64,000 nt of DNA from Arcobacter porcinus (GTDB taxonomy: Bacteria > Campylobacterota > Campylobacteria > Campylobacterales > Arcobacteraceae): assembly GCF_004299785.2 (NCBI RefSeq), contig NZ_CP036246.2, positions 434,001 to 498,000 of the forward strand, given 5' to 3'. Position 1 is the stretch's first letter. Each line of letters opens with the position of its first letter. The notes beneath the pieces were generated by a model. The model made no database searches. It saw nothing but the letters and a program-made list of their open reading frames with translations, and had not been told where the DNA came from. Of the stretch, positions 1 through 64,000 are shown one piece after another. The position numbers were made by a program, and so were the translations under genes.

Positions 1-654
1 GAAGATAAAGACAAAGTTATTAAAAAGCTTCAAGAAGAGGGTAAAAAAGTTGCAATGGTTGGGGATGGAATAAATGATGCTCCAGCTTTAGCAAGATCAG
101 ATGTAGCAATAGCAATTGGAGCTGGAACTGATATAGCAATAGAGTCTGCAAATATTGTATTAGTAAGAAATGATTTACTAGATGTTGTAAGAGCAATAGA
201 ACTTAGCACTGCAACACTTAAAAATATAAAGCAAAACCTATTTTGGGCATTTATTTATAATATTATTGGTATTCCATTAGCAGCAGGAGTATTTTACTCT
301 TTCTTAGGATGGAAATTAAATCCAATGTTTGCAGGTGCTGCCATGAGTTTAAGTAGTGTTTCTGTGGTTTTAAATGCCTTAAGATTAAGGTTTTTTAAAT
401 CAACAATAGATAAAAATATGATAAATAATCAAAATATAAAAGGAGTTAATATGACAAAAGTTTTAAAAGTAGATGGAATGAGTTGTGGACATTGTAGTGG
501 AAGAGTTGAAAAGGCTTTAAATAGTTTAGATGAAGTTAAAAGTGTAGAAATTGATTTATCAACAAAAGAAGTTGTAATTAATTGTAATGAAGAGATTTCT
601 GAAAAAATATTAGAAGATAAGATTAAAGAAGCTGGATACGAAGTAATAAAATAA
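1..654 (+). CDS. copA: Copper-translocating P-type ATPase (C-terminal part) fused to a CopZ-like HMA domain
   Basis: The gene enters from the left edge; frame 1 is open from base 1. The visible part holds the end of the P domain with the [12 protein letters not shown] hinge motif (bases 55-90), two C-terminal membrane helices, and the [20 protein letters not shown] end typical of Cu+ ATPases. No stop follows. The frame continues through about 20 linker residues into a complete 67-residue heavy-metal-associated domain with MSCGHC (cysteines at 484-486 and 493-495). CopA exports Cu+ across the inner membrane; HMA domains bind and pass Cu+. Most CopA proteins carry HMA domains at the N terminus, so a C-terminal one is unusual. 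The domain is preceded by its own ribosome site and ATG at 451, so a free CopZ chaperone may also be made. Confidence 0.9.
438..453 (+). promoter_or_regulatory. Internal ribosome binding site and ATG for a free CopZ-like protein
   Basis: AAAAGGAG lies about 6 bases before an in-frame ATG at 451-453, inside the copA reading frame. It would start a 67-residue protein made only of the HMA domain. The spacing matches the other strong start sites in this window. This suggests copA and copZ were once separate, or that both a fused and a free product are translated. Confidence 0.55.
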
Positions 655-682
655 AAAGTTAGAAGTAAGAACTTCTAACTTA
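652..682 (-). terminator. Intrinsic terminator of prs
   Basis: AGTTAGAAGT (657-666) pairs perfectly with ACTTCTAACT (671-680) over a 4-base loop. Read on the minus strand it is followed by TTTTTATTTTATT, so it terminates prs. On the plus strand the tail is poor, although it may also slow transcripts from copA. Confidence 0.75.
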
Positions 683-692
683 AATAGATTAA

Positions 693-1625
693 TTAAACAT
701 TAAAAATTGAGTTTACAGATTCGTTATTGTAGATTCTTCTAATAGCTTCACCAATTATTGAAGAAGCAGTTAAAACTGTGATATTTTTTGCATTCTCTTT
801 AGTAGGAATAGTATCTGATATTACAAGTTCGTCTAAAACACCATTTGCAATTCTTTCATAAGCAGGACCACTTAAAACACCGTGAGTACAACATGCCATA
901 ACACTTGTAGCACCTTTTTGTTTTAAAACTTCAGCAGCTTTTACTAAAGTTCCAGCAGTATCAACCATATCATCAACTAAAATAACATCTTTACCTTCAA
1001 CATCACCAATTATATTCATAACTTGAGATTCATTTGCTTTTTCTCTTTTTTTATCAACTATTACTAAATCATAACCAAGCTTATCTGCATACATTCTAGC
1101 TCTAGCAACTCCACCAATATCTGGACTTGCAATAATTGGATTTTTTAGATTTTTACTTTTTATATAGTTTACAAAAAGAATTGAACCAAAAAGGTTATCA
1201 GCAGGAATATTGAAAAAACCTTGAATTTGTGCTGCGTGAAGATCTATTGTTACTATTCTATGAATTCCTGCAGCTTCAAGTAAATCAGCTACTAATTTTG
1301 CAGAAATTGGAACTCTAGGAGCTGCTTTTCTATCTTGTCTTGCATATCCATAATATGGAATAACAGCATTTATTGATTTTGCACTTGATCTTTTTAGAGC
1401 ATCAATCATTATTAAAAGTTCCATTAAATTGTCATTTGCTGGAGAACATGTTGGTTGTATTATAAAAACATCTTGACCTCTTACACTTTGTGTAATCTGA
1501 ACAGACATCTCTCCATCACTAAATTTTGTTAAAGTTGCATCTGAAACTTTCATTCCTAAATAATCAGCGACCTTTTTTGCAAAGGCTGGATTTGCACTTC
1601 CACTAAAGAGCTTAAAAGTTGACAT
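693..1625 (-). CDS. prs: Ribose-phosphate pyrophosphokinase
   Basis: This enzyme makes PRPP from ribose 5-phosphate and ATP for purine, pyrimidine, histidine, tryptophan and NAD synthesis. The 310 residues are the usual length for a class I PRPP synthase. Family signatures are SDGE near residue 37, RQDRK near 98, the DLHAAQIQGFF segment, and the PRPP-binding loop VDDMVDTAGT near residue 217. The ATG at 1625 is preceded by GAGGAAAAACTT. The gene stands alone between its terminator and a divergent porin gene. Cytoplasmic; no odd features. Confidence 0.97.
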   Translation of the reverse strand: MSTFKLFSGSANPAFAKKVADYLGMKVSDATLTKFSDGEMSVQITQSVRGQDVFIIQPTCSPANDNLMELLIMIDALKRSSAKSINAVIPYYGYARQDRKAAPRVPISAKLVADLLEAAGIHRIVTIDLHAAQIQGFFNIPADNLFGSILFVNYIKSKNLKNPIIASPDIGGVARARMYADKLGYDLVIVDKKREKANESQVMNIIGDVEGKDVILVDDMVDTAGTLVKAAEVLKQKGATSVMACCTHGVLSGPAYERIANGVLDELVISDTIPTKENAKNITVLTASSIIGEAIRRIYNNESVNSIFNV

Positions 1626-1801
1626 AAGTTTTTCCTCATTCTAATCTAAATTTATTTTTAAAATTTTATCAAAAAAGCTCTTAAGTAATTGAGTTTAAAA
1701 AGAATTAATGAAAGATTAATGTAAATTTAATATTTTTTTAAATAGAGTATTGCCTAAAAATTATAGATTTTTTATAAATAAAAAATAAACAAGGAAGAAA
1801 A

Positions 1802-2938
1802 ATGAGAAAATTAAGAATCTCTTTAGCAAGTGCAACAATACTAGCAAGTATTGCAAATGCTGATATATTAACAGATGCAATAACTCAAGGAGTTTTTGAA
1901 GGAAGTGTTGGAGTTTATGGTCAATCACAAAAGAATAAAAATGATAGAAATAGCTCTTATTTAAATACAAATTTGACACTTTCTTATAATACGGCAGATG
2001 TTTATAATTTTAGTTTAGGTTTTGAAGGTAAAGGGAATCTAAAAATAGCTGAAAAATATAAAGATGACTGGAAAGAAGAGTATGATAATAATGTACTATT
2101 AACTCAAGCATATTTAAAATATGAGTTACAAGAAGGTTTTATCTTTAAAGCTGGAAGATATGAAGCAGATTTAGCTTGGCTTCAAAATTATCAACAAGGT
2201 GCAATGCTAGAATTAGATGCTATTCCTTCAGTTTTAATAACAGTTGCTTACTCAGATAGACAAGCAGAATCAGGAATAGATATTAGTGAAGATTTTCATA
2301 GTGATTATAAAAAACGAGGATTCAATAAAGGTATTTATACAATAGATATTAAAGATAGAGCTATTGAAGGATTTGAATTTAATCCATATTTCTATCAAGT
2401 TCCAGATGCAATAAAGTTTTATGGTCTTAAAACAGGATTTGATTTAGAACATGGTGGTCTAAAACTTGAGTATGCAAGAAGTAATCTTACAAGCAAGTAT
2501 AGAAATGATACTGGTGAATCAAATGGATATATAGCACACGCAGAGATATTTGGAAAAGTTGAGGTTTTAAAGCTTACAGCTGGTGGAATTGTAACTAGTA
2601 ATAAAGGTGGAGCAGAAAGTATGTCATATTTTGGAGATACAATAACACCTTTTGCAGAGGGAAATCAGTCTTATTCTAAAGATGCTAGAACTCTTTATGG
2701 TTCTATTGAAATTGATATTGAAGAGAGATTTGTATTTAATGCTCTATATGGATATACAAGATATGATAACGACCAAAAATCTGGATTAGAAGAGAGAGAG
2801 CTTAACTTAGGATTTAAATATAATTTTATGGAAGAGTTAAGTGCAGAATTTAAATATGTAAATGTAAAAGCTGATTCAAAAGAAGCAGACTATTCAAGCT
2901 ATGATAAATATATAGCTAGCGTTGAGTATAAGTTTTAA
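1802..2938 (+). CDS. Opr-family outer-membrane porin
   Basis: The protein has 378 residues with a signal peptide of about 20 residues (cleavage probably after SIANA). The mature part is rich in alternating aromatic and polar strands and ends in YKF, the C-terminal aromatic that targets beta-barrels to the BAM complex. Repeated segments such as FKAGRYEADLAW and LKLEYARSNL are typical of the Opr porins of Campylobacterota. It probably forms a diffusion channel; substrate unknown. AAGGAAGAAAA precedes the ATG. It is monocistronic and ends at a bidirectional hairpin. Confidence 0.8.
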   Translation: MRKLRISLASATILASIANADILTDAITQGVFEGSVGVYGQSQKNKNDRNSSYLNTNLTLSYNTADVYNFSLGFEGKGNLKIAEKYKDDWKEEYDNNVLLTQAYLKYELQEGFIFKAGRYEADLAWLQNYQQGAMLELDAIPSVLITVAYSDRQAESGIDISEDFHSDYKKRGFNKGIYTIDIKDRAIEGFEFNPYFYQVPDAIKFYGLKTGFDLEHGGLKLEYARSNLTSKYRNDTGESNGYIAHAEIFGKVEVLKLTAGGIVTSNKGGAESMSYFGDTITPFAEGNQSYSKDARTLYGSIEIDIEERFVFNALYGYTRYDNDQKSGLEERELNLGFKYNFMEELSAEFKYVNVKADSKEADYSSYDKYIASVEYKF

Positions 2939-2963
2939 ATAAAAGAGAATTTCTCTTTTATTT
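2937..2963. terminator. Bidirectional hairpin between convergent genes
   Basis: AAATAAAAGAGAA (2937-2949) is the exact reverse complement of TTCTCTTTTATTT (2951-2963). The stem overlaps the ends of both convergent genes and can serve both. Confidence 0.6.
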
Positions 2964-3794
2964 AACAATTTGATGAAGTTTTGAACACTGTCCTAAATAA
3001 GTATCCATTCCACACATATCATTCATAATATCTTGGAAACTATGAGCATGAGCATTATAAAGATATACAAAAATCTCATCATCTTTTTTTAAGAAATTCT
3101 TTTTACCAAAATCTGTATAAGCTGTTGCCCCTGCTGCTATTAATATACCTTTTGATTTATGTGCATTTTGTAAAAATTGACCTAACTCTTCAAGTGGACC
3201 ACAATCTTCTTGACAATTTAAAATATCAACCATCCAGTTTTTTAATTTTTCAAAAAAATAACTATAAGACTTTACAGCACTTGTTGTTCCATAATCATAA
3301 ACAATACCATCTCTTTTTAGAAAAGAAGAGATATGATATTTACTTAGAATACCTTTTTCAGAGAAATTATCTATCTCTATTAAATCTCTAGAGATACCTT
3401 TTGTTTTTATTCCCCAGTTTTTCTTAGTGCTTAGTTTACTACCATCTTGAGTTCGTAAAGAACAATCATTAAATGCAGTAAAAAATTTTGGGACAATATC
3501 GACTATTTTCTCATTTTCATATATAAAATCACAAATTAGTGCAACTTCTGCTTCAACTTGAATCTTCTCATTTTCTCTTCCATGAGTTAAAATAGTTTCA
3601 TCGCAAATTGGATAAGTTCCTAAAAAACTATCGTGATTTTTTATATAAAAAGGGAACATACCTTTTGGGGCATTCTCTTCTTCTGTTTTAATAAGTGCAA
3701 AACCGTCAGCTTCTCCAGCTTCTCCTAAATGGTTTGCAAAGTTTCCAGCAACTGCAAAACCTAAGTAATCTTTTAAATCTTCTAATAAATTCAT
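2958..3794 (-). CDS. DUF5718-like conserved protein of unknown function
   Basis: This is a cytoplasmic protein of 278 residues. The frame extends upstream to 3833, but the ATG at 3794 has AGGAATTATATTT in front and gives the natural start MNLLEDLKDYLGFAVAGNFANHL. I recognise it with moderate certainty as a DUF5718 family member. Segments such as VEAEVALICDF, KKNWGIKTKG and the charged DCSLR recall the fumarylacetoacetate-hydrolase fold, but I see no complete metal site and assign no activity. Five cysteines in the last third (CQEDCG, MNDMCGMDTYLGQC) are notable. Convergent with the porin; monocistronic. Confidence 0.65.
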   Translation of the reverse strand: MNLLEDLKDYLGFAVAGNFANHLGEAGEADGFALIKTEEENAPKGMFPFYIKNHDSFLGTYPICDETILTHGRENEKIQVEAEVALICDFIYENEKIVDIVPKFFTAFNDCSLRTQDGSKLSTKKNWGIKTKGISRDLIEIDNFSEKGILSKYHISSFLKRDGIVYDYGTTSAVKSYSYFFEKLKNWMVDILNCQEDCGPLEELGQFLQNAHKSKGILIAAGATAYTDFGKKNFLKKDDEIFVYLYNAHAHSFQDIMNDMCGMDTYLGQCSKLHQIVK

Positions 3795-3904
3795 AAATAT
3801 AATTCCTAACAAATAAAAGCAAAATAGTACCAAAAAATAGTATTGAGAATGTCAAAAAAGCAATATAATGTGACTTTTTAAGTTAAATTTAAGATAATAG
3901 GCTT

Positions 3905-3927
3905 ACAAAGAGTTAAAAACTCTTTGT
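3905..3927 (-). terminator. Hairpin downstream of fumarase
   Basis: ACAAAGAGTT pairs with AACTCTTTGT around a three-base loop, just past the fumarase stop. The minus-strand tail is only weakly T-rich. Confidence 0.45.
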
Positions 3928-3932
3928 AATAA

Positions 3933-5432
3933 CTATTTATTAATAGTTCTCCATTTAGCAGGACCAGTTGTATGAATTGAATTACCTTCTGTATCAACTG
4001 CAACAGTAACAGGCATATCTTTTACTTCAAATTCATAAATAGCTTCCATTCCCATCTCTTCAAATGCAAGAATTTTTGCACCTTTAATAGATTGAGAAAT
4101 TAAATAAGCAGCTCCACCAGTTGCAATTAAGTAGATAGATTTGTACTCTTTAATTAAATCGATTGTAGGTTGTTTTCTTTCACCTTTTCCAATCATTCCC
4201 ATAATTCCAATTTCCATCATATCTTTTGTAAACTTATCCATTCTTGTAGCAGTTGTTGGTCCAGCAGGTCCTACAACTTCACCTTTTACAGGATCAACAG
4301 GACCTACATAATAGATAAATTTATCTTTTAAATCAACTCCATTTGGAAGAGGCTTACCTGCATTTTTGTACTCAACTATTTTTTTATGAGCAGCATCACG
4401 TGCAGTTAAAATTTTTCCTGATAAAAGTAGAGTATCTCCTGATTTAAATTGAGATAAGTTCTCTTTTGTTAAATCTTCAATATTTACTTTTTTGATTGTA
4501 TCCATTGGAAGTTCAAGATCTGGCCAAATGCTTAAATCTGGTTTTTTAAATTCAGCTGGACCATTTCCGTCTAGTTCAAAATGAATATGTCTAGTTGCTG
4601 CACAGTTTGGAATCATAGCAACTGGTAAAGATGCAGCATGACAAGGGTAATCTAAAATCTTAACATCTAAAACAGTTGTTAAACCACCTAATCCTTGTGC
4701 TCCAATTCCAAGTTTATTTATATCTTCATAAAGTTTAAGTCTTAACTCTTCAAGTGGAGTTTGAGCACCTCTTGCTTTTAGTTCATGAATATCAACATGT
4801 CCCATTAAAGACTCTTTTGCTAAAAGCATTGATTTTTCTGGGTTTCCACCAATTCCTATACCTAAAATACCAGGAGGACACCAACCAGCACCCATATCTT
4901 TAACATTTGCCATAACCCAATCATAAATACTATCACTTGGATTTAAAACAGCAAATTTTGATTTATTTTCACTTCCACCACCTTTTGCAGCAACAGTGAT
5001 ATCTAATTTATCAGAGTTATCAACACTTACATGAATAACAGCTGGAGTGTTGTTTTTTGTGTTTGTTCTTTTTCCAGCAGGATCACTTACAACTGAGAAT
5101 CTAAGAGTATTATCAGGATCTGTATAACCTTTTGCAACACCTTCATTTAGTAAATCTTCAAGATTTTTTGTAATATCAAGATTTGCTTTTAATCCAACTT
5201 TTACAAAAATATTTACACTTCCTGTATCTTGACAAAGAGGTCTATGCCCCATTGCACACATTTTTGAGTTTATTAAAATTTGACCTAAAGCATTTTTTGC
5301 AGAATCACTTTTTTCATTTTCATAAGCTTCTATCATACCTTTTACAAAGTCTTCTGGATGATAAAAAGAGATGAATTGACATGCAGATGCAACTGAATCT
5401 ATAATATCTTGTTCTGTAATTTTTTTACTCAT
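3933..5432 (-). CDS. Class I (iron-sulfur) fumarate hydratase
   Basis: It interconverts fumarate and L-malate in the TCA cycle, and known class I enzymes can also hydrate mesaconate to citramalate. The single 499-residue chain contains both the alpha and beta parts of class I fumarases. The likely 4Fe-4S cysteines lie in GHRPLCQDTGS, GAGWCPPGILGIG and IPNCAATRH. The C-terminal half carries the GPAGPTTATRMD and ATGGAAYLI segments. AAGAAGGAAAATTT precedes the ATG. It is transcribed apart from the next cluster, because a strong terminator lies upstream at 5555-5586, yet it sits beside a mesaconyl-CoA gene set, which hints at mesaconase use. Tartrate dehydratase is a less likely alternative. Confidence 0.9.
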   Translation of the reverse strand: MSKKITEQDIIDSVASACQFISFYHPEDFVKGMIEAYENEKSDSAKNALGQILINSKMCAMGHRPLCQDTGSVNIFVKVGLKANLDITKNLEDLLNEGVAKGYTDPDNTLRFSVVSDPAGKRTNTKNNTPAVIHVSVDNSDKLDITVAAKGGGSENKSKFAVLNPSDSIYDWVMANVKDMGAGWCPPGILGIGIGGNPEKSMLLAKESLMGHVDIHELKARGAQTPLEELRLKLYEDINKLGIGAQGLGGLTTVLDVKILDYPCHAASLPVAMIPNCAATRHIHFELDGNGPAEFKKPDLSIWPDLELPMDTIKKVNIEDLTKENLSQFKSGDTLLLSGKILTARDAAHKKIVEYKNAGKPLPNGVDLKDKFIYYVGPVDPVKGEVVGPAGPTTATRMDKFTKDMMEIGIMGMIGKGERKQPTIDLIKEYKSIYLIATGGAAYLISQSIKGAKILAFEEMGMEAIYEFEVKDMPVTVAVDTEGNSIHTTGPAKWRTINK

Positions 5433-5554
5433 AAATTTTCCTTCTTTATTATTTAAAATCTTTTGATTATAGCAATGAGCTTTATAAATGTTGCTTTTAC
5501 GAGACTAATTTTATCTTTAAATTTAAGATATTGTTTATTTTTGGAATATTTTAT

Positions 5555-5586
5555 AAAAAAAGCTACTCTTGAAAAAGAGTAGCTTT
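5555..5586 (-). terminator. Strong intrinsic terminator of the lyase/hydratase/ligase operon
   Basis: On the minus strand AAAGCTACTCTT and AAGAGTAGCTTT form a perfect 12-bp stem over a 4-base loop, followed by seven Ts counting the end of the stem. It separates this operon from fumarase. Confidence 0.85.
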
Positions 5587-5593
5587 AGAAGAA

Positions 5594-6577
5594 TTAAGCA
5601 AAAAATCTTTTTTCTGCTTCTGGAAGTAGTGCAACTCCTGAGAATTTTGCTCTTTGAACTAGTTCCCAGAAATATCTATAAGTTGCTCTATCGTGTAGTT
5701 CTCCATCATATTGAATTGGTCCCCACTCAGCATCTTGAGCTTTAATTAAAATATTTTGAGCAGCTACAAGTTCTGTAAAGTCAGGTTTCATAGCATCAAC
5801 AATTGCTTGAACTTGTGTTGGGTAAATTGACCACATTCTCATAAATCCAAACTCATTTCTTGCTCTTTCAGCATCTTTGTATGTTTGGTAAGGATTTTTA
5901 AGATCAAGAGTAACATTATGGCAAGGAATCACATAGTTTTGAATAGCTGCTTGTGCAACTCTAGCTTTTGCAGCTGCAATTAATCTATGCTCAAATTGTC
6001 CAGGGCTTCTCATATTTATTGCAGGAATTGCTCCTTGATATCCACTTACAAAGTCCATTAAACCAAAATCTAAAACTTGTAACCAAGGAAGTGTTGCAAT
6101 TTTCTCAACATCTTGTAATGCACCATGAGTCTCTATAAGTACGTGAATTGGAATCTCTCTTTTTATACCATTCTCTTTTGCTACTTTTTGAATATACTCA
6201 ATTTGAGTTTTAGCATCTTCATAACAAGTTGATTTAGGAAGAGTAATATATGCAAGATTTTCTCCAGCACCTGCAACTAAGATATCAACATCTTGTCTCC
6301 AATCTTTATGAGAATGATCATGAATTCTTGTTCCAGCCATTTTATATGGGTTATCACCTGAGTTTACAACTCTTACTATCATTTGAGCATGCTCAACTTC
6401 TTTACCAGTTTCTGCTCCATCTTCACAATCACAAGTGATATCAAAAACAGGACCTAGTTTTTTTTGCATTTCAAAACCTTTTAGGATTAGCTTTTCGCTT
6501 CCTGCAAAGTGCTCACAAGTTGGGATAATTGGTAAAGATTTACCAGCTTCAAATAGTGCTTGATTTGGGTGTGTCAT
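5594..6577 (-). CDS. HpcH/HpaI-family CoA-ester lyase (malyl/methylmalyl-CoA lyase-like)
   Basis: This 327-residue TIM-barrel protein belongs to the CitE/malyl-CoA lyase superfamily, which splits or forms 3-hydroxyacyl-CoA thioesters. The metal-binding acidic residues appear intact in DITCDCEDGAE, LIETHGAL and LDFGLMDF. It resembles the CoA-ester lyases of beta-proteobacteria more than the citrate-lyase beta subunit. It is the last gene of an operon with a mesaconyl-CoA hydratase, so cleavage of beta-methylmalyl-CoA to propionyl-CoA and glyoxylate (or the reverse) is the best guess. Malyl-CoA or citramalyl-CoA are alternatives. AAAGGAAAAAAC precedes the ATG. Confidence 0.8.
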   Translation of the reverse strand: MTHPNQALFEAGKSLPIIPTCEHFAGSEKLILKGFEMQKKLGPVFDITCDCEDGAETGKEVEHAQMIVRVVNSGDNPYKMAGTRIHDHSHKDWRQDVDILVAGAGENLAYITLPKSTCYEDAKTQIEYIQKVAKENGIKREIPIHVLIETHGALQDVEKIATLPWLQVLDFGLMDFVSGYQGAIPAINMRSPGQFEHRLIAAAKARVAQAAIQNYVIPCHNVTLDLKNPYQTYKDAERARNEFGFMRMWSIYPTQVQAIVDAMKPDFTELVAAQNILIKAQDAEWGPIQYDGELHDRATYRYFWELVQRAKFSGVALLPEAEKRFFA

Positions 6578-6607
6578 TGTTTTTTCCTTTATTTTAAATT
6601 AAATTTT

Positions 6608-7678
6608 TTATTTTTTTGTTGATTTTTTTGGAATAATTACTGTGTAATCTAAATCCAAAACTACATTTGGAAGATATTTTCCATCTTCACCTTTTGCATC
6701 TTCTATCTCATTTGAAGATAGATTTTTAAGAGCAATTGTTCTTAATCTTAAAAGACCAATATCTTCTCTTTTATGATCAATTTTTTCTAAAATCTTTGTA
6801 TAAGCATAAATTGTATCTCCTGCATAAGTAGGATTACTGTGAGTTCCACTGTTTATGCTATAAATCCATTGAGCGTTTTGTAAACCATTGTATGAAGCAG
6901 TTCTTGCCATTGAAATCACAACTCCACCATACATTAATCGTTGTTTCATTGGAGTGCTTTGCATCATATGGTCATTGAAATGAACTTTTGCATTATTTTG
7001 ATAAAGTTTTGTTGCTAAAGTGTGATCACTATCATCAACAGTTATTCCCTCAGGGTGATTAAGACTTTCTCCTACTTCATAATCTTCAAAGAAATATTTT
7101 CCACCACTTGCATCTGTATTCACAGAAGATATTTTTGGAATATTAATTTCATCTAAAATTTTTGTAGTTTTATCAAAATTTGGTACTTCATTTATATCAC
7201 TTCTTGTAGAGTGATCTTTTTTATGAACCATAACCCATCTTTTTAGATTTAAAACTTCTTCATTGTTTTGATTTACTCCAATTGAGTGAACATAAACAAC
7301 TCCACTTTTTCCATTTGAATTCTCTTTTAATCCAATTACAGTTGAAGTCATAGAAACTGTATCTCCTACATAAACTGGATTTGGAAAAGATATCTCTGCA
7401 TAACCTAAATTTGCAATTGCATTTAAAGATATATCTTGAACAGATTTTCCAAAAGTTAAGTGAAACATTAAAAGATCATCCAAAGGTCTTTTTTTATAAC
7501 CAAACTCTTTTGCCACAATATCACTTGAATGCAAAGAGAATCTAGAACCAGTAAAAGCAATGTATAAAGATACATCACCTTCACTAATTGTTCTTGGAAG
7601 AGGATGAACTATTTTTTGACCAATTTTGAAATCTTCAAAATAGTTACCAAAATTAATTTTATTGCTTATTTTTGACAA
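6608..7678 (-). CDS. mch: Mesaconyl-CoA hydratase (beta-methylmalyl-CoA dehydratase), MaoC-type
   Basis: It is predicted to interconvert mesaconyl-C1-CoA and beta-methylmalyl-CoA. The protein is a double hotdog: the first half begins NYFEDFKIGQKIVHPLPRT, the second YFEDYEVGESLNHPEGITV. Segments such as TGSRFSLHSSD, DDLLMFHLTFGK and NLGYAEISFPNPVY match my recollection of the Rhodobacter/Chloroflexus Mch family closely. The frame opens at a TTG at 7699, but that lacks a ribosome site. The TTG at 7678 follows AAGGAG by 6 bases and is preferred (356 residues). It starts 10 bases after the ligase stop, so the genes are translationally linked. Confidence 0.82.
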   Translation of the reverse strand: MSKISNKINFGNYFEDFKIGQKIVHPLPRTISEGDVSLYIAFTGSRFSLHSSDIVAKEFGYKKRPLDDLLMFHLTFGKSVQDISLNAIANLGYAEISFPNPVYVGDTVSMTSTVIGLKENSNGKSGVVYVHSIGVNQNNEEVLNLKRWVMVHKKDHSTRSDINEVPNFDKTTKILDEINIPKISSVNTDASGGKYFFEDYEVGESLNHPEGITVDDSDHTLATKLYQNNAKVHFNDHMMQSTPMKQRLMYGGVVISMARTASYNGLQNAQWIYSINSGTHSNPTYAGDTIYAYTKILEKIDHKREDIGLLRLRTIALKNLSSNEIEDAKGEDGKYLPNVVLDLDYTVIIPKKSTKK

Positions 7679-7688
7679 GTAAAACTCC

Positions 7689-10211
7689 TTATTTTCCAAA
7701 TAGATTTTGACCTAAAGCTTTGTATGTTTCGTAAAGCTTTATCATTTTTCTAGCCCAAACAATTCTTGAAGAATCTACTAATCTATTGTTATGTAATATT
7801 ACTTCTTTACCTTGTTTTGTTGCTTCTTCATATTTTTCTATCATATCTTCATAGTCTTCTACTTCACTCTGTTTTGGAGTAAAAATATCATTTATATAAT
7901 CAATTTGAATTGGATGAATCAATGATTTTCCATCAAATCCTAAATTAAATGCATCTTTTGTTGAATCTTCACAAGCAAACTCATCTTGAACATCAAAGTG
8001 AGGTCCATCTATTACCATTTTATTATAAGCTTTTGAAGCAAGTGCAATTTGTGCTAAATATGTAACAATCGCTTTTGAACCTCTTTTTATATCTATTTGA
8101 AGTCTATTTGCAAGTTTATTTGAACCAACAACAACAACTTCAACTTTTGGGCTTGCTGCACAAATTTCATGAATATTTAAAACAGATAAAGGAGTTTCAA
8201 TCATAATCATAAGAGTAAGATTTGGATTAACTTCTTCTATTAGTTTAACTGCTTTTAAAACATCCTCTTTTGTATCAATTTTAGAGAATAGTAAAGCATC
8301 TATTTCAATCTCTTTTGCAAGAGCTAAATCTTTTTTAAGATCTTCACTTCCAAGATTGTTTACTCTGATTACTCTTTCACTCTCTCCAAATAAAGGACCA
8401 TCATTCTTAAATGTTTCTCTAATAACTGTTCTTCCAGCCTCTCTTTGCTCTTCTAAAATAGCTTCAAGGTCAAAAATCACTGTATCTGCTAAAACAGTTC
8501 TTGCTTTTTCCATCTTATGTAAATCATATGGTGGTACCAAAAGCATAGATCTTCTTGCTTTATATTCAACAACTTCTTCACCTTTTTCTATTGCGAAATA
8601 TTGTTCGTGAAGATCTTTTACAAGTTGTTTTCTAAGAACTTTTCCATTTTTTGTTCTAGGATAATCACTCATAGTAAATATCTCTTTTGGAGCTTTATAC
8701 TTTGCTAAATTATCTTGAGAAAATTTTAAAATCTCTTGCTCTTTCTCTTTACTTAAAGTGTTATGACCAACAACAGCAATAGCAACTAAAGTTTTATCTT
8801 TTTCAATATCAAGTCCAAAAGCAACACAATCAGCAACATCTGGATGAGTTTTTACAACTCTTTCAATTTCATGAGGACTTACTCTAAATCCAAAAGTATT
8901 AATAATGTCATCTTTTCTTCCAATAAACCAGATATAACCATCTTTATCTTTTCTTGCATAATCACCTGTGAAGAAATATCCATCATGTCTTGCTTTTGCA
9001 GTCTCTTCTTCAAGTTGCCAATACTCTAAAAATAATCCAGGATCATCCTCTCCAATACAAATCATTCCCTCTTCTTCAACTCCAACTTCCTCTAAAGTTT
9101 CAGGATTTATAAGTTTTACAATATGTCCTGGTTGTGGAAAACCAGCACTTCCTGGTCTTATTGGATTGTTTTTTGAGTGAGAAATATAGTATGAACACTC
9201 ACTCATTCCAATTGCTTCAAAGATATCTTGTTTGAATCTATCTCTCCAAAGTCCAAGCATCTCATCACTTAAATGCTCTCCAGCACTCATGCAATATCTT
9301 AAGCTTGGGCAATCTTCAAGAGTAAAATCTGTTTTTTGAATAATTTGTCTATATATTGTTGGAACTCCAATAAATATAGTACACTCATGTTTTTTGATTA
9401 AATTAATCCATGTTGAAGCATCATTTGCACCTTCATAAGCAATAACTGTATGACCATTATAAAGTGGATCCATAAGTGCAGAACCTAAAACATAAGTCCA
9501 GTTGAATTTTCCTGAGTGCATTATTCTGTCATTTTCTTTAAAATCAAACCAAAAATCAGTTGCTGGTTTTCTTCCAACAAGAGATCTATGTGAGTGTAAA
9601 ACACCTTTTGGATAACCTGTTGTTCCTGATGTATAAACTAAATATGCAGGTTCTCCTGATTTTGAGTTATAGTGATTTGCTGTTTTATCACTTTTTTCAA
9701 ATATTTGATTTAATGCAAAAACTTCAATATCTTTTGGCTTTTTGAACTCTTCAACACTATCAACTCCAGCTATAACTATTGTTTTTAGATTATCAAGGTT
9801 TTCTAAATATGGAACAAGATTATCATACATAGAAGCAGATAAAACAATAGCTTTTGCTTGTGAATCTTCTGCAAGGTATTTAACTTCACTACCACTTAAA
9901 AGTGTTGAAGTTGGAACTGCAATCATTCCACCTTTCATAACACCAAAAAATGAAATAGGGTAGGCTAAAGAGTTTTTTAAACAAACTAAAACTCTATCTC
10001 TTGGTTTTATACCTATTTCTTGAGTAAAGAAGTTTGCAACTTGATCAGATTTTGTTGCTAAATCTTTATATGAAATTTTATCAGTTCCTAGTTTATCATC
10101 TTCAATAATCATAGCAATGTTGTTCTCTTTTGAAGTTCCAACATGAAGCGATGTACAAGCAACACCTATATTTAAAAATTCTGGTATATCTATTTTTACT
10201 GTTTGGCTCAT
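7689..10211 (-). CDS. Acyl-CoA synthetase fused to a CitE-like lyase domain
   Basis: Residues 1 to about 545 form a complete AMP-forming acyl-CoA ligase: A3 motif YTSGTTGYPKG at 193-203, GMSE near 335, TGD near 415, and catalytic lysine in RTKNGKVLRK near 524. The N part resembles the benzoate-CoA ligase group. Residues 552-840 are a CitE-like barrel beginning RRSMLLVPPYDL and ending with GKSLIHPIQI. In it the first acidic motif reads FDLEAI, and the metal Asp motif (usually GxxDL) reads GSNKL at 696-700, so the lyase half may be inactive or altered. It may activate a C5 dicarboxylic acid such as mesaconate, itaconate or citramalate. TAGGAGAATAAA precedes the ATG. Confidence 0.85.
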   Translation of the reverse strand: MSQTVKIDIPEFLNIGVACTSLHVGTSKENNIAMIIEDDKLGTDKISYKDLATKSDQVANFFTQEIGIKPRDRVLVCLKNSLAYPISFFGVMKGGMIAVPTSTLLSGSEVKYLAEDSQAKAIVLSASMYDNLVPYLENLDNLKTIVIAGVDSVEEFKKPKDIEVFALNQIFEKSDKTANHYNSKSGEPAYLVYTSGTTGYPKGVLHSHRSLVGRKPATDFWFDFKENDRIMHSGKFNWTYVLGSALMDPLYNGHTVIAYEGANDASTWINLIKKHECTIFIGVPTIYRQIIQKTDFTLEDCPSLRYCMSAGEHLSDEMLGLWRDRFKQDIFEAIGMSECSYYISHSKNNPIRPGSAGFPQPGHIVKLINPETLEEVGVEEEGMICIGEDDPGLFLEYWQLEEETAKARHDGYFFTGDYARKDKDGYIWFIGRKDDIINTFGFRVSPHEIERVVKTHPDVADCVAFGLDIEKDKTLVAIAVVGHNTLSKEKEQEILKFSQDNLAKYKAPKEIFTMSDYPRTKNGKVLRKQLVKDLHEQYFAIEKGEEVVEYKARRSMLLVPPYDLHKMEKARTVLADTVIFDLEAILEEQREAGRTVIRETFKNDGPLFGESERVIRVNNLGSEDLKKDLALAKEIEIDALLFSKIDTKEDVLKAVKLIEEVNPNLTLMIMIETPLSVLNIHEICAASPKVEVVVVGSNKLANRLQIDIKRGSKAIVTYLAQIALASKAYNKMVIDGPHFDVQDEFACEDSTKDAFNLGFDGKSLIHPIQIDYINDIFTPKQSEVEDYEDMIEKYEEATKQGKEVILHNNRLVDSSRIVWARKMIKLYETYKALGQNLFGK

Positions 10212-10228
10212 TTTATTCTCCTATATAA

Positions 10229-11362
10229 TTACAGTTGACCATAAGGCCAATTTTCTTTAAATGTATTTAATGGCATTCTATTTAAAACACTAAGAGCAAA
10301 AAGCTCGTCTTCTTTTGTAAGGCTTTTAAGAGCATAAGCTCTTAAAATATTTTGTAACGACTTTCCAAACATTGGAGGATCTAGCATCTCACCTTCATAT
10401 CTAATTGCTCCACTTAAAAGTGCATCAGCTTCAATAGCAGCTTTTAATATTGAAACATCTTTTGCAATCTCATTTGGAGATGGAGTAAATGCAACTTTAC
10501 AGATATTAATGTGATTTGGAGTAATAACTTGTTTACCAGTTAATCCCATTGCACTCTCTCTTAAAGCATGAGAATAAACATATTTACTAGCTTCATCTCC
10601 ATGTAAGTCTAGCCATCTTCTAATGTCTTTTTTCTCAACACAATTACTAGGAAGAGAGTGTGGAGTAAGAAGAACTTCAACTCCTCCAATTACTCCTTTA
10701 CCTTTAATTCTTGCTTCTAAAGTTAGCATATCAAAATATGTTTCAAGTTCATCAATCCAACCTTTTGGAGTGATTTTATAAGCCATAGCTTTTGAAAAGT
10801 CATGAATTCCAAAAACAATATGCTTTACAGTTGAATACTCCATCAACCTATCTGCAATTTTTAAAGATTTAGGATGCTCTATAATTGGTTGAATTGTAAG
10901 ATCACTTCCAATAGAAATTAACCAAGAAGATAAGTCTCTAATCTCTGCACTTCCATAAACTTCACCTGCTTTTGCTAAAACAATAACATCAACATATTGA
11001 TGAATTTGCTTTAACATTTTTAAATCCTCTTCATACTCTTCTGTTCTAAACTGATTTATTCTAATAGCTATTTGAAAATCTCTCTCTGGAAACTTTGGTA
11101 ACTCTTGAATTAAAAGCTCTCTACTTTGTGCTTTTTGTCTACAACCATCTTCTAAGTCAAATAAAACTGTATGTGCTCTTGTATTATAAGCATGTTTTTG
11201 TAGTCTTAATTTTGCTTGTTCCATACTCTCGTAAGAACCATCAAGAGGATTAAATTTTATTGGAGGGTAATAAATTTGAATCCCTGGCCAATAACCACCA
11301 AGAACTGGAGTCAAATCATCTTTCGCTGTTAATTTAGATAAATCTATTGAAGAAGTCATCAT
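10229..11362 (-). CDS. CitE-like HpcH/HpaI-family lyase
   Basis: This 377-residue member of the CitE/malyl-CoA lyase superfamily is distinct from the one at 5594. Its active-site acids look intact: VLFDLEDG near residue 66, PIIEHPKS near 160, and VFGIHDFSKA near 185. It is longer than CitE (about 300), with an extra N-terminal strand region and insertion. It is the first gene of the four-gene operon, 17 bases before the ligase fusion. AAAGG lies before the ATG pair at 11362/11359. Substrate unknown; citramalyl-CoA, methylmalyl-CoA or malyl-CoA fit the context. Citrate lyase is unlikely because no alpha, gamma or ligase subunits are nearby. Confidence 0.78.
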   Translation of the reverse strand: MMTSSIDLSKLTAKDDLTPVLGGYWPGIQIYYPPIKFNPLDGSYESMEQAKLRLQKHAYNTRAHTVLFDLEDGCRQKAQSRELLIQELPKFPERDFQIAIRINQFRTEEYEEDLKMLKQIHQYVDVIVLAKAGEVYGSAEIRDLSSWLISIGSDLTIQPIIEHPKSLKIADRLMEYSTVKHIVFGIHDFSKAMAYKITPKGWIDELETYFDMLTLEARIKGKGVIGGVEVLLTPHSLPSNCVEKKDIRRWLDLHGDEASKYVYSHALRESAMGLTGKQVITPNHINICKVAFTPSPNEIAKDVSILKAAIEADALLSGAIRYEGEMLDPPMFGKSLQNILRAYALKSLTKEDELFALSVLNRMPLNTFKENWPYGQL

Positions 11363-11417
11363 ATTTTCAACCTTTCTTTGAATTTTCTTTTATTTTTTAT
11401 GAATTTGGGGAAACATA

Positions 11418-11471
11418 AAAAGATATAGAGAATTTATACACGAATAATTATGAATAATCTTTATATCTTTT
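11418..11471. repeat. Long-armed inverted repeat upstream of the lyase operon
   Basis: AAAAGATATAGAG (11418-11430) faces CTTTATATCTTTT (11459-11471), 12 of 13 positions complementary plus one G-T. Between them GAATAAT occurs twice with 10-bp periodicity (11442, 11452). It lies between bioD and the operon's first gene, so it could be an operator or a bioD terminator with a large loop. Confidence 0.4.
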
Positions 11472-11496
11472 AATATAGTAATTTATTTTAAGCTTA

Positions 11497-12126
11497 TTAT
11501 AAGAAACTAAGCCTTTTAAAGTAATCTTCTAAAAATGGCTTTGTAACTTTTTCAAAGCTATCTAGATCTTTATATAGATTTATAAAAAAATCAAAATCAA
11601 TATCTTTGTTTTTTAAAGCATTCATAGATAATAAGATATCATTAATACAACCTAAGTTTGATGGACCTATTAAAAAAGCTTTTGTATTAAACTCTTTAAT
11701 TAAATCAATCATAAAATAATCTATTTCTATTGGAACCATTAATCCACCAGCACCTTCAACAATCAAAATATCACAAAAACTAAGTAGGTAATCTTTTTGT
11801 TTTTTTAAAAAATCAATATCTATAAAAGTGTTTCCTTTTGCTACATAAGGAGAAGCAGGAAGTGTAAATTGATAAGGAACAACATCTTTAATAGATAGTT
11901 TTTTATAATCACTATTTAAATTACATGCTAGATTAAATAGTTTAGTTCCATCAAATGGTTGATTGTTTATAACTCCTGTTTCAATTGGTTTAAAGTAACC
12001 AACTTTTAAACCCTCTTTTGCAAAAAAGTTTAATAGCTTTTCACAAGCATAAGTTTTTCCTACATCTGTATTTGTTGCTGTTACAAAAATAGCTTTTCCA
12101 ATGTACTGTTTTGAATTTATATTCAT
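11497..12126 (-). CDS. bioD: Dethiobiotin synthase
   Basis: It forms the ureido ring of dethiobiotin from DAPA, CO2 and ATP, the penultimate step of biotin synthesis. The 209-residue protein has the P-loop-like TATNTDVGKTYACE near residue 16, the YFKPIETG motif near 44, and VEGAGGLMVPI near 120, all diagnostic of BioD. AGAGATTATT precedes the ATG. It is divergent from clpS. The other biotin genes are not in this window; a biotin-dependent carboxylase subunit is encoded at 52.9-54.4 kb. Confidence 0.95.
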   Translation of the reverse strand: MNINSKQYIGKAIFVTATNTDVGKTYACEKLLNFFAKEGLKVGYFKPIETGVINNQPFDGTKLFNLACNLNSDYKKLSIKDVVPYQFTLPASPYVAKGNTFIDIDFLKKQKDYLLSFCDILIVEGAGGLMVPIEIDYFMIDLIKEFNTKAFLIGPSNLGCINDILLSMNALKNKDIDFDFFINLYKDLDSFEKVTKPFLEDYFKRLSFL

Positions 12127-12201
12127 AATAATCTCTTTTTTGTTATAATCTTTTTCGTTTTAAATTAAACGATAGTAACATAATTTTTATAAGGGTTTTA
12201 T

Positions 12202-12501
12202 GTGAGTAATGAGATAGAAATAGAGTTAAATGAAGATTTAGAAGTTGAAGAACCAAAGAAGTATAGTGTTTTTTTATTAAATGATGATTATTCAACTATG
12301 GATTTTGTAATAGATGTTTTAACAAAGGTATTTAGAAAAAACACAAGTGAAGCAGAAGCTATTATGCTAAATGTACACAATAATGGAAAAGGACTTTGCG
12401 GAGTATATAGTTTTGAAATTGCTTCAACAAAAGTTGCACAGGTAAAAACACTTGCAAGAGAACAAGGTTTTCCTTTAAAAGCTGTAATGGAAGAAGAATA
12501 A
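12202..12501 (+). CDS. clpS: ATP-dependent Clp protease adaptor ClpS
   Basis: ClpS delivers N-degron substrates to ClpAP. The 99 residues contain the family core KYSVFLLNDDYSTMDFVIDVL and the N-degron pocket region, ending in VEMEE-like acids. The start is GTG at 12202, 6 bases after AAGGG; the nearby ATG at 12200 runs straight into a stop. The stop is one base before the clpA ATG, so the two are one operon. Confidence 0.95.
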   Translation: MSNEIEIELNEDLEVEEPKKYSVFLLNDDYSTMDFVIDVLTKVFRKNTSEAEAIMLNVHNNGKGLCGVYSFEIASTKVAQVKTLAREQGFPLKAVMEEE

Positions 12502-12502
12502 A

Positions 12503-14719
12503 ATGATAAGTAAAGAGTTAAGAGAAGTATTTTCATTAGCAATTAACTTTGCAAAAAGAAATAAACATGAATATTTAACACTAGAACATATATTTTTAAT
12601 GCTTATAAATAGCAATACAATAAAAGATATGTTTAATGATTTAGGAGTTGATAGTAAGGCTTTATTTGAAGAGCTAAAAGAGTATATAAGTTCAAATACT
12701 CCAAAACTTCCAGAAGGAATTATTGATGAACCAATAGAAACTGTTGCTTTATCATCAACTATTGAATATATGGTTGCACACACTCAAGGAAGTGGAAAAA
12801 CTCAAGCTAATGTTGAAGATATGTTTGTGGCAATATTAAAAGATGAAAAATCATATTCAACATATCTATTAAAGAAATTAGGAATTCAAAGAGTAGATAT
12901 TTTAGAAGAGATATCACATAAAGATACAGAAGAACATAATGAAGAGAGTAAAAAAGAAGAGCAGAGTGAAAAGATATTAGAAGAAAATTCAAGTGAATTA
13001 GTAGCTGTTGCAGAAAAATCTCAAATAGATCCAGTAATAGGAAGAGATAAAGAGATAGAAAGAGTTATTGAAATTCTAAGCAGAAGAAAGAAAAACAATC
13101 CTCTTTTAGTAGGAGAACCAGGAGTTGGAAAAACAGCAATTGCTGAAGGATTAGCACTTAAAATTGCTAAAAAAGAGGTTCCCTCATTTTTAGAAGATGC
13201 AAAAATATTCTCACTTGATATGGGTTCAATGCTTGCAGGCACAAAGTATAGAGGAGATTTTGAGAAAAAATTAAAATCCCTTTTAAAAGAGATAACAAAA
13301 ATACCAAATGCAATTTTATTTATTGATGAAATTCATACAATTGTAGGTGCTGGAAGTGTTGGTGGAAGTGCAATGGATGCTTCAAATATTTTAAAACCAC
13401 TTTTAGCAAATGGAAAACTAAGATGTATTGGAGCAACAACTTTTAGCGAATATAGAAATGATTTTGAAAAAGACAAAGCACTTAGTAGAAGATTTGCAAA
13501 AGTTGATATAAATGAGCCATCAATAGAAGATTCAATAACAATTCTTGAAGGTTTAAAGTCAAAATATGAAGAGTTTCATAAAGTTAAATATTCAAAAGTT
13601 TCAATAATTAGTGCAGTTGAACTTAGTAAAAAGTATATAAATGATAGATTTTTACCAGATTGTGCTATTGATGTAATAGATGAGGTTGGAGCTTCTAAGA
13701 AAATATCTTTGCAATCTACATTAAAAACAGAAAATGAATCAAATATTACAATTACGCAAAAAGATGTAGAAGATACAATAGCAAAAATGGCTCATATTCC
13801 ATCAAGAAGTGCAACAAAATCAGATTTAACACTTCTAAAAAATTTAGAAAAGAATATGCAAAAAAGAGTTTTCGGACAAGATGAAGCTATTGTAAAAATA
13901 GTTCAAGCAATAAAAATCAATAAAGCAGGTTTAGGAGTTGATAAAAAGCCAATAGGAAGTTTTTTATTTACTGGACCAACAGGAGTTGGAAAAACGGAAG
14001 TAGCAAGAGAATTATCTTTACAAATGGGAGTTCATTTTGAAAGATTTGATATGAGTGAATATATGGAAGCTCATGCAATTTCAAGACTTATTGGAGCCCC
14101 TGCTGGATATATAGGATATGAGCAAGGTGGACTTTTAACTGAATCAATAAGAAAACATCCACATAGTGTACTTTTACTTGATGAAATAGAAAAAGCTCAT
14201 CCTGATTTGATGTCAATCTTACTTCAAGTTATGGATAATGCAGAATTAACTGATAATGCAGGAAATAAAGCTGATTTTCAAAATGTTATTTTAATAATGA
14301 CTTCAAATCTTGGAGTTAGTGAAGCAAATGTTATGGGATTTGCAAAAAATGATAAGTTAAATGAAAATAGAGCTATAAATAGATTTTTTGCACCTGAATT
14401 CAGAAATAGGCTTGATAGTGTTATTAGTTTTGAAAGCTTAAGTTTAGATGTTGTTTCTAAAATAGTAGGAAAATTTATTGAAGATTTAGAAAAGCAACTT
14501 GAAAGTAAAAAAATCAAAATAGAAATTAGTAAAAAAGCAAAAGATGAACTAGCAAGATTAGGATATGACAAATCAATGGGAGCAAGACCACTAAATAGAG
14601 TAATCTCAAAAGAGATAAAAAATAGATTAACAGATGAAATATTATTTGGTAAATTAAAAAAAGGTGGTCTTGTAAAAATTGACTTTAAAGATGAATTTCT
14701 ATTTGAATATATAAATTAG
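12503..14719 (+). CDS. clpA: ATP-dependent Clp protease ATP-binding subunit ClpA
   Basis: This AAA+ unfoldase feeds ClpP. In order along 738 residues: Clp N-domain (about 1-140), first AAA domain with Walker A GEPGVGKT near residue 206 and DEIHTIVGAG, second AAA domain with GPTGVGKT near 491, and a C-terminal D2-small domain. There is no long coiled-coil middle domain, which separates it from ClpB. It follows clpS with a one-base gap. An acid-rich linker lies between the N domain and the first AAA domain. Confidence 0.95.
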   Translation: MISKELREVFSLAINFAKRNKHEYLTLEHIFLMLINSNTIKDMFNDLGVDSKALFEELKEYISSNTPKLPEGIIDEPIETVALSSTIEYMVAHTQGSGKTQANVEDMFVAILKDEKSYSTYLLKKLGIQRVDILEEISHKDTEEHNEESKKEEQSEKILEENSSELVAVAEKSQIDPVIGRDKEIERVIEILSRRKKNNPLLVGEPGVGKTAIAEGLALKIAKKEVPSFLEDAKIFSLDMGSMLAGTKYRGDFEKKLKSLLKEITKIPNAILFIDEIHTIVGAGSVGGSAMDASNILKPLLANGKLRCIGATTFSEYRNDFEKDKALSRRFAKVDINEPSIEDSITILEGLKSKYEEFHKVKYSKVSIISAVELSKKYINDRFLPDCAIDVIDEVGASKKISLQSTLKTENESNITITQKDVEDTIAKMAHIPSRSATKSDLTLLKNLEKNMQKRVFGQDEAIVKIVQAIKINKAGLGVDKKPIGSFLFTGPTGVGKTEVARELSLQMGVHFERFDMSEYMEAHAISRLIGAPAGYIGYEQGGLLTESIRKHPHSVLLLDEIEKAHPDLMSILLQVMDNAELTDNAGNKADFQNVILIMTSNLGVSEANVMGFAKNDKLNENRAINRFFAPEFRNRLDSVISFESLSLDVVSKIVGKFIEDLEKQLESKKIKIEISKKAKDELARLGYDKSMGARPLNRVISKEIKNRLTDEILFGKLKKGGLVKIDFKDEFLFEYIN

Positions 14720-14731
14720 AGGTATAAGTTT

Positions 14732-15154
14732 ATGAGAAAAGTTTTATTAATAAGCCTAATAGTATTGTTTTCAGCTTGTTCAAGTGAAGATAAAAGTATA
14801 AAAAAAGAGAATACAAATTCTAATAATATAGAAGAGATTAAAAATGAAGATGTATTCAAAGATGCAATAGTTGATTCTGATATGATTGAAGATGAGTTTA
14901 TGAAAAAAGAGATAGATGCAAAAAACTTATATAAAGCTTGTAGCTCTTGTCATGGAGAAAAAGGTGAATTTGCTGCTCTTGGAGTATCAAAACCAATTAA
15001 TAGTTTCTCAAAAGAGGAGTTGCTGATCTCATTTTATGGATATATAGATGGAACTTACGGTGGTTCATTTAAGAATATAATGAAACCTCATTTAGAAACA
15101 AAAAGCAAAGAAGAGTTAGAACTTTTAGCAGAATATATTGTTGATTTACAATAA
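14732..15154 (+). CDS. Cytochrome c-type lipoprotein
   Basis: A 140-residue exported protein with a lipobox (LIVLFSAC; Cys about residue 16), an acidic disordered linker, and one heme c site CSSCH near residue 71 followed by a single cytochrome c domain. A downstream MKPH methionine could be the sixth ligand. It is probably membrane-tethered and faces the periplasm as a small electron carrier. It follows clpA by 12 bases and may be cotranscribed, without an evident functional link. Confidence 0.8.
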   Translation: MRKVLLISLIVLFSACSSEDKSIKKENTNSNNIEEIKNEDVFKDAIVDSDMIEDEFMKKEIDAKNLYKACSSCHGEKGEFAALGVSKPINSFSKEELLISFYGYIDGTYGGSFKNIMKPHLETKSKEELELLAEYIVDLQ

Positions 15155-15274
15155 GTAAATAAAGTTTTAAAAAATTCAAAAATGAGAAACTCCGATTTCA
15201 TGGTACTTTTTATCTAATGTAAGACGAAAAAAGCGCGAATTTTAAAATTTAAGCTTCAATTAAGCGTAAAGCTC

Positions 15275-15303
15275 TTGACAAAGTAAATTTTTCCTATTAT
15301 AAT
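15275..15303 (+). promoter_or_regulatory. rRNA operon promoter
   Basis: TTGACA (15275-15280), exactly 17 bases, then TATAAT (15298-15303): full consensus for the housekeeping sigma factor. An AT-rich stretch lies upstream, as in UP elements. The discriminator TCCCGTCC is GC-rich, as in growth-rate and ppGpp-controlled promoters. Confidence 0.9.
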
Positions 15304-15561
15304 TCCCGTCCAATTTGACCAGAGCGGTTAAATAAGTTCTTTAAAATCTGATAGGTTTTTTTGAAGAGTAATCTTTATAAACCGAATATATAATTGTTAA
15401 AAAAATAAAAATTTGTACAAGTTAATATTTATATTGATATAAATATGATAATAAACTTGTCTATAAACTTTTGAGTGATAATTTTGTAATTAAGTAATTA
15501 AAAACAAAAAAGTCAGATTCAAACACTATAAATATATTTAATTATTAGATTAGATATAAAA
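15304..15561 (+). promoter_or_regulatory. rRNA leader with boxA-like site and 16S processing stem
   Basis: The stretch has no gene. GTTCTTTAAAA (15336-15346) resembles the boxA antitermination site. Bases 15370-15400 are nearly complementary to 17123-17152 after the 16S gene; the core TTTATAAACCGAA pairs with TTCGGTTTATAAA. The pair would form the long RNase III processing stem that excises pre-16S RNA. Confidence 0.7.
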
Positions 15562-17080
<1,519 letters not shown>

Positions 17081-17178
17081 CAAAGAAAACTATTAATATT
17101 TGATTATTAATAGAAAAAACAATTAACAATATATGTTCGGTTTATAAAGGTTATTTAGAGAAACACATGTAGGTGAAG

Positions 17179-17255
17179 GGGCCTATAGCTCAGCTGGCTA
17201 GAGCGCTCGACTGATAATCGTGAGGTCTCAGGTTCAAGTCCTGATAGGCCCACCA
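17179..17255 (+). tRNA. tRNA-Ile (GAT)
   Basis: A 77-base tRNA with acceptor GGGCCTA/TAGGCCC, anticodon loop CTGATAA (anticodon GAT), T loop TTCAAGT and encoded CCA. It lies in the 16S-23S spacer. Confidence 0.97.
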
Positions 17256-17270
17256 TTAAATAATCTTGTT

Positions 17271-17346
17271 GGGGAATTAGCTCAGCTGGGAGAGCGCCTG
17301 CTTTGCACGCAGGAGGTCAGCGGTTCGATCCCGCTATTCTCCACCA
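17271..17346 (+). tRNA. tRNA-Ala (TGC)
   Basis: A 76-base tRNA with acceptor GGGGAAT/ATTCTCC, anticodon TGC in TTTGCAC, T loop TTCGATC and encoded CCA. It follows tRNA-Ile by 15 bases. Confidence 0.97.
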
Positions 17347-17609
17347 AAAAGAAAGAGTAAAGTTAGATATAAGTTTTTATAGAGATATAAAGATTTATAT
17401 CTGGTTTTAAACTAGAGTGATATTTAAAAATATAATGTTAAAGTCTTTAAAATTTTTTCGTAAATTTAAATAGCGATATTTGAATTTAAAAATAAATTTC
17501 ATATCAATAATGATATAACACAACTAAATTATTAAATGTAAATTTAATAAGATAGTAGCCAAAGAATATTATCAAATTATAAATATAAGAAATTATATTT
17601 ATAGGCAAA
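17347..17609 (+). other. Spacer before 23S with second boxA-like site and processing stem
   Basis: No gene is seen. GTCTTTAAAAT (17443-17453) repeats the boxA-like motif of the leader. Bases 17545-17570 (core AAGATAGTAGCCAAAGAAT) are largely complementary to 20525-20551 after the 23S gene, forming the 23S processing stem. Confidence 0.6.
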
Positions 17610-20519
<2,910 letters not shown>

Positions 20520-20670
20520 TTTATGAATTCTTTGGTTTTACTATCTTATTAAGTGTATACTTAGTAGTTTGTTTTAGACAATATTATATGAAGAAGACTT
20601 TAGCATTAGATTTAACTCAATCTGATTTGAGTATTAAGAGTTTATATTTATAAATTTTTACTACTCAAAT

Positions 20671-20788
20671 TTGTTGGTGGTTAAAGAGAAGTGGAAATAC
20701 CCAGCCCCATTCCGAACCTGGTAGTCAAGCACTTCATCGCCGATAATACTGCAGGGTCCCCCTGTGGAAACGTAGGTCACTGCCAACT
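20671..20788 (+). rRNA. rrf: 5S ribosomal RNA
   Basis: About 118 bases; has the conserved CCCATTCCGAACC block, and the ends GTTGG and CCAAC pair. Flanking ACTCAA before and TTGAGT after extend the stem as a processing stalk. Ends are estimated. Confidence 0.93.
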
Positions 20789-20813
20789 CTTGAGTATTTA
20801 TACACATTATTTG

Positions 20814-20863
20814 AAAGCTTAGCTTATTTTATATCTATTTATAATCTAAGCTAAGCTTTTTTT
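20814..20863 (+). terminator. rRNA operon terminator
   Basis: AAAGCTTAGCTTA (20814-20826) is the exact reverse complement of TAAGCTAAGCTTT (20847-20859), followed by further Ts. A 13-bp stem closes the operon after 5S. Confidence 0.9.
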
Positions 20864-20971
20864 ATGCCCCCTAACTTTCCTTTTATTCCCTTACTCCTTT
20901 TATCCATTTTTAATACTCTAATTACTAATTAATTATGTTATAATTTTTTACATTCATACAAAGGAGAAATT

Positions 20972-21304
20972 ATGAGAAAAATTGTTGCATTTATTATGTT
21001 GTTTGGTGCTTTATTTTTAGGAGCTCTTGACCTACAAACTGCTTCTAAATCTGAGTTGATGTCTATTAAAGGTATTGGAGATAAAAAAGCTGATTCTATT
21101 ATTGAATATAGAAAATCAAATACTATCACAAAACCAGAAGATCTTAAAAATATTAAAGGTTTCGGAGATACTATTATAGCTAATATTAAAAATGATATTA
21201 AAATTAATGATAATAAAAATATTGGAAAAAATAATAGTGACAAAAATCAGTCAAATAAAGATAAGTCTAAAAACGAAATAATATCTAAGTCTAAAGAAAA
21301 ATAA
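20972..21304 (+). CDS. ComEA-like helix-hairpin-helix DNA-binding protein
   Basis: The 110-residue protein has an N-terminal signal or anchor helix (RKIVAFIMLFGALFLGA) and a tandem HhH domain: LDLQTASKSELMSIKGIGDKKADSIIEYR, then DLKNIKGFGDTIIANIK. The tail is lysine/asparagine rich and probably disordered. ComEA proteins bind incoming DNA in the periplasm during natural transformation. The GxGxxxA hairpins support non-specific DNA binding. AAAGGAG lies before the ATG. It is monocistronic behind the rRNA terminator. The pseudopilin cluster at 39.2-40.1 kb fits a DNA-uptake role. Confidence 0.8.
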   Translation: MRKIVAFIMLFGALFLGALDLQTASKSELMSIKGIGDKKADSIIEYRKSNTITKPEDLKNIKGFGDTIIANIKNDIKINDNKNIGKNNSDKNQSNKDKSKNEIISKSKEK

Positions 21305-21345
21305 ACTTTTAAAAAGCTAAGAAAGAGATAACCTCTTTCTTATGA

Positions 21346-21858
21346 TTATAGTTTTTCTAAGATTTCAATAGAAACTATTTTATCACCTTGAGTTATATTA
21401 TCAAGTGTTTCAAAACTTTTATTATCATCTTTAGCAATTTCACCAAAAACAGTATGATTTCTATCTAAATGAGGACAAGGAACAAAACATATAAAGAATT
21501 GACTTCCTCCTGTATCTCTACCAGCATGTGCCATTGAAAGACTTCCTTTATTATGAACTTGTTTCTCTGCATTAACTTCACAAGCTATTGACCAATCAGG
21601 TCCACCTGTTCCAGTTCCATTTGGACAACCACCTTGAGCCATAAAACCAGGAATTACTCTATGGAAATTTAAACCATTATAAAAACCATCATTTACTAAG
21701 CTTACAAAATTTGAAACTGTATTTGGAGTTTCTTGATTAAATAAACTTAAAATTATTTCACCTTTAGAAGTTGTGAATTTTGCGTAGTTGAATTTTGAAA
21801 GTTCTTCTTTTGTAAAATTATATTCTTTTAACTCTTGTCCATATCTATTTTTACTCAT
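21346..21858 (-). CDS. Cyclophilin-type peptidyl-prolyl isomerase
   Basis: A 170-residue cytoplasmic cyclophilin that speeds prolyl cis-trans isomerisation. Conserved blocks are NFHRVIPGFMAQGGCPNGTGTGG (the catalytic Arg lies in FHRVIPGF), GSLSMAHAGRDTGGSQFFI and HTVFGEI. No signal peptide. It lies 12 bases downstream of the ftsI-like gene on the same strand and may be cotranscribed. Confidence 0.93.
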   Translation of the reverse strand: MSKNRYGQELKEYNFTKEELSKFNYAKFTTSKGEIILSLFNQETPNTVSNFVSLVNDGFYNGLNFHRVIPGFMAQGGCPNGTGTGGPDWSIACEVNAEKQVHNKGSLSMAHAGRDTGGSQFFICFVPCPHLDRNHTVFGEIAKDDNKSFETLDNITQGDKIVSIEILEKL

Positions 21859-21870
21859 ATTTATCCTTTA

Positions 21871-23736
21871 TTATTTTTGTGAAATTATATCTTTTTTAGG
21901 TGTTAAGTAGTTTAATTTAACTAAATTTAAAACAGCTTCTTTAAAGATTGGCACAGCAGTTCTTGCAGCATAGTAGCTTGAAGTATTAACTTGAGGTTTT
22001 ATAACAGTTACACCAATTGTATATGAATTTCCTTTATAATCATTTGCAAAACCTATAAAAGAAGATATATATTCATTTAAATAACCAGATGAACCACCAG
22101 CTATCTTTCCAGTTCCAGTTTTACCACCAACTTCAATTCCATCAATTTTTGCACCTTTCCCTGTCCCTTGTTCTACAGTTTTTATTAAAATATTTTTTAT
22201 AAAATTAGCAGTATCTTTTGATATTATTTGGATTTTATCTTCATCTTCAAATGGGTTAAAATTTTTATTTTTATTTATAAGCTTATTTACAATTTTTGGA
22301 GTTGTAATATATCCATCATTATTGAAAACAGTAAAAGCTTTAATTAACTGCATAAATGTTGATGTCATACCATGTCCATATGCAACAGTTGCTTTAAAAA
22401 CATTATCAATATTCTCTTTCTCTCCAGCTTGAAATCTTCTTAATTCAGGAAGTTCGCCAGTTTTTTCAAAAGGTAAATCAATACCTGTTTTTTTTGTAAA
22501 TCCAAAGTTTATCATTCCATTATAAAAATCTATTGCAGGAATTTTTTGAGCTATTTGTAAAGTTGCGATATTAGAAGAGTAGATTATTGTATCTTCAAGT
22601 GAAATATTATCAAAGTTTTTTAATGAATCGCTAATTGTATATTTTCCAATACGATATTTTCCTTTTTGATTTGCTATATTTGATGTTGGGAAAATAGCAT
22701 CTTTTTTTACTCTATTTTTATCAATAGCTAAAGCAATAGATATAGGTTTTATAACAGAACCTGGCTCAAATTGATACTCTATAGCATTTACATTTAAATA
22801 ATTAATTTCATCTTGTTTTATATTATCAGGAACAAATCTATTTGAAGAAGCCAAAGTTATTACTTTTCCTGTTTTATTTTCAACTATTGCAAGAAGAATC
22901 TCTTCACTTTGAGTTCTCTCTTTATGTTTATCTAAAGTTGCTTCATTGTTTTTTTGAAGCTTTAGAGGAATATTTAATTTTAAGCTATCTCCATCAAAAG
23001 CTCTTATTGTTTTTGAATTTTTATCAAAATATAAATATCCAGAAACATCTCTAAAACCTTCTAATATACCATTTTTCATATTACTTAAAGTAGAATCATA
23101 GAATCTTTCTAAACCTTTTACTCCAAATACTTTGGTTTTACCATCTTTTCCTTCAGACTTTTTTAAATATCCCAAAATTGGACTTAAAGAATCATCATAA
23201 AGAAAATCTCTTTTTTCTCCACTTTCAATAATATCAAGTCTAATAAGATTTGAACTATCATTTTTTAAAGGGATAAATACTTTTAATGAATTTAATTTAT
23301 TATCAAGTTCTTTTAAATTTTTTGCAGTTTTAGAATCAATATTATAAGATAATACTAAACTACCTTTTTTATTTTTTGTAGATTCTATTTTTTCTCTTAT
23401 CTCTTTGTAATCTAAACCACTATAAATAGAGAATAGGCTAACAAAAAGGTCTAATTTTTCAAAATCAAGATATCTAGTATCAATTATTGCTTTATAAAGT
23501 TTTTTACTTGTAACAAGATTGAAACCATCTTGACTAATTATATTTCCTCTAACAGCTAATTCATTTCTACTAGATTCAATTTTTGGTATTTTCCTATCAT
23601 TATTCATTGTTGTATAAGTAGAGAAACTAACAACAAAAATAAAGAATAAAATAGCTAATAGAAGAAAACTAAATTTTCTTGATCTGCTTTTTTGTTCAAT
23701 TAAATTATTATCTATTGAGTCATTATTTGAAGTCAT
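21871..23736 (-). CDS. ftsI: Peptidoglycan transpeptidase, FtsI/PBP2-type
   Basis: This class B penicillin-binding protein crosslinks septal peptidoglycan. One membrane helix lies at about residues 21-42, then the non-catalytic dimerisation domain with RGNIISQDG, then the transpeptidase domain. The active-site motifs are SVIK (327-330), SSN near 385 and KTGTG near 540. At 621 residues it has FtsI length. It is divergent from ftsW across only 28 bases, which supports the division role over the elongation PBP2. Confidence 0.87.
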   Translation of the reverse strand: MTSNNDSIDNNLIEQKSRSRKFSFLLLAILFFIFVVSFSTYTTMNNDRKIPKIESSRNELAVRGNIISQDGFNLVTSKKLYKAIIDTRYLDFEKLDLFVSLFSIYSGLDYKEIREKIESTKNKKGSLVLSYNIDSKTAKNLKELDNKLNSLKVFIPLKNDSSNLIRLDIIESGEKRDFLYDDSLSPILGYLKKSEGKDGKTKVFGVKGLERFYDSTLSNMKNGILEGFRDVSGYLYFDKNSKTIRAFDGDSLKLNIPLKLQKNNEATLDKHKERTQSEEILLAIVENKTGKVITLASSNRFVPDNIKQDEINYLNVNAIEYQFEPGSVIKPISIALAIDKNRVKKDAIFPTSNIANQKGKYRIGKYTISDSLKNFDNISLEDTIIYSSNIATLQIAQKIPAIDFYNGMINFGFTKKTGIDLPFEKTGELPELRRFQAGEKENIDNVFKATVAYGHGMTSTFMQLIKAFTVFNNDGYITTPKIVNKLINKNKNFNPFEDEDKIQIISKDTANFIKNILIKTVEQGTGKGAKIDGIEVGGKTGTGKIAGGSSGYLNEYISSFIGFANDYKGNSYTIGVTVIKPQVNTSSYYAARTAVPIFKEAVLNLVKLNYLTPKKDIISQK

Positions 23737-23749
23737 TTTTATCCATAAT

Positions 23750-23759
23750 ATTATATAAT
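23750..23759. promoter_or_regulatory. Overlapping -10 boxes between ftsI and ftsW
   Basis: The 28-base gap between the two start codons contains ATTATATAAT, which gives a TATAAT on each strand. On the plus strand TATAAT (23754-23759) ends 5 bases before the ftsW ATG, so transcription from it would start at or inside the start codon. No Shine-Dalgarno precedes that ATG. Confidence 0.35.
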
Positions 23760-23764
23760 AGAGT

Positions 23765-25006
23765 ATGAATTTTATCCAAAATTATATTAAAAGCCCACTT
23801 GACAAATTATTTGACAATAAAGAGCTAAATGAAGCTGATCATATATTGTTTATATTAGTAAGTTTACTTATTACTATTGGCGTAATATTTTCATACTCTT
23901 TATCTGTTTATACAGTTGAAATTTTCTCATACAATCAATTTCATTATATACTAAGACAAGGACTTGTAGCATTTTTATCAATAAGTATAATATGGATATT
24001 TACAAAACTTAATCCATATTATGTAATAAGCAAAGTTGGAATGAGCCTTTTTGCTATTGGATTTTTATTGATGTTTATAATGCCATTTTTACCATCTTCA
24101 TTTGTGACTGCATCAGGTGGTGCAAATAGATGGATAAGACTTCCAGGTTTTTCTCTATCTCCTGTTGAGTTTTTTAAAGTAGGATTTGTATATTTCTTAT
24201 CTTGGTCTTTTTATAGAAAAATTATACATAGACCAAAAGTGAATTTATGGGGAGAATTTAAAATGTTAATCCCATATTTTGCTATATTTGTATTGGTTGT
24301 TATATTTGTAGCTTTTTTCCAAAAAGATTTAGGACAAGTGTTTTTGCTTGCAGTTGTTATGATAGTTTTAACAGTCTTTGCAAATCGTTCAATTAAAATA
24401 TTATTAAGTTTATGTGCTGCTGGTTTAATAGGATTGGTAGCATTAATAATTGTTGCTCCTCATAGAATCAATAGATTTCACTCTTGGTGGTCAATGTCGC
24501 AAGATACTTTTTTAGCTATCCTTCCTAGTTCTTGGGAAAAAATATTTAGAGTAGAAAACCTTCCTGAACCATATCAAGTTTCACAATCTTTAAATGCAAT
24601 TCATAATGGTGGTTTTTTTGGAAAAGGTATTGGATTTGGAGAGATTAAAATGGGATTTCTATCAGAAGTTCATACCGATTTCGTTCTAGCTGGAATAACT
24701 GAAGAGATTGGATGGCTTGGTTTTATTTTTATTATAATACTTTTCTTTGCAATTATTTGGAGAATTTTTAAAATAGCTAAATTTGTTGAAAATAAGATAT
24801 TTTATCTATTTTGTACAAGTATTGCTTTAATGATAATATTATCATTTTTTATAAACTCTTTTGGAATTTCTGGTTTAATCCCAATTAAAGGAATGGCAGT
24901 TCCGATGGTTTCTTATGGTGGTTCATCTTTACTTGCAAATGCTTTTGCAATAGGAATGGTGCTTTGTATTAGTAGAACAGTAAAAAGTGAAAAAGGAGTT
25001 TCTTGA
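23765..25006 (+). CDS. ftsW: Septal peptidoglycan polymerase FtsW (SEDS family)
   Basis: SEDS glycosyltransferases polymerise lipid II with their cognate class B PBP. The 413 residues contain about ten membrane helices, the family segment FQKDLGQVFLLAVVM with the catalytic-type Asp, and the C-terminal IPIKGMAVPMVSYGGSSLLANA signature. Coupling to murG (4-base overlap) and divergence from ftsI favour FtsW over RodA. The ATG has no ribosome site and may be leaderless. Confidence 0.88.
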   Translation: MNFIQNYIKSPLDKLFDNKELNEADHILFILVSLLITIGVIFSYSLSVYTVEIFSYNQFHYILRQGLVAFLSISIIWIFTKLNPYYVISKVGMSLFAIGFLLMFIMPFLPSSFVTASGGANRWIRLPGFSLSPVEFFKVGFVYFLSWSFYRKIIHRPKVNLWGEFKMLIPYFAIFVLVVIFVAFFQKDLGQVFLLAVVMIVLTVFANRSIKILLSLCAAGLIGLVALIIVAPHRINRFHSWWSMSQDTFLAILPSSWEKIFRVENLPEPYQVSQSLNAIHNGGFFGKGIGFGEIKMGFLSEVHTDFVLAGITEEIGWLGFIFIIILFFAIIWRIFKIAKFVENKIFYLFCTSIALMIILSFFINSFGISGLIPIKGMAVPMVSYGGSSLLANAFAIGMVLCISRTVKSEKGVS

Positions 25007-26028
25007 AAAAAGTTGTAGCAGTAACTGGTGGTGGAACAGGTGGGCATCTAAAAATAGCAGATGTTTTTATAGATGAGTTTATAAAAAGAGGATTTGAAGT
25101 AGTTTATATTGGCTCAACTTCTGGACAAGATAAATCTTGGTTTGAAAATGATAATAGAATAAAAGAGAGTATATTTTTAGAAACAAGTGGAGTTGTAAAT
25201 AAAAGTGGATTAAATAAAATAAACTCTTTATTTAATATGTTTAAAAAAGCTCTTTTTTCTTTAAAGTTTTTATATAAATATAATATAAATATTGTTGTGA
25301 GTGTTGGAGGATTTTCAGCTGCTCCAGCATCATTTGCTGCTATTTTAAAAAGAGATTGTAAATTTTTTATTCATGAACAAAACTCTGTTATTGGAACTTT
25401 AAATAAAAAAACAATGAAATTTGCAAGTGCTTTTTACTCATCTTTTCATGATATTTCACCAATAAAAGATTATCCAGTTAAAAATGAGTTTTTTGAACAT
25501 TCAAGAATAAGAAAAGAGCTTAAAACTATCGCTTTCTTTGGTGGTTCACAAGGTGCAAGTATTATAAATAAATTTGCAATAGAACTTGCACCTAAACTTG
25601 ATGAATTAGGAATTAAAATAATTCATCAAACAGGAAAGAATGATCTTATAAAAGTAAAAGATGAGTATGAGAAATTAAATATAAAAGCAGATGTTTTTGA
25701 TTTTACAAAAGATATAGTAAAGAAGATGAATGAAGCAGATTTTTGTATAAGTCGTGCTGGAGCTTCAACTCTTTTTGAACTCTGTGCAAATAATCTTCCA
25801 GCATTTTTTATACCGTTTAAACTTGCTGCAAAAAATCATCAATATTTTAATGCAAAATCAATCTTAGATAAAGAATTATGCTTTTTACAAACAGAAGATG
25901 AATTAAATAAAGATGAGTTTTTTAAAGTTTTAAAAAGTTTAAAGCTAGAAAAAATGAGTCTAGCTTTAAAAAATAGTATAAAACCTAATGCTATTGAGAA
26001 AATTGTTGATGATATTTTAAAATACTAA
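25003..26028 (+). CDS. murG: UDP-GlcNAc:lipid I N-acetylglucosaminyltransferase
   Basis: MurG adds GlcNAc to lipid I to make lipid II on the inner face of the membrane. The 341-residue GT-B protein has the N-terminal GGGTGGHLKIA loop, HEQNSVIG near residue 124, FFGGSQGASIIN near 183, and the sugar-nucleotide site SRAGASTLFELC near 250. The start is TTG at 25003 overlapping the ftsW stop, with AAAAGGAG in front. The 3' end overlaps the convergent uppP by 12 bases. Confidence 0.96.
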   Translation: MKKVVAVTGGGTGGHLKIADVFIDEFIKRGFEVVYIGSTSGQDKSWFENDNRIKESIFLETSGVVNKSGLNKINSLFNMFKKALFSLKFLYKYNINIVVSVGGFSAAPASFAAILKRDCKFFIHEQNSVIGTLNKKTMKFASAFYSSFHDISPIKDYPVKNEFFEHSRIRKELKTIAFFGGSQGASIINKFAIELAPKLDELGIKIIHQTGKNDLIKVKDEYEKLNIKADVFDFTKDIVKKMNEADFCISRAGASTLFELCANNLPAFFIPFKLAAKNHQYFNAKSILDKELCFLQTEDELNKDEFFKVLKSLKLEKMSLALKNSIKPNAIEKIVDDILKY

Positions 26029-26784
26029 AAGTATTAAAATACCAAAAATAATTCTATAAATACCAAAAGCAACAAAAGTAAACTTCTCTAAAAATTTTAG
26101 AAATAGTTTAATTACAAGAAAAGCAACGGCAAAAGATACTAAAAAACCTACAATAAGTGGAAGTAAATTTCCAGTTTGAAGAATCTCTTCGTGATGTTTT
26201 AAAACATCATAAAAAGTTGTTGCACACATAACAGGAACAGCAAGTAAAAAAGAGAATTCAGCACTTGCTTTTCTATTTAATCCTACAAGCATAGCTCCTA
26301 CAATACTAGCTCCTGCTCTACTTGTTCCTGGAATTAAAGCAAAAATTTGTGCAATTCCAATCCACATTGCTTGTTTTAAAGATACATCTTCTACATCACT
26401 TATATGAGTTTTCTTTTCATCATAAAATTTTTCTACTATTAAGAATATAATTCCACCAATTATAAACATCCAAGCTACAATTTCTATTGAAAATAGGGCT
26501 TTTATTTGATTTGAAAATATAAAACCAACAATACCAATAGGAATGAAAGCTAAAAATATCTTTGTCCATAAATTAATATGTTTAAAAGTAAATTTAGAAG
26601 GATAAACAAACACTAAAGCCATTATTGCAGCAAATTGAATAATTATCTCAAAAGCTTTATTTGCATTATTTTGTTCTAATCCTAGAACTTCACTTAAAAA
26701 TATTAAGTGACCTGTTGAAGATACAGGAATAAACTCTGTAATACCTTCAATTATTCCCAAAAATATGGCATCGAATATTGTCAT
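26017..26784 (-). CDS. uppP: Undecaprenyl-diphosphatase
   Basis: UppP recycles the lipid carrier by dephosphorylating undecaprenyl pyrophosphate. The 255-residue polytopic protein has the EGITEFIPVSSTGHLIF signature near residue 13 and the second motif IPGTSRAGASIVGAML near 153. It provides the carrier for MurG next door. The start overlaps the stop of the upstream mqnA gene by one base. Confidence 0.96.
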   Translation of the reverse strand: MTIFDAIFLGIIEGITEFIPVSSTGHLIFLSEVLGLEQNNANKAFEIIIQFAAIMALVFVYPSKFTFKHINLWTKIFLAFIPIGIVGFIFSNQIKALFSIEIVAWMFIIGGIIFLIVEKFYDEKKTHISDVEDVSLKQAMWIGIAQIFALIPGTSRAGASIVGAMLVGLNRKASAEFSFLLAVPVMCATTFYDVLKHHEEILQTGNLLPLIVGFLVSFAVAFLVIKLFLKFLEKFTFVAFGIYRIIFGILILLVF

Positions 26785-27458
26785 TAAATTCTCTTTTCTT
26801 TAGTTAATTTTAAAAAGAGTTTTAAGGCTCTTTTCTCTTTGTAAGTAATATCATAATCTATTCTTTGCAGATAGTTTAAAATATCATTTTTTGCAATTCC
26901 ACTTCTTTTTGAATATATTTCTAAAATATATTGAGGAATTTTTACTCTTTTTTTATCAAATTTTTTTGTAATGTTTTTTAATCTATTTTCATATTTGTTA
27001 TAACATAAAGTTGCAAATACAAAAGGGAGATTAAATTTGTTTTGCCAAGCTTTTGCTAAATCTATTATCTCTTCTGGATTATCTTTTTTCTTATTTGCTA
27101 AGTAGAATTTTAAAGCTTTATCTCCAATAATAACTTCTCCTTCAAGATCTAAAACTTTTGCAAGTGCATTTGAAGTTTTTGATTGAAAATCATCTTTCGC
27201 TTTTCTATTTGGTAAAATAAATACAGAATCAACATAATCTCTAGCAATTATTCCAAAATCTAAAAATTTCTCATTTTTTGACCCAATTGAGGATATAAAT
27301 GCACTATGAACTTTTCTTTTTTTGAAATTATTTGTGATTATTGATGGATATGATTTTTTGTATTCAATACTAGCTCTTAGTTGATTTGATTTTATATTCT
27401 TTTTGATATAAATGTGAAAGGGAAGTAAATTGATAAAATCTATCTTTGAAAAAATCAT
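26784..27458 (-). CDS. mqnA: Chorismate dehydratase MqnA-like (futalosine menaquinone pathway)
   Basis: MqnA converts chorismate to 3-enolpyruvylbenzoate, the first step of the futalosine route used by Campylobacterota. The 224 residues begin FSKIDFINLLPFHIY, the NxxP entry typical of this periplasmic-binding-protein fold, with a later GDKAL segment and LAKAWQNKFNLPFVFA. It is slightly shorter than most MqnA proteins, and MqnD-like alternatives cannot be excluded. Overlaps uppP by one base. Confidence 0.75.
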   Translation of the reverse strand: MIFSKIDFINLLPFHIYIKKNIKSNQLRASIEYKKSYPSIITNNFKKRKVHSAFISSIGSKNEKFLDFGIIARDYVDSVFILPNRKAKDDFQSKTSNALAKVLDLEGEVIIGDKALKFYLANKKKDNPEEIIDLAKAWQNKFNLPFVFATLCYNKYENRLKNITKKFDKKRVKIPQYILEIYSKRSGIAKNDILNYLQRIDYDITYKEKRALKLFLKLTKEKRI

Positions 27459-27528
27459 AAAATATGCCTTTAATTTATTTAAACTAAAGTAGATATAATA
27501 GTATAAAATTAATAAGAGAGGGTTAAAT

Positions 27529-27750
27529 ATGGTAAAAGTTGAATTTTTAGGACCTATTAATAAAGATGATATGAATATTGAAATAAAAAATTTAAAAGAA
27601 CTTAGTGATATTTTAAAAAAAGATGATGAACTATTGTCTTGGCTTGAAACATGTGCTGTTGCTGTAAATGATACTCTTGTATCTAATAGAGATTTTGAAC
27701 TAAAAAGTGGAGATAAAATAAGTTTATTGCCACCTGTTTGTGGAGGATAA
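27529..27750 (+). CDS. moaD: Molybdopterin synthase sulfur-carrier subunit MoaD
   Basis: A 73-residue ubiquitin-like protein ending in the Gly-Gly needed for thiocarboxylation (SLLPPVCGG). It donates sulfur to MoaE for molybdopterin synthesis. GAGAGGG precedes the ATG. moaE follows after three bases. Confidence 0.93.
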   Translation: MVKVEFLGPINKDDMNIEIKNLKELSDILKKDDELLSWLETCAVAVNDTLVSNRDFELKSGDKISLLPPVCGG

Positions 27751-27753
27751 ATT

Positions 27754-28203
27754 TTGTATAGTGAAGATTTACAACTACATAAAGATGATTTAGAGATAGA
27801 AAAAATACATAATGCTTGGTATGAAAAATATAAAGATTTAAACTATGGAGCATTTATTACTTTTGTTGGAATAATAAGAGATGAAGGTGGAATAAGCGGA
27901 CTTTCATTTGATGTTTATGAACCAATTTTAAAAAAATGGTTTGCTTCTTGGCAAGAAAAAGCAAAACAAAAAGGAGCAATAGTTTTTATGGCTCATAGTG
28001 TTGGAGATGTTTTAAATCATAAAAGTTCATATATAGCTGGAGTTTGTAGTCCACAAAGAAGAGTTGCTTTGGAGTTAATAGATGAATATGTTGAAGATTT
28101 TAAGAAAAATGCACCAATATGGAAATATGATTTAATAAATGGAGAGAGAATTTATGCAAAAGATAGAAGCCAAAAAATTGATGGAGCAGGTATTTTAGCA
28201 TGA
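27754..28203 (+). CDS. moaE: Molybdopterin synthase catalytic subunit MoaE
   Basis: With MoaD it turns cyclic pyranopterin monophosphate into molybdopterin. The 149 residues carry the fold landmarks NYGAFITFVGIIRDE, AHSVGDV and the RRVALELIDEYVEDFKKNAPIWKYD segment with the catalytic-type lysine. The start is TTG at 27754 after GGAGG. Its stop overlaps the next ATG (ATGA), forming a moaD-moaE-PHP operon. Confidence 0.94.
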   Translation: MYSEDLQLHKDDLEIEKIHNAWYEKYKDLNYGAFITFVGIIRDEGGISGLSFDVYEPILKKWFASWQEKAKQKGAIVFMAHSVGDVLNHKSSYIAGVCSPQRRVALELIDEYVEDFKKNAPIWKYDLINGERIYAKDRSQKIDGAGILA

Positions 28204-29012
28204 TTAATGATATGAAAAAACAAAGAGTTGATCTTCACAATCACACAGTTTTGTGTAATCATGCTGAAGGAACAGTTGAAGAGTATATAAAAAGAGCAAT
28301 AGAGCTTGGAATTACTGAATATGGTTTTGCTTGTCATGCTCCTATGAACTATGATCCAAAATATAGAATGAAATTAGAAGAGAGAACTTTATACGAATCT
28401 TGGGTAAATGAAGTAAAAGAAAAATATAAAAAAGATATAAAAGTTCTTTTAGGATATGAAGTTGATTATTTAAAAGGTTTTATGCTTGATGAAATTATAA
28501 ATGCAAAAGTTGATTATTTAATAGGTTCAGTACATTTTTTACAAAACAAAAATGATATGTGGGGTTTTGATAATCCTGAGTTTATAGGTGTTTATAAGTC
28601 AAAGGATATAGATTCTATATGGACAGAGTATTTTGATGCAATTAAAGAGATGGCAAAAACTCAATATTTTGATATTGTTGGGCATTTAGATTTGATAAAA
28701 GTATTTAAATATTTACCAAAAAAAGATGTACGATTAATAGCAAAAGATGCATTAAAAGAGATAAAAAAATCAAATATGGTTTTAGAGATAAATCCAGCAG
28801 GACTTAGAAAGCCAGTTGAAGAAGCTTATCCTTCAATACCACTTTTAGAAGAAGCATTCTCTTTGGGTATTGATATAACTTTTGGTTCAGATGCACATAA
28901 GGTTGAACATATAGGTTTTGGGTATGAAGAGGTTACCAAACTTGCAAAAAGTATAGGATATACTAAATGTGTAAGTTTTGAAAAAAAAGATAGAAGATTA
29001 ATTGAATTTTAG
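28200..29012 (+). CDS. PHP-family histidinol-phosphatase (HisJ/HisK type)
   Basis: The 270-residue PHP-domain metallo-phosphatase starts with VDLHNHTVLCNHAEG (metal HxH), then CHAPMNYD, a GYEVDY motif, GSVHFL, and a late GSDAHKVEHIG, which match HisJ-type histidinol-phosphatases. Likely role: dephosphorylation of histidinol phosphate in histidine synthesis. It overlaps moaE by four bases; a start at the second ATG (28212) is possible. Confidence 0.82.
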   Translation: MINDMKKQRVDLHNHTVLCNHAEGTVEEYIKRAIELGITEYGFACHAPMNYDPKYRMKLEERTLYESWVNEVKEKYKKDIKVLLGYEVDYLKGFMLDEIINAKVDYLIGSVHFLQNKNDMWGFDNPEFIGVYKSKDIDSIWTEYFDAIKEMAKTQYFDIVGHLDLIKVFKYLPKKDVRLIAKDALKEIKKSNMVLEINPAGLRKPVEEAYPSIPLLEEAFSLGIDITFGSDAHKVEHIGFGYEEVTKLAKSIGYTKCVSFEKKDRRLIEF

Positions 29013-29046
29013 ATAAAATCTTAGCTTAAAATTTTTGGAGTATTTT

Positions 29047-30474
29047 ATGGCAAAATTTGTAAATAATGTAGAAGAGTTTTTTAGTTTTTGTAGTGAAAAT
29101 GAAGTTAAATTTGTTGACTTTAGATTTACAGATTTAAAAGGTACTTGGCACCATGTAACATATAATTTCAAAGTGATAAATAATGATTTATTAGAAAATG
29201 GAATGCCTTTTGATGGAGCTTCAATAGAAGCTTGGCAACCAATTCATAAATCAGATATGATTTTAAAACCAGATGTTGAAACAGCGTTTTTAGATCCATT
29301 TACTGCTGATAGTACAGTTATTGTTATTTGTGATGTTTATGATATTTATGAAAATCAAATGTATGAAAAATGTCCAAGATCTATTGCTAAAAGAGCTGTA
29401 AAAGCTCTTGAAGAGTCAAATGTTGGAGATGTAGCTTATTTTGGACCTGAAAATGAGTTTTTCATTTTTGAAGATGTTAAAATAAAAGATACAGTAAATG
29501 AGTCTCACTATAAAGTTGATAGTGAAGATGGAGAGTGGAATGATGATAGAAGTTATGAAGGTGGAAATATAGGACATAGAAGTAGGCTTAAAGGTGGATA
29601 TTTCCCAGTAGCTCCTATTGATAATGGAGTTGATTTAAGAGCTGAAATGATGCAAATTTTAGAACAAGTAGGGCTAGAAGTTGTATTAGGACATCACGAA
29701 GTAGCACAAGGACAACATGAAATAGGTATTGTTTATGGTGATTTAATTGAAGCTAGTGATAATGTTCAAAAATTAAAATATGTTGTAAAAATGGTTACTC
29801 ATCTAAATGGAAAATCTGCAACATTTATGCCAAAACCACTTTATGGAGACAATGGAAGTGGAATGCACGTACATCAATCTATTTGGAAAAATGGTAAAAA
29901 CCTTTTCTATAAAGAGGGAGAATATGGTAAGTTAAGTGATATGGCAAGATGGTATATTGGTGGAGTATTTAAACACGCAAGAGCTGTTGCTGCATTTACA
30001 AATCCATCTACAAACTCATATAAAAGATTGATTCCAGGTTTTGAAGCACCTTCAATTCTAACTTACTCTTCTCAAAATAGAAGTGCATCTTGTAGAATTC
30101 CTTATGGAGCTGGTGAAAAATCAACGAGAGTTGAGATGAGATTCCCTGATTCAACTGCTTGTCCATATTTAGCATTTTCAGCTATGCTTATGGCAGGACT
30201 TGATGGAATAAAAAACAAATATGAACCAATAGGACCTATGGATGATGATTTGTTTGAATTAACTTTAGATGAAATAAGAGAAAGAGATATTCCTCAAATG
30301 CCACATACTTTAAGAGGTTCATTAGAAGCTTTAATTAGAGATAATGAATTTTTAAGACCAGCATTTACTAAAAAAATGATAGATACATATCAAAACTTTA
30401 AATTTAAAACACAAGTTTGGCCTTATGAAGCTAGACCTACACCTTTTGAATTTAAAACAATGTACTCTTGCTAA
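29047..30474 (+). CDS. glnA: Glutamine synthetase, type I
   Basis: It makes glutamine from glutamate, ammonia and ATP. The 475 residues carry the type I landmarks [10 protein letters not shown]-like FDGASIEAW, the [14 protein letters not shown]-site region, [10 protein letters not shown], and [11 protein letters not shown]. The frame opens at a TTG at 29035, but GGAG at 29037-29040 directs initiation at the ATG at 29047. At the adenylylation site (MDKNLYDL in enteric enzymes) it reads MDDDLFEL: Phe403 replaces the modified Tyr. The same loss is known in Helicobacter pylori GS, so GlnE-type control is not expected. Confidence 0.97.
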
Positions 30475-30504
30475 TTTTAAAAGGTAGACTTCTACCTTTT
30501 AAAA
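30475..30504. terminator. Bidirectional terminator, glnA versus convergent gene
   Basis: TTTTAAAAGGTAGA (30475-30488) is the exact reverse complement of TCTACCTTTTAAAA (30491-30504). Both strands have T-rich continuations. Confidence 0.85.
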
Positions 30505-30505
30505 A

Positions 30506-31732
30506 CTAACTTTTTTTAATATATTTACTAGCTTTATAAAATGCAAATAAAACAAGAGATATTAAAAATAGTGTAATCTCAACTTTTGAAACAACATCAA
30601 TATTTATCTTTGTTTTTGATTCAAATTCTACTTCCATAAATTCTACAATTTCAATTCCCATCGAAAAGATAGTAAATAGAGTTAAAAATAGAAGAATATA
30701 TTGAATTACTTTACTAGCATCAGATTTCTCTTTATTCTCTATTACTTCATGAATCTCTAAAAAGTTCTCTTCTGATTTTTCAAATATATCTTTTTGAACT
30801 TCAAAATCTTCAATTTCTCTTTGAATAGATGTAAAGCTATTTATATTTTCACTATAATTTAACTCTTCAAGTCTAGATTTCTGTAAAAAATATCTATTTA
30901 CTCTATGCATTTCAAATAGTTTTATAGATTCAATAATAGTTGGAGATTCAATATCAATATGAAATAGTTGGTTTGTATATATTTGAGTTGATTTTTTATA
31001 AATCACACTCTCTTTTAAAGTTAAAGAGTCTAAATCTAATAAAGAAGATATATTCTCTTTATTCAAAGTATGACTATACCAAAGAACTGAGGAGTTATAA
31101 ATAGTAGCTTCATAGTTATTATCTTTAAATGCGACAACAGTTGATTTTGAGTTAATATTTTCGTTTGAATAAAAATCTTTTATATTTTGACAAGAGTTTG
31201 TATCTGATAAAAAACAGTGAACTCTAAATGAAAAAGAGTTTTTATTTAGGTCTTTGATATTTATATTTTTGTCTTTTTCTCTATTTAATAAAGTTGCATA
31301 CATATAATTAGAAGAAAAGCTAAGAAGCTCTTGCTTTTCTAAATCAAGATTTATTTTATGAACAAGTTCAAAAATTCTATTTAGATAAATTATTGTAAAT
31401 TTATCTAATAATTCATCAAAAGATATAATTTTTAATTCATCTATTTTAAAATAGATTTCAAGTGAAGTAATACCATCAGAATGAACTTTTAAAGATAAAC
31501 TATCTATATATTTATCAAGTTCAAAACCTTGATTAAATATATTCTTAAAATTATTAATCTCAAATTTTAAATAGCTATTAGATTTTAGAAAAAATCTAGT
31601 AAACCAGTAGTTTTCTAATGAAATAGTAGAAAAATTATTACTTCTTAAAGAGTTTAATTCATCCACTTTTTTTAGATTTGTTAAATCTAATTTAGCACAA
31701 GAATAGAAAACTAAGTTCTCTACAATATACAT
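30506..31732 (-). CDS. Membrane protein of unknown function
   Basis: I do not recognise this 408-residue protein. Residues 1 to about 330 are soluble, rich in Asn, Ser and Phe, with no signal peptide and a possible coiled coil (about 290-325: QREIEDFEVQKDIFEKSEEN). Two membrane helices close the protein (about 340-362 and 383-400, the latter LFLISLVLFAFYKASKYIKKS), so the N part is probably cytoplasmic and tethered at the C terminus. It lies 20 bases after the metallo-hydrolase gene on the same strand and ends at the shared glnA terminator. Confidence 0.6.
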   Translation of the reverse strand: MYIVENLVFYSCAKLDLTNLKKVDELNSLRSNNFSTISLENYWFTRFFLKSNSYLKFEINNFKNIFNQGFELDKYIDSLSLKVHSDGITSLEIYFKIDELKIISFDELLDKFTIIYLNRIFELVHKINLDLEKQELLSFSSNYMYATLLNREKDKNINIKDLNKNSFSFRVHCFLSDTNSCQNIKDFYSNENINSKSTVVAFKDNNYEATIYNSSVLWYSHTLNKENISSLLDLDSLTLKESVIYKKSTQIYTNQLFHIDIESPTIIESIKLFEMHRVNRYFLQKSRLEELNYSENINSFTSIQREIEDFEVQKDIFEKSEENFLEIHEVIENKEKSDASKVIQYILLFLTLFTIFSMGIEIVEFMEVEFESKTKINIDVVSKVEITLFLISLVLFAFYKASKYIKKS

Positions 31733-31752
31733 TTTGAACCCCTAAAATTATA

Positions 31753-32661
31753 TTATTCGTAAAACTCTAATTCAGTAAATCCATCAAAAACATTTCTGCT
31801 ATTTAACTCATCAAACATATCAATATCTTTAAATTCATCCATAGTTACAATATTTGTAATTTCATCAGCTTCAATCCCATCTTCAATAGCTTGTAAAATA
31901 TCTTTTTTTAGTTTATTAAAATAGTTTTCTGTATGTTTTATGGCATTTTTATCAACTATTGTTCCATGTCCAGCTACAAGAGTTTGCCAAGGATAAGTAG
32001 ATATTAAATCAAGAACTTTTAGTGTTCCAATTATTGATCCATCACGATTTGAAGTAATTCTTTCATTCATTACAATATCACCTGTAAACATTGTTTTACT
32101 ATCTTCTAAATATACCATTAAATCATTGTTTGTATGAGCTTTATATGGAATATGTAAAATCTTAAAACTCTTATTATCAATTTTTAAAGATAAATCTTTT
32201 TCAACAATAATATCAGCTTTTATAATTTTTGTATTTTCTAGCTCTTTTTTATCTAAAACATTAAAAATTCTTGGTTTTGAAGAGCTACTATAATTTGTAT
32301 TTATAGATTTTGGGGCATAAATTTTAGAATTGAATTTATCTTTGTAAAAACTATTACCAAGCCAATGATCATCGTGTTCATGAGTAATTATAATGTTACT
32401 TACAGGTAAAACTTCAATTTCTTTCATAGCATCATATGCTTGTGAAGCAAAATTATAACTAGTTCCACTATCTATTAAAACATATGATTTATCTGTTTTA
32501 ACATAACATGAATTTGCCATAAAACCACCATTCTCTTTTGATGGAACTTCAGTTTTTCCAAAAAAACACCAAACATCAGAAGCCACTTTTTGTGGTTTTA
32601 AATTGTAATCAAAAGCAAAAAGAAAACTAGATAATAAAAATGTAGAAATAACTATTCTCAT
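31753..32661 (-). CDS. Exported metallo-beta-lactamase-fold hydrolase
   Basis: A 302-residue protein with a signal peptide (about 1-17, cleaved near FLFA). The zinc motif THEHDDHW lies near residue 97, with later ligands in KAHTNND, FTGDI and AGHG. The architecture resembles the quinoprotein-associated or SoxH-like periplasmic branch of this superfamily rather than true beta-lactamases. Substrate unknown. The C-terminal acidic tail is unusual. Probably cotranscribed with the membrane protein downstream. Confidence 0.75.
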   Translation of the reverse strand: MRIVISTFLLSSFLFAFDYNLKPQKVASDVWCFFGKTEVPSKENGGFMANSCYVKTDKSYVLIDSGTSYNFASQAYDAMKEIEVLPVSNIIITHEHDDHWLGNSFYKDKFNSKIYAPKSINTNYSSSSKPRIFNVLDKKELENTKIIKADIIVEKDLSLKIDNKSFKILHIPYKAHTNNDLMVYLEDSKTMFTGDIVMNERITSNRDGSIIGTLKVLDLISTYPWQTLVAGHGTIVDKNAIKHTENYFNKLKKDILQAIEDGIEADEITNIVTMDEFKDIDMFDELNSRNVFDGFTELEFYE

Positions 32662-32748
32662 ATTTAAAAACTCTCCTTAATTTTATAATCAAAAATTATA
32701 TTGTAATATCTCTTTTAAATAAGTGATAAAATAGATAAAAGGTAAAAT

Positions 32749-33708
32749 ATGGATAAGAAAAAAGAGATGGTATTTAATTTAAATAATTTTTTATTGGCAT
32801 TTGCTGATCTGTTTGATAGTAAAAAAAGAGCATATATATCTTTGAATATTGCAATTGAATTAAATTATGATGATAAAAAACTAGCTGATATTACATCTTT
32901 AGCATTGGCTTATGATTTAGGACTTGAAGCTTTAAAAGATTTTGCTTTTTTAGATAAAAATATTTTAAAAGATAAAGATATTTTAGAAATAGTTGATTTC
33001 TCAGATAAAGTAGCTTCAAACTTTGAGTTTAATAAAAATAGTATAAATAAGAAAAAAGAGCTTTTAGAATTTATAGATGAAAGCTTATATAAGAAAGATA
33101 TAAAAGAGATATTTATAAAGCTAATATCTAAGACTTCATTTCATTTAGATTTAGAGAATTCAAATGAAATAGTGCTTTTTATTTATTCAAAATTAAATGA
33201 TTTTACAACAGTTTTAAAATTTGAAGAGATATTAAAAATGACAATAAAATTTAACTCTTTTGTAGAAAAAAGTTCAACAATTGTAGAAAAAGCAGAACTT
33301 TTAGCAAACTATTTTGAGTTTGAACACAAAGATAAAGAACTTTTCAAAATTGCTTCAAGCTTACAAAATATTGGAAAACTAGCACTTTGTGAAAATAAAA
33401 AAAACAAAGAATCTAATATCTATCCTTATTACACAAAAATAGCATTAAGCCAAATTATGCAGTTTGATGATATTGTAAAGCTTTGTAAAAATGTTGAAGA
33501 GAGATTGGATGGAAGTGGATTATTTAATCTTGAAGCAAAGGATTTGAGTTTTAAAGATAGATTAATAATCTCTTTAGTTTTTTATAATAATCTTTTAAAA
33601 GAAAATTTAAATCATGATGAAATAATAAGTAATATGAGAAAAGATGCAAAACTTGGGAAGATAGATGAAAGTATTGTAGATATTTTTGATAAGTTATTTA
33701 TAAAATAA
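32749..33708 (+). CDS. Degenerate HD-GYP-like protein
   Basis: The 319-residue cytoplasmic, helical protein keeps the skeleton of an HD-GYP phosphodiesterase but not its metal ligands. SSLQNIGKLAL (near 203-212) aligns with HDIGKIGIP-type motifs with the HD pair lost, and NVEERLDGSGLF (near 248-259) aligns with HHERxDGxGYP with both histidines and the Tyr-Pro lost. An N-terminal module (RAYISLNIAIEL...LALAYDLG) looks like a second eroded HD repeat. It is probably a non-catalytic binding or signalling protein. AAAGGTAAAAT precedes the ATG. Confidence 0.6.
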   Translation: MDKKKEMVFNLNNFLLAFADLFDSKKRAYISLNIAIELNYDDKKLADITSLALAYDLGLEALKDFAFLDKNILKDKDILEIVDFSDKVASNFEFNKNSINKKKELLEFIDESLYKKDIKEIFIKLISKTSFHLDLENSNEIVLFIYSKLNDFTTVLKFEEILKMTIKFNSFVEKSSTIVEKAELLANYFEFEHKDKELFKIASSLQNIGKLALCENKKNKESNIYPYYTKIALSQIMQFDDIVKLCKNVEERLDGSGLFNLEAKDLSFKDRLIISLVFYNNLLKENLNHDEIISNMRKDAKLGKIDESIVDIFDKLFIK

Positions 33709-33716
33709 GCAAACAG

Positions 33717-33745
33717 ATATTCTCAAGCTTCTTGCTTGAGAATAT
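33717..33745. terminator. Hairpin between convergent genes
   Basis: ATATTCTCAAGC (33717-33728) pairs perfectly with GCTTGAGAATAT (33734-33745) over a TTCTT loop. Neither strand has a long T tract, so termination efficiency is uncertain. Confidence 0.6.
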
Positions 33746-33746
33746 A

Positions 33747-34412
33747 TTAAGGTTTGATAGTTGTAAGACCTAAACTAAGCCAAGATTGCATTCCACCTCT
33801 ATACCATTTCATTTTCTCTTGAGGATAACCAATAGCCATAAGCTCTTTCATAGCTTCAGGTGATTGTCCACACCAAGTTGCATTACAAAACATCAAAAGA
33901 GTTTTTGCTTTAGAAAAATCATATTTTCCATTTTTCTCTACCACTCCAAAAATCTCTAAAGCTTCCTTAAACTCATCTGGATATTGAGATTTTTTTGTAT
34001 ATACATAAGGTACATTCACCGCACTTGGAATAGTTTCGTGGTAAAACCAGTTTTCTGTTCTACTATCAATTAAAAGTAGGTTTTTATCTGTTTTAGCTTT
34101 TAGAATAAACTCTAAAACTTCAAGTTCTCCATATGTTTCAATATTTGGTGCAGCTTTCATAGGTGCAATTTTTCCAAAATATGTAACATATGCTCTTTTA
34201 CATTTATCATTTACATTTTTACTTGCTTGATGCTCTCCACCAAAAACTTCTCTTGGATCAAAAGCAACATTCTCACACTCTTTTGGTTTATCTTCTCTCT
34301 TTATAGTTACTTTTTTACCATTTTCTAAAGTAACTTCAACACCAGTAGTTTGTAAATCATTTGCAAAAATTGTAGCACTTGCAAATATTATTCCAATAAA
34401 TATTTTAAACAT
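33747..34412 (-). CDS. Periplasmic rhodanese-domain protein
   Basis: A 221-residue protein with a signal peptide (MFKIFIGIIFASATIFA). The frame opens at 34451, but AAAGGAGAGTAAA in front of the ATG at 34412 fixes the start. The rhodanese domain fills the C-terminal part: LLLIDSRTENWFYHETIPSAVNVPY, then the active-site loop FCNATWCGQSP with Cys in the catalytic position, then YRGGMQSW. Likely role in periplasmic sulfur transfer or redox; substrate unknown. Confidence 0.8.
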   Translation of the reverse strand: MFKIFIGIIFASATIFANDLQTTGVEVTLENGKKVTIKREDKPKECENVAFDPREVFGGEHQASKNVNDKCKRAYVTYFGKIAPMKAAPNIETYGELEVLEFILKAKTDKNLLLIDSRTENWFYHETIPSAVNVPYVYTKKSQYPDEFKEALEIFGVVEKNGKYDFSKAKTLLMFCNATWCGQSPEAMKELMAIGYPQEKMKWYRGGMQSWLSLGLTTIKP

Positions 34413-34536
34413 TTTACTCTCCTTTAAGTTAGAATAATAAATTTTATCCAAAAGATTTTAAAAAGCAAACAAAATTAATCATTAAGAGATATTTGGATAA
34501 AATCTAAGCTATTTTAGTAACAAATTAGGAATATTA

Positions 34537-37167
34537 ATGAGCGATAAATACGAACCATCAAAAGTAGAAGATAGTTTTTATAAAATTTGGGAGAGCAAAG
34601 GTTATTTTGAGATAGATGGAAATAGATCTATCCAAAAACTTGATGAAAATGGAAAAGAAAAAACTTTTTCAATCATGATGCCACCACCAAATGTAACGGG
34701 AAGTTTGCATATAGGACATGCATTAACTTTTACTTTACAAGATATTATAACTAGATATAAAAGAATGGATGGATTTAAAACTCTTTGGCAACCAGGAACT
34801 GACCATGCTGGAATTGCAACTCAAAATATTGTTGAAAAACAACTATTAGCAGAAGGCACAACAAAAGAAGAGATAGGAAGAGAAAAATTCTTAGAAAGAG
34901 CTTGGTTACAAAAACAGACTTCAGGTGGAAATATTGTTCATCAAATGAGAAAATTAGGAGTAAGTCCAGCTTGGAGTAGAGAACGATTTACTATGGATGA
35001 AGGTTTAAAAGAGGCTGTAAAAGAGGCTTTTGTAAAATTATATAATGATGGAATGATAACTCAAAATAATTATATGGTAAATTGGTGTACACACGACGGA
35101 GCTCTAAGTGATATTGAAGTTGAACACGAAGAGATAAATGGAAATTTCTATCATATGAATTATAATTTTGCAGATGGAAGTGGATTTGTAACTGTTGCAA
35201 CTACAAGACCTGAAACATATTTTGGTGATAGTGCTGTTATGGTTCATCCAGATGATGCTAGATATAAATCAATCATAGGAAAAGAGTTAGTTCTACCACT
35301 TATAAATAGAAAAATCAAAATTATTGCTGATTCTCATGTTGATATGGAGTTTGGAACAGGTATTGTAAAAGTAACTCCTGCACATGATACAAATGACTAC
35401 GAAGTAGGACTTAGACACAATTTAGAGTTTATAAAATGTTTTGATGAAAAAGGTATTTTAAACAATGAGTGTGGAGAGTTTGCTGGACTTGAAAGATTAA
35501 AAGCTAGACCTATAATAGTAAAAAAACTTCAAGAAGATGGAATTATCACTAAAATTGAAGAGCATAAACATCAAGTAGGGCACTGTTATAGATGTAAAAA
35601 TATTGTTGAACCATTTATATCTAAACAGTGGTTTTTATCTGAGGAAGTAGCAAAGAAATCAATTGAAAAAACTAAAGCACATAATAATTTTCATCCAGCA
35701 CATTGGATAAATTCATATACAGCTTGGATGGATGAGCTAAGACCTTGGTGTATTTCAAGACAACTTTGGTGGGGACATAGAATTCCAGTGTTTACTTGTA
35801 GCTCTTGTAATCACGAATGGGCAGATAAAAATGATGAACCAGAAGCTTGTCCAAAATGTAATAATAAAAACTACACGCAAGACCCAGATGTATTAGATAC
35901 TTGGTTTTCTTCTGCACTTTGGGCTTTTTCGCCACTTGGTTGGGGAAATAATGATAAATCATCAGAATTATATAATTTCAAAGAGGATATGAAAAACTTT
36001 TATCCAAACTCTTTATTAATAACTGGTTTTGATATTATGTTCTTCTGGGTTGCTAGAATGATGATGATGGGAGAATATCTATTAGGAGAATTACCATTTA
36101 AAGATATTTATATGCATGCTTTAGTAAGAGATGAAACAGGTGCAAAAATGTCTAAATCAAAAGGAAATGTAATAGATCCACTTGATATGGTTGAAGAGCA
36201 TAGTGCAGATATTATTAGATTTACTTTAGCTTACTTAGCTGTTCAAGGAAGAGATATTAAACTTGGTGCTAAAAATTTAGAGCAGTTTAGAAACTTCACA
36301 AATAAGCTTTATAATGCTTCAAATTTTTTAAGATTAAATGTAGATACTTTCCCTGATTTAAAAGAAATTAATATTAAAACTCCACTTGGATTATATATGC
36401 AAAGTAGATTAAGCCATGCAGTTGATGAGGTAAGAGCTACTCTTGAAAGTTATAAATTCAATGAAGCTGCAAGTACACTTTATAGATTTGTTTGGATGGA
36501 GTTTTGTGATTGGGGAATTGAATATTCAAAAGCTTCTAAAGAGTCAATTCTAGAACTAGGTAGCATATTTAAAGAGACATTAAAAATGGTTAGTCCATTT
36601 ATGCCTTTTATTTCAGACTATTTATATCATAAATTAAGTGGAACAACACTTGAAAGTGGTGACTCTTTGATGATTTCATCTTTCCCAGAAAATATTAAAA
36701 AAGATGAAAATATTGAAGAGATGTTCTCTATTATTGAAGAAGCTATTGTATCTATACGAAGAGCAAAAGTTATTATTGATATGGGTAATTCAAAAATAGC
36801 AAAAGCTTATATAAAACTTGATAAAAATATTGATACAAATGTTGCAAAACCATTTATAGAAAAATTGGCAAAAGTTGATGAGATAGAGTTTGTTACAAGT
36901 AAAGTTGAAAATGCTATAACAGATGTTTCAAATCATTTAGAAGTATATCTTCCAACTCAAGAGATAGATATGAAACCAATTATTGATAAATTAACAAAAC
37001 AACAAGAAAAAGCACAAAAAGAGTTTGATAAATTAAATGGAATGTTATCAAATGAGAGATTTGTAGCAAATGCACCTGCAAATGTAATAGAAGAGAATAA
37101 AAAAGCTCTTGAAGAGGTAAAAACAAGGTTAGATAAAATAGAAGCAGAACTAAAAAGTTTGAGTTAA
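34537..37167 (+). CDS. valS: Valine-tRNA ligase
   Basis: This 876-residue class I synthetase charges tRNA-Val. The HIGH motif occurs as GSLHIGHAL near residue 58 and KMSKS as GAKMSKSKGN near 537. The editing (CP1) domain, an internal CxxC...CxxC zinc knuckle (CSSCNHEWADKNDEPEACPKC) and the C-terminal coiled-coil arm are all present. It stands alone and ends at a hairpin. Confidence 0.97.
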   Translation: MSDKYEPSKVEDSFYKIWESKGYFEIDGNRSIQKLDENGKEKTFSIMMPPPNVTGSLHIGHALTFTLQDIITRYKRMDGFKTLWQPGTDHAGIATQNIVEKQLLAEGTTKEEIGREKFLERAWLQKQTSGGNIVHQMRKLGVSPAWSRERFTMDEGLKEAVKEAFVKLYNDGMITQNNYMVNWCTHDGALSDIEVEHEEINGNFYHMNYNFADGSGFVTVATTRPETYFGDSAVMVHPDDARYKSIIGKELVLPLINRKIKIIADSHVDMEFGTGIVKVTPAHDTNDYEVGLRHNLEFIKCFDEKGILNNECGEFAGLERLKARPIIVKKLQEDGIITKIEEHKHQVGHCYRCKNIVEPFISKQWFLSEEVAKKSIEKTKAHNNFHPAHWINSYTAWMDELRPWCISRQLWWGHRIPVFTCSSCNHEWADKNDEPEACPKCNNKNYTQDPDVLDTWFSSALWAFSPLGWGNNDKSSELYNFKEDMKNFYPNSLLITGFDIMFFWVARMMMMGEYLLGELPFKDIYMHALVRDETGAKMSKSKGNVIDPLDMVEEHSADIIRFTLAYLAVQGRDIKLGAKNLEQFRNFTNKLYNASNFLRLNVDTFPDLKEINIKTPLGLYMQSRLSHAVDEVRATLESYKFNEAASTLYRFVWMEFCDWGIEYSKASKESILELGSIFKETLKMVSPFMPFISDYLYHKLSGTTLESGDSLMISSFPENIKKDENIEEMFSIIEEAIVSIRRAKVIIDMGNSKIAKAYIKLDKNIDTNVAKPFIEKLAKVDEIEFVTSKVENAITDVSNHLEVYLPTQEIDMKPIIDKLTKQQEKAQKEFDKLNGMLSNERFVANAPANVIEENKKALEEVKTRLDKIEAELKSLS

Positions 37168-37173
37168 GAATTA

Positions 37174-37202
37174 ATTGGTAAAAGTCAATAACTTTTACCA
37201 AT
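37174..37202. terminator. Hairpin between valS and the MFS gene
   Basis: ATTGGTAAAAGT (37174-37185) pairs perfectly with ACTTTTACCAAT (37191-37202). It lies between convergent genes. Confidence 0.6.
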
Positions 37203-37215
37203 ATTGTTACAGATA

Positions 37216-38538
37216 TTATTTTAAAATATCTTTTATCTCATCTTCTTTGATATTCTCTTCACTATATTTTATTACTACAATATTTTCTGTATTATTAATA
37301 TACCACTCATCAATATTTAGATTTTCACTTAGTTTATTTAAATTACTTGATTTATATTCATCTAAACTTAAATATAGATTTTTAGTTTTTGATGGATTTT
37401 TCATAATAGCAATTAATAAAATCCATAAAACACAGATTGAAGCTATAATTGTTGTAAAGTTTTCTAATTCATAAGCACTTAGTTTATCTAAAAACATTCC
37501 TCCAAAAATACCACCAAAAAATGTTCCTAAATATCCAAAAGAGTTAAATACACCTAAAACACTACCTCTTTGATGAACTTTTGCAAATTTTGAAGTAAGA
37601 GATTGCATTATTGGTTCATGCATATTAAATCCAATAAAAAATATTACAACACCAATAGAAAAAACTAAAGCACTAGAACTAAAACCAATAATTAAATAAG
37701 AGATTATAAAAAATAGAATTCCAATAACTAAAACTTCTCTATATTTTCCTTTTTTCTCAGCTAATATTGCAGCAGGTCCCATTGCAAGAAGACCTAAAAT
37801 CATTGAAGGAATATAAACTTGCCATAAATCTTTTATATCCCAGTTATATGTTTTTGTAAGAATAATAGGAATAACTAAAAATGCAAAAGTCATTAAAGCT
37901 TTTTGTAAAAAGTTTGTAATATGCATTCTATTTATATTTGAATTTCCTAAAACATCTTTTAGTCTTAGTTTCTCATTATATGTATGAGTAATAATAGGAG
38001 GATTTGGTACTTTTTTTACTAAAACATAAATTGCGATTAAAGATAGAATCATTGTTATATAAAATAGAACAGGAACACCAGCATATCCACCAATAATTGG
38101 ACCAAACATCATAGCAAGAGCAAAAGATATTCCAATAAAACCACCCATTATAGCCATTGCTTTTGATCTTTGCTCCTCTTTTACAATATCACTAATCATA
38201 GCTGTAACAACTGCACCAATAGCACCAGCTCCTTGTAAAAGACGACCAAGCATCAATGTAAAAATATCTGTTGCAATGGCACAGATAAAAGAACCAATAG
38301 CAAAAAGTAGAAGACCAGTTATAATTGTTCCTTTTCTTCCTAGTTTATCACTCATAATTCCAAAAGGAATTTGAAAAATAACTTGAGTTAAAGCATATCC
38401 ACCAACAACAATTCCTACTAAAGTAGCATTTGCTCCTTCAAGGCTAAGTGCATAAACGGAAATAACAGGTAAAACTATAAAAAGCCCAAAAAATCTTAGA
38501 GCTACAATAAAACTTAAAGGTAAAACTGATTTAAACAT
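37216..38538 (-). CDS. MFS transporter, YajR-like with C-terminal YAM-type domain
   Basis: A 440-residue major facilitator with about twelve membrane helices and the motif A GIMSDKLGRKGT between helices 2 and 3. The DHA1-type antiporter motif is partly visible in GAGAIGAVVTAMISD. After the last helix about 55 residues remain (LYLSLDEYKS... NIVVIKYSEENIKEDEIKDIL), which look like the ferredoxin-fold YAM domain of E. coli YajR. Probable proton-driven drug or metabolite efflux; substrate unknown. Confidence 0.8.
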   Translation of the reverse strand: MFKSVLPLSFIVALRFFGLFIVLPVISVYALSLEGANATLVGIVVGGYALTQVIFQIPFGIMSDKLGRKGTIITGLLLFAIGSFICAIATDIFTLMLGRLLQGAGAIGAVVTAMISDIVKEEQRSKAMAIMGGFIGISFALAMMFGPIIGGYAGVPVLFYITMILSLIAIYVLVKKVPNPPIITHTYNEKLRLKDVLGNSNINRMHITNFLQKALMTFAFLVIPIILTKTYNWDIKDLWQVYIPSMILGLLAMGPAAILAEKKGKYREVLVIGILFFIISYLIIGFSSSALVFSIGVVIFFIGFNMHEPIMQSLTSKFAKVHQRGSVLGVFNSFGYLGTFFGGIFGGMFLDKLSAYELENFTTIIASICVLWILLIAIMKNPSKTKNLYLSLDEYKSSNLNKLSENLNIDEWYINNTENIVVIKYSEENIKEDEIKDILK

Positions 38539-38619
38539 ACATAATCCTAAATATATTATAATTAAAGCTTGATTATATAGTAAGCTTTCTTTAAAAGAGA
38601 AAAAGACAAAGGATTTTTA

Positions 38620-39219
38620 TTGAGAATAGTATTAGCAAGTGCGAATAAAGGGAAGATTGAAGAGTTTAAAAAACTTTTACCAAACTATGAAGTTATAGCA
38701 TATAGTGATATTTTAGGGAAATTTGATATTCCTGAAACTGGAACAAGTTTTAAAGAGAATGCAATAATAAAAGCAAGTGAGATAAATAGAAGATTAAAAG
38801 AACAAAATGAAAAACATTTTATAGTAATTTCTGATGATTCAGGAATATCTTTGCCTATTTTAAACGGTGCTCCAGGAGTTTATAGTGCAAGATATTCTGG
38901 AATTAATGCAAGTGATAAAAGCAATAATGAGAAACTAATAAGTGAATTAAATAGATTAAATCTTGAAAAATCAGAAGCTTTTTATACAGCTTGTATAACT
39001 ATAATCTATAAAGATTTAGTATATACAGTTCATGGATTTATGTATGGAATGGCAATTAATCAAGAAAAAGGGACAAATGGTTTTGGCTATGACCCACTTT
39101 TTATTCCAAAAGGATTTGATAAAACTTTAGGTGAGTTAGATTTTGAAGTAAAACAAGAGTTTTCTCATAGAAACAGAGCTTTAAAATTGGCTATGAAAGT
39201 TTTAGAAGTTATTTTATAG
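38620..39219 (+). CDS. rdgB: XTP/dITP diphosphatase (RdgB/HAM1)
   Basis: It removes non-canonical purine triphosphates such as dITP and XTP from the pool. The 199 residues include LASANKGKIEEFKKLLP at the N terminus, SDDSGISLPILNGAPGVYSARYSG near 72, GTNGFGYDPLF near 149, and FSHRNRALK. The start is TTG at 38620 after AAAGGA. The 3' end overlaps the convergent pseudopilin gene by 6 bases. Confidence 0.94.
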   Translation: MRIVLASANKGKIEEFKKLLPNYEVIAYSDILGKFDIPETGTSFKENAIIKASEINRRLKEQNEKHFIVISDDSGISLPILNGAPGVYSARYSGINASDKSNNEKLISELNRLNLEKSEAFYTACITIIYKDLVYTVHGFMYGMAINQEKGTNGFGYDPLFIPKGFDKTLGELDFEVKQEFSHRNRALKLAMKVLEVIL

Positions 39220-39537
39220 TTTTAATATTTTGGAGATTCTTACTCCAAAATCTTCATTTTCTACGGTTAAAAAATACTCTTTTTCATCCATTTTTGCTAT
39301 TTTTAAAATAAAATTATCTGGTATAAATTCAAAACTTATAAAAGTCAATAATTCATTTTCATCTAAACTTGTAATATATTGTTCAAGAAATTGTATATGT
39401 GCTTTTGCTTGAATAAAATATAGTTTCTCACTATAAACTCTACTATTTAAAGCATTGTTTTCTAAGCTCTGTTTTGCAAGAAATGAGAATAGAAGAACAA
39501 AAAATAGAGTTGAAAGTAAAATATATGCTTTTTTCAT
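39214..39537 (-). CDS. Pilin-like minor protein, third gene of pseudopilin cluster
   Basis: A 107-residue protein with one N-terminal hydrophobic helix (MKKAYILLSTLFFVLLFSFLAKQ) and a short globular part. It lacks the canonical glutamate at +5 but otherwise has the layout of a PilX/GspK-like minor pilin. The frame opens at 39552; the ATG at 39537 overlaps the preceding stop as ATGA and is preferred. Function inferred from its neighbours. Confidence 0.5.
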   Translation of the reverse strand: MKKAYILLSTLFFVLLFSFLAKQSLENNALNSRVYSEKLYFIQAKAHIQFLEQYITSLDENELLTFISFEFIPDNFILKIAKMDEKEYFLTVENEDFGVRISKILKL

Positions 39538-39875
39538 TTTTTTATAAACCATATAATCTCTTTAGAATTCTCTTTTTGTAAAGATACTTTATAGAAATCA
39601 GAACTTTGTTCTATATTGAAGTTTAGAAGTTCTAAATAAAGTGGCTCGTTTTTAAAATATAAGTTTTTATTTCTAAAGCTTAATTCATCAAGATTATCTA
39701 TATTTTTTTCTAAAAAAACTTTAAGAGTATTTAGCTTTAGATGTTCCAAAGATAGCTCTTGATTTACTCTGTTTTGTATAACAATATCTTTGTATAAAAA
39801 GCTTACAAAAGTAAAAACAATAGCCAAAAGAATAGTTGCAATAATTAATTCAAATAAAACAAAACTACTTTTCAT
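39534..39875 (-). CDS. Prepilin-type pseudopilin
   Basis: A 113-residue protein whose N terminus KSSFVLFELIIATILLAIVF has the prepilin pattern: short basic leader, cleavage before Phe, Glu at +5, then a long helix. The rest is a short globular domain. It overlaps the preceding gene by 11 bases. A component of a type IV pilus, type II secretion or transformation pseudopilus. Confidence 0.7.
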   Translation of the reverse strand: MKSSFVLFELIIATILLAIVFTFVSFLYKDIVIQNRVNQELSLEHLKLNTLKVFLEKNIDNLDELSFRNKNLYFKNEPLYLELLNFNIEQSSDFYKVSLQKENSKEIIWFIKK

Positions 39876-40149
39876 AATAAACCAATTTTATATTTTCATC
39901 TTTATAGATGTTTTTAAAAAGAGTTAAAGTTGTTTTTTCGCCATTTATTAAAACTTCATAAGATGAAGATGATTTATGAAAACTCTTTAAATCATTTTTG
40001 TCTATACTATTTTCAAGTTCCATTAGATTTATAAAGTTTGAGTTTCTTGTTGAAAATAGAAAACTACTATTTGCAAAAGATATGAAGATAAAACTTAAAA
40101 TCAGAACAGAGATTAAAATCTCTATTAAGATAAAACTACTTTTCAGCAA
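39865..40149 (-). CDS. Prepilin-type pseudopilin, first gene of cluster
   Basis: The N terminus KSSFILIEILISVLILSFIF is a prepilin signature with Glu at +5, followed by about 75 residues of small globular domain. The frame is open to a TTG at 40179; the TTG at 40149 gives a usual short leader and is placed at the proC stop, so I prefer it. Neither has a good ribosome site, which suggests translational coupling to proC. Confidence 0.65.
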   Translation of the reverse strand: MLKSSFILIEILISVLILSFIFISFANSSFLFSTRNSNFINLMELENSIDKNDLKSFHKSSSSYEVLINGEKTTLTLFKNIYKDENIKLVYYEK

Positions 40150-40900
40150 TTTTTTTAGATTTTTTAAATGAGCCTTCAATAGCTTTTATAAAGGCATCCC
40201 TTACATTTCCCTCTTCAAGTTTTGCATATCCTGCAGCTGTTGTTCCAGCTGGACTCATAACAGAATCTTTTATGATTGCAGGATGAGAGTGTTTTAACAG
40301 TGAAGCCGAACTTGAAAAAAGTCCTTGTACCATAAGCTGAGCTAAATTTCTCTCTAATCCAACTTTAACAGCACCATCAGCAATAGCTTCAGCAACCAAA
40401 GCTAAAAATGCAGGTCCAGAACCACAAACAGCACTTGCAATATCAAGATGATTTTCACTATTTACCCAAACAGCTTCACCAATTGTTTTAAAAATATCAC
40501 TTGTTATATCTTTTAATGCAATATCTCCTGTAAGTGCAGTCATAGAGTTTTGAACACTTGCAGCAACATTTGGCATAGATCTAACATAGTTTTTTGCTTT
40601 TATTAATTTTCTTAAATAATCTAATTTTGTTCCAGCTAAAATAGATATTAAGCTATTTGCTTCTCCATTTAATCTTACAGATACACTTTCTAAAGCGTAA
40701 GGTTTTACACACATAATGATGTTTTTACCATTTATATCTTCTTTATCTTCTAACTCTTTTATCTCAATTTTTGGTATTTTTTGCTTTATTAGTTTTAATT
40801 TTTCATACTCTCTTCCAATCATCTCTACTTCATATTTTTTTACTAAACCAATAGCAAGAGATTGTGCCATTATTCCATTTCCAATTAGTGTTAATTTCAT
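40136..40900 (-). CDS. proC: Pyrroline-5-carboxylate reductase
   Basis: It performs the last step of proline synthesis. The 254 residues begin with the Rossmann motif LIGNGIMAQSLA and contain MCVKP, RSMPNVAASV near 109, CGSGPAF near 160 and the C-terminal SPAGTTAAG signature. It heads an operon with three pilin-like genes, a pairing also seen in other Campylobacterota as far as I recall. Confidence 0.95.
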   Translation of the reverse strand: MKLTLIGNGIMAQSLAIGLVKKYEVEMIGREYEKLKLIKQKIPKIEIKELEDKEDINGKNIIMCVKPYALESVSVRLNGEANSLISILAGTKLDYLRKLIKAKNYVRSMPNVAASVQNSMTALTGDIALKDITSDIFKTIGEAVWVNSENHLDIASAVCGSGPAFLALVAEAIADGAVKVGLERNLAQLMVQGLFSSSASLLKHSHPAIIKDSVMSPAGTTAAGYAKLEEGNVRDAFIKAIEGSFKKSKKIAEK

Positions 40901-41071
40901 AGTTTTGCCTTCAAAAGTTTTTTCAATTATAACGAAAATAGTATATAAAACTAAAAAAGAGCTTTCATTTTATATAACAAAAGATAAATGATACAAAATG
41001 AAACTAATACACTATATATATTTTAATCCAAGTTTGGATAATATATTTACTTTAAAAATAAGGATTTATAG

Positions 41072-41722
41072 ATGATAAGAGCAAATAATATAAAAAATAT
41101 ATTAACTATTTTTATACTAATATTTATTTTAAATGCTTGTTCTTCTAAAACAGAAGAGTATAACAAACCAGCACTTTATTGGTATAACAAGATGCTAAAA
41201 CAAATATCAATGGCAGAACTTGAAGAAGCAGATGATACTTTTATATCTCTTGAAAGCGAACATAGAAATTCACCTTTAATTCCATCAGCTATTTTGATTT
41301 TAGTTGAAGCACATATGCAAAATGAAGAGTATGTTTTGGCAAACTTTTATTTAGATGAATATATAAAAAGATTTGCACTAAGTAAAGATGTTGATTACAT
41401 AAGATATTTAAAAATAAAATCAAATTTCAAAGGCTTTAAAAGACAAAATAGGGATCAAGTTTTAATTGATGATACTTTAATTCAAATTGATGATTTTGAA
41501 AAAAGACATTCATTTTCAAAATATATGCCTTTGGTACAAACAATCAAAACAAGATTGATGATTTCAAAATCACTTATGGATAAAGATATATCAGAACTTT
41601 ATAAAAGAAGAGATAAACCTGAAGCACAAGAGTACTATTTGGAAAAGTCTAAAGAGTCTTGGAAATATATGGATGAAATAGAAAAACCATATGTTCCAGT
41701 TATTAGAAGAATATTTGAATAA
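41072..41722 (+). CDS. bamD: Outer-membrane assembly lipoprotein BamD
   Basis: A 216-residue lipoprotein (lipobox LILNACSS) with TPR-type helices: LYWYNKMLKQISMAELEEADDTF and SAILILVEAHMQNEEYVLANFYLDEYIKRF. These match BamD, the essential partner of BamA in beta-barrel insertion. Located at the periplasmic face of the outer membrane. AAGGATTTATAG lies before the ATG; lon follows after 30 bases. Confidence 0.88.
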   Translation: MIRANNIKNILTIFILIFILNACSSKTEEYNKPALYWYNKMLKQISMAELEEADDTFISLESEHRNSPLIPSAILILVEAHMQNEEYVLANFYLDEYIKRFALSKDVDYIRYLKIKSNFKGFKRQNRDQVLIDDTLIQIDDFEKRHSFSKYMPLVQTIKTRLMISKSLMDKDISELYKRRDKPEAQEYYLEKSKESWKYMDEIEKPYVPVIRRIFE

Positions 41723-41752
41723 AAATAATAGAATTTAAGGAGAGATGAGAAT

Positions 41753-44167
41753 ATGTTATCAAACTATGATAATTTTCCACAAACTATACCGTTTATAGTA
41801 GAAGATGAGGTTTTTTTATACCCATTTATGATTACACCACTATTTTTGACAAATGAAGAAAATATAAAAGCTGTTGAAAATGCGATAGAGTTTAATAGAC
41901 TTATTATGGTTACAGTTTCAAAATCAGGAAAAGAGCAAAAAAGAGAGCAAGACTCTTTTTATGATATTGGAGTTGTAGGAAATGTGATGAGAAAAGTATC
42001 ACTTCCAGATGGAAAAGTAAAAGTATTGTTTCAAGGAGTTGCAAAAGCAAAAATAGTTGATTTTGTTCCTAGTAATAATCTTTTTGCTACGGTTGAATTG
42101 GTACAAGACTCTTATGAAAGTGAATTAGAGTTAAAATCATTAATTAATATTTTACTTGATAATGTAAAAAAACTATCAAGATTAAATAATAAATTTCCAG
42201 CTGATTTAATAAAAGCAATAGAAGAGAATGAAGATGCTTCAAGAGTTGCTGATTTGATATCTTCTGTTTTAAAATTGAAAAAAGATGAAGCTTATAAAAT
42301 ATATTCTCAAACTAGTATAGAACAAAGATTGATTGATATAATTGAATATGTTAAAAATGAGATAGAATCTTATAAAATACAAAAAGAGATTACACAAAAA
42401 GTAAACTCAAAAATAGAGAAAACTCATAAAGATTATTTCCTAAAAGAGCAGATAAAAGCTATTCAAAAAGAGCTTGGAACTGATAGCCAAAAAGAGGAAG
42501 AGTTAAAATCATTTAAAAAGATTTTAAAATCAAAAAGAGCTTTTATGGGGAAAGAAGCTTATAAAGAGACAAAAAAACAGCTTGATAAATTAAGTAGAAT
42601 GAATCAAGATTCTCCAGATGCATCACTTTTACAAACTTATGTAGAGATGGTTTTAGATATTCCATTTGGAGAGTATTCAAACTCTAAAATATCTATTGCA
42701 AGTGTTGAAAAACAACTAAATAAAGATCATTTTTCACTAGAAAAAGCAAAAGAGAGAATTACAGAGTACTTCGCAGTTAAACAACTTTTAGAGCAAAGAA
42801 AACTTGAAGATATGCAATCAAAAGGTACAGTTCTTTGTTTTGTAGGACCTCCAGGAGTTGGTAAAACTTCTTTAGCAAACTCTATTTCAAAAGCTCTTGA
42901 TAGACCACTTGTAAGAGTTGCTTTAGGTGGAATGGAAGATGTAAATGAGTTAAGAGGGCATAGAAGAACTTATGTTGGAGCAATGCCTGGAAGATTAATC
43001 AAAGGATTAATTGATGCAAAAAAGATGAATCCTGTTGTTGTTTTAGATGAGATTGATAAATTAGGAGCAAATCATAGAGGAGATCCTTCTGCTGTGATGC
43101 TTGAGATTTTAGACCCAGAGCAAAATCATGAGTTTAGAGATTTATATCTTAACTTCCCAGTTGATTTATCGCAAGTTATATTTGTTTCAACTGCAAATGA
43201 TATAAGAAGAATTCCAGCTCCTTTACGAGATAGAATGGAATTTATAGAGATTAATTCATATACACCAAATGAAAAATATCATATTGCTAAAGATTATTTA
43301 ATACCTCAAGAACTTGAAAAACATGGACTGAAAAAAGATGAGGTAAATTTAAGTAAAGCAACTATTGAACTTATAATTGCAAAATATACAAGAGAAGCTG
43401 GAGTTAGAAATTTAAGAAGAGTTTTCTCAAAAATATTTAGAAAAGTTGTTAAAAAACTACTTCAAGATGAAAGTTTAGAAAAAATTACAATTGGAACAAA
43501 AGATTTAAAAGAGTATTTAGATAATCCAATTTTTGAAATAGAATTAGCAGATAAAGTTGATATGGTTGGAGTTTCAAATGGACTTGCATGGACAGCTGTT
43601 GGTGGAGATATTTTAAAAATAGAGGCTATTAAATTAAAAGGAAAAGGTGGACTTAAAGTAACTGGAAACTTAGGTGAAGTTATGAAAGAGTCTTCAACAA
43701 TCTCTTACTCTGTAATTAAACATTTAATAGATAATAATATTTTAAAAATAGATGAAAATTTAATTCCAAAAACTTTTAAAGAGCAAGAGGAAAATACAAA
43801 GCTAGAGATTAGTGAAATTTACAAAAGATATGATATCCATCTACATATTCCAGAAGGTGCAACTCCAAAAGATGGACCAAGTGCAGGAATTACTATGGCA
43901 CTTGCTATTGCTTCAATTTTATCAAATAGAAAAATAAAAGCAGATGTAGCAATGACAGGAGAACTTACATTAAGTGGAAAAGTTCTTCCTATTGGTGGAT
44001 TAAAAGAGAAATTAATAGCAGCATATAAAGCAAAAATCAAAAAAGCACTAATTCCTAAAAAGAATTTTGAAAGAGATTTAGATGAGCTTCCTGAAGAGGT
44101 AAAAAATGCTATTGAGATAAAAGTTGTAAATACAATTGAAGATGTATTAAAAGAGGCATTGGTTTAA
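41753..44167 (+). CDS. lon: ATP-dependent protease Lon
   Basis: The 804-residue single-chain AAA+ protease has an N-terminal substrate domain (1 to about 210), coiled coil, ATPase with GPPGVGKTS near 365, and serine protease domain with PKDGPSAGITMA near 702 (catalytic Ser) and the lysine in GKVLPIGGLKEKL. AAGGAGAGATGAGAAT precedes the ATG. Rhomboid follows with one base between. Cytoplasmic quality control. Confidence 0.97.
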   Translation: MLSNYDNFPQTIPFIVEDEVFLYPFMITPLFLTNEENIKAVENAIEFNRLIMVTVSKSGKEQKREQDSFYDIGVVGNVMRKVSLPDGKVKVLFQGVAKAKIVDFVPSNNLFATVELVQDSYESELELKSLINILLDNVKKLSRLNNKFPADLIKAIEENEDASRVADLISSVLKLKKDEAYKIYSQTSIEQRLIDIIEYVKNEIESYKIQKEITQKVNSKIEKTHKDYFLKEQIKAIQKELGTDSQKEEELKSFKKILKSKRAFMGKEAYKETKKQLDKLSRMNQDSPDASLLQTYVEMVLDIPFGEYSNSKISIASVEKQLNKDHFSLEKAKERITEYFAVKQLLEQRKLEDMQSKGTVLCFVGPPGVGKTSLANSISKALDRPLVRVALGGMEDVNELRGHRRTYVGAMPGRLIKGLIDAKKMNPVVVLDEIDKLGANHRGDPSAVMLEILDPEQNHEFRDLYLNFPVDLSQVIFVSTANDIRRIPAPLRDRMEFIEINSYTPNEKYHIAKDYLIPQELEKHGLKKDEVNLSKATIELIIAKYTREAGVRNLRRVFSKIFRKVVKKLLQDESLEKITIGTKDLKEYLDNPIFEIELADKVDMVGVSNGLAWTAVGGDILKIEAIKLKGKGGLKVTGNLGEVMKESSTISYSVIKHLIDNNILKIDENLIPKTFKEQEENTKLEISEIYKRYDIHLHIPEGATPKDGPSAGITMALAIASILSNRKIKADVAMTGELTLSGKVLPIGGLKEKLIAAYKAKIKKALIPKKNFERDLDELPEEVKNAIEIKVVNTIEDVLKEALV

Positions 44168-44168
44168 A

Positions 44169-44726
44169 ATGACTTTTTCAAAAAGTAAAAATGAGTTCAC
44201 TGCAACAAATATCTTAATAGCAATTACAATTTTTGCCTATATTGTTCAGATAAATATTGTTGATGGAAATTTACTAATGGGCTTAAATATCTATTTTTTG
44301 CTGGGTGAGTTTTATTGGCAACCATTAACAAGTGTATTTTCTCACGGTGGATTAGCTCATCTTGGGATGAATATGTTTGTTTTATGGCAATTTGGAAATA
44401 TGATAGAGAGATTTATAGGTGTAAAAAATTTCATACTACTATATTTTATTACTGGAATTTTAACTTCACTTTTCTCATTTTTATATATCTATTACTTTGA
44501 TTTTAGTGTAAATCTTGTAGGAGCAAGTGGTGCTATTTGTGCTATTTTAGGATTTTATGCATATTTTGTGAAAGAAGAGAGAAGTGCCATTGTTACTTGG
44601 ATTTTACTAATCTCTGTTGCTCCACTTTTAATAGGACTTCCAATAGCTTGGTATGCTCACTTTATAGGACTTATTGTAGGATTTATCTATGCAATAGTTT
44701 TTAAATCTTTTCTTCCAAAAAGATAA
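44169..44726 (+). CDS. Rhomboid-family intramembrane serine protease
   Basis: A 185-residue six-helix membrane protein with the rhomboid signatures HLGMNMFVLW (HxxxN), GASGAICAILG (catalytic Ser in GxSG) and AHFIGLIVG (catalytic His). It cleaves membrane proteins within the bilayer; substrates unknown. The ATG is one base after the lon stop and rnhB follows after one base, so lon, rhomboid and rnhB form an operon. Confidence 0.92.
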   Translation: MTFSKSKNEFTATNILIAITIFAYIVQINIVDGNLLMGLNIYFLLGEFYWQPLTSVFSHGGLAHLGMNMFVLWQFGNMIERFIGVKNFILLYFITGILTSLFSFLYIYYFDFSVNLVGASGAICAILGFYAYFVKEERSAIVTWILLISVAPLLIGLPIAWYAHFIGLIVGFIYAIVFKSFLPKR

Positions 44727-44727
44727 G

Positions 44728-45309
44728 ATGCAAAACTTATGCGGTATTGATGAAGCAGGGCGAGGACCACTAGCTGGTCCTTTAGTTGTTGCTGGAACTA
44801 TTCTTTTAGAAAATATAGATGGATTAAATGATTCAAAAGTTTTAAGCCAAAAAAGAAGAGAGACTCTTTTTGAAGAGATAAAACTAAAATCAAAATATCA
44901 TATAGTTTTCAAAAGTGCAAAGCAAATAGATGAATTTGGAATTTCATATTGTTTAAAAAGCTCAATAGAAGAGATAATAGAAAATCTAAAAGAGTTTACA
45001 AACTCTTTTTTGATGGATGGAAATACAAATTTTGGAATACAAAATCTTCAAAAAGAGATAAAAGCAGATGCCAAATATCCAAGTGTTAGCGCAGCTTCAA
45101 TTTTGGCAAAAGTTAGTCGAGATAGATTTATGAGTGAAATTTCAAGTAAATATCCAAATTATAACTTTGATAAACACAAAGGTTATGGCACAAAAGCCCA
45201 TGTTGAAGCTATAAGAGAGTTTGGAAGAAGTGATATTCATAGAAATAGTTTTAAACTTAAAGCTTTGGGTGAAGTAGAGTTAGGAAAACAAACTCTACTT
45301 GATTTTTAG
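44728..45309 (+). CDS. rnhB: Ribonuclease HII
   Basis: It nicks RNA in RNA-DNA hybrids and single ribonucleotides. The 193 residues begin CGIDEAGRGPLAGPLVVAG (catalytic Asp-Glu), with LNDSKVLS, SFLMDGN, and the late YPSVSAASILAKVSRDR containing the family serines. Last gene of the lon operon; convergent with the ABC permease 3 bases away. Confidence 0.95.
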   Translation: MQNLCGIDEAGRGPLAGPLVVAGTILLENIDGLNDSKVLSQKRRETLFEEIKLKSKYHIVFKSAKQIDEFGISYCLKSSIEEIIENLKEFTNSFLMDGNTNFGIQNLQKEIKADAKYPSVSAASILAKVSRDRFMSEISSKYPNYNFDKHKGYGTKAHVEAIREFGRSDIHRNSFKLKALGEVELGKQTLLDF

Positions 45310-45312
45310 AAA

Positions 45313-46524
45313 TTACTCATATCTTAAAGCTTCAATAGGATTTAATCTTGCAGCTTTTCTTGCAGGAAAATATCCAAAAACAACTCCAATCAAAGTTGAA
45401 AAGATAAAAGATATTAAAATTATTTGAGTATTTATAATATATGGTAATTCAAATATCTGTACAACTCCATAACCAACACCAAGCCCAAGTAAAATTCCAA
45501 TAATCCCACCCCAAGTTGATAAAACAATAGCTTCAACCAAAAATTGCATTAGAACTTCATTTTGCATAGCTCCAATTGCAAGTCTTATTCCTATTTCTCT
45601 AGTTCTTTCAGTTACAGAAACTAGCATAATATTCATAATTCCAATTCCACCAACAAGTAAAGAGATTGCTGCAATTGAACCCAAAAGATAAGTAAGCATC
45701 TTTGTTGTGCTTGTCATTGAATCAAGTATATCTTTCATATCACGAATATAGAAATTATCAGCTTCACCAATTTTTACTGCTCTTCTATCTTGCATTAAAG
45801 AAGTTATCTCTATTTTTGCATCATCTATATATTGTTTCTCTTTAACCGAAACAACTATATTTGAAACATTTAAATTTCCTTGAATTTTTCTTTGAAACAT
45901 TTTTAAAGGAGTTACAACTATCTCATCTTGATCTCTTCCAAAACTACTAGCACCTTTTGATTCTAAAACACCAATAACACTACAAGGAAAGTTTTTAAGT
46001 CTAATAGTTGCACCAACTGGATTATCATTTCCAAAAAGATTTTTTACAATAGTTGTTCCTATTAGACAAACACTTTTTCCACTTGCTAACTCTGATTCTT
46101 CAAATACTCTACCTGAACTTACATTCCAATCTTTTATTACAAAGTAGTCATTTGTTGTTCCAACAACCGAAGATGAATTACTTTTATTTCCAAAGACTAC
46201 ATTTATCATAGAAGAGTTTTCAGCAGTAACACCTTTTAAGTTTGCAACACTATTTTTTATTGCATCAATATCTTCATTTTTAAAAGGTTTTGCACTATTA
46301 TCATCTCTTAGTGCTCCTCTTCTTTCTTGACCAACTCTAATATTTAAGATATTACTTCCAAGTTTCTCTATATTTGCTGTTACATTTGCTGTTGTTCCAT
46401 CTCCTATCATAACCATAGCTATAACAGAAGCAACACCAATTACTATTCCTAAAATTGTAAGAATTGATCTTAAAATATTTCTTCTAATCTCTTTTATTGC
46501 TATTATAAATGTATTTAAAAACAT
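45313..46524 (-). CDS. MacB-like ABC transporter permease
   Basis: A 403-residue protein with one N-terminal helix (ILRSILTILGIVIGVASVIAMV), a large periplasmic MacB-PCD domain, and three C-terminal helices ending FGYFPARKAARLNPIEALRYE, the classic MacB/FtsX ending. It is the permease half of a type VII-fold mechanotransmission exporter. In E. coli MacB the ATPase is fused to it; here it is separate and adjacent with a one-base overlap. Confidence 0.9.
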   Translation of the reverse strand: MFLNTFIIAIKEIRRNILRSILTILGIVIGVASVIAMVMIGDGTTANVTANIEKLGSNILNIRVGQERRGALRDDNSAKPFKNEDIDAIKNSVANLKGVTAENSSMINVVFGNKSNSSSVVGTTNDYFVIKDWNVSSGRVFEESELASGKSVCLIGTTIVKNLFGNDNPVGATIRLKNFPCSVIGVLESKGASSFGRDQDEIVVTPLKMFQRKIQGNLNVSNIVVSVKEKQYIDDAKIEITSLMQDRRAVKIGEADNFYIRDMKDILDSMTSTTKMLTYLLGSIAAISLLVGGIGIMNIMLVSVTERTREIGIRLAIGAMQNEVLMQFLVEAIVLSTWGGIIGILLGLGVGYGVVQIFELPYIINTQIILISFIFSTLIGVVFGYFPARKAARLNPIEALRYE

Positions 46525-47225
46525 TATTTAAATCCTTTTTTCAAAGAGTCTTCAATATTTCCATCTCTAAAATATATAACTCTTGAAGCATAAGCCGCCA
46601 TCTCTTCCTCGTGAGTTACCATAACAATAGTGATTCCAAGCTCTTTATTTAAAGATTTTAAAAGTTGCATTACTTCAACACTTTTTATACTATCAAGATT
46701 TCCTGTTGGTTCATCTGCTAAAAGAAGTAAAGGATTTGTCACAATAGCTCTTGCAATAGCAACTCTTTGTTGTTGTCCACCACTAAGTTCAGCTGGTGTA
46801 TTTTTTTTAACACTCTCAAGACCAACTTTTCTTAAAGCTTCAAGAGATAGTTTAATTCTCTCTTCTTTTGCTACTTTTCTATAAATCAAAGGTAATTCAA
46901 CATTATCCAAAGCACTAGTTCTTCCTAAAAGATTAAAGCCTTGAAATACAAAACCAATATAATTTCTTCTTAAAATAGCCATTTGATTTAGATTTAAATT
47001 TTCAACATTTACTCCATCAAATAGATATTCTCCACTACTTGGTTTATCCAAACAACCAATTATATTCATAGAAGTAGATTTCCCACTTCCACTTGCACCC
47101 ATAATAGCTACAAATTCACCTTTATAGATTTTTAGATCAACACCATTTAAAGCAAAAGTTTGGCTTGCACCTTTTCCGTAACTTTTTTTGATATTTCTAA
47201 ACTCTAATAAAACTCTATTTTGCAT
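46524..47225 (-). CDS. MacB-like ABC transporter ATP-binding protein
   Basis: A 233-residue ABC ATPase with Walker A GASGSGKST near 40, the LSGGQQQR signature near 144, and Walker B LLLADEPTG. It powers the adjacent permease. The start overlaps the adaptor gene by 11 bases. The LolD/MacB subgroup fits the GxxG spacing and the permease type. Confidence 0.93.
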   Translation of the reverse strand: MQNRVLLEFRNIKKSYGKGASQTFALNGVDLKIYKGEFVAIMGASGSGKSTSMNIIGCLDKPSSGEYLFDGVNVENLNLNQMAILRRNYIGFVFQGFNLLGRTSALDNVELPLIYRKVAKEERIKLSLEALRKVGLESVKKNTPAELSGGQQQRVAIARAIVTNPLLLLADEPTGNLDSIKSVEVMQLLKSLNKELGITIVMVTHEEEMAAYASRVIYFRDGNIEDSLKKGFK

Positions 47226-48465
47226 TTTGGCTCTTCATTGAAGTAATTATTTCATCATCTTGTTTTAAACTTTTCGAAGATACAGCTGTTTGCTGAGTAT
47301 TACTAGAAATTATTTTTACTTTTATCTCTTTTGCTTCACCATTTTCTAAAATATATAAGCTCATCATCCCATCATTTGATTTAGAAGATTCATTTTTTGA
47401 ACTTGGTCTAAATCTTGATGGAGCTCCAAGATTAGGTGCTTTTTTATCCACTTGAACCACAGGTTTAAATCTAAAAGCACTATTTGGGACTAAAAGCTGG
47501 TTTTCAAGATTTTTTGTAACAATTTTTGCATTTGCAGTCATTCCAGGTTTTAAAAGTAAATCATCATTTTTTACACTTACAACAGTTTCATAAGTTACAA
47601 CTCCATTTGTTGTAATAGGATTTAATCTTACTTGTTTAATTTTTCCTTTGAACTCTTTATTAGAATATGCATCAACTGTAAAAAATACATCTAAGCCATC
47701 TTTAATATCAGCAACATCTGCTTCATCAATATTTACTATTAAATCCATATTTGATAAATCTTTAGCAAGAGTAAAAAGTTTTGGTGCTGACATTGTTGCT
47801 GCTAAAGTTTGACCAACTTCAACTTCTCTATTTAACACAATTCCATTTATACTTGATTTTACACTTGCTTTATCTAAATTTTGAAGATTATTTTTTAAAT
47901 CAGATTCAGATTGTAAAACTTTTGCTTTTGAAGCTTTAACAGAAGCAAGTGCTACTTCATAAGCAAATTGTGTATCATCATACTCATTTTGAGATGGAAA
48001 TTTTCCACCTGAACTATCAAACATCTTTTTTGTTCTATCAAAAATCAGCTTCTTATTTTTAAGATTTACTTCACTCTCATTTAGATTTGCTTTTGAAATA
48101 GCCAAACTCGCTCTTGAGCTTTCAACACTTGCTTCAAGTTTTGTAGTATCAATTTTTGCTAAAACTTGACCAACTGTTACTTCATCATTGTAATCTACAA
48201 AAATCTCTTTAATTGTTCCAGAAACTTCAATTCCAATCTCAACACTATTTGTAGGACTTAGGTTTCCACTTGCACTAACAATTACTTTTAAATCCCCAAT
48301 TTGTGCTTTTTGAGTATTATATTTTGGTTGTAAATCATCATTTTGTGGTAAAAAAATATAAACCATCAAAGCAATAAAAATAATAACAATAGATAAAATC
48401 CAATATTTATAAGATTTTTTACCACCTTTGTAGCTATTCAAATCTTTTAGTAAACTATTATTCAT
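47215..48465 (-). CDS. MacA-like periplasmic adaptor protein
   Basis: A 416-residue membrane-fusion protein with one N-terminal anchor helix (YWILSIVIIFIALMVYIFLP), a biotinyl-lipoyl-like half (VSASGNLSPTNSVEIGIEVSGTI), a coiled-coil hairpin (about 115-195), and a beta-barrel domain. It links the inner-membrane MacB-like pair to the TolC-like channel. An extra Ser/Lys-rich linker near 355-375 (APSRFRPSSKNESSKSND) is unusual. Confidence 0.9.
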   Translation of the reverse strand: MNNSLLKDLNSYKGGKKSYKYWILSIVIIFIALMVYIFLPQNDDLQPKYNTQKAQIGDLKVIVSASGNLSPTNSVEIGIEVSGTIKEIFVDYNDEVTVGQVLAKIDTTKLEASVESSRASLAISKANLNESEVNLKNKKLIFDRTKKMFDSSGGKFPSQNEYDDTQFAYEVALASVKASKAKVLQSESDLKNNLQNLDKASVKSSINGIVLNREVEVGQTLAATMSAPKLFTLAKDLSNMDLIVNIDEADVADIKDGLDVFFTVDAYSNKEFKGKIKQVRLNPITTNGVVTYETVVSVKNDDLLLKPGMTANAKIVTKNLENQLLVPNSAFRFKPVVQVDKKAPNLGAPSRFRPSSKNESSKSNDGMMSLYILENGEAKEIKVKIISSNTQQTAVSSKSLKQDDEIITSMKSQNAK

Positions 48466-48469
48466 CTTT

Positions 48470-49681
48470 TTAACCTTTTGTCATGAAGTAAATTTTTGCG
48501 TAATATTGCATAACATTTATATTGTTTATCAAAATATCAAAGCTATTTATAGCTTTTTGATTCTCTAAAATTTCTAAATCATATTTTGAAGTCATTCCAG
48601 CACTACTTGAGATACTATTTGCTTCTATTAAATCATCATAAAGCAAGATATTATCTTTTAAAATCTCATTTTGTTTGAAAAATGTATCAATTTTTGTAAA
48701 ATATTGATCATATTCAAAAGCTTTTTCATTTTTCAAATCAGCCAAATAAAATCTCTGTTTCATAGATTCAATTTTTGATTCTTGTACATTTTTGCTTTTT
48801 GAGTAATCAAATAAAGGAATAGATAGATTCAAACTCGCACTTGATTGTGCATCGTTTCTACTATTGTCTTTCATCAAAGGATTGAATTTTTCATCACTAT
48901 TTGAGTATGTAGCTTTTGCATTTAAGCTAAGCTTCATAAGATTTTCTCCTCTTTGTTTTTTATAATCATTATCAAGCATCTTAACTTTTGCCTCTTCTTG
49001 AAGTAATTCAAAGTTTGAATCCAAAAACTCCTCTTTTTTTGTCTCTTTAAAATCCAAGATTTCTATCTCTTCATATTTAAGTTCTGTATATTTAGCTAAT
49101 TCTTGCTCTTTCTCTTTTATACTATTTTCTAAACTTATTCTTTCATTTAAAGCTGTATTCTTACTCATTATTGCATTATTTAAATCAATAATATCACTTT
49201 TCCCAACATCATATTCAAGCTTTTTCATCTCAAGTTCTATGTTTTTATTAACTATTTTATATCCATTTTGTTTGTGTTCAAGCTTTAATTTTTTTATATC
49301 AAGCAAAGTGCTATAAATTGAGAAGATTAATTGCTGATTCTGATTTTGCCAAGATAAAGTCTCATAATCATATTTGCTATTTGCATAATCCATTTTAAAA
49401 ATAATTGCACCTGATTCAAATAAAGTTTGGTTAATTCCAATACTTGCACTTTTTGTATAGTTTCTATTTTTATCTTCATCAAAATAGTGATTTATACCTA
49501 AACTAGAGCTAAGCTCAATATTTGAAATAAAACTATATTTCAAACTTTTATATCTAGCTTCAATAGATTCTAAATCAAGATTTCTATACTCTTTTTTATC
49601 TTTTAAAAGTAGATCCATATTTTCTTTAGGATTCGCACTTAAAATATCTATAAATAGTATGAAAAACAGTATTCTTTTCAA
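48470..49681 (-). CDS. TolC-family outer-membrane channel protein
   Basis: A 403-residue exported protein with a signal peptide (about 1-17), beta strands and long helical hairpins: SIEARYKSLKYSF..., LEMKKLEYDVGKSDIIDLNNA. The internal repeat has the TolC layout. It is the first gene of the four-gene efflux operon with adaptor, ATPase and permease. It probably exports a small molecule or peptide. Confidence 0.82.
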   Translation of the reverse strand: MKRILFFILFIDILSANPKENMDLLLKDKKEYRNLDLESIEARYKSLKYSFISNIELSSSLGINHYFDEDKNRNYTKSASIGINQTLFESGAIIFKMDYANSKYDYETLSWQNQNQQLIFSIYSTLLDIKKLKLEHKQNGYKIVNKNIELEMKKLEYDVGKSDIIDLNNAIMSKNTALNERISLENSIKEKEQELAKYTELKYEEIEILDFKETKKEEFLDSNFELLQEEAKVKMLDNDYKKQRGENLMKLSLNAKATYSNSDEKFNPLMKDNSRNDAQSSASLNLSIPLFDYSKSKNVQESKIESMKQRFYLADLKNEKAFEYDQYFTKIDTFFKQNEILKDNILLYDDLIEANSISSSAGMTSKYDLEILENQKAINSFDILINNINVMQYYAKIYFMTKG

Positions 49682-49771
49682 ATAAAATCCTTAATTATCA
49701 AATTTGAAAGCAATTATATGTAATAATTTTTAATGCTACTTTAACAAAAAATTAATTTCTTGTTAAATTAA

Positions 49772-49800
49772 GATAATTATTATCAATATTGATATATAAT
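49772..49800 (+). promoter_or_regulatory. Candidate Fur box and -10 of exbB-exbD-tonB
   Basis: GATAATTATTATCAATATT (49772-49790) matches 15 of 19 positions of the classical Fur box. It is followed at 49795-49800 by TATAAT. Iron-repressed control fits a TonB system. The site lies between the divergent tolC and exbB starts, closer to exbB. Confidence 0.55.
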
Positions 49801-49828
49801 TTCAAATATTTAAAAAAAGGGTATTTTT

Positions 49829-50260
49829 ATGAATGATATTGAGACATTAAAACATCTTGTAGATTATGGAGTTATAGCACTTTTAGTAATTATGAGTTTT
49901 GTAGCTCTATTCTTCTTTATAGAAAGAGTTATTTTCTATAAGAGAGTTGATATTAAAACATATAAAACAAAAAGAGCATTAGAAGTTGCACTTACAAAAC
50001 ATTTAGGAATAATTGGAACAATTGCATCAAATGCACCATATATTGGACTTTTAGGTACAGTTCTAGCTATTATGCTTACATTTATGAATATGGGAAATGC
50101 AAGTGATATTGATGCTGGTAAAATTATGGAGAGTTTAGCTCTTGCACTTAAAGTAACTGCTGTTGGACTTGTTGTTGCAATATTATCTATGGTTTTTTAT
50201 AATATTTTAAGTAGATTTGCAGAAGTTTTGGAAAGTGAATATGAAGTTACAGAAGTTTGA
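49829..50260 (+). CDS. exbB: ExbB-type energy-transducing membrane protein
   Basis: A 143-residue MotA/TolQ/ExbB-family proton-channel subunit with three membrane helices: YGVIALLVIMSFVALFFFIERVIFY, the APYIGLLGTVLAIMLTF segment, and VTAVGLVVAILSMVFYNIL. It is shorter than E. coli ExbB (244), like other small Campylobacterota versions. AAAAAGGG precedes the ATG. exbD overlaps its end. Confidence 0.9.
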   Translation: MNDIETLKHLVDYGVIALLVIMSFVALFFFIERVIFYKRVDIKTYKTKRALEVALTKHLGIIGTIASNAPYIGLLGTVLAIMLTFMNMGNASDIDAGKIMESLALALKVTAVGLVVAILSMVFYNILSRFAEVLESEYEVTEV

Positions 50261-50618
50261 TTCAATAAATGTAATACCTTTTATTGATGTATTACTTGTA
50301 CTTTTAGCAATTGTTTTACTTACATCAACATTTATTACAAAAGGGCTTATTCCAGTAGCTTTACCAGATAGTAAAAATGCTAGTAAGCTAAAAAGTGATA
50401 AAGAGATAGTAATAGTAATAGATAATTTAGGTAAATTCTATTTAGATGATATTGATATGGCAATAGAAAATATAGAGTTAGAGCTTTTAGGAAAACCAAA
50501 AGAGACTCCAATTCATTTAAATACAGATAAAGATACAAAGTTTGAAAATTTTGTAAATATATTAGATATGTTAAAGAAAAATGAATTCAATAATGTATCG
50601 ATTGTGACTAAGAAGTAA
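50241..50618 (+). CDS. exbD: ExbD-type biopolymer transport protein
   Basis: A 125-residue protein with one membrane helix carrying the essential Asp in INVIPFIDVLLVLLAIVLL, then a periplasmic ExbD domain. The frame opens at 50217, but the ATG at 50241 (MKLQKFDS) gives the natural ExbD N terminus. It overlaps exbB by 20 bases and works with it as the proton-driven motor for TonB. Confidence 0.9.
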   Translation: MKLQKFDSINVIPFIDVLLVLLAIVLLTSTFITKGLIPVALPDSKNASKLKSDKEIVIVIDNLGKFYLDDIDMAIENIELELLGKPKETPIHLNTDKDTKFENFVNILDMLKKNEFNNVSIVTKK

Positions 50619-50621
50619 AAT

Positions 50622-51287
50622 ATGAAAAACAATAGATATCTAAAATCTTTTATTATAAGCTTTAGCATCTATTTTGCAATAGCTGCACCTTTGGTTATAT
50701 CTTTTGCAAATACAACAAAAACAGTTGATATGAAAAAAGATGTACATACAGTTACAAAAATATCATTAAGTAGTGTAGAAATTCAAAAAAAACCAGTAGA
50801 AGAAGAAGTTGTTGAAGAAGAGATTATAGAAAAGATTGTTGAAAAACCTGCACAAAAAGTTGTGAAAAAAGAGGTAAAAAAACCTAAAAAAGAGAAACCA
50901 AAGAAAAAACCAGAGAAAAAAGTAGTTCAAAAAGAAGAAGTGATTAAAGATCAAGTAATTACTCAAGATACTGTAAATCAGGTAAAAGCAGCTGAAATGG
51001 AAGATCTTTATTTAGGTAAAATAAAACATATTATAGAAAAAAATAAAAAATACCCAAGAGCTGCAAAAAGATTAAAACATGAAGGAAAAGTTACAATATC
51101 TTTTGATATCTTAGCAGATGGAAAAATTGTAAATATAAGAATTATTGAAAATTCAAAATACAAAACTCTTGATAAAGCAACGATGGAATTACTAGAAAAT
51201 ATAGCTTTCTTTGATGCAATTCCAAAAGAGCTTAATAAAACAGTTTGGAATAATATCCAAGTACCTGTAAACTACGAAATGCATTAA
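50622..51287 (+). CDS. tonB: Energy transducer TonB
   Basis: A 221-residue protein: one N-terminal membrane helix, a long Lys/Glu/Pro-rich periplasm-spanning region (about 50-115, many KK, EK, KP repeats), and a C-terminal TonB domain with YPRAAKRLKHEGKVTISFDI and WNNIQVPVNYEM. It transmits motor energy to outer-membrane receptors. Last gene of the exbB-exbD-tonB operon. Confidence 0.92.
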   Translation: MKNNRYLKSFIISFSIYFAIAAPLVISFANTTKTVDMKKDVHTVTKISLSSVEIQKKPVEEEVVEEEIIEKIVEKPAQKVVKKEVKKPKKEKPKKKPEKKVVQKEEVIKDQVITQDTVNQVKAAEMEDLYLGKIKHIIEKNKKYPRAAKRLKHEGKVTISFDILADGKIVNIRIIENSKYKTLDKATMELLENIAFFDAIPKELNKTVWNNIQVPVNYEMH

Positions 51288-51290
51288 AAA

Positions 51291-51322
51291 TTAGCAGAGT
51301 TCTTTTAAAAGAACTTTTGCTA
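51291..51322. terminator. Bidirectional terminator after tonB
   Basis: TTAGCAGAGTTCTTTT (51291-51306) pairs with AAAAGAACTTTTGCTAA (51306 on) with one mismatch, giving a long hairpin between tonB and the convergent AEC gene. Confidence 0.65.
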
Positions 51323-51327
51323 AAGAT

Positions 51328-52251
51328 TTAAACTCCATAAAGCCACATTACAAAAGGTATATAAACAACTCCTATTAAAATAGAGATAAACAAAGTTATA
51401 CTCATCATCTCAGGTTTTACTTTTAAAACAGTTGCCACAATTACAGTATTTCCAGCAAGTGGAACTATTGAAAACAAAAACATAAGTAAATAATACCCTT
51501 CATTTAAAAACATAAAGTAGTTTTTATCTAAAAAGATAAATAGTAAAACACTGCAAGGCCAAAGAATAAACTTAATAAACATAGAATAAGAGATAAAAGA
51601 CCAATCAAAGGCATTATTTCCTTTTAATTTCTCTAATCCCATTCCTACAATCATAACTCCCAAAATTGAGTAAGCACCTTTTAAATATGATTCATAACTA
51701 AGAAAAATCTCTGGAATACTTGCACCTAAAATATTTAAAACTAAAGCTAGTAAAAAAGCATGTAAAACTGGAAGTCTTAAAACCTTTTTTAAACTCTCTT
51801 TAGCACTAAAATTCCCTTTTGCTGTAATATAATATCCAACAGAGTTTTGATACAAAATAGAAGCTAAAATTGAAAATATGAAAACATCAACCAAATCATT
51901 TGGCAAAAATATAATAGCTAAAGGAATACCAATATTCCCAGTATTTCCTGTACTTGCACTAAACGCAAGTAAATTTGCTCTATTGTCTTTAAATACTTTT
52001 GTGAAAATATATAAAAGAACAAAACTTAAAAGTGTGCTAAAAACAAAGAAGAATATAGGAATAAATGCAACTTCTAAACTAAGCTTTACATTAAGTGTTG
52101 CATTAAAAACAATCAAAGGAGATAAAATATATAAAAGTATTTTAGCAATACTCTCTTTATCACATTTCAAAAAATATGTAGAGAAAAAACCAAGAACAAT
52201 ACTAAAATACATAGGAATAATTTTTATAAAAAGAGTTAGAAATAATGACAT
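51328..52251 (-). CDS. AEC-family transporter
   Basis: A 307-residue integral membrane protein with about ten helices in two five-helix repeats. Characteristic segments are LSPLIVFNATL and SASTGNTGNIGIPLAIIFLP in the first half, and VPLAGNTVIVATVLKVKPEMMS in the second. AEC (auxin efflux carrier) proteins of bacteria export or import organic acids such as malate. Substrate unknown. Divergent from the toxin-antitoxin pair. Confidence 0.85.
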   Translation of the reverse strand: MSLFLTLFIKIIPMYFSIVLGFFSTYFLKCDKESIAKILLYILSPLIVFNATLNVKLSLEVAFIPIFFFVFSTLLSFVLLYIFTKVFKDNRANLLAFSASTGNTGNIGIPLAIIFLPNDLVDVFIFSILASILYQNSVGYYITAKGNFSAKESLKKVLRLPVLHAFLLALVLNILGASIPEIFLSYESYLKGAYSILGVMIVGMGLEKLKGNNAFDWSFISYSMFIKFILWPCSVLLFIFLDKNYFMFLNEGYYLLMFLFSIVPLAGNTVIVATVLKVKPEMMSITLFISILIGVVYIPFVMWLYGV

Positions 52252-52314
52252 AAAAAAGCCTTGAAAATTTTTATAAAATTCTACTATTTTAAAGCTTTAT
52301 CTACAGGAATTATA

Positions 52315-52343
52315 TTGACAAAACACACATTGTGTGTTAAAAT
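52315..52343 (+). promoter_or_regulatory. Promoter with embedded operator of the toxin-antitoxin pair
   Basis: TTGACA (52315-52320), 17 bases, TAAAAT (52338-52343). The spacer holds an 8-bp perfect inverted repeat AACACACA-T-TGTGTGTT (52322-52338). This is the layout expected for autorepression by the RelB-type antitoxin or the complex. Confidence 0.7.
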
Positions 52344-52362
52344 TTTAAGAAAAGGAGATAAA

Positions 52363-52623
52363 ATGACTACAACTTCAAATAAAATAAGAACAAATGTATA
52401 TCTTGATTCAACTACAAAACAAAAAGCTCAAGAGATTTTTAAACAATATGGTTTAGGTTTGAGTGAAGCTTTCAATATTTTTTTAACACAAAGTGTTCTA
52501 GAAAAAGGAATTCCTTTTGAAATAAAAATTCCAAATGAAAAAACAATAGAAGCTATAAAAGATGCAAGAGCAAATAAAAATATAAAAAAAGTTAGTTTAG
52601 ATGATTTAAAAAAAGAGTTATAG
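52363..52623 (+). CDS. RelB/DinJ-family antitoxin
   Basis: An 86-residue protein with an N-terminal ribbon-helix-helix (NKIRTNVYLDSTTKQKAQEIFKQYGLGLSEAFNIFLTQ) and a C-terminal toxin-binding tail (EKTIEAIKDARANK...VSLDDLKKEL). The frame opens at 52261, but AAAGGAGAT before the ATG at 52363 sets the start. It neutralises the YafQ-like toxin encoded directly after it and probably represses the operon. Confidence 0.9.
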   Translation: MTTTSNKIRTNVYLDSTTKQKAQEIFKQYGLGLSEAFNIFLTQSVLEKGIPFEIKIPNEKTIEAIKDARANKNIKKVSLDDLKKEL

Positions 52624-52899
52624 ATGCTTGATTTAAAAATTCATAAGATATTTACAAAGGATTTAAAAAAGGCTCAGTTGAATTCAACAAACTCATCAAA
52701 ACTATTTTTATATATTTCACTACTTCTAAACAATAAAGAATTACCAAAAGAGGCAAAAAACCACTCTTTAAAAGGCGAATGGGAAGATACAATGGAATTT
52801 CATATAAGTGGAGATTTAATTGTAATTTATATTATAGACGATATAAGCTTACAACTTTTAAGAATAGGAACTCATTCACAGCTTTTTAAAAAGTTTTAA
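52624..52899 (+). CDS. YafQ-family mRNA interferase toxin
   Basis: A 91-residue RelE/ParE-superfamily toxin. The ATG follows the antitoxin stop with no gap. The C-terminal half has the YafQ pattern NHSLKGEWEDTMEFHISGDLIVIY and RIGTHSQLF, keeping His, His, Asp and His at the positions needed for YafQ activity, so it looks functional. YafQ cleaves ribosome-bound mRNA. Confidence 0.9.
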   Translation: MLDLKIHKIFTKDLKKAQLNSTNSSKLFLYISLLLNNKELPKEAKNHSLKGEWEDTMEFHISGDLIVIYIIDDISLQLLRIGTHSQLFKKF

Positions 52900-52923
52900 A
52901 AAAGAGCTTTAAAGCTCTTTTTT
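52898..52923. terminator. Bidirectional terminator after the toxin gene
   Basis: AAAAGAGCTTT (52900-52910) and AAAGCTCTTTT (52911-52921) form a hairpin with a T-rich tail on both strands. It overlaps the stop of the convergent biotin carboxylase gene. Confidence 0.75.
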
Positions 52924-54373
52924 AATGTCTAATCGAAATATTCTTACTCTTAATAGTATCAATAAGTTTTCTAAGATTTTCAACTTTCTCTTCTTCTTCT
53001 TTTATATTATCTTCACTATTTAGTGTAAATACATCCATTTTTGTATCAAGATAGTTTGTAGTAAATCTTCCAGCTTTGAAATCTTCATCTCTTACAATCT
53101 CTCTATGAAGAGGAATATTTGTAGGGAAACCTTCAATATAGAACTCATCTAAAGCTCTTTTTGCTTTTTTAACACAACCTTCCCAGTCAATTGCCCAAAC
53201 AATAAGTTTTCCAAACATTGAGTCATAGTTTGCAGGAATTTTATATCCAGTATAAATACTTGTATCAAGTCTTACTCCTGGACCTCCTGGAGTTAAATAT
53301 TTCTCAACAGTTCCAACTGATGGTAAAAATCCTTTTAATGGATTTTCAGCATTTATTCTAAACTCAATACTATATCCTCTAAAATTAATCTCCTCTTGAA
53401 GGAATATCATCTTATCACCTTCAGCAATTTGAATCATTCTTTGAATAATATCAATACCAGTAATAGTCTCAGTTACAGGGTGTTCAACTTGAACTCTTGT
53501 ATTCATCTCAATAAAATAGATATTATCTTCAGGATCTAGTAAAAACTCAACAGTTCCTACACTCTCATATCCAAGTTTAAACATAGCTTTTGTCGCAATT
53601 CTATATAACTCTCTTCTTGCATCATCATTTAATAGTGGCGATGGTGCAATTTCAATAACTTTTTGGTGTCTTCTTTGAATAGAACAATCTCTTTCTCCAA
53701 GGTGTAAAACATTTCCATATTTATCTGCAATAATTTGAATCTCAATATGTCTTGGGTTTTCTACATATTTTTCAATAAATGTTTCACCTCTACCAAAATA
53801 TTTTTTTGATTCACTTGTTGCAGCTTCAAATAGTTCTTTAAAGTCTTCCTCTTTTTTTACAATTCTCATTCCTCTTCCACCACCACCAAAAGCAGCTTTT
53901 ATAATAACAGGAAATCCAATCTCTTTTGCTATTTTTGCAGCTTCTTTAGGATCTTCAATTGGTTCATCAGTTCCTTCAAGTACAGGTACCCCAACTTTTT
54001 TCATAGCAACTTTTGAAGCCATTTTATCTCCAAAAAGCTCAATATGTTCAGCTTTTGGACCAATAAATATAATTCCATTCTCTTCACAAGCTCTTGCAAA
54101 ATCTGCATTCTCACTTAAAAAACCATATCCAGGGTGAATAGCATCACACTCAGCTTTTTTTGCAATAGATATAATTCTGTCATAATCAAGATAAGCTTGA
54201 ACCACATCTCCAAGTATTGGATAGCATTCATCAGCTTTTTTTACCCAAATTCCTTCTATATCAACTTCTGAAAATATAGCAACACTTTTTATCTCTAACT
54301 CTTTACAAGCTCTTATAACTCTTAGTGCAATCTCTCCTCTATTTGCAATAAGTACCTTATTTATCTTTTTCAT
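52922..54373 (-). CDS. Biotin carboxylase subunit (AccC or pyruvate carboxylase subunit A)
   Basis: It carboxylates biotin with bicarbonate and ATP. The chain has the full fold: IANRGEIALRVIRACKEL, GYGFLSENADFA near 78, the glycine loop AAFGGGGRGMRIV near 163, and EMNTRVQVEHPVTE near 290. The ATG at 54373 follows GAGGTGAG and is preferred over the GTG at 54382. At 483 residues it is longer than usual AccC (about 445) and close to the PycA-type subunit, with an extra acidic C-terminal tail. Which carboxylase it serves cannot be settled here. Confidence 0.85.
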   Translation of the reverse strand: MKKINKVLIANRGEIALRVIRACKELEIKSVAIFSEVDIEGIWVKKADECYPILGDVVQAYLDYDRIISIAKKAECDAIHPGYGFLSENADFARACEENGIIFIGPKAEHIELFGDKMASKVAMKKVGVPVLEGTDEPIEDPKEAAKIAKEIGFPVIIKAAFGGGGRGMRIVKKEEDFKELFEAATSESKKYFGRGETFIEKYVENPRHIEIQIIADKYGNVLHLGERDCSIQRRHQKVIEIAPSPLLNDDARRELYRIATKAMFKLGYESVGTVEFLLDPEDNIYFIEMNTRVQVEHPVTETITGIDIIQRMIQIAEGDKMIFLQEEINFRGYSIEFRINAENPLKGFLPSVGTVEKYLTPGGPGVRLDTSIYTGYKIPANYDSMFGKLIVWAIDWEGCVKKAKRALDEFYIEGFPTNIPLHREIVRDEDFKAGRFTTNYLDTKMDVFTLNSEDNIKEEEEKVENLRKLIDTIKSKNISIRH

Positions 54374-54639
54374 AATACTCACCTCATTAAAATATTTGAA
54401 TATGATTTTAGTTTTATTTATTTATTTTTTCTTCTTAATTATTGCAAAGAAAATTGTCTAATATTGCTAAAATATCTATGCTATAACTTTAGCAAAGCTT
54501 AATCGGAACAAAAATAACACTATAATTACAAACTTTTAAGAAAACTTTAAAATTAACTCGTATAGAATGCTCACACGGTAAACAATAAGTTAATAACTTT
54601 TGTAAATCGACTTTAATTTCGAAATTCTAGGAGAAAACG

Positions 54640-55872
54640 ATGAAAAAAATTACAAAATTAAGTTTAGTAGCAGCTGTTGCAGTTGCAGGTCTTACAAGTG
54701 CAAGCGCGAAACCACTTGAAGAAGCTATCAAAAATGTAGATGTATCAGGATCTGTTGTATATAGATATGATAACTTTGATAATTCAAAAGGTAAGAAAAA
54801 CAGATCAGAAGACAATATGTATAAAATTGGATTAAATCTATCTTCAAAAGTAAATGATTATGTTAAATTTAACTCTAGAGCAATTGTTGGAGATGTAGAC
54901 CATGGTGGATTTGCTAAACTAGGTGCGAAAGGTAATGATTCAACAGCTTACGATGAAGCAGCAGACGTTACAGTTACAAATGCATATTTTGGTCTAAATG
55001 TTATTCCTAATACAACAGTTAATATTGGTAAACAAGGTTTAGCTACTCCATATACAAAAGCTCTTGATATTCATGGAAATGAGCAAACAGGTACAGGTAT
55101 TTTAGCTATATCTTCTCTTGGAATGTTTACTGTTGGAGCTGGTTATTTTAATAACTCTAATTTAAATGCTTCAACTGAGATTAATGCTACTATGGGAGTA
55201 AAAGTTGGTGCAAAAGAGGATAATGGTGATGATATAATTGATGGTGGAAAAGATATTGGAGTTGTTACAGCACAAGCAAATCTTGATTTCATTAATGTTG
55301 AATTATGGGGATTAAATATTGCTAATACTCTTGCTACATATACAGTTGCTTTAAATAATACATACCAATTAGCTGATGAAGCAAAAATTGGTTTTGATTT
55401 AAGATATGTAGGACTTAAATTTTCTGGTTCAGATGATACTGATAGTCTTATTAAATTAGCTATTGATGGTAAATTCGGAATTGTTAATGCGAAATTAGGG
55501 TATGCTCAAACTGGTAAAGATGGTGGACTTACTGCTTTAGATCAAGATTCACAAAATACAACTCTTGGGTGGGGAATTTCTATAAACGGTTTAGCAAAAG
55601 CTACACACATTCAAGCAGCTGTTGGTGTTGATGTGTTAGATAATTTAAACTTCACTGTAAATTATGGTACATTAGAGTCAAAAGCTGATGGTATTTATGA
55701 TTATGATGACAATGGGAAGTTAAAAATGGAAGAAGTTTATGGACAATTAACATATAAAATGTCTAAAAACTTAACTACATATGTAAGATATGGTACTCTT
55801 GAGCAAAAACAAGGTGGTACAAAAACTATTGATCAAAATAGAGGAAGATTACAAGTTGCATATACATTCTAA
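54640..55872 (+). CDS. Major outer-membrane porin (Campylobacter MOMP-like)
   Basis: A 410-residue beta-barrel protein with a 22-residue signal peptide (cleaved after SASA) and C-terminal Phe (VAYTF). The mature N terminus KPLEEAIKNVDVSGSVVYRYDNF and the repeated strand-turn pattern with acidic loops match the Campylobacter PorA/MOMP family. It is probably the abundant general porin. CTAGGAGAAAACG precedes the ATG; a strong UUCG terminator follows. Codon use is more GC-tolerant than neighbours, as expected of a highly expressed gene. Confidence 0.85.
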   Translation: MKKITKLSLVAAVAVAGLTSASAKPLEEAIKNVDVSGSVVYRYDNFDNSKGKKNRSEDNMYKIGLNLSSKVNDYVKFNSRAIVGDVDHGGFAKLGAKGNDSTAYDEAADVTVTNAYFGLNVIPNTTVNIGKQGLATPYTKALDIHGNEQTGTGILAISSLGMFTVGAGYFNNSNLNASTEINATMGVKVGAKEDNGDDIIDGGKDIGVVTAQANLDFINVELWGLNIANTLATYTVALNNTYQLADEAKIGFDLRYVGLKFSGSDDTDSLIKLAIDGKFGIVNAKLGYAQTGKDGGLTALDQDSQNTTLGWGISINGLAKATHIQAAVGVDVLDNLNFTVNYGTLESKADGIYDYDDNGKLKMEEVYGQLTYKMSKNLTTYVRYGTLEQKQGGTKTIDQNRGRLQVAYTF

Positions 55873-55901
55873 TTTTTTTAGAGTATAAAACTTTTTTCTA
55901 C

Positions 55902-55932
55902 AAAGCTTGGGCTTCGGCTCAAGCTTTTTTTT
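55902..55932 (+). terminator. UUCG-loop terminator of the porin gene
   Basis: An 11-bp stem (55902-55912 with 55917-55927, one G-T pair) capped by TTCG, followed by a run of Ts. A textbook strong intrinsic terminator. Confidence 0.93.
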
Positions 55933-56248
55933 TGCCTTTTTTTTCGGAATTAAAAATCTAACAAACTCTTTGAATGTGACACTTTGTTTTTTTAGGATAA
56001 AGATTTTTGATATAAATTTCGTATAAAAAATTAAACTGTTTGAAGCAAACTTTAGTTTGCAAGTTTTTAATTTTTAGAAATTTATTGAAAAAATCCCTAA
56101 AAAATCAACTCGTGTCACGATTTTTTGTTACTTTTTATAAAAAAAGTAAATATAAACTTTTTGCCTTTTTAATTACAAAATGTAATATTTCTTCCTCTTG
56201 CTATCTTTTTTTGATAAAATCTAAAAATTAAATTTTCAAGGAAACAAA
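55933..56248. other. Gene-free AT-rich spacer
   Basis: No convincing gene. A 63-codon frame at 56040-56231 opens with TTG, has no ribosome site and low-complexity composition, so I leave it out. The spacer contains the first copy of a 17-base direct repeat (56152-56168). Confidence 0.5.
56152..56168 (+). repeat. 17-base direct repeat, left copy
   Basis: ATAAACTTTTTGCCTTT occurs here and identically at 57132-57148, on either side of the ORF6N gene. Confidence 0.6.
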
Positions 56249-57124
56249 ATGCAAGATTTAATCATAAATGAAAACAGTATAAAAGATAAAATCTACACAA
56301 TACGAAATATGCAAGTTATGTTGGATAGAGATTTAGCAGAGCTTTATGGTGTTGAAAATAGAGTTTTAAAACAAGCCGTAAAGAGAAATATAGATAGATT
56401 TCCATCTGATTTTATGTTTGAGCTTACAGATAAAGAAATAGATTCTATGGTATCACAATCTGTGATACCATCAAAAAAGAATCTAGGAGGAGCAAAACCT
56501 TTTGCTTTTACAGAACAAGGTGTTTCAATGCTTAGTGCTGTTTTAAGAAGTGAAGTTGCAGTAAATATTAGTATAAAAATTATTAGAGCTTTTATACAGA
56601 TGCGAAAACTAATCTCTCAAAATATAGCTTTGTTTGAGAGATTTGAAAGAATAGAAAATCGCTTAACAATCCACGATAAAAACTTCAATACACTTTTTAA
56701 AGCCTTAGAAGATAAAAACAATATTCCAGTGCAAAACATCTTTTTTGATGGACAAATTTACGATGCTTACAGTTTTGTAAACGATTTGTTAAAACTAGCA
56801 AAAAGTGAAATAGTTTTGATAGATAATTATATAGATGATACAGTTTTTACTCTCTTTTCTAAATATCCAAATATAAATTTCACAATCTACACTTCAACAA
56901 TTTCAAAACAACTAAAACTAGATTTTGAAAAATATTCAAAACAATATAAAAATATCTCTCTAAAAACTTTTAAAAATGCTCATGATAGATTTTTGATTAT
57001 CGATAAAAAAGAGATTTATCATTTGGGAGCAAGTTTAAAAGATTTGGGTAAAAAATGGTTTGCCTTTTCAAAGATGAGTTTGAACTCTTTAAATTTGGAT
57101 GAGATTTTAAATAGATTAAAATAA
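56249..57124 (+). CDS. ORF6N-domain protein with C-terminal PLD-like domain
   Basis: A 291-residue protein. The N part (about 16-120) is an ORF6N domain, a phage-type DNA-binding module: YTIRNMQVMLDRDLAELYGVENRVLKQAVKRN and KPFAFTEQGVSMLSAVLRS. The C part (about 165-280) resembles half of a phospholipase D fold, ending HDRFLIIDKKEIYHLGASLKDLGKKWFAF; the usual HxKxxxxD motif reads H245-D-R247...D252, with Arg for Lys. Cytoplasmic. Role unknown; similar genes are scattered in bacterial accessory regions. CAAGGAAACAAA precedes the ATG. Confidence 0.8.
   Translation: MQDLIINENSIKDKIYTIRNMQVMLDRDLAELYGVENRVLKQAVKRNIDRFPSDFMFELTDKEIDSMVSQSVIPSKKNLGGAKPFAFTEQGVSMLSAVLRSEVAVNISIKIIRAFIQMRKLISQNIALFERFERIENRLTIHDKNFNTLFKALEDKNNIPVQNIFFDGQIYDAYSFVNDLLKLAKSEIVLIDNYIDDTVFTLFSKYPNINFTIYTSTISKQLKLDFEKYSKQYKNISLKTFKNAHDRFLIIDKKEIYHLGASLKDLGKKWFAFSKMSLNSLNLDEILNRLK
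56447..56471. repeat. Perfect inverted repeat inside the ORF6N gene
   Basis: ATGGTATCACA (56447-56457) and TGTGATACCAT (56461-56471) are exact complements around ATC. It lies in codons 67-75 (MVSQSVIPS). A perfect 11-bp arm is not explained by coding need alone. Confidence 0.75.
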
Positions 57125-57131
57125 TCTTGAA

Positions 57132-57148
57132 ATAAACTTTTTGCCTTT
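57132..57148 (+). repeat. 17-base direct repeat, right copy
   Basis: Identical to 56152-56168. It starts 8 bases after the ORF6N stop. Confidence 0.6.
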
Positions 57149-57210
57149 CTAAAAGGAAGTTTTAATTTATGTTATAATATACATTTAAAATAGAAAAAAA
57201 GAGAAAATAA

Positions 57211-57441
57211 ATGACACTAAGAGAACAAAGAGCATTAAATAGAAGAGATAAAATAACTGTTACAAAGATTCCTTTACACTCTTTAAATCATCACAGTTTT
57301 CATTTTGAATTAGATTGTAAAAAATCTTGGGATTTGTTGTATTCTATGTCAATAAAAAAATGGGAAAATGAAAATAAAATGCTTGCACCTTTGTTTGTTA
57401 ATAAAAATATTATTAGAAAAATATCATTAAGAGATAGATAA
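57211..57441 (+). CDS. Small protein upstream of a nucleotidyltransferase
   Basis: I do not recognise this 76-residue basic protein (MTLREQRALNRRDKI...ISLRDR). It has no signal or membrane segment. Its stop overlaps the next start by one base (TAATG), so the two are translationally coupled. By position it could be an antitoxin-like partner or accessory subunit. AAAAGAGAAAATAA lies before the ATG. Confidence 0.6.
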   Translation: MTLREQRALNRRDKITVTKIPLHSLNHHSFHFELDCKKSWDLLYSMSIKKWENENKMLAPLFVNKNIIRKISLRDR

Positions 57442-57908
57442 TGTATTTAACAGATGACTATAAAGATATAATAGAAATTTTTAATGAATTTAAAGTTAAG
57501 TATCTAATATCTGGTGCTTTTGCTATGTCAAAATTAGGATATTCAAGAGCTACATATGACATAGATTTATGGGTTGAAAAAAATAAAGAAAATGCTATAA
57601 AAATATATAATGCTTTAGATGAATTTGGTGTACCTTTTAAATTAAAACCTGATGATTTTTTAGAATCAAATAGTGTTATACAAATTGGAAATGCTCCAAA
57701 TAGAATAGATATTTTAACCGATATAGACGGTCTTAATTTTGAAGATGCTTGGAATAATAAGAATAAAGTAGATTTTGATGGATTAGAAACTTATTGTTTA
57801 TGTTTAAATGATTTGATTATAAATAAATCTTCTACAAATAGAGAAAAAGATAAATTAGATTTAGTTCAGCTAAAACAACTTTCTAAGATGATTCAAATTA
57901 AAAAGTAA
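57441..57908 (+). CDS. DUF6036-like nucleotidyltransferase
   Basis: A 155-residue protein with a minimal nucleotidyltransferase core: YLISGAFAMSKLGYSRATYDIDLWV (SGA in place of the GS motif; DID metal aspartates) and a third acid in NRIDILTDIDG. The later EDAWNNKNKVDFDG and LNDLIINKSS segments occur in DUF6036/AbiEii-like enzymes. It probably transfers nucleotides to a tRNA or protein, or acts as a toxin; the target is unknown. Coupled to the 76-residue gene before it. Confidence 0.75.
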   Translation: MYLTDDYKDIIEIFNEFKVKYLISGAFAMSKLGYSRATYDIDLWVEKNKENAIKIYNALDEFGVPFKLKPDDFLESNSVIQIGNAPNRIDILTDIDGLNFEDAWNNKNKVDFDGLETYCLCLNDLIINKSSTNREKDKLDLVQLKQLSKMIQIKK

Positions 57909-57910
57909 GC

Positions 57911-57978
57911 TTGAAACAAAAAGTTTCAAACCTATTTTGCCAAAGCAATTTCTAATTTGATACAATTCAATTTCTAAT
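57911..57978. repeat. Hairpin and short direct repeats after the nucleotidyltransferase
   Basis: TTGAAAC (57911-57917) pairs with GTTTCAA (57923-57929). CAATTTCTAAT occurs at 57946-57956 and 57968-57978. The hairpin may end the accessory operon; it has no T tract. Confidence 0.4.
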
Positions 57979-58011
57979 ATTTATAAATTATCTTAAATAA
58001 AATTCAAACAC

Positions 58012-58040
58012 TTGACAAACTTTGACTAAAGTTGTATTAT
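58012..58040 (+). promoter_or_regulatory. clpB promoter
   Basis: TTGACA (58012-58017), 17 bases, TATTAT (58035-58040): a near-consensus housekeeping promoter immediately upstream of the CIRCE element. Confidence 0.8.
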
Positions 58041-58044
58041 TTTA

Positions 58045-58071
58045 TTAGCAGTTAAATACAAGGAGTGCTAA
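58045..58071 (+). promoter_or_regulatory. CIRCE element (HrcA operator) at clpB
   Basis: TTAGCAGTT - 9 bases - GAGTGCTAA, against the CIRCE consensus TTAGCACTC-N9-GAGTGCTAA: left arm 7 of 9, right arm 9 of 9, correct spacing. The right arm includes the ribosome site (AAGGAGTG) and ends one base before the ATG. Confidence 0.85.
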
Positions 58072-60651
58072 ATGAATAGTAATATATTTGAACAAATGAC
58101 AAATCAACTAAGAGAAGCAATAGATTCAAGTCTAAATCTAGCTTTACACAATAAAAACCAAGAAGTAGAGATATCTCACCTTCTTTGGGCATTACTTACA
58201 AATACAAATTCGGTTTTAAATCAACTTTTAAATAAGATGAATATAAACAAAAAAGCAATAGAACTAGAAGCAAAATCAAAATCAGAGAAATTGCCAGTTG
58301 TAAGTAGTGTTACAAAAGATAGTATAAAAATATCAAGAAATCTATATGAGAGTTTTCAAAAAGCAGCTGGAATGATGAGTAGCTTAGGAGATAGTTATAT
58401 AGCTATTGATTCATGGCTTATAGCAAACTTTGATAATCAAACTTTTAAAGATATTTTAGGAAAGTATATAGATTTAAAAGAGGCAAAAAAAGAGCTTGAA
58501 GCAATGCGAGCTGGAAAAACAATAGATAATCAAAGTGCAGATGATAATCTTGAAGCTTTGAGTAAATATGGAATAGATTTAAATAAACAAGCAATAGATG
58601 GAAAGCTTGATCCAGTTATTGGAAGAGATGAGCAGATAAATCGTATGATGCAAATCTTAATACGAAAAACAAAAAACAATCCAATCTTACTAGGAGAACC
58701 AGGAACTGGTAAAACAGCTATTGCTGAAGGATTAGCTCAAAGAATAGTAAATAAAGATGTACCTCTTAGTTTACAAAACAAAAAAGTAGTAGCTCTTGAT
58801 ATGAGTTCACTAATCGCTGGTGCAAAATATAGAGGAGAGTTTGAAGATAGACTTAAATCAGTTATAGATGAAGTAAAAAAAGATGGAAATATAATACTTT
58901 TTATAGATGAAATACATACAATAATTGGTGCAGGTGCAAGTGAAGGAAGTATGGATGCAGCAAATATTCTAAAACCTAGCCTTGCAAGAGGAGAGCTTCA
59001 TACAATTGGTGCAACTACTTTAAAAGAGTATAGAAAATACTTTGAAAAAGACCAAGCTATGCAAAGAAGATTTCAGCCTGTAAATGTAAATGAACCAAGT
59101 GTAAATGAAGCTTTACAAATTTTAAGAGGAATAAAAGAGAAGTTAGAAACACACCATAATGTAACAATAAATGATAGTGCATTGGTTGCAGCTGCAAAAC
59201 TTTCAGATAGATATATAAGTGATAGATTTTTACCAGATAAAGCAATAGATTTAATAGATGAAGCAGCAGCAGAACTTAAAATGCAAATAGAGAGCGAGCC
59301 AACAGTTCTATCTACAATAAAAAGAGAGATTCAAACTTTACAAGTAGAAAAAGAGGCTTTAAAAATGGAGAAAAACCAGAAAAATGAAGCTAGATTAAAA
59401 GAGATAGAAAAAGAACTTGCAAATAAAAAAGAGGAAAAACAAAATCTTGAGTCAAGATTTGAAAACGAAAAAGAGACTTTTAATAAAGAGAGCATCTTAA
59501 AATCAAAAATTGATGAACTAAAAACAAGAGCAAATATAGCAAAAAGAGAGTCAAAGTTTGAAGAAGCAGCAAAAATTGAGTATGGAGATATTCCAGAATT
59601 AGAAAAACAGATTGAAGAGAACTCTAAAAAATGGGAAGCTATGCAAAAAGAGGGAACTCTTTTAAGAAATAGTGTAGATGAAGAGAGTATTGCATCTATT
59701 GTTTCAAGATGGACAGGAATTGCTGTAAACAAAATGCTTGATAGTGAAAAACAAAAAATATTAAGAGTTGAAGAAGTTTTAAAACAAGATGTAATAGGAC
59801 AAGATGAAGCAATAAAAGCAATAAGTAGAGCAATAAAAAGAAACAAAGCAGGGCTTAGCCAAGAAAATAGACCTATTGGAAGTTTTTTATTTTTAGGTCC
59901 AACAGGAGTTGGAAAAACAGAAAGTGCAAAAACATTGGCTAAATTTTTATTTGATGATAGTAAATCACTTATAAGATTTGATATGAGTGAATATATGGAA
60001 AAACACTCTGTAAGCAGACTTGTAGGAGCTGCTCCTGGATATGTTGGATATGAAGAAGGTGGACAACTTACAGAAGCAGTAAGAAGAAAACCATATAGTG
60101 TGATACTTTTTGATGAAGTTGAAAAAGCACATAATGATGTTTTTAATATTTTATTACAAGTTTTAGATGATGGAAGATTAACAGACAACAAAGGTGTTAC
60201 AGTTGATTTCAAAAATACTATTATAATACTTACTTCAAATATTGGAAGTAGCAAAATAATAGAGATAAAAGATAAAGAGAATAGAAAAAAAGCTGTGATG
60301 GATGATTTAAAATCTCATTTCAGACCAGAGTTTTTAAATAGACTTGATGATATTATAATCTTTGAGCAGTTAAATCTTGAAGCTATCACAAATATTGTTG
60401 ATATATTATTTGAATCTATTAAGAAAAAACTTGTAGATAAAGGTATAGAGATAAGTTTAACAAAAGAGGCAAAAGAGTATATTGCAAAAGTTGGCTTTGA
60501 TCCTGTTTATGGTGCAAGACCTTTAAAAAGAGCAATATATGAAGAGATAGAAGATAGATTGGCTATTTTGATACTTGAAGATAAAATAGGTGAAAATAGC
60601 AAGGTAGAATTTGATTTAAAAGATGATGAAATAATTACAAAAATATCATAA
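58072..60651 (+). CDS. clpB: ATP-dependent disaggregase ClpB
   Basis: The 859-residue Hsp100 chaperone dissolves aggregates together with DnaK. It has an N-domain (1-145), first AAA with GEPGTGKT near 206, a long coiled-coil middle domain (about 400-525, heptads of Lys/Glu), second AAA with GPTGVGKT near 608, and the C-terminal small domain. The middle domain distinguishes it from ClpA at 12.5 kb. Expression is controlled by a near-consensus promoter and CIRCE element, so HrcA heat-shock repression is expected. Confidence 0.97.
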
Positions 60652-60732
60652 AAAATCTTTTTCTAAAGAGAGTTTTAAGTAAGGATTATATACAATCCAC
60701 AACTTATTTAGCAATTTTGAGGAAAAACTAAG

Positions 60733-60867
60733 ATGAAAAGAACATATCAACCACATAATACTCCAAAGAAAAGAACTCACGGGTTCAGAGTAAGAATGTC
60801 TACTAAAAATGGTAGAAGAGTAATTAATGCTAGAAGAGCTAAAGGAAGAAAAAGATTAGCTGTTTAA
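60733..60867 (+). CDS. rpmH: 50S ribosomal protein L34
   Basis: A 44-residue basic protein ([24 protein letters not shown]...[11 protein letters not shown]) with full L34 identity in every block. It heads the conserved rpmH-rnpA-yidD-yidC-jag cluster found near many bacterial origins. GAGGAAAAACTAAG precedes the ATG. Confidence 0.97.
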
Positions 60868-61190
60868 GCAAAGAGTATAGATTAAATACTCAAAAAGAGT
60901 TTAATAAACTCTATAAAAGCGGCAAAAGCTGGCATACGCCAAGCTTTGTCGCTTTTTTTATTCCAAATAGTAAATTTAAATTAGCTTTTGTTGCATCAAA
61001 AAAGATTGGAAATGCAGTTGCTAGAAATAGTGCAAAAAGAAGATTAAGAGCAACACTACTTGGTTATGAGAAGAGTTTAAAAGATGGAAGCTATATCTTT
61101 GTAGCAAAAAAAGATATAGAAAATAAAAACTTTAATGAACTAAAAAAAGATTTCAACTTCGCACTAAAAAGACTAGAAGTCCTTAAATGA
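60855..61190 (+). CDS. rnpA: Ribonuclease P protein component
   Basis: RnpA assists the RNase P RNA in maturing tRNA 5' ends. The frame runs [30 protein letters not shown], then [18 protein letters not shown], the conserved RNR-type signature, and ends LKRLEVLK at 61190. The frame has no ATG, GTG or TTG in its 5' part. The only sensible initiator is ATT at 60855, about 6 bases after AAGGAAG, inside the end of rpmH (13-base overlap, different frame). That gives 111 residues, normal for RnpA. The stop overlaps the yidD ATG. Confidence 0.88.
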
Positions 61191-61537
61191 AAGCAATTTC
61201 AAAAGCCTTTATACGATTTTATCAAAAATATATCTCAATTTTATCATATGGTTCGTGTAGATACTATCCAACTTGTTCGCAATATGCATTATGGCAATTA
61301 GATAATAATGGTTTTTTTAAGTCTATTTTTTATACAATATTACGAATTTTAAAGTGTAATCAACTTTTTGATGGAGGATTTGATTATCCAGTAGTAAAAG
61401 GTACGCATAAATTTAAAAATATCAAGTATAAAAAAATAAAAGTAATATATTGGTATGTGCCTTTGAAAAACAACAGATATTTAGTAGTAAAAAACAGGGA
61501 GTGGAAGAGAGATAATGAGCAATTACAATCAAAATAG
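61187..61537 (+). CDS. yidD: Membrane protein insertion efficiency factor YidD
   Basis: A 116-residue protein with the YidD core FIRFYQKYIS and SCRYYPTCSQYALWQL with the conserved cysteines, then ILRILKCNQLFDGGFDYP. The C-terminal 30 residues are longer than usual. It helps YidC-dependent insertion. Starts at ATGA overlapping the rnpA stop; overlaps yidC by 23 bases. Confidence 0.94.
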   Translation: MKAISKAFIRFYQKYISILSYGSCRYYPTCSQYALWQLDNNGFFKSIFYTILRILKCNQLFDGGFDYPVVKGTHKFKNIKYKKIKVIYWYVPLKNNRYLVVKNREWKRDNEQLQSK

Positions 61538-63110
61538 TGGTATGCAAAAACGATTAATCGTAATGACGGTATTAGTTTTTGTATTTTTCATAGCATATGA
61601 ATATTTGGTTTTAAAGCCAAAACAAGAAGAGAGAGCTTTACAAGCAACACAAGAACAAGAACAAAAAGCTAATAGTGCACCAGATGTTCAAACTGTACAA
61701 AGTGTTGATAATAGTGTAAATAGTAATACAACTATTGCACCAGCTGTTATTGATAATTCAAAAATTGTTACAAAAATAGTAACTGACAAAAATATTATTG
61801 AAATTGACAATTTAGGAAGAGTTGCACAAGTAACTCTGCTTGAGAGTAAATATAAAGATGAGTATGGAAAAAATCTTACTCTATTTTTACCAAATCAGTT
61901 AAAACCACTTGAAGTTAGATTTCAAGATACAAACTTAAATCAAGAGGCTTTTAAAGTTGATGTAGTTGCTAGTTCATCTTCAATTGATGCAAAAACTCAA
62001 GCACAAGAACTTACTTTAACTCAAAAATTAAGCAGTACAACTCTTACAAAAAAATTTACTTTCTATCCAGATGGGCATTATGATTTAGCTGTTAGTGCTA
62101 CAAATGATAAACAGTTTTTTATAACAAATGGATATAGACCTGAAGTACTTGTTGATATGTATGCTGTTCATGGATTTATGGCAAAATTAAATGATGATAG
62201 TTTAGAAACAATTGAAGATGGAGATATAAAAGTTCAAAAAACTATTACAGGAACAAAGTTTATATCAAACTTTGATAGATATTATGCAACTGTAATCTAT
62301 AACTTCAAAAACTCAATGCAAGTTACGCTTATGCCTGATAATGATAAAAACCCACAAGCATTTATTCATGCTGGTTCAAGTATAAACTTTAGCGGATGGA
62401 TGGGACCAAAAAATCATAAAGAACTAAAAGCTTTAGATCCAGAGCTTGTAGATGTTATTGATTATGGATGGTTTACATTTATTGCAAAACCTATGTTTAT
62501 ATTACTTCAATTTTTACAAGGATATATTGGAAACTGGGGTTGGACTATTGTTATTCTTACAATTTTGATTAAACTTGTTCTTTATCCATTATCATACAAA
62601 GGTATGATGAGTATGCAAAAACTTAAAGAACTTGCTCCAAAAATGAAAGAGATTCAAGCAAAGCATAAAGATGATAAACAAAAACAATCTATGGCTATGA
62701 TGGAACTTTATAAAAAACATGGTGCAAATCCAATGGGTGGATGTTTACCACTTCTTTTACAAATACCAGTATTCTTTGCTATATATAGAGTATTAATTAA
62801 CTCAATTGAGTTAAAAGGTTCTGAATGGATTTTATGGATTGATGACTTAGCATTAAAAGACCCTTTCTTTGTATTACCAATTTTAATGGGACTTACAATG
62901 TATATCCAACAAAAAATTACACCAAATACAATGCAAGATGAGATGCAAAAGAAAATTTTCCAATTGTTACCAATAATATTTACATTCTTCTTCTTGTGGT
63001 TCCCAGCAGGATTAACACTTTATTGGTTTGTAAACAACGTATTTACTATTGCTCAACAATATACTATAAATAGAATATTTGAGAAGAAAAAAGCTATAAG
63101 TAAAATCTAA
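61515..63110 (+). CDS. yidC: Membrane protein insertase YidC
   Basis: A 531-residue insertase with an N-terminal helix (LIVMTVLVFVFFIAYEYLVL), a large periplasmic beta domain (about 60-320), and the conserved five-helix core starting WFTFIAKPMFILLQFLQGYIGNWGW with MGGCLPLLLQIPVFFAIYRVL. It inserts membrane proteins with or without SecYEG. GAGAGATA lies before the ATG. Confidence 0.97.
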   Translation: MSNYNQNSGMQKRLIVMTVLVFVFFIAYEYLVLKPKQEERALQATQEQEQKANSAPDVQTVQSVDNSVNSNTTIAPAVIDNSKIVTKIVTDKNIIEIDNLGRVAQVTLLESKYKDEYGKNLTLFLPNQLKPLEVRFQDTNLNQEAFKVDVVASSSSIDAKTQAQELTLTQKLSSTTLTKKFTFYPDGHYDLAVSATNDKQFFITNGYRPEVLVDMYAVHGFMAKLNDDSLETIEDGDIKVQKTITGTKFISNFDRYYATVIYNFKNSMQVTLMPDNDKNPQAFIHAGSSINFSGWMGPKNHKELKALDPELVDVIDYGWFTFIAKPMFILLQFLQGYIGNWGWTIVILTILIKLVLYPLSYKGMMSMQKLKELAPKMKEIQAKHKDDKQKQSMAMMELYKKHGANPMGGCLPLLLQIPVFFAIYRVLINSIELKGSEWILWIDDLALKDPFFVLPILMGLTMYIQQKITPNTMQDEMQKKIFQLLPIIFTFFFLWFPAGLTLYWFVNNVFTIAQQYTINRIFEKKKAISKI

Positions 63111-63122
63111 AGTAGAATAAAC

Positions 63123-63992
63123 ATGAAAAAGTTTGAGGCAAATAGTTTAGAAGAGGTTTATGATCTAGCTAAGCAGGAGTTTAAATGCTCTATTACTGAG
63201 TTGGTTATTGAAGTTATTCAACAACCAACTAAAGGTTTTTTAGGGATTGGAAAGAAAAAAGCAATTATTTGTGCGTATTGTAAAGAGAGCTCTAATGATG
63301 GTTTGAATAGACAAAGAACTTACAAGACAAAAGATATAAAAATTGAAGATCCAAACGAAAAAATAAAAGAGTCTTATTCAAATAATAAAGAGAATTTTGA
63401 GGAAGAAGATAAAAATAGATATGAATATCATGCTCCAAGTGTAGAGAAAAAAGAGAAGATATTTGATAACTTTTATAATAGTGATAGAGATTTAGAAATT
63501 TCAAGAATTATTATAAAAAAGAGCAAAGAAGAGATTGTAAATGAGATAAAAGATGGTGTTGAACTTCTTTTTGCAAAAACTTGTTTTAAAATAGATGAGA
63601 TAAAAGTTGGATTTTATGATGAAGAGACAATTTTTATAGAATTTTATGGAGAAGATTCGGCTTTATTAATTGGTAAAGAAGGATATAGATACAAAGCTTT
63701 ATCATATATTTTATTTAATTGGATAAATGAGAAATATGGTCTAATGTTAAGATTAGAGGTTGCTGAGTTTTTAAAAAATCAAGAAGCGGCTATCTATTTA
63801 TATTTAGAACCAATTATTGAATTAATAAAAGAGAAAGGTAGTTTCAAAACTAAACCTCTTGATGGAATTTTAGTTCATATTGCTCTTAAAAAGCTAAGAG
63901 AAGAGTTCCCTTTAAAATATGTTGCAGTAAAAACAAATATAAAAGGTGAAAAATATGTTCTTGTAAATGAATACAAGAGTAAAGAGGATTAA
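63123..63992 (+). CDS. jag: Jag/KhpB-family RNA-binding protein
   Basis: A 289-residue protein: Jag-N domain (1-55, KKFEANSLEEVYDLAKQEF and GFLGIGKKKA), an acidic Lys/Glu-rich linker (60-140), a KH domain (EDSALLIGKEGYRYKALSYILFNWINEKYGL), and an R3H-like end. It binds RNA and is usually encoded next to yidC. Complete; the remaining 8 bases of the window hold nothing. Confidence 0.9.
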   Translation: MKKFEANSLEEVYDLAKQEFKCSITELVIEVIQQPTKGFLGIGKKKAIICAYCKESSNDGLNRQRTYKTKDIKIEDPNEKIKESYSNNKENFEEEDKNRYEYHAPSVEKKEKIFDNFYNSDRDLEISRIIIKKSKEEIVNEIKDGVELLFAKTCFKIDEIKVGFYDEETIFIEFYGEDSALLIGKEGYRYKALSYILFNWINEKYGLMLRLEVAEFLKNQEAAIYLYLEPIIELIKEKGSFKTKPLDGILVHIALKKLREEFPLKYVAVKTNIKGEKYVLVNEYKSKED

Positions 63993-64000
63993 AATTGTAT

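Follow-up and report, generated by a model that had tools for sequence, protein, structure and literature searches.

Described relatives of the fused protein

In malyl-CoA lyases, as described in the part of PMC3832036 used here, Mg is bound by Glu141 and Asp168, the waters of the metal are held by Glu44 and Asp45, and catalysis involves Arg76, oriented by Asp42, and Asp299 of a C-terminal lid. The lid aspartate is supplied by the adjacent subunit, and a trimer is required in the family, each lid closing the site of the next subunit. The same part of that paper describes these metal and water acids as "absolutely conserved" across the superfamily. A gene cluster with a ligase-CitE fusion was described in 2007 in the Arcobacter butzleri genome paper (PMC2147049), the consulted portion of which lists AB1917 to AB1921 as a CitE-like protein, an acetyl-CoA synthetase with a CitE domain (AB1918), an enoyl-CoA hydratase, another CitE-like protein, and a fumarase, and proposes a route connecting glyoxylate and propionyl-CoA with pyruvate and acetyl-CoA. 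AB1918, like the other two CitE proteins, was considered there a possible malyl-CoA lyase, and that portion of the paper does not mention a lost metal site. Among the matches listed from the open-licence articles of PMC, we found no report of such a loss.

The same set of genes is present in the Arcobacter porcinus window studied here, that is, the whole stretch of 64,000 nucleotides that was analyzed (NZ_CP036246.2, positions 434,001 to 498,000), to which all coordinates below refer. Compared with the superfamily structures 4L9Y, 4L80, and 5UGR, its fused protein is alike in fold, hinge, lid Asp, and mostly the Arg, but differs in that two of the acids conserved throughout (PMC3832036, in part) are missing and in that a ligase is attached.

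A complete ligase joined to a CitE-like domain

The fused gene encodes an acyl-CoA ligase/CitE-like pseudo-lyase of 840 amino acids at positions 7689 to 10211, the coordinates already given in the initial annotation (ORF, Pfam, and motif evidence). It lies on the minus strand, as do all features described below, and translation of the plus strand over the same interval gives stops throughout. The host genome consists of one contig of 2,018,219 bases, and the closest matches outside the window are labeled Arcobacter or Aliarcobacter (85 to 90%). Three Pfam domains were found above their cut-offs, AMP-binding at residues 42 to 398, AMP-binding_C at 448 to 524, and HpcH_HpaI at 554 to 767.

Homologues were collected with a pattern scan of species genomes, in which 114 places were confirmed and 80 kept, 38 of them (L004 to L041) matching both halves. 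The protein of the window, 37 full fusions, and 16 more from the phylum of the window gave 54 proteins, or 51 distinct sequences over the last 700 residues; L026 was excluded, its fusion being cut by a contig end.

The ligase half (residues 1 to 535, positions 8607 to 10211; PF00501, 1.2e-70; PF13193, 5.2e-12) has the AMP-binding domains, A3 motif, and C-terminal lysine of AMP-forming acyl-CoA ligases. The A3 motif, YTSGTTGYPKG (residues 193 to 203, positions 9603 to 9635), varies at only two positions across the 51 distinct fusions (T/S once, and Y/F), and K524 in PRTKNGKVLR (positions 8640 to 8642), which we take to be the catalytic lysine, is Lys in every one of them. The initial reading of this half as complete therefore stands. 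As to its substrate, none of the 25 NCBIfam matches listed (of 110) reached the cut-off of its model.

Loss of the metal site in the CitE-like half

The CitE-like half (residues 550 to 838, positions 7698 to 8564) was delimited by Pfam (HpcH_HpaI, 5.5e-29), a structure model, and fold comparison. DLEA (residues 581 to 584, positions 8460 to 8471) stands where DLED is expected and GSNKL (residues 696 to 700, positions 8112 to 8126) where GxxD[LFY] is expected, as the initial annotation had noted, and the alignment bears this out for the whole set. The Asp45-type residue is Asp in 0 of 51 fusions (Ala 41, Gly 5, Tyr 3, Met 1, Glu 1), and the Asp168-type metal ligand is likewise never acidic (Lys 35, Asn 9, Thr 5, Gln 1, Ser 1). 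The Glu44-type position is Glu in 49/51. The Glu141-type ligand in IET (residues 671 to 673, positions 8193 to 8201), which had been described as staying, is indeed kept in the protein of the window but is not fixed in its homologues (Glu 46, Asp 3, Gln 1, Ala 1). Both the Mg ligand pair and the Glu-Asp water pair of the catalytic lyases are thus lacking.

Other parts of the site are better preserved. The Arg76-type residue in RVN (residues 616 to 618, positions 8358 to 8366) is Arg in 48 of the 51 fusions and Lys in 3; the protein of the window has both this Arg and the lid Asp. N618 is invariant (51/51). The lid hinge, F-T-P (residues 777 to 779, positions 7875 to 7883), retains its Phe and Pro in all 51, and so does the lid its Asp813 (positions 7773 to 7775), the equivalent of Asp299; the roles of both elements are taken from the part of PMC3832036 cited above. 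Of the six catalytic positions, only this trans-acting lid Asp is invariant in the fused lineage, and the Arg-orienting residue D581 (Asp42 type) is invariant as well (51/51).

In the alignment, DLE is followed by a one-residue gap, and the Asp of DLED may have been deleted rather than replaced by Ala. This gap is what could speak for an alignment artefact or a sequencing error, an explanation to which we give practically no weight, since identical losses occur in 51 distinct sequences; for residues 696 to 700 an artefact is ruled out on the same ground. On these residues, the description of the CitE-like half as a conserved pseudo-lyase that has lost its metal site is well supported, and the half is very probably dead as a lyase. 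Judging from its genus-mates, A. butzleri AB1918 probably shares the loss; if it does, its CitE part should drop from the malyl-CoA lyase candidates.

Fold and selection

The structure model of the CitE-like half, built with 20 sequences in the input, shows a barrel and a lid (mean pLDDT 82.6, pTM 0.73). Its top match in Foldseek was the malyl-CoA lyase 4l9z (E 3.2e-18), and VIA-align superposed it on 5ugr over 274 residues (Z 26.2, rmsd 9.9, lid included) and on 4l9y_D over 219 residues (Z 25.2, rmsd 2.4). Pfam, model, and fold alignment thus all indicate a TIM barrel with a C-terminal lid.

The dN/dS of the barrel was 0.04 to 0.17 in the 20 closest pairs, and the medians, taken over the 803 of 810 pairs with a ligase dS of 0.05 to 1.2, were 0.151 for the ligase, 0.201 for the barrel, and 0.231 for the lid. 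Mean distances over 34 loci were 0.45 for the barrel and 0.53 for the lid, compared to 0.25 for the ligase, 0.18 for CitE2, 0.32 for MaoC, and 0.19 for Mcl (the neighboring genes described below). The CitE-like half is therefore under constraint, yet less so than the neighboring genes. Its faster evolution is what would be seen in a decaying relic of a formerly active lyase, retained through the fusion alone, but we consider this very improbable given the low dN/dS of the barrel in close pairs, the absence of internal stops in the fused domain (18/18 genome matches), the retention of unfused genes too, and the occurrence of the fusion in several taxonomic groups as judged by their labels. Catalytic residues lost consistently together with purifying selection are the sequence marks of a pseudoenzyme. 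The proposal made at first, of a kept fold, a lost metal site, and hence a pseudo-lyase, is supported by the confidence of the model, its malyl-CoA lyase match, the loss in 51/51, and the selection.

The best conserved of the compared segments were those around IDGP (residues 731 to 748) and GK..HP.Q (residues 756 to 772) in the C-terminal barrel, and polar residues such as D735, D743, E744, C747, E748, and H766 were invariant in 38/38. A higher conservation of the lid than of the barrel was apparent with the split at 720 but was gone with the split at the hinge (0.746 versus 0.777). Such invariant residues, together with D581, N618, D813, and the nearly invariant R616, could mean that the half is still an enzyme, with a changed, metal-free chemistry (thioesterase, intramolecular CoA transfer, or a hydratase step), and its nearest relatives carry a lid Glu, which is the mark of the malyl-CoA thioesterase cluster according to the available part of PMC3832036. 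We find this improbable, considering the free variation at the lost positions (K, N, T, Q, and S at one; A, G, Y, M, and E at the other), the drift of R616 and E672, and the need for Mg or Mn of the characterized CitE-like enzymes listed in that part of the paper. A pseudo-lyase remains the preferred description. Its family breaks the rule of the "absolutely conserved" metal acids (PMC3832036, in part), yet selection maintains it next to two relatives that are intact.

Neighboring genes and their order

Immediately upstream of the fusion lies the gene of CitE2 (377 amino acids, positions 10229 to 11362), an intact CitE-like lyase with DLED, R, IEH, GIHDF, and a lid D; the structure model of this protein (mean pLDDT 61.9) was too poor for a fold search. 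On the other side follow a two-domain MaoC protein (positions 6608 to 7699), Mcl (positions 5594 to 6577), and a class I fumarase, possibly a mesaconase (positions 3933 to 5432; PF05681/PF05683), which is adjacent in many Arcobacteraceae loci. The MaoC protein resembles mesaconyl-CoA hydratases, matching PF19315 (MC_hydratase) over residues 16 to 324, nearly its full length (4.9e-21; 75.7 bits, cut-off 26.5), and it falls far below the cut-off of the NCBIfam equivalog for the 2-methylfumaryl-CoA hydratase (Halo) (73.7 bits versus 560). Mcl, identified by structure match and catalytic sites, is an intact lyase closely related to 3QQW of Ralstonia eutropha (457 bits) and 3R4I of Burkholderia xenovorans (330 bits), both of which are only 14% and 13% identical, respectively, to the fused domain in the fold alignment. 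All six catalytic positions were intact in 39/39 CitE2 and 35/35 Mcl sequences, redundant ones included; the neighbor counts leave aside the MaoC of L020, which is in two pieces, and the short Mcl of L015 and L037.

The order CitE2-fusion-MaoC-Mcl was found in 36 of the 38 loci, the other two (L010 and L026) ending at or inside the fusion. By their labels, the fused loci belong to Arcobacteraceae, Sulfurospirillum, Gammaproteobacteria, and one bin of Thermodesulfovibrionales (G300, locus L033). In the phylum of the latter, the domain was found at an E value of ≤1e-20 in G300 alone of 148 genomes, and this occurrence rests on a single metagenome bin.

Unfused relatives and intact homologues

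Within the gammaproteobacterial class of G298, the genome that carries the fused locus L031, a search of a sample of 274 genomes with a domain profile gave 62 places at an E value of ≤1e-20, one of them fused (G298). Fifteen places were examined with wide flanks and 40 with narrow flanks; together with the fused one, these are the 56 highest of the 62. In 5 of the 15 (L127, L128, L129, L131, and L132), the domain is a separate gene in a cluster with CitE2 (62 to 66% identity), ligase (54 to 59%), MaoC (46 to 53%), and Mcl (60 to 69%). L127 and L128 are nearly identical, the Mcl of L128 is in two pieces, and in L129 the domain-MaoC-Mcl genes and CitE2-ligase are arranged divergently. The order ligase-pseudo-lyase-MaoC occurs as separate genes in the other four.

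The water-holding pair is absent in all five unfused proteins (DLHE, DLHE, DLGA, DLHR, and ELHE). Three of them have Asn for the metal Asp, which is kept in L129 and L131, both also with an IET-type Glu, so metal binding may survive in these two; the Arg is lost in L131. The lid acid is Gln in L127, L128, and L132 and Glu in the other two. Outside the cluster, the Glu-Asp pair and the metal Asp were intact in 57/57 homologues (redundant sequences included), which comprise 10 with wide flanks, 40 with narrow flanks, placed outside the cluster by the absence of CitE2 from the genome rather than by their flanks, and 7 chosen from other genomes of the phylum of the window. Because the five unfused relatives within the cluster are eroded and all 57 homologues outside it are intact, the erosion of the site, judged by these sequences, tracks the gene cluster and not the fusion.

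In the phylogenetic tree, the 19 fused rows formed one clade (100/100) with a long stem (1.42 changes per column), and they clustered with the unfused rows and an intact protein, L130, in a larger clade (99/99). L130 is an unfused CitE-like protein, 33% identical, that differs in its intact metal site and its lid Glu; CitE2, ligase, MaoC, and Mcl were not found in its 14 kb. The tree sets it among the unfused proteins (89/87, then 81/53), and a single loss of the site was accordingly set aside, there being either more than one loss or a misplaced L130.

Shared occurrence with the active lyases

Among 298 genomes of the phylum of the window, CitE2 was found at full length in 18, with weak partial matches in 5 more. 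The fused domain (E ≤1e-145) and Mcl were present in the same 18, and 56 more genomes had other CitE-like matches only. Seven such other matches were read, one being a second copy in G164, a cluster-bearing genome. In the class of G298, with 56 of the 62 places examined, CitE2 was present in 6/274 genomes, which are the six with the eroded domain, although kinship among genomes leaves far fewer than 24 independent events of co-occurrence. In the order of G298, 5/24 genomes had a CitE2 match, four of them at full length; the fifth, in G308, covers 71 residues and lies where a contig ends. The separate search for the eroded domain leaves aside G308 and G309.

These data bear on a possible, if rather unlikely, alternative in which the pseudo-lyase assembles only with itself, as a homotrimer or homohexamer, and is a scaffold that oligomerizes the ligase and binds CoA thioesters uncleaved (holding or sensing), without mixing with CitE2 or Mcl. 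It would agree with the kept fold and with the strong conservation of the segments at 731 to 748 and 756 to 772, where many invariant residues lie, but by itself it leaves unexplained that, in both samples, no CitE2 was found apart from the eroded domain. Co-occurrence does not discriminate between CitE2 and Mcl as the partner. A mirror-tree analysis of 34 loci gave partial correlations of about zero (barrel-CitE2, -0.05; barrel-Mcl, 0.06; lid-CitE2, -0.07; lid-Mcl, 0.15). The earlier suggestion that the half serves a partner lyase of the operon as an arm thus finds support in shared occurrence and gene order and none in the mirror-tree signal.

A proposed role in assembly

Because barrel, hinge, and lid are kept, the CitE-like half most likely still oligomerizes, presumably as the trimer or hexamer typical of the family. 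We propose, with confidence evenly divided, that this conserved pseudo-lyase links the ligase with one of the active lyases that the operon encodes, perhaps in a mixed trimer, within a mesaconyl-CoA/beta-methylmalyl-CoA/propionyl-CoA route. That the half is a structural partner of an operon lyase is, taken alone, an equally balanced call. CitE2 would be the first candidate for the mixed assembly and Mcl the second, and the half would bring the ligase to the live lyase. A point against a partner is that neither CitE2 nor Mcl lacks a lid Asp, and each could function unaided.

A subunit without its own metal site but with a hinge and a lid Asp could serve its neighbor, and in the fused lineage the invariant lid Asp would be placed over the active site of the adjacent subunit. 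Such donation in trans is a tentative suggestion. As a general function it was discarded, the lid acid being Gln in three of the five unfused relatives. Since lid donation misfits some of them, the broader role is more likely assembly, with the ligase held near a live lyase. In a wider reading, possible but doubtful, the protein would add a new pseudo-lyase subunit to the CitE/malyl-CoA lyase superfamily, one that some Gammaproteobacteria have free-standing and others ligase-fused and that obligately coassembles with CitE2; the fused form would lend its lid Asp in trans, and ligase and lyase would make up one substrate-passing machine in the mesaconyl-CoA/propionyl-CoA route. We infer the lack of lyase activity, the mixed oligomer, the lid donation, and the substrates alike.

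An inactive chain of enzyme fold that is needed by an active partner is known from the aspartate transcarbamoylase of Pseudomonas aeruginosa and its pseudo-dihydroorotase (PMC7053772, in part), which differs from the present case in fold and pathway and in that the complex was shown there. The cluster offers a natural test of how one subunit can become a tether or regulator in enzymes with subunit-shared active sites.

Pathway clues

In the proposed assembly, the ligase would be followed by the mesaconyl-CoA hydratase-like MaoC protein and then by the lyase, the reactions linking mesaconate/mesaconyl-CoA reversibly to beta-methylmalyl-CoA and this to glyoxylate plus propionyl-CoA, the propionyl-CoA then entering the methylcitrate cycle. 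We favor this route because of the MaoC match, the prp neighbors of some loci, and the ability of class I fumarases to hydrate mesaconate (PMC4682846, in part).

Among 12 loci with partly scanned neighbors, prp genes adjoin the cluster in two. In L129, prpB, prpC, and prpD come after the domain, MaoC, and Mcl. The genes after the cluster of L033 are those of an acyl-CoA synthetase, a fumarase alpha chain, and a PrpB-like/citrate synthase fusion, and then a prpD that breaks off where the locus ends. No prp gene was seen in the scanned part of the neighbors of L027, L028, L029, L031, L032, L034, L038, L127, L131, and L132. The intact relative L130 is itself the first gene of a run with prpB, prpC, and prpD. 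The prp link yields a testable proposal joining propionyl-CoA, glyoxylate, and mesaconate. In the genome of the window, the one match to the isocitrate lyase family is in a frame of 298 amino acids, the size of PrpB. An IclR-type regulator is found upstream in two Sulfurospirillum loci (L027 and L038).

CitE2, the CitE-like lyase encoded directly upstream of the fusion (10229-11362, minus strand), carries IEH in all of the copies compared (39/39), at the motif that reads IET or IES in most of the relatives seen. Across loci, its identity to the copy in the window ranges from 74 to 96%.

Beyond the cluster, the gene of a DUF5718 protein (2958-3833, minus strand; PF18985, 316.6 bits) may code for a further member of the same pathway. 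No match to this protein was present among the NCBIfam matches listed for the window. The flanks of the cluster loci show that the gene comes after the cluster at many of those in Arcobacteraceae, and it still does so in the fusion-bearing loci L013, L016, L017, and L018, in whose flanks no fumarase was found.

Other neighbors were observed in single loci. In L033, a locus from a metagenome bin titled Thermodesulfovibrionales, prpD and the cluster adjoin a gene (12084-14087) for a single protein in which a PrpB-like lyase of the PEP_mutase/ICL families and a citrate-synthase domain are fused. The locus of the unfused relative L129 has a short malic-enzyme-like gene (3785-5023; 412 amino acids, the best NCBIfam model being 764 long) placed between CitE2-ligase and a GntR-type regulator. 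The MaoC of L020 (10524-11588) is split into two ORFs of 120 and 207 amino acids, as assembled in the MAG. In the window itself, positions 16001-20000 reach a G+C content of 0.44, versus 0.26 to 0.31 in the other 4-kb blocks, and contain few ORFs longer than 120 amino acids; our guess is a putative rRNA operon.
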